Shown piece after piece: positions 1 to 13,027 of a stretch of 13,027 nt of DNA (position 1 is its first letter; each line of letters starts with the position of its first letter). The DNA lies in the NCBI GenBank assembly GCA_030636285.1, contig DAOVXE010000005.1:1-13027 (forward strand), written 5' to 3'. The translations under genes were made by a program, and so were the position numbers. This DNA comes from Candidatus Falkowiibacteriota bacterium. GTDB taxonomy: Bacteria; Patescibacteria; ABY1; BM507; UBA12075. The notes below the pieces were generated by a model that saw only the letters and a list, made by a program, of their open reading frames with translations, searched no databases and was not told the DNA's origin.

Positions 1-101
1 AACCTGTAGCTATGGCGGGCAAGCCCGCCGACGCTTTTGCGGTGATGCGGAATCTGGGACTCGGAATATCTAATGCTGATTTTGGCAAGCTATCAGAATA
101 A
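1..101 (+). CDS. C-terminal end of an unrecognised protein (5' end outside window)
   Basis: The frame beginning at base 3 reads PVAMAGKPADAFAVMRNLGL... and stops at TAA 99-101. Only 32 residues are visible and I do not recognise the family. The next 95 bases hold a second, very similar C-terminus (PVAMAGKPADAFSVMRALGL...). The differences between the two after base 38 are mostly at third codon positions, which suggests that both copies were once selected as protein. The segment contains the palindrome GGCGGGC-AA-GCCCGCC (14-29), read in frame as AGKPA. Because the window starts here, it is not possible to tell whether further copies lie upstream. The gene is co-directional with miaB. Confidence 0.6.
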   Translation, partial: PVAMAGKPADAFAVMRNLGLGISNADFGKLSE

Positions 102-196
102 AACCTGTAGCTATGGCGGGCAAGCCCGCCGACGCTTTTTCGGTAATGCGCGCGCTCGGGCTGGGGATCAGTAATAGTGATTTTGAAGCGTTATAA
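102..196 (+). pseudogene. Tandem copy of the upstream gene's 3' end, just before miaB
   Basis: Bases 102-139 are identical to bases 1-38; the rest diverges but still encodes nearly the same peptide, ending at TAA 194-196, two bases before the miaB ATG. The period is 101 bases, so this copy is in a different frame from the first, and its frame is closed upstream by stops at 71-73 and 77-79. The only internal ATG (113) would give 27 residues with no visible ribosome binding site. It is best read as a leftover C-terminus of a second paralogue, or the true end of the upstream gene after a duplication or misjoin. A very short real gene is possible but weakly supported. Confidence 0.5.
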
Positions 197-198
197 AC

Positions 199-1608
199 AT
201 GAATAAATTTAAAACTTACAATATAATCACAATCGGGTGCCAAATGAACAAGAGTGATTCTGAGAGGATAGCCGGGCATTTTGAAGAGCAGGGGATGAGA
301 CCCGAGGCAGACAAGTATAAAGCCGATGTGGTGGTGTTAACGACCTGCGGGGTAAGGCAATCGGCCGAAGATCGGGTTTACGGTTTTGTTCCCAGGATAA
401 AAAAAGAAAATCCAGGCTGTTTTCTAATTCTTACCGGATGCTTGTCAATGAGGAGCGACGTAAAAAAGCGTTTAGGCGATTTGGTTGATTTATGGATGCC
501 GATAGGGGAAATATCAAATATCAAATATCAAATAAATTCCAAATTCAAAATCTCAAATTCCAAACAAGACAATTGTAGTTATTTGGAATTAAAAGCAAAG
601 TATAGTTCCGCTTTTAGCGCGTTTGTGCCGATCGGGAACGGCTGTAATAATTATTGTTCTTATTGCGTGGTGCCTTATGCTCGCGGGCGAGAAAAGTATC
701 GGCAAGCCGAGGATATAATAAACGAAGTTAAGGATTTGGCAAATAAAGGATATAAAGAGATTACGTTGATTGCGCAGAATGTGAACAGTTATAAAGTTAA
801 AAGTAAAAAGTTAAAAGTAGTTGATTTTTCAAAATTATTGCGATTGATAAATGATATTCCAGGTGAGTTTTGGGTGCGGTTCGCGACGAGCCATCCTAAG
901 GATATGAGCGATGAGCTGATTGAAACGATCGCTGAATGCGAGCGTGTTTGTGAACACGTGCATTTGCCGGCTCAGGCCGGAGATGATAAGGTTCTTAAAG
1001 CTATGAATAGAAAATACACCAGAGAAGAATATTTAATATTAATTAAAAAAATAAGACAATGTTGTAATGATAAAATGCCCTTTGGGTACAAATCAAATCC
1101 AAAATTGAAAATTTTTAATTCAAATAATTGGGTTGCGCCGGTTTCTATTACAACTGATATTATTGTCGGGTTCCCCGGGGAGACCAAAGAGCAGTTTGAA
1201 AATACGGTTAAACTTTTCAAAGAAGTTAAATTTGATATGGCCTATATCGCCCGGTACAGCCCGCGGCCCGGAACCGCGGCAGCCAAATTGAAAGACAACG
1301 TGCCTAAACAAGAAAAAAAGCGCCGTGAAGCCGCTTTGATGAAAATACTGCGCAAGACAGCTTTGGAAAATAATAAAAAATATATTGGAAAAACGGTTAA
1401 GGTTTTAGTTGAGAAAAAAGGCAAGGACGGTGATTGGTTTGGTAAGACAAGGACATTTAAAAATGTTAAAATAGACGACAGACCCGCCCGCAACGCGAGC
1501 GTAGCGAGGCGGGCGCGGCAGCAGACGGCAGAGAGTTTGTCGGGTAAGTTTGTGGAAGTTAAAATAATTAAGGTAAAGGATTTTGGTATGAAAGGGAAAT
1601 TAGTATGA
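199..1608 (+). CDS. miaB: tRNA-2-methylthio-N6-dimethylallyladenosine synthase MiaB
   Basis: Radical-SAM methylthiotransferase that adds a methylthio group to i6A37 of tRNA. The N-terminal UPF0004 domain has the three cluster cysteines C14 (GCQMN), C50 (TTCGVR) and C81 (TGCLS). The radical-SAM core has C149-x3-C153-x2-C156 (GCNNYCSYCVVPYARG), followed by TLIAQNVNSY and TTDIIVGFPGET; a TRAM-like domain ends the protein. At 469 residues it is longer than many MiaB proteins. The extra length lies in four places: residues ~104-125, ~199-208, ~287-316 and ~426-445. All four coincide with repeat-type DNA, and none falls on a catalytic motif. The start ATG 199 has no clear Shine-Dalgarno. The stop is TGA. 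The product of MiaA, encoded next, is the substrate of this enzyme. Confidence 0.95.
   Translation: MNKFKTYNIITIGCQMNKSDSERIAGHFEEQGMRPEADKYKADVVVLTTCGVRQSAEDRVYGFVPRIKKENPGCFLILTGCLSMRSDVKKRLGDLVDLWMPIGEISNIKYQINSKFKISNSKQDNCSYLELKAKYSSAFSAFVPIGNGCNNYCSYCVVPYARGREKYRQAEDIINEVKDLANKGYKEITLIAQNVNSYKVKSKKLKVVDFSKLLRLINDIPGEFWVRFATSHPKDMSDELIETIAECERVCEHVHLPAQAGDDKVLKAMNRKYTREEYLILIKKIRQCCNDKMPFGYKSNPKLKIFNSNNWVAPVSITTDIIVGFPGETKEQFENTVKLFKEVKFDMAYIARYSPRPGTAAAKLKDNVPKQEKKRREAALMKILRKTALENNKKYIGKTVKVLVEKKGKDGDWFGKTRTFKNVKIDDRPARNASVARRARQQTAESLSGKFVEVKIIKVKDFGMKGKLV
509..571 (+). repeat. Heptanucleotide tandem repeat inside miaB (first insert)
   Basis: Nine consecutive 7-base units: AAATATC three times, then AAATAAA, TTCCAAA, TTCAAAA, TCTCAAA, TTCCAAA, CAAGACA. 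The total is 63 bases, which is exactly 21 codons, so the frame is kept. It encodes a polar stretch between the UPF0004 domain and the radical-SAM core. Confidence 0.8.
793..820 (+). repeat. Heptanucleotide tandem repeat inside miaB (second insert)
   Basis: Four 7-base units, AAAGTTA AAAGTAA AAAGTTA AAAGTAG, encode the Lys-rich stretch after the QNVNSY motif, a position where MiaB proteins vary in length. Confidence 0.7.
1057..1146 (+). repeat. AT-rich in-frame insert in miaB (third insert), partly heptad-like
   Basis: About 30 extra codons separate the MNRKYTREEY segment from ITTDIIVGFPGET, where the family normally has a short link. Within it, about 1088-1129 is low-complexity with AAAT cores at 1095, 1102 and 1109, spaced 7 bases apart, resembling a decayed version of the first insert. 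Confidence 0.5.
1483..1537 (+). repeat. Composite repeat in the miaB TRAM region: GC palindrome plus two heptads
   Basis: CCCGCC (1483-1488) and GGCGGG (1508-1513) bracket CGCAACGCGAGCGTAGCG-type sequence. It is followed by heptads GACGGCA and GAGAGTT (1524-1537), the first of which matches the main miaA unit. It encodes about 20 residues rich in Arg and Ala (426-445) inside the TRAM domain, just before SGKFVEVKI. The base composition is far more GC-rich than the surrounding gene. Confidence 0.7.
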
Positions 1609-1648
1609 GAAGATAACTGCTCACCGGACATATAAAGTATTAAAAAAA

Positions 1649-1749
1649 CACTGTCATTCTGAACGTAGCGTAGCGAAGTGAAGAATCTCGAGAATATCAT
1701 AAGACGCTAAATTCAACGGGATTCTTCGCTGTCGCTCAGAATGACAGTG
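1649..1749. mobile_element. MITE/REP-like inverted-repeat element between miaB and miaA
   Basis: The ends are perfect 14-bp inverted repeats: CACTGTCATTCTGA (1649-1662) and TCAGAATGACAGTG (1736-1749). An inner pair, GAAGAATCTCG (1680-1690) and CGGGATTCTTC (1717-1727), matches with one difference. The 101-bp unit has no coding capacity of its own. The TGTCATTCTGA...GAAGAATC pattern resembles a dispersed repeat seen in many bacterial genomes (from memory, not searched). Its right end supplies the ATG at 1741 that opens the miaA frame. Confidence 0.8.
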
Positions 1750-2763
1750 AGCAATTATATGATAGGCAATAGACAAAAGCAAAAAATTATCGTGATTGTC
1801 GGGACAACCGGAAGCGGAAAAACCGCGCTGGCGGTTGATTTGGCGTGGAAATTCAACGGCGAGGTGATCTCGGCGGACAGCAGGCAAGTGTATAAGTATA
1901 TGGATATTGGGACAGGGAAAGACTTGGATGAATATATGATTAGACGGCAGAGAGCAGACGGCAGAGAGCAGACGGTAGAGAGCAGACGGCAGGATATTAA
2001 GATAGCTAGTCACTGCATTGATCTTGTGCATCCGAATACGGAGTTTAATTTGGGAAAATGGAAAAAGCAGGCCGAGAAGGCGATCAGGGAAATCAGCAAG
2101 CGCCATAGAGTGCCGATCGTGGCCGGCGGAACCGGTTTGTACGCGCAGGCTCTGGTTGATAACTATAATTTATTAAGCCAAAGCAAGCCGGATAAAAAGC
2201 AACGCGCGCGGCTGGAAAAGATGAGCGCAGAAAAATTATTTGAAAAATTGTTAAAGTTAAACGAAAAAATGGCATTAAGGCTTAATGTTAGTGATAAGAT
2301 GAACAAAAGACGTTTAATTCGTAAGATAGAAATTTTGTTAGACGACAGAGAGCAGACGGCAGACGGCAGAAAACAGACGACAGAGAGCAGACGGCAGGGT
2401 TATGATTCACTTGTGCTGGGTATAACTTGGCCGGCAGATGTGCTTAAGGAGAGGATACTAAAAAGAATAAATGATCGGCTGGAAAAAGAAGATATGTTAG
2501 GGGAAGTGGAGCGTTTACACACGGATCATAAAGTAAGCTGGAAACGGTTAAGTAATTTTGGTTTGGAATATAAATATTTAAGCGCTTATCTTCAGGGAGA
2601 AATTAGTTATAAAGATATGGTGCTTGATTTAGCCAGGGCGACTTATCAATTTAGCCGGCGGCAAATGACCTGGCTTAGGCGCTGGGAGCGGCAGGGCCGG
2701 AAGATTTATTGGGTAAAGAATAAGACAGAGGCAAGGAAGGCGGCCAGACAATTTTTAAAATAA
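1741..2763 (+). CDS. miaA: tRNA dimethylallyltransferase MiaA
   Basis: Transfers a dimethylallyl group to A37 of tRNAs, making the substrate of MiaB. The P-loop GTTGSGKT is at residues 21-28, ISADSRQVYKYMDIGTGK at 43-60, then VAGGTGLY and the C-terminal RQMTWLRRW. Two inserts, about residues 68-85 and 202-221, are encoded by heptad repeats and lie outside the core motifs. The first ATG (1741) lies in the terminal inverted repeat of the upstream element; ATG 1759 (MIGNRQKQK...) is equally plausible and still leaves 14 residues before the P-loop. No strong Shine-Dalgarno is present. The 3' end overlaps the end of the convergent gatB by 9 bases. Confidence 0.95.
   Translation: MTVSNYMIGNRQKQKIIVIVGTTGSGKTALAVDLAWKFNGEVISADSRQVYKYMDIGTGKDLDEYMIRRQRADGREQTVESRRQDIKIASHCIDLVHPNTEFNLGKWKKQAEKAIREISKRHRVPIVAGGTGLYAQALVDNYNLLSQSKPDKKQRARLEKMSAEKLFEKLLKLNEKMALRLNVSDKMNKRRLIRKIEILLDDREQTADGRKQTTESRRQGYDSLVLGITWPADVLKERILKRINDRLEKEDMLGEVERLHTDHKVSWKRLSNFGLEYKYLSAYLQGEISYKDMVLDLARATYQFSRRQMTWLRRWERQGRKIYWVKNKTEARKAARQFLK
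1943..1991 (+). repeat. Heptanucleotide tandem repeat inside miaA (first insert)
   Basis: Seven 7-base units alternate GACGGCA and GAGAGCA (one is GACGGTA). They encode an Arg/Gln/Glu-rich stretch (residues 68-84) between the DIGTGK motif and the HCIDLVHP segment. This family is GC-rich and purine-rich, unlike the AT-rich heptads in miaB. Confidence 0.85.
2341..2396 (+). repeat. Heptanucleotide tandem repeat inside miaA (second insert)
   Basis: Eight 7-base units: GACGACA GAGAGCA GACGGCA GACGGCA GAAAACA GACGACA GAGAGCA GACGGCA. They encode a polar stretch after RRLIRKIEILL. The consensus GAnnnCA is the same as in the first miaA insert, so both belong to one repeat family. Confidence 0.85.
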
Positions 2764-4257
2764 TTTTTTTATAATTTTTGAAACCAATATTGGGTTTGCT
2801 TTTCCTTTGGTGCTTGCCATAGTCTGTCCGATAAAGAATTTTAATACTGTTTCTTTGCCGTTTTTATATTCTTCAGCCTGCTTGGGATTATCAGCTATCA
2901 CTTGCTTGATAGTTTTTTCAAGTTCAGCCTCATCGTCAATTTGCTCCAAACCCATATCCTGCATTATGTTGCCGGGATCTCCTCCATTCTTATACATTTG
3001 GGCCAAAATTTTGGTGCCGGCCGAAGAATTGATTTTCTCCTGATAAACCAGGGCGATCAGTTCGGCAAAATTTTCCGGGGTAATTTTGATATCTTTAATA
3101 GATAGATTGTCCTTGTTTAGATGGGTAAACAGCTCTGATATCAGCCAATTGCCGGCCGCGCGCGCCAGTTTGCGTTTTTGGCGCTCCCATTTATCGCCAT
3201 TAGAATCAATCCAGGCGCGAAGCTCGGATATTACTTTTTCGGTATAATCAGCCAGATATTTGTCGCTGACCAAAATGGCGGCCGCTTCTTCGCTTAGATT
3301 ATACTGCTTTATAAAACGCTCTTTCTTTTTTGGCGGCAATTCAATAATATTGGTTTTTATCTCTTTAAGCCAGCTGGCATCAATTTTTATCGGGGGAATG
3401 TCCGGCTCAGGGAAGTAGCGGTAATCAGCTGAAGTTTCTTTCACGCGCTGGCTTACGGTAATATTTTTTTTGTCGTTCCAGCCGCGGGTTTCCTGAATAA
3501 GTTTTTCATTATTTTCAATCGCGTTGATCTGCCTTTTGATCTCGTAGTTAATTGCTTTTTCCACGGCCTTGAAAGAATTAATATTTTTAACTTCTATTTT
3601 GGGATTTAATTTATAATCGCCAAGCGCGCGGATCTCACCGTCTTTATATTCCCATTCATCTTTTTCCTGGACGCTGACATTGGCTTCGCAGCGCATTTCG
3701 CCTTTTTCCATGTCCGCGTTGGAGATATCCAGATATCTTAAGATCTGCTGGTAGGTCTGGCAGAATTTTTTCGCTTCTTCGGCTGACTCAATGATCGGTT
3801 CGGTAACCAGCTCTAGGAGCGGAGTGCCGGCGCGGTTAAAGTCAATAAGCGAATAGCTTTTTCCCATTGGATGGGTGTTTTTGCCAGTGTCTTCTTCCAG
3901 ATGAACGCGGGTAATGTCAATATCGCGGCCATTAACCTTAAGGCTGGCATCATAAACAAAGGGCAGATCATATTGCGATATTTGGTAGCCTTTGGGCAGG
4001 TCCGGATAAAAATAATTCTTGCGGTCAAATTTTGAAAGCTTGTTTATTTTTCCTTTTAGCGCCAAACCTAAAAGCAAAGCCAATTCTATGGCCTTGTAGT
4101 TCGGCGTCGGAAGAGTGCCGGGATGGCCCAGGCAGATCGGGCAGGTGTTTTCGTTCGGCTTTTTGCCCACCGGGTCGTTATCGCAAGCGCAGAACATTTT
4201 CCGCTTGGTTTTTAGCCCGGCATGGATCTCCAAACCGATTATAATATCGTATTTCAT
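2755..4257 (-). CDS. gatB: Aspartyl/glutamyl-tRNA amidotransferase subunit B
   Basis: Subunit of the GatCAB complex, which converts Glu-tRNA(Gln) (and Asp-tRNA(Asn)) to the amidated form. The 500-residue length is about normal. Visible features are GLEIHAGL at 8-15, the cysteines C23, C25, C39 and C42 (FCAC...CPIC), FDRKNYFYPDLPKGYQISQ, NRAGTPLLELVTEP, GEMRCEANVSV, EVKNINSF, and a C-terminal YqeY-like tail ending in IGQTMASTKGKANPILVSK. gatA and gatC are not in the window. The ATG at 4257 is only 3 bases after the stop of the antitoxin gene and has no Shine-Dalgarno, so expression from the toxin-antitoxin transcript, or from a promoter inside the antitoxin gene, is implied. Confidence 0.96.
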   Translation of the reverse strand: MKYDIIIGLEIHAGLKTKRKMFCACDNDPVGKKPNENTCPICLGHPGTLPTPNYKAIELALLLGLALKGKINKLSKFDRKNYFYPDLPKGYQISQYDLPFVYDASLKVNGRDIDITRVHLEEDTGKNTHPMGKSYSLIDFNRAGTPLLELVTEPIIESAEEAKKFCQTYQQILRYLDISNADMEKGEMRCEANVSVQEKDEWEYKDGEIRALGDYKLNPKIEVKNINSFKAVEKAINYEIKRQINAIENNEKLIQETRGWNDKKNITVSQRVKETSADYRYFPEPDIPPIKIDASWLKEIKTNIIELPPKKKERFIKQYNLSEEAAAILVSDKYLADYTEKVISELRAWIDSNGDKWERQKRKLARAAGNWLISELFTHLNKDNLSIKDIKITPENFAELIALVYQEKINSSAGTKILAQMYKNGGDPGNIMQDMGLEQIDDEAELEKTIKQVIADNPKQAEEYKNGKETVLKFFIGQTMASTKGKANPILVSKIIKKLF

Positions 4258-4260
4258 GGA

Positions 4261-4545
4261 TTATATATTGATACTGTTTTCGTTATCAGTATATTGATGA
4301 ATAATAGAAGCGATTAGCGTTTGATAAGGAATTCCTTTTTTTATTGCTTTTGACTTTACTTTTTGCAAATCTTTTTCAGACAAACGAATATTGATATTTT
4401 TTGATTTTTTTAAGGTATTATCAGCGATTTTTTCAAATTTAGCTTTTTCTTTTTTAAACTGTGCTTTACTGATGGTTTTTAATTTACCCCCTTCAAACTC
4501 TTTTAGTATCTTCTTTTCTTCTTTGTCTAATTCATAATATTTCAT
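4261..4545 (-). CDS. CopG/BrnA-like ribbon-helix-helix antitoxin
   Basis: A 94-residue protein. The C-terminal part (about 49-86, NINIRLSEKDLQKVKSKAIKKG and following IPYQTLIASIIHQY) has the beta-strand plus two-helix pattern of ribbon-helix-helix antitoxins; the first 48 residues are charged and would be the toxin-binding segment. It lies 14 bases downstream of a BrnT-like toxin gene, the toxin-first order typical of BrnT-BrnA pairs. Such antitoxins usually repress their own promoter, and a matching near-palindrome is present at 4842-4863. No Shine-Dalgarno is visible. The assignment comes from pattern recognition only. Confidence 0.75.
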   Translation of the reverse strand: MKYYELDKEEKKILKEFEGGKLKTISKAQFKKEKAKFEKIADNTLKKSKNINIRLSEKDLQKVKSKAIKKGIPYQTLIASIIHQYTDNENSINI

Positions 4546-4559
4546 ATAGTTTATGTTAA

Positions 4560-4829
4560 TTATTTAAGATATTTTTTAGTAGCTTTGCGGCTGGGAATTA
4601 TGGTTTTTAAAAATATTTTATTATTATCCTCAATAAAAGGGACTAAATAAGCATAATTATTAATATTTATGATAAATATTTTTTGATTTGAATATTTTTT
4701 TGAATTCGGATGATTAATAATAGCTATAATTTTTTTTGATTCAATAGCGATAATTACATCCTCAAAGCAAATATCTCGCTCAATTTTTAGTTTTTCATTT
4801 TTTTTATAGTCCCAATCAAAATATTTCAT
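4560..4829 (-). CDS. BrnT-like toxin of a type II toxin-antitoxin pair
   Basis: An 89-residue protein starting MKYFDWDYKKNEKLKIER and ending KIFLKTIIPSRKATKKYLK, which fits the BrnT pattern of an N-terminal F-x-WD motif and a C-terminal basic segment ending in R-K-A-x-x-x-Y. BrnT-type toxins are RNases of the RelE-like fold that cut mRNA and stop translation; activity here is inferred. The predicted -10 box lies 7 bases before the ATG, so the transcript would be leaderless. It is AT-rich, like the antitoxin, and sits directly after the terminator of tmk. Confidence 0.65.
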   Translation of the reverse strand: MKYFDWDYKKNEKLKIERDICFEDVIIAIESKKIIAIINHPNSKKYSNQKIFIININNYAYLVPFIEDNNKIFLKTIIPSRKATKKYLK

Positions 4830-4835
4830 AATTAT

Positions 4836-4864
4836 ATTTTATGACAGATAGTATTATTTGTCAA
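4836..4864 (-). promoter_or_regulatory. Toxin-antitoxin promoter with embedded near-palindromic operator
   Basis: On the minus strand, -35 TTGACA (4864-4859), a 17-base spacer and -10 TAAAAT (4841-4836). A 22-base near-palindrome (4842-4863, half-site TGACAnATAnTA, 18 of 22 positions symmetric) fills the spacer and overlaps the -35. This is the expected place for autorepression by the ribbon-helix-helix antitoxin. The predicted start of transcription falls at about 4829, the first base of the toxin ATG. Confidence 0.7.
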
Positions 4865-4865
4865 G

Positions 4866-4899
4866 AAAAAAAGCCGCCTTAAATTATCAGACGGTTTTT
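4866..4899 (-). terminator. Intrinsic terminator of tmk
   Basis: On the minus strand, CCGTC (4894-4890) pairs with GGCGG (4878-4874) through one G-U pair, followed closely by a run of seven T. It lies 13 bases beyond the tmk stop codon. In the plus direction the same stem has a C-A mismatch, so it works best for tmk. Confidence 0.7.
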
Positions 4900-4912
4900 A
4901 TTAAGGGTGGCA

Positions 4913-6007
4913 TTATTTATCAGTATTAATAAGCAATAATTTACCAATAGCCTGGCCGGGAATGATATTTAAAAATTCAGAATTAGTATTTTTTATCTCA
5001 ATCTTGATCTCCTGGTCAAATGACCGGTTTATTATTTTGATCGGCTTATGGTTTATATCAATGATCCAGCCAAAGGCCTGGGGCAGGAGTAATATTTTTA
5101 TGCCGGTCACAACATCCATGGTTGAGCCGGGTGGAATTGAATAATAGTCAGCCGCGGTAAGCAGATAGCTGTTATCAAGCGCGTTGAATTGGGGCGCGAG
5201 CGCTAATTCCGAGAGTTTTATAAATTCCACTGTTTGGCGTTTTTTAGCTTTAGGTTTGTCTGTGACAGGTTCATACGGCATTTGCTCAATATGATGCTCC
5301 TGAATTTTTAACAAAGGCCGAATTTTGGCCCTGAGCATTTCGTTAATTTCATCTTTGGGCATGATCCGGCCGTTTCTGGCGCATTTGATTACCATAATTT
5401 CCGGATAAAGGCCGGCCAGCTCTAAATATATTTTTTCCGCCTCACGCAAATGGTTAATGCTTTTTTCATGAATATCATTGGTTTTACCCTGCCAATCTTC
5501 ACTTTGCCTCATTAGCGCCATTGCCTGGGAAATTTCGGTCTCAACATGCAGGAATAAAACCGCGTCCGGCTGAGGGATATTAAATAGCTTGTATTCAAAG
5601 TTCCTGACCCAATCATAAAAAGCGCTTCTGTCCAGCTTGTTATTGATCTTGCCGCCCTGATGGGCCAGGTTGGAGGTTATATACCTGTCAGCTAAAACTA
5701 TTTTGCCTTCACGCAGATACTTTTTAATTTTAAAACTGGCATCATAGCGGTCAATTGCGTAAAATACTGAAGCTATGTAAGGGCTGACATCTTTGGCTTT
5801 GCCGTATTTGCCTTCCAGATATTCTTCCACCATGCCGGCGGATTTTGTGTTATATTGCGGAAAAGCGATTGTTTCCACGGCCAGACCGGCGTATTCCAGC
5901 CATTTTTTAAGCAAAGCGGTTTGAGTGGCTTTGCCTGAACCGTCTGTTCCGTCAATAACAATAAATTTACCTTTATGTTGTTCTAAATTATAATTGTTCA
6001 TAAACAT
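4913..6007 (-). CDS. tmk: Thymidylate kinase fused to a degenerate dUTPase-fold domain
   Basis: Residues 1-240 are a thymidylate kinase (dTMP to dTDP), with P-loop GTDGSGKAT at 20-28, DRY at 107-109 and LAHQGGK after it. A basic linker (PKAKKRQ, about 253-259) leads to residues ~261-364. That part has the strand pattern of the dUTPase/dCTP deaminase fold (IPPGSTMDVVTGIKILLLP...FGWII...IKIINRSFDQEIKIEIKN...IIPGQAIGKLLLI). The dUTPase catalytic signatures (AGxD, RSG, GVIDxxYxG and the C-terminal Gly-rich motif) are missing, and a full dut gene lies at 7508-7927. The C-terminal domain is therefore probably structural or ligand-binding. Met3 (6001) is an alternative start. A terminator follows at 4866-4899; the long inverted repeat lies just upstream. 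Confidence 0.9.
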   Translation of the reverse strand: MFMNNYNLEQHKGKFIVIDGTDGSGKATQTALLKKWLEYAGLAVETIAFPQYNTKSAGMVEEYLEGKYGKAKDVSPYIASVFYAIDRYDASFKIKKYLREGKIVLADRYITSNLAHQGGKINNKLDRSAFYDWVRNFEYKLFNIPQPDAVLFLHVETEISQAMALMRQSEDWQGKTNDIHEKSINHLREAEKIYLELAGLYPEIMVIKCARNGRIMPKDEINEMLRAKIRPLLKIQEHHIEQMPYEPVTDKPKAKKRQTVEFIKLSELALAPQFNALDNSYLLTAADYYSIPPGSTMDVVTGIKILLLPQAFGWIIDINHKPIKIINRSFDQEIKIEIKNTNSEFLNIIPGQAIGKLLLINTDK

Positions 6008-6231
6008 ATAATATTAGCCAATGCTTATACTTATTAACTCACCTTATGCACTAAATATTTTTACCTTAGAAAAAGTTATAATTAATGTAATTTAAACAAA
6101 AATGCTAAGATAAAACTTGTTCTTATCCTCGTTTTTGTTTAAATTACATTTATTATAACTTTTTTTACGTGATTAGCACGTAAGGTGAGTTATTAAATAA
6201 GCATAAGCGTAAGTCCTAAATATATAATATT
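6006..6231. mobile_element. Long inverted-repeat (MITE-like) element between adk and tmk
   Basis: The left arm (about 6020-6113) and right arm (about 6123-6208) are near-complementary over most of their length. Matching blocks include AACTCACCTTA, AAAAGTTATAAT, and ATGTAATTTAAACAAAAA, separated by a ~10-base loop; the arms differ by small indels and substitutions. The direct repeat ATATAATATT occurs at 6006-6015 and 6222-6231, a possible 10-bp target duplication, although AT-rich. No open frame is present. A second small palindrome, ACGTG-ATTAG-CACGT (6167-6181), lies in the right arm. It could equally be the structured leader of tmk. Left copy of the direct repeat overlaps the first ATG of tmk. 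Confidence 0.7.
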
Positions 6232-6236
6232 TGGAA

Positions 6237-6265
6237 TTTATGGTTTTGACAACCAAAAATGTCAA
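6237..6265 (-). promoter_or_regulatory. Possible promoter of tmk
   Basis: Minus-strand TTGACA (6265-6260), a 17-base spacer and CATAAA (6242-6237). Initiation would be near 6230, so the whole inverted-repeat element would be the tmk leader. The region TTTGACA...TGTCAAA is itself symmetrical and also offers TTGACA (6246-6251) on the plus strand. The call is from consensus matching only. Confidence 0.4.
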
Positions 6266-6285
6266 ATTTTATAAACGTAGATATA

Positions 6286-6308
6286 TAAAAGAAGCGCAAT
6301 AAAGCGCT
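6286..6308 (-). terminator. Intrinsic terminator of the thymidylate/adk operon
   Basis: On the minus strand AGCGC-TTTATT-GCGCT (6308-6293) is followed by TCTTTTATAT. It lies about 45 bases past the adk stop codon and marks the end of the six-gene nucleotide operon. Confidence 0.65.
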
Positions 6309-6351
6309 CCTCCTTGTGTTATATGATGTTAATACGCGAATTCGAATTATT

Positions 6352-6978
6352 TTAAGATATTATTTTTAATATCTCATCAGTGACTTGAGCGATTGATTTT
6401 TCGCCGTTGATTTGGTAAAAGATCTTTTTATTTTTATAATATTCTATTAATGGTTCAGTCTGGTTATGGTAGATCTTTAAGCGCTGCTTGATCGCTTTTG
6501 GCTGGTCGTCATCGCGGATGATCAGTTCAGTATTGCAGTGATCGCAGATATTATTGTTTTTGGGCGCGCGGCTTACCAAGTGATAGACATCACCGCATTT
6601 TGGGCAGGATCGGCGGCTGCTGATGCGCTTAAGCGAGGTTTTGTCACTGATCCAGATTTCCAGGGCATAATTTAAGGATGTAATAGAATTTAAGTATTCG
6701 GCCTGCCCCAGATCGCGCGGATAGCCGTCCAGAATAAAACCGTTTTTAACATCGGATCTTTGCAGCCTTTTTCTAATAATAGGGTCAATGATCTCACCAG
6801 GCACTAAGTCGCCGTTATTTATGATAGAGGCGATTTTTTTACCCAGCTTGGTTTGTTTTTTTATATGCTCGCGAAAAATAACACCGGTTGAAATATGGGG
6901 AATATTGAATTTATTGGATAGGATCTCTGTTTGCGTCCCTTTGCCTGACCCTTGCGGACCGAATATAATTATGTTCAT
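6352..6978 (-). CDS. adk: Adenylate kinase with zinc-binding LID
   Basis: Interconverts ATP + AMP and 2 ADP, and sustains nucleotide pools. P-loop GPQGSGKGT at residues 7-15, GYPRD at 85-89, RDDDQP at 155-160. The LID has four cysteines (C125, C128, C145, C148: CPKCG...CDHC) of the zinc-finger type common in Gram-positive and CPR enzymes. At 208 residues it is near the usual length. The start overlaps the stop of the DHFR-like gene by ATGA, so it is translationally coupled and is the last gene of the operon before the terminator at 6286-6308. Confidence 0.96.
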   Translation of the reverse strand: MNIIIFGPQGSGKGTQTEILSNKFNIPHISTGVIFREHIKKQTKLGKKIASIINNGDLVPGEIIDPIIRKRLQRSDVKNGFILDGYPRDLGQAEYLNSITSLNYALEIWISDKTSLKRISSRRSCPKCGDVYHLVSRAPKNNNICDHCNTELIIRDDDQPKAIKQRLKIYHNQTEPLIEYYKNKKIFYQINGEKSIAQVTDEILKIIS

Positions 6979-7481
6979 TGGTTTTTTAATACTTTATAAT
7001 GGAGCATTATTGAGCTGGTATTAAGTTTTTTCATTTCCAATAATTTTAGTTTCGCGTCCAGGCTTTTACTGAAAATCCCCAGCCCCTGGCCAAAGATAAG
7101 CGGCTCTATGGTTATGATCATTTCGTCAACCAAATTTTTTTCCAAAAACAGTGAGTTTAAAAAAGCGCCGCCGCCCAGAATGGCTTGGGTATGTCCTTCT
7201 GATTCCAGCTCATCCAGTACGGCCTTGGGTTCGCCTGTCACCCATTTGACCCCCTTTATTGGTTTTGGATCTTTTTTAAGAGTAAACACGACATTAAGGC
7301 GGCCCGGCAGGGGAGCGGGAAAGGTATTAAAAGTGGAATCACCGAATATTACCACGCCGATCTCATTGGATATTTTATGGAATAAGCGCTTGTCTTCCGG
7401 GCTGGTCCAATCCGGAAAATGATTTGAATTTTTAGCGATCAAGCCGTCAGCGGTAACGGCCATCATTAAGGTTATTTTCAT
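6975..7481 (-). CDS. Dihydrofolate reductase / RibD C-terminal-type reductase
   Basis: A 168-residue protein of the DHFR-fold family: AVTADGLIAKN at 8-18, an internal FGDSTFNTFPAPLPGR segment (46-61), and the nucleotide-binding ILGGGAFLNSLFLE followed by LVDEMIITIEPLIFGQGLGIF. These features resemble RibD C-terminal reductases more than classical FolA. Its place between dut and adk, in an operon with thyA, supports a folate-reducing role, since ThyA turns methylene-tetrahydrofolate into dihydrofolate. No other reductase is in the window. A riboflavin role cannot be excluded by sequence. The start is ATG 7481, without a Shine-Dalgarno. Confidence 0.85.
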   Translation of the reverse strand: MKITLMMAVTADGLIAKNSNHFPDWTSPEDKRLFHKISNEIGVVIFGDSTFNTFPAPLPGRLNVVFTLKKDPKPIKGVKWVTGEPKAVLDELESEGHTQAILGGGAFLNSLFLEKNLVDEMIITIEPLIFGQGLGIFSKSLDAKLKLLEMKKLNTSSIMLHYKVLKNQ

Positions 7482-7507
7482 GGTTTGTATATTATACAGT
7501 GAGTTTA

Positions 7508-7927
7508 TTATTTGCCGGAGCTGGCAAAACGTTTGGCGCCGCGTTGAGTGTTGTCCTCAATTTTGGCTTTAACCGGATCCAAAAGTTCTATTTTTTGAAT
7601 TAATAATTGGGCGATCTTTTCACCTTTTTTAATATTGTAAATTTTTTTAGTGGTGTTAGCCAAATGAATTGTTAATTCACCCCGAAATCCGGAATCAATT
7701 ACTCCGCCCAGAGTTTTAATTCCGGCCTTGCCCATAGAGCCCCGATCCCAGACAAGTCCAACGTGTCCATTGGGGATAGCCAGTTTTATACCGGTTTTTA
7801 TAATAGCCGGTTGGTTTGGCTCCAGAGCTTTATCTTCTACGCAATAAATATCCAGACCCGCGTCACCCGCGTAAGAACGGGTGGGGAGTTTCGCGTCTTG
7901 GTGGATTAGCTGGACAGGCAAATTCAT
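7508..7927 (-). CDS. dut: dUTP diphosphatase
   Basis: Hydrolyses dUTP to dUMP, the ThyA substrate, and keeps uracil out of DNA. Motif 1 is AGDAGLDIY (20-28), motif 2 WDRGSMGKAG (60-69), motif 3 GGVIDSGFRGE (74-84, with the Asp at 78), motif 4 KKGEKIAQLLI (100-110) and motif 5 TQRGAKRFASSGK (127-139). Three positions are unusual. Motif 2 reads R-G-S where R-S-G is more typical. The motif 3 Tyr is Phe81. The glycines of motif 5 are partly replaced (KRFASSG rather than GFGSTG). The 139-residue length is normal. It is part of the thymidylate operon. Confidence 0.93.
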   Translation of the reverse strand: MNLPVQLIHQDAKLPTRSYAGDAGLDIYCVEDKALEPNQPAIIKTGIKLAIPNGHVGLVWDRGSMGKAGIKTLGGVIDSGFRGELTIHLANTTKKIYNIKKGEKIAQLLIQKIELLDPVKAKIEDNTQRGAKRFASSGK

Positions 7928-7943
7928 TATTATAAGCGACTTC

Positions 7944-8507
7944 TTAAACAGTCTCTAAATATTTTTTTATTAATAAATCAATTTGTTGATAAAGTTCATT
8001 AAAATTTTCGTTGTTATCAATGGTTTCATCAGCGGTTTTCATAACTTCCGGAATTTCAGCGTCAGCTTCTTTTTGGCCGTCTGTTAAAAATTCCTCGTAA
8101 GTTTTATCGGAATCGCCTTTATTTTCGTTTCTTTCTACCAATCTTTCGTATCTGGTTTTTGGGTCTGCTTGAATTTGAATTAATACAAAGCCTTCTATTT
8201 CTCTCAAGTATTTAATATCAGCATGTCTTCTGACGCCGTCAATAGAAATTATATTTTTTTTGGCTTTTTTCGCGTCTTCGGATATTACCTTAGATAATAC
8301 GTCTTCCCCAAAATTTTTCCGGAGCAGTGTTGACATCCGTTGCATGCTATCCCGAGAAATTGGATAATAAACGCGGTTTAATATGTCGCGGAGAATGGTA
8401 GAAAAACGAAGAGTCTTGGCCTGATATTTATTTTCTAAATATTTATTAATTGTGCTTTTGCCGGAAGCTATTTGGCCAACCAGCCCGATAATTAGTTTCT
8501 TTTTCAT
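7944..8507 (-). CDS. P-loop kinase of the AAA_18/dephospho-CoA kinase-like type, probable (d)NMP kinase
   Basis: A 187-residue protein with Walker A GQIASGKST at 11-19, an ISIDGVRR segment near 92-99, and a LVERNENKGDSDKTYEEF stretch that could be a LID. The fold resembles dephospho-CoA kinases and phage-type deoxynucleoside monophosphate kinases; the sequence does not settle the substrate. It starts 2 bases after the thyA stop and precedes dut, so a deoxynucleotide role is more likely than a role in CoA synthesis. Its function remains open. Confidence 0.75.
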   Translation of the reverse strand: MKKKLIIGLVGQIASGKSTINKYLENKYQAKTLRFSTILRDILNRVYYPISRDSMQRMSTLLRKNFGEDVLSKVISEDAKKAKKNIISIDGVRRHADIKYLREIEGFVLIQIQADPKTRYERLVERNENKGDSDKTYEEFLTDGQKEADAEIPEVMKTADETIDNNENFNELYQQIDLLIKKYLETV

Positions 8508-8509
8508 AT

Positions 8510-9439
8510 TTATACTGATATTGGGGCTTTGATCGGTGGATATGGATCATAGCCTTCAAGAGTAAAGTCCTTATGTTTAAAGCTAAAAATATCTTTAACC
8601 TTTGGATCAATGATCATTTTGGGGATATTTTTGGGTTCACGGCTAAGCTGTTCGCGGACTTGATCAAAGTGATTGTTATATATATGGACATCGCCGAAAG
8701 TATGGATGAATTCACCCGGCTTAAGGCCGGCTACCTGGGCCATCATCATTGTGAAAAGCGCGTAGGAAGCGATGTTAAACGGTACGCCCAAAAAGACATC
8801 CGCGCTGCGCTGGTAGAGCTGGCATGACAATTTGCCGTTAATAACATAAAAATGAAATAAAGTATGGCAGGGCGGAGGAGCCGAGATACTGCCTTCAATC
8901 AAAGTTTTTAAATCCCCGAGATTCCAGCCGCTAATGATAATGCGCCTGGAATTGGGATTGTTTTTAATCTGCTCAACCGCGTCGCTGATTTGGTTTATTT
9001 TGGTCCCGTCATTAGCTTCCCAGGCGATCCATTGCTTGCCGTAAACCGGCCCGAGATTGCCCCACTTGTCGGCAAAACTATTATCATTTTTGATTTTGTC
9101 GATAAAATTCTTTTTTTCCTCATGCCATTCGTCAGAATACATGGGGAATTTATTTTCAAGCTTATTGGCTTTGAGATATGGTTGATACACCCATTCGTCC
9201 CAGATGTGCACGTCGTTATCCGCTAAATATTTAATATTGGTTGAACCGGACAGGAACCAGATCAACTCGTGGATTATTCCGCGGATAAAGACCTTTTTTG
9301 TGGTTAAAAGAGGATAGCCTTGGCTTAGATCAAAGCGCATTTGGTAGCCAAACCAGCTTCTGGTGCCGGTGCCGGTGCGGTCGCCTTTGTCAGTGCCATG
9401 GTCAAGGATATGTTGCAGGAGATTTAAATATTGTTTCAT
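8510..9439 (-). CDS. thyA: Thymidylate synthase ThyA
   Basis: Methylates dUMP to dTMP using methylene-tetrahydrofolate. DRTGTGT at 20-26 (phosphate Arg21), catalytic Cys191 in APPPCH, SRR at 164-166, [18 protein letters not shown] and [13 protein letters not shown] are all present, and the C-terminus is IKAPISV. At 309 residues it is longer than the ~264-residue E. coli form; the extra residues (about 90-130) match the small-domain insertion of the L. casei type. The operon order is dCMP deaminase, thyA, kinase, dut, reductase, adk. Confidence 0.97.
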
Positions 9440-9452
9440 ATTTTTATGATTA

Positions 9453-9959
9453 TTACATGTCTTCGTAGGTGGTCATTTTGTCGTTTAACAAATCAAATTT
9501 TATATTTGCTTCTTTAAAAATTTCTTTAGAGCGGGCGCCGCCATGGTAATCCTGGGCGCAGACCACGCGTTTAATGCCGGTATTTATGATCATCTTGGCG
9601 CAGACGTAGCAGGGAGTCATTTTGCAGTATAAAGTAGAGCCGTCCAGTCTGGCGCCGAAGCGGGCGGCTTGGGCAATGGCGTTTTGCTCGGCATGAGTAG
9701 TGCGGATGCAGTGGCGGGACCGGGTGCCATCCTCGTTGATTACGGTATGCATCTCATGGCCGGCTTCATCACAGTGCGGCAAGCCGACAGGGGAGCCAAC
9801 ATAGCCGGTGGAAACGATATGTTTATTATGGACAATAACGCAGCCGGCGTGTCCGCGGTCGCAGGTGCCGCGTGAGCCGATAACCTTGGTTAAACTCATA
9901 AAATATTCATCCCAACTGGGCCGCTGGTGTTTTTTCTTAGCTGTATTTTTATCAGGCAT
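9453..9959 (-). CDS. dCMP deaminase (ComEB-like)
   Basis: Deaminates dCMP to dUMP. The zinc site is H89-A-E91 (THAEQNAI) plus P116-C117-x-x-C120 (PCYVCAK). There are also the additional Cys/His residues found in this family (CDRGH at 33-37; [11 protein letters not shown] at 61-71). At 168 residues it is a typical length. It is the first gene of the thymidylate operon. No clear promoter or Shine-Dalgarno is visible; readthrough past the 9991-10024 hairpin from the rplA side is possible. Confidence 0.95.
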
Positions 9960-9985
9960 AAAAATTTTTAAAATAATGTTTAATA

Positions 9986-10024
9986 GATAAAAAGAAAGGA
10001 TATATTTGCATATATCCTTTCTTT
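9986..10024 (-). terminator. Intrinsic terminator downstream of rplA
   Basis: A perfect 15-bp stem, AAAGAAAGGATATAT / ATATATCCTTTCTTT, with a 4-base loop (TTGC). In the minus direction it is followed by TTATC, extending the T-rich end. It lies 71 bases past the rplA stop and separates the secE-rplA transcript from the thymidylate operon. The stem is AT-rich, so its strength is uncertain. Confidence 0.65.
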
Positions 10025-10095
10025 AATTCATGGAATGAGCAGGGGATGCTTAAATATTTTAGCAGAATTTGAAAGCGAGTACAAATGTGGATAAG

Positions 10096-10812
10096 TTAGG
10101 CGATAACAACTTTGATGCCCGGACCCATGCTTGAGCTGATTGAAATGTTCTCAATATAAGCGCCTTTTGCCTTTGTTGGTTTGGCTTTCATAATTGCTTT
10201 TAGTATGGCCCGGTAATTATCTGTTAGTTTTTCATTATCAAAGCTTACTTTACCAATAGAGACATGGATATTGCCTGTGTCGTCATTTTTAAAGCTGACT
10301 TTGCCTTTTTTTAATTCCTTGACCGCTTTGGCCGGATCAGGCGTAACAGTCTCATTCTTCGGACTGGGCATTAGGCCGCGCGTGCCAAGAATACGCGCGA
10401 TTTGAGACAGGTTTTTCATAATTGTTGGTTCGGCGACCGCGACTTCAAAGTCAGTCTTTTCGCTTTTCTTGATTTTTGCGATCAAGTCTTCTCCGCCAAA
10501 AAGGTCAGCCCCTGCCTGTTTAACTTCCTTTTCTTTATCCGGCGTGACAAAAGCGGCGACGCGGATGGTTTTGCCGGTTCCGTGAGGCAGTGAAACAGCG
10601 GCGCGAACCTGCTGTTCGCCTTTTTTCGGGTCTATTCCTAATCGGAAATGAATTTCTACAGTGGCATCAAATTTGGTTTTACTAAGGCTCTTGGTTAATT
10701 TAACAGCCTCATCAATCTCATAGGTTTTGGTTTTGTCAAATTCCGGAGACGAAAGATCTTTCGTTCTTACCTTAGACGCGGATTTTTTTACTTTGCTTTT
10801 TTCTTTTTTCAT
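10096..10812 (-). CDS. rplA: 50S ribosomal protein L1 (uL1)
   Basis: Ribosomal L1-stalk protein, which can also repress its own operon in other bacteria. It has 238 residues, including a Lys/Ser-rich N-terminal extension (about 1-25). Typical segments are YEIDEAVKL, KFDATVEIHFRLGIDPKK, VSLPHGTGK, GGEDLIAKI, LGTRGLMPSPK and the C-terminal SSSMGPGIKV. It follows rplK after a 199-base spacer; rplJ/rplL do not follow, because a terminator does. The start has only a weak purine stretch. Confidence 0.97.
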   Translation of the reverse strand: MKKEKSKVKKSASKVRTKDLSSPEFDKTKTYEIDEAVKLTKSLSKTKFDATVEIHFRLGIDPKKGEQQVRAAVSLPHGTGKTIRVAAFVTPDKEKEVKQAGADLFGGEDLIAKIKKSEKTDFEVAVAEPTIMKNLSQIARILGTRGLMPSPKNETVTPDPAKAVKELKKGKVSFKNDDTGNIHVSIGKVSFDNEKLTDNYRAILKAIMKAKPTKAKGAYIENISISSSMGPGIKVVIA

Positions 10813-11011
10813 AGTCGTCTTTCGTGGTGCAAGCGAGTTAGAAAGTTTGTAAAGTTATAAAGTTTATAAAGTGTTAAATAATCTTACTTTACAAATTTTC
10901 AACTTTTCAACTTTTAAACTAAATTCTCTCCCACAAAATTAATAATATATTAAATTTAAAAATGATAGAAATTAGAATTTCTTTCGATTTTTGCTTTCTA
11001 CTTTCTATTTT
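10813..11011. repeat. Low-complexity repeats in the rplK-rplA spacer
   Basis: No gene is visible in these 199 bases. An imperfect inverted repeat pairs 10842-10855 (AAAGTTTGTAAAGT) with 10886-10899, with one mismatch. An 8-base period (TTTTCAAC, TTTTCAAC, TTTTAAAC) covers 10896-10919, and a 7-base period (CTTTCTA twice) covers 10994-11007. The small palindrome AGAAATTAGAATTTCT sits at 10967-10982. The AAAGTT wording resembles the second miaB insert. Confidence 0.55.
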
Positions 11012-11434
11012 TTACTTAACTTCCACCCCCATTTGTCTGGCAGTGCCTTCAATGATTTTCATTGCCTGTTTAACGTCATTGGTATTCAGGTCAGGGAGTT
11101 TGATCTCGGCGATTTCTTTGACTTGCGCGAGCGTTAACTGGCCGTTTTTTTCCAGATTAGGCTTGCCAGAGCCTTTTTTGATCTTGGCGTATTTTTTGAT
11201 CAATTCGGCTGCCAGCGGGGTTTTGGTAATAAAAGTAAAGCTGCGGTCTTCAAAAACCGTGATCTCCACCGGGACAATATCGCCCATTTTATCCTTGGTT
11301 TTATTATTAAAGGCGGTGCAGAATTCCTGGATATTAAGGCCATGCTGGCCAAGAGCCGGACCAACCGGAGGAGCCGGGTTTGCCTGCCCGGCCGGAATTT
11401 GCAGTTTTATTAATGTTAGTATTTTTTTAGCCAT
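11012..11434 (-). CDS. rplK: 50S ribosomal protein L11 (uL11)
   Basis: Ribosomal stalk-base protein bound to the GTPase-associated region of 23S rRNA. It has 140 residues, normal for the family: [38 protein letters not shown] at the N-terminus, then [16 protein letters not shown] and the C-terminal [25 protein letters not shown]. The start is set at ATG 11434, giving MAKK; an in-frame ATG at 11458 lies within the repeat flanking the GxxExxY cassette and is less likely. No Shine-Dalgarno. Upstream is an inserted cassette where nusG would normally be adjacent. Confidence 0.96.
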
Positions 11435-11447
11435 ACACAAATTAAAT

Positions 11448-11509
11448 ACACAGATCACAGATATATGTTCTTGTTAATAAAACATTTATCTGTAATAAGT
11501 GTTTTATAA
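11448..11509. repeat. Downstream flanking repeat of the GxxExxY cassette
   Basis: ACACAGATCACAGATA (11448-11463) is a perfect inverted copy of 11992-12007 on the other side of the gene. The wider segment 11449-11493 also matches 11955-11998 as a direct repeat (shared core ACAGATATATGTT then TTGTTAATA). It is self-complementary through ACAGATA...TATCTGT. AGTGTTTTATAA further in mirrors TTATAAAACGC of the other flank. Confidence 0.7.
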
Positions 11510-11513
11510 TATT

Positions 11514-11924
11514 TTAGAAACCAATATCATTACAAAATATTTTTCTATCATTTGTATAAATATACCTTTTTGGTTTAAATTTTTCTTCACAAAAATTTAC
11601 TATGTATAATATTTCGTATTTGGTTGTTTTTAAATATTCTATAGTTTGACGAATGTCATCCATTGTTAAAAAGGGTTTTGCTTTTAATTCAATAATGATT
11701 TTATTTTCAACTAATATATCAGGTAAATAATATGTTATTAGCTTGCCTGTGTCCAGTGAATATTTATTAATCTTTGGTTTATTTTTAAATTCAATTTTTC
11801 TTAAACCAATTAATTCAATTAAAACTCGGTGATAAAAATTTTCGCGATGATTTGGGCCATATTTATTCCTAATATCATAAAAACAACCCATTAATTTTTC
11901 ACTTAATGCTTTTTCTAAGAACAT
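11514..11924 (-). CDS. GxxExxY protein, PD-(D/E)xK nuclease-fold
   Basis: A 136-residue protein of the GxxExxY family. The signature region is YGPNHRENFYHRVL (22-35), in which the second Gly is Asn. The nuclease-like core is PDILVENKIIIELKA, with D69, E79 and K81 as the candidate PD-(D/E)xK triad. Function in this family is unsettled. The gene interrupts the usual nusG-rplK order, is bounded on both sides by matching ACAGAT-type repeats, is AT-rich, and has a strong Shine-Dalgarno (AAGGAG, 4 bases before ATG) unlike its neighbours. These point to a cassette acquired from elsewhere. Confidence 0.85.
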   Translation of the reverse strand: MFLEKALSEKLMGCFYDIRNKYGPNHRENFYHRVLIELIGLRKIEFKNKPKINKYSLDTGKLITYYLPDILVENKIIIELKAKPFLTMDDIRQTIEYLKTTKYEILYIVNFCEEKFKPKRYIYTNDRKIFCNDIGF

Positions 11925-11943
11925 ATTCTCCTTGTATTACGCA

Positions 11944-12007
11944 TTTATAAAACGCGGATTACAGATATATGTTTTTGTTAATATAAATATGTATCTGTGA
12001 TCTGTGT
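11944..12007. repeat. Upstream flanking repeat of the GxxExxY cassette
   Basis: TATCTGTGATCTGTGT (11992-12007) inversely matches 11448-11463, and 11955-11998 directly matches the same flank. TTATAAAACGC (11945-11955) mirrors GTTTTATAA on the other side. The unit folds on itself (ACAGATATATGT with ATATGTATCTGT). The symmetrical flanks bracket only the GxxExxY gene. Confidence 0.7.
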
Positions 12008-12019
12008 TCTATGTATGTG

Positions 12020-12565
12020 TTATATTTTTTTAATTTGTAAAAAGTCCAGCTCTACCGGGGTTTCGCGGCCAAACATGGAAACCAGCACTTTGACCTTGCC
12101 TTTGGATTCGTCAACGTTTATAACCTTGCCTTCCAGGTTTTTAAACGGACCGTCAATAATGCGCACCGGAGAGCCTTCACTGACATCCACCTTATATTTC
12201 GGTTCTTCCACGCCCATTCGTTTTTGCAGTTCTTTGACTTCTTTTTCGCTGATCGGCGTCGGGATGGTGCCGGTGCCGATAAAGCCGGTAACGTTCGGTG
12301 TATTTCTGACAACATACCAGGATTCGTCGGTTACGATCATTTCCACCAGAACATAGCCGGGGAAGATCTTTTCTTCCACGACTTTGCGTTTGCCGTTTTT
12401 AATGCGAATTTTTTTTTCAGACGGAATCAGAATATTGTAGATCTTATCTTCCATATCCATGGATTCAATGCGCTGTTTCAGGTTTTTCTCCACATTTTCC
12501 TCATATCCGGAATAGGTGTGAAGAACATACCAGCGGCGTCCTTGATGTAAGGTTTGTTTAGCCAT
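12020..12565 (-). CDS. nusG: Transcription termination/antitermination factor NusG
   Basis: Binds RNA polymerase and links transcription to Rho or to the ribosome. It has 181 residues: the NGN domain (RRWYVLHTYSGYEENVEKNLKQR, KIFPGYVLVEM, VRNTPNVTGFIG) and a C-terminal KOW domain (GSPVRIIDGPFKNLEGKV...VKVLVSMFGRETPVELDF). The start is set at ATG 12565 (MAKQTLHQG). The frame is open up to an ATG at 12619 that runs through a palindromic repeat, so an 18-residue repeat-encoded extension is formally possible. secE is immediately upstream. Confidence 0.97.
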   Translation of the reverse strand: MAKQTLHQGRRWYVLHTYSGYEENVEKNLKQRIESMDMEDKIYNILIPSEKKIRIKNGKRKVVEEKIFPGYVLVEMIVTDESWYVVRNTPNVTGFIGTGTIPTPISEKEVKELQKRMGVEEPKYKVDVSEGSPVRIIDGPFKNLEGKVINVDESKGKVKVLVSMFGRETPVELDFLQIKKI

Positions 12566-12570
12566 AATTG

Positions 12571-12617
12571 TTTCGCTTCGCGAAAGCCCCGCTACTCCGC
12601 CAGCTGGCGGATGGGGC
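12571..12617. repeat. GC-rich palindromic repeat between secE and nusG
   Basis: Two stacked palindromes: TTTCGC-TTC-GCGAAA (12571-12585), then GCCCC...GGGGC (12586-12590 with 12613-12617) enclosing the perfect palindrome CCGCCAGCTGGCGG (12597-12610). It is far more GC-rich than its surroundings. It keeps the nusG frame open. It lacks a T-run in the minus direction, so it is not a clear terminator. Confidence 0.65.
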
Positions 12618-12653
12618 ATATACGAATTTTATTTATACAATCTAGCGATTCTA

Positions 12654-12836
12654 TTAATTTAAAATGAAGTCCAGGCCATAAGAGAAGATGAAGTCCAGAC
12701 TGCCAAGAAAAGCGGCAACCGCCAGACTGACTCCGACAACCATAAGAGTATAATTCTTGGTCTCTTTTTTAGTCGGCCAGGTAACCTTTTTCATCTCTTC
12801 AATTGAGCCTTTGATATAATTAACAAGTTTTGCCAT
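12654..12836 (-). CDS. secE: Protein translocase subunit SecE
   Basis: Small essential subunit of the SecYEG channel. It has 60 residues, the usual length of the single-span form: an amphipathic N-terminal segment with the conserved EMKKVTWPTKKE (14-25) and one membrane span at about 30-54 (LMVVGVSLAVAAFLGSLDFI...). It is followed by nusG, the classical order. It is preceded by a strong promoter and a leader hairpin. No Shine-Dalgarno before ATG 12836. Confidence 0.95.
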   Translation of the reverse strand: MAKLVNYIKGSIEEMKKVTWPTKKETKNYTLMVVGVSLAVAAFLGSLDFIFSYGLDFILN

Positions 12837-12862
12837 ATAATTGTTATAAGATTAAGGTAATT

Positions 12863-12886
12863 AAAAACAAGCCTTGCTTTGGCCTG
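12863..12886 (-). terminator. Terminator-like hairpin in the secE leader (possible attenuator)
   Basis: On the minus strand, CAGGCC (12886-12881), loop AAAGCAA, GGCTTG (12873-12868), then TTTTT. It lies between the predicted start of transcription (~12895) and the secE ATG (12836), so it would stop or modulate the secE-nusG-rplK-rplA transcript early. The stem is only 6 bp including one G-U pair. Confidence 0.45.
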
Positions 12887-12901
12887 TTTTAGCTTATTTA
12901 T

Positions 12902-12930
12902 ATAATACTTTAAACTAAATAAACTGTCAA
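12902..12930 (-). promoter_or_regulatory. Sigma-70-type promoter of secE
   Basis: Minus-strand TTGACA (12930-12925), a 17-base spacer and TATTAT (12907-12902), five of six matches in the -10. Predicted start near 12895, leaving a leader of about 58 bases before secE. Its -35 lies 12 bases from the -35 of the divergent Rrf2 promoter. Confidence 0.75.
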
Positions 12931-12942
12931 GGGATTTTTTAT

Positions 12943-12970
12943 TTGACAAAACCTACTGATTGGGTATGAT
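12943..12970 (+). promoter_or_regulatory. Sigma-70-type promoter of the Rrf2-family gene
   Basis: TTGACA (12943-12948), a 16-base spacer and TATGAT (12965-12970). Transcription would begin at about 12977, on the GTG codon that gives the family-typical N-terminus, implying a leaderless or nearly leaderless message. Confidence 0.65.
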
Positions 12971-12976
12971 ATGGAG

Positions 12977-13027
12977 GTGAAGTTTTCAACAATGACAACT
13001 TATGGCGTACGGGCGATGATCGCTTTG
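12977..13027 (+). CDS. Rrf2-family transcriptional regulator (5' end only)
   Basis: The frame reads (M)KFSTMTTYGVRAMIAL and runs out of the window. This matches the start of Rrf2/IscR-type winged-helix regulators (M-K-x-S-T-x-x-x-Y-G-x-R-A). Members regulate iron-sulfur, redox or stress genes; the specificity cannot be seen. The start is placed at GTG 12977 because it restores the family N-terminus. ATG 12971 in the same frame overlaps the -10 box, and ATG 12992 would delete the conserved KxST motif, although GGAGG (12973-12977) lies 14 bases ahead of it. It is divergent from secE. Confidence 0.8.
   Translation, partial: MKFSTMTTYGVRAMIAL

Follow-up and report, generated by a model that had tools for sequence, protein, structure and literature searches.

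Heptanucleotide arrays within miaB and miaA of a Patescibacteria bacterium as probable single arms of dispersed hairpin repeats

What are the tandem seven-base units that lie in frame within the neighbouring miaB and miaA genes of a Candidatus Falkowiibacteriota bacterium, and how did they come to be there? We studied them in a stretch of 13,027 nucleotides (contig DAOVXE010000005.1; referred to here as the window), which its homologues show to be Falkowbacteria-like, and in related genomes, using mechanical ORFs as gene calls throughout. Both host genes, miaB (positions 199-1608) and miaA (positions 1741-2763), are encoded on the forward strand, and their reading frames are confirmed by Pfam. 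TRF detected arrays with a period of 7 or 14 at positions 509-534, 534-564, 787-819, 1942-1992, and 2340-2397. All of them fall inside these frames, and the stretches of 7-base units that an earlier note had described in the two genes are real. Lag-7 segments with a score of at least 12 numbered two in miaB and one in miaA, compared to none in 2,000 codon-shuffled miaB/miaA sequences, a test from which low-complexity lag-7 segments had been taken out beforehand; more arrays become visible in these genes at a lag of 14. Rfam returned zero matches within the window.

The first MiaB site (B1, positions 509-571, forward strand; TRF, best lag of 7) consists of three AAATATC units, a 4-nt phase step (AAAT|AAATTCC), and degenerate AAATTCN heptads, so that its reading as an uninterrupted run of exactly nine heptads had to be abandoned. 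It is positioned in the linker that leads from the UPF0004 domain to the radical-SAM domain, and residues 114-131 have pLDDT values below 50 in the structure model. Immediately 3' of NVNSY, TRF placed a second site (B2, positions 787-820, forward strand) made of AAAGTTA and AAAGTAA heptads, which is modelled with moderate confidence. In the TRAM domain, remnants of AGACNRC heptads recognized in the sequence (B4, positions 1473-1534, forward strand) flank a G+C-rich palindrome at about 1483-1515, and residues 430-444 are again modelled with pLDDT values below 50. The units at 1524-1537, noticed earlier as two more of the GACGGCA type, are too short to count as an independent stretch; an AGACNRC array seems to have been split by the palindrome, and these units resemble what is left of its 3' part. 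At this position, the MiaB protein of a relative (P0122) reads as an unbroken DDRRQTTDDRN. MiaA contains two TRF-detected sites on the forward strand, each without an inverted partner: A1 (positions 1942-1992) with 7.3 units of the type (AGACGGC AGAGAGC)n, and A2 (positions 2340-2397) with 8.3 units of the type (AGACGGC/AGACGAC/AGAGAGC/AGAAAAC)n; pLDDT values fall below 50 at residues 74-81 and 208-218, respectively. As had been supposed, the stretches are clear of catalytic motifs, and the inserts sit in loops. The proposed common period of 7 does not hold strictly everywhere: an intergenic inverted pair in the rplA-rplK spacer (positions 10836-10920, no strand assigned; TRF and predicted fold), with a predicted hairpin, is built from units of 8/9 nt.

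The corresponding MiaA and MiaB sites of other species are occupied by other heptads or by translated palindromes, or they are empty. Among the 120 homologues listed per gene, regular expressions for A1, A2, B1, B2, B3, and B4 matched 101, 81, 84, 113, 93, and 50 proteins, with the B4 expression starting too early in some of its matches. One relative (L134) possesses a B1 architecture identical to that of the window, AGACRGC heptads at B2, and a palindrome at A2; another (L142) has AGGGAAC-type heptads at A2. Further species carry other heptads at B2, the empty form of which comprises 6 residues, and the heptads that they have at A1 comprise five or more units that differ clearly from one another. 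At B3 of MiaB, the empty form of 7 residues is present in 43 of the 93 matched homologues. A MiaB fragment with 99% identity (P0125) has an unchanged number of units at both heptad sites that it covers. Multiples of 21 nt, a possibility raised earlier, were seen in only three of the 22 heptad-bearing inserts examined at sites A1, B2, and B3; the residues added by these 22 inserts represent every value modulo 7, a spread that rules out quantisation in 21-nt steps.

Period 7 proved to be enriched genome-wide in relatives. Across 111 related genomes, the pattern AATTNNNx4 yielded 2,675 matches at period 7, whereas periods 8 and 6 gave 106 and 11, totals to which one long array can contribute several times; 42 of these genomes lack any match to it. 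Reversed-pattern controls are not independent of the tested patterns: TTAANNN (about 375 matches, counted by hand) is itself a period-7 array, and for the dispersal of AGACNRC the reversed pattern describes nearly identical heptads. Lag-7 segments amounted to 45 in 267 kb from three genomes (G010, G009, and G103), compared to a single one in 400 kb from six genomes that belong to the same order and have a similar GC content but are poor in heptads. In stretches of relatives picked by contig number, and with arrays at ORF edges excluded, array density was about 112 per 100 kb between genes versus about 7 per 100 kb within them (about 10-fold or more); by density, the repeats are mostly intergenic, like the cyanobacterial heptamers with which they had been compared. 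Most heptad arrays are shorter than 60 bp, and the perfection of their units varies, some arrays being perfect and many degenerate. Titles and abstract openings of the open-licence PMC literature contained no description of heptad arrays in Patescibacteria that we could find.

The units themselves fall into recurrent classes. We counted 129 pairs of units of the same class, compared to a mean of 10 (maximum 35) for random local 7-mers and a mean of 31 (maximum 50) for letter-shuffled units; this and the overall partner statistics rest on the 106 of 109 arrays whose best lag was 7, a set with a biased genic share, since contigs were partly chosen for their miaB/miaA content. AGACNRC matched 34 times in G053 and 28 times in G052, the two nearest sequenced relatives of the window, and not once in eight other genomes searched. 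The composite pattern AAAYAAATTCAAAATTCAAAATTC is recurrent at low copy number, with 18 exact copies in 13 of the 111 genomes. The earlier note had argued for a common mechanism rather than one amplified element. Its first half stands, as one process rather than chance; its second half finds no support, given that unit classes recur, that the GACGGCA family is dispersed in the two nearest relatives, and that the first stretch shares a junction with intergenic hairpins.

Inverted partners were found for 24 of 63 intergenic arrays (1 of 126 controls) versus 3 of 40 genic arrays (1 of 80 controls); 39 intergenic arrays are partnerless and 37 genic arrays single-armed, while inverted pairs inside one gene exist in MurG (L132) and PrmC (L121). 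For AGACNRC arrays, with two arms of one hairpin counted as two arrays, 8 of 16 intergenic versus 0 of 21 genic arrays have a partner (Fisher 0.0003; 42 of 740 upon random placement), and the hairpins of this family, to which arrays of the window belong, were observed in relatives only (G052 and G053). The intergenic elements are about 100-150 bp long, have predicted folds down to -46 kcal/mol, and align as one family in twelve copies. The junction CAAAYAAATTC occurs in ten genic single arms (including position 529 of the window), nine of them in miaA/miaB because those loci were collected deliberately, and in nine intergenic copies, five of which have a partner; the phase step of B1 serves as a marker that links genic arrays and intergenic hairpins. 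Co-evolution of the two arms through compensatory change was dropped as an idea. In 17 copies, complementarity of own arms (28.6) was no better than that of cross arms (26.8), with 1,984 of 20,000 permutations reaching the own-arm result; in G010 alone, own-arm complementarity was below that of cross arms. RNAalifold, applied to a MAFFT alignment, gave only 11 pairs with one double change, since slippage puts the arms out of register. Of 22 non-genic hairpins, 19 have co-directional genes on either side (372 of 517 gaps in the background; Fisher 0.22) and one has convergent genes; no preference for convergent gene ends is apparent, in a sample whose small size leaves room for a function as terminators.

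Within genes, the arrays recur at a few loops and inter-domain linkers. Heptad arrays occupy the inter-domain linker of MurG in three genomes, and further host sites are TsaD, LigA, and the Memo-AMMECR1 linker. Pfam assignment, run on ten additional AGACNRC-bearing ORFs, identified as hosts RpoA, DNA polymerase I (polA), L3, S1, GluRS-type and class-I tRNA synthetases, an MnmA-type protein, and RmlD. All 21 genic AGACNRC arrays, some of which are orthologous pairs from G052 and G053 and hence not independent, run on the coding strand in the orientation that encodes hydrophilic residues; the opposite strand of the common AGACNRC units is likewise stop-free.

We favour, with a probability of roughly two in three, the interpretation that the heptads of miaB and miaA are single arms of lineage-specific, heptad-armed hairpin repeats, which would have been inserted in frame, with a predicted translation into disordered loops. 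Whole elements or arms would be copied to new positions, the number of units would shift via slippage by 7 or 14 nt, and selection would retain those in-frame, stop-free copies whose peptide, often a polar one, the protein can tolerate. Since 7 is indivisible by 3, each of the three frames of a heptad array free of stops yields one and the same cyclic peptide of 7 residues, and the landing frame is therefore of little importance. A more speculative extension, which we put forward tentatively, is that a clade of Patescibacteria harbours self-dispersing heptad-armed hairpins whose frame-agnostic arms act as portable, pre-adapted disordered linkers in the loops of core enzymes; since an arm writes one 7-residue peptide, in many cases polar, in any frame, genomes would be strewn with such linkers. 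The hosts named for this extension range from MiaA and MiaB through RNA polymerase alpha and DNA polymerase I.

An unlikely alternative is that each array originated where it now stands, through replication slippage in steps of 7 nt, and lasted only where a loop could tolerate it, with no copying between loci. Slippage was proposed as the origin of heptanucleotide repeats by Mrazek (2007), as related in an extract of PMC4679880, which also states that heptads outnumber every other class of long simple repeat in the majority of the genomes surveyed there. Variation of the units at one site between species fits this alternative, as does the rarity of MutS_V, found in only 4 of the 111 genomes of the order (three above the cut-off). 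Mismatch repair is not expected to repair 7-nt loops. Birth in place is, however, difficult to reconcile with unit classes that recur far above local composition, with an AGACNRC family that is scattered through two genomes and that eight others lack, with a phase-step junction common to genic and intergenic copies, and with the frequency of inverted pairs. Repair and polymerase genes were rejected as a heptad switch: MutS_V is nearly absent everywhere and therefore cannot separate heptad-rich from heptad-poor genomes, and DinB (22 of 111 genomes) showed no association with heptad richness (Fisher 0.63).

We regard it as quite improbable that the arrays represent REPIN-type elements mobilised by REP-associated Y1 tyrosine transposases (RAYT). 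Inverted-repeat hairpins, dispersed and mostly extragenic, correspond to the REPIN design (PMC3116915, in part), and Y1_Tnp (PF01797) is present in 41 of 53 heptad-rich versus 14 of 58 other genomes (Fisher 2e-8, uncorrected for kinship and with some weak matches). Kinship likely confounds this association, because the long consecutive run of genomes G062-G095 is heptad-poor, and twelve heptad-rich genomes, incomplete drafts, lack a Y1 match. Moreover, a link to the Y1 transposase finds no support in the surroundings of its genes: a heptad array lies within 500 bp of 4 of 20 Y1 loci (taken from more than 100 matches, several being ended by contig ends) versus 161 of 718 genes, and the flanks of six Y1 genes contain G+C-rich palindromes. 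Unlike REPINs as portrayed in that source, the elements have tandem 7-nt arms and genic half-copies and show no enrichment near the Y1 transposase; among intergenic arrays, no more than about half (24 of 63; 8 of 16 for AGACNRC) form inverted doublets of the REPIN type.

Selection of the inserts for a function in the host protein, for instance as disordered linkers, or for phase variation by copy number is hardly credible. The hydrophilic character of 21 of 21 genic AGACNRC arrays and the recurrence at identical loops would suit it, but empty forms are common, unrelated palindromes occupy the very sites, and insert lengths lack 21-nt steps. An assembly or binning artefact can virtually be dismissed, even though the sampled heptad-rich genomes tend to be more fragmented than heptad-poor ones, since the arrays are short, frame-open in genes, and recurrent across many assemblies and proteins from different sources.

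Among known systems, seen here through partial accounts, Rickettsia palindromic elements (RPE; Ogata 2000, told in PMC2229807) are hairpin repeats that occupy intergenic positions and also, in frame, conserved protein genes. The elements studied here resemble them as hairpins of 100-150 bp that are tolerated rather than useful; they differ in arms of 7-nt units, in their Patescibacteria host, and in genic copies that are mostly single arms (partner in 0 of 21 AGACNRC and 3 of 40 arrays overall) rather than whole palindromes. They may work like RPE, an analogy confined to design. Their head-to-tail 7-nt units exceed chance, as in heptanucleotide long simple sequence repeats, and they share the unit length, mostly intergenic location, and lineage-specific units with the long simple and heptamer repeats of Cyanobacteria, Xanthomonas, and Beggiatoaceae (Mrazek 2007, as cited; PMC4692102; PMC4679880); in contrast to those, as far as these accounts go, many arrays here have degenerate units, inverted pairs are frequent, and the same protein loops are recurrently occupied in frame. 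BrickBuilt of Porphyromonas gingivalis is likewise a tandem repeat (a minisatellite) within a MITE-like element, but with a 23-nt unit that is always intergenic in the extract of PMC4596501, whereas heptad arrays are also genic. Genic Borg repeats, A-rich as well, also give rise to stretches predicted to be disordered, but they are perfect, with unit lengths in ORFs divisible by three (PMC9879509, in part), as opposed to the 7-nt unit of the arrays studied here. Enterobacterial RU-1/2/3 are MITE-like repeats with reading frames fused into genes; unlike for the arrays here, the abstract of PMC2759123 does not mention a heptad structure.

If our interpretation is correct, it would unite heptanucleotide repeats and protein-coding palindromes, so far separate, within a large lineage that is uncultured and whose genomes seldom show MutS (4 of 111). 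It would account for strange inserts of low complexity, such as NSKFQIP and QTTDNRQ, that interrupt conserved enzymes of these bacteria and may mislead alignments and annotation. The question of why the unit is seven would become testable by comparing heptad-rich with heptad-free genomes of one order.

The tandem heptanucleotide units that the earlier note had claimed for miaB (199-1608) and miaA (1741-2763) were recovered by TRF, and codon-shuffled sequences do not yield them. Its description of the first stretch as exactly nine heptads did not hold, since a 4-nt phase step interrupts this site (B1, 509-571). The two GACGGCA-type units that it had noticed in miaB near 1524-1537 are present, but the units of this insert (B4, 1473-1534) are split by a palindrome (window sequence; compare the homologous protein P0122). 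AlphaFold models gave pLDDT values below 50 for B1, B4, the MiaA sites A1 (1942-1992) and A2 (2340-2397), and B3, a further MiaB insert in which the window shows no clear heptad array; B2 (787-820) reached about 74-79.

The enrichment of period 7 elsewhere, to which the note had looked, was seen in relatives' genomes by a lag scan of 364 kb and a pattern count over the 111 genomes of the order. In the 364 kb, taken from the family of genome G003, we found 12.6 lag-7 segments per 100 kb, with 0-1.4 per 100 kb for lags of 4 to 24 other than multiples of 7; 400 kb from six heptad-poor members of the order held 1 lag-7 segment. Four tandem AATTNNN units gave 2,675 matches in 69 of the 111 genomes, a period-8 pattern 106 matches in 45, and a period-6 pattern 11 in 9. 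Array density in G010, G009 and G103 was about 112 per 100 kb in intergenic versus 7 in genic DNA. AATTNNN arrays are almost absent (≤2 matches per genome) from G062-G095, consecutive in the genome listing, and sampled members of this run have larger contigs. G103 possesses 15 period-8 arrays alongside 22 period-7 arrays; at its loci L207-L211, as well as in G033 and G102, arrays and hairpin arms of period 8 lie next to period-7 ones; unit length may be a lineage trait. Genomes with Y1 transposases were more frequent among heptad-rich genomes (41 of 53) than among the others (14 of 58); proximity of these transposases to arrays was not found at the loci examined.

We read the genic arrays as likely single arms of elements whose intergenic copies often form inverted pairs, predicted to fold as hairpins. 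Counting inverted partners within 160 bp, we found them for 24 of 63 intergenic arrays (controls, 1/126) and 3 of 40 genic ones (controls, 1/80). Folded examples have heptad stems, and alignment united twelve copies from G006, G009 and G010 into one family (A3). Arms within one copy were not specially matched to each other. A CAAAYAAATTC junction, present in B1, occurs in nine intergenic copies, five with a partner, and in 10 single arms within genes, all of which lack a partner; 9 of these 10 lie in miaA or miaB, loci sampled on purpose. The junction pattern matched 17 times in 862 kb of heptad-rich versus once in 400 kb of heptad-poor genomes (binomial 0.02). Inverted pairs within single genes do occur (MurG at locus L132, PrmC at L121). 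The closest kinds of system are Rickettsia palindromic elements and heptanucleotide repeats. Repeats of the window's type work like the former, but their genic copies are mostly not whole palindromes; with the latter they share the 7-nt unit.

The same protein site carries different units across species. At A1 these are AATTTCC, AAATTCC, GTCAAAA, GAAATCG or GATTGCC/GATTTTC, with AGACGGC/AGAGAGC in the window, and at B2 CACACAA, GATTGCC, AATTACG, AGACRGC or AAAGTTA; further species have at A1/B2 in-frame palindromes, predicted to be translated, or no insert. MiaA and MiaB homologues bear the names Falkowbacteria, Parcubacteria or Patescibacteria, and three of 725-783 residues (P0148, P0172, P0224) combine both sets of Pfam domains as apparent fusions. 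Among relatives with DNA sequence, the closest is G053 (MiaA 74% identical), followed by G052.

The Pfam-supported genes of the 13,027-base contig are miaB, miaA, gatB, tmk, thyA, a dCMP-deaminase-type gene, rplA, rplK and nusG; adk-like and dut-like frames were assigned by eye from the ORF listing. Adjoining CopG-antitoxin-like and BrnT-like small genes (4261-4829; BrnT match under the curated cut-off) are, judged from sequence, likely a toxin-antitoxin pair. The thymidylate kinase (4913-6007) continues at its C terminus for about 150 residues that match no Pfam family, and L172:7207-8529 encodes a thymidylate kinase-dUTPase fusion with a heptad array in its linker. TRF also reported an imperfect tandem duplication of 101 bp (1-185). 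The duplicated segment resembles the 3' terminus of a gene lying upstream, and both copies contain a stop and a GGCGGGCAAGCCCGCC palindrome. The miaB-miaA spacer (1649-1749) contains the inverted repeat CACTGTCATTCTGAACG...CGCTCAGAATGACAGTG, with resembling stretches at G053 and G061 loci. In an intergenic palindrome of about 170 bp (6028-6199), one pair of arms is nested within another, with complementarities of 94% and 81%; the sampled relatives showed no similar stretch.

Three tandem units of the window's own family, AGACNRC, matched 34 times in G053 and 28 times in G052, with zero matches in 8 other genomes searched. The window, G052 and G053 together hold 37 distinct arrays, 16 intergenic and 21 genic. 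Inverted partners accompany 8 of the 16 but 0 of the 21 (Fisher 0.0003; random placement, 42/740). Pfam supports the host frame of 18 genic arrays; L249 has no Pfam match, and L255 and L292 lie outside the Pfam scan. The hosts are MiaA, MiaB, Memo-AMMECR1, TsaD, LigA, a glutamyl/glutaminyl-type and a class-I tRNA synthetase, RmlD (in both G052 and G053), a Gmad2 protein, ribosomal protein L3, an S1-domain protein (two arrays), DNA polymerase I, RNA polymerase alpha and an MnmA-type tRNA thiolase.

A stop-free 7-nt unit encodes, by arithmetic, the identical cyclic peptide whichever frame is read. Since 8-nt units share this property, frame-independence alone does not account for seven. Genic arrays were open in all three coding-strand frames in 28 of 56 cases, and 42 of 107 intergenic arrays were closed in every frame of the strand read. 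All 21 genic AGACNRC arrays, which include orthologous pairs and are thus incompletely independent, place AGAC on the coding strand. The peptides encoded on this strand are polar (for instance RQQTTDN), with a mean hydropathy of -2.1 to -3.0 for AGACNRC units, while the opposite strand of these units is stop-free too, yet yields Cys/Val/Leu-rich peptides (+0.8 to +2.9). Protein-level selection is therefore the likely filter on the orientation of the genic AGACNRC arrays.
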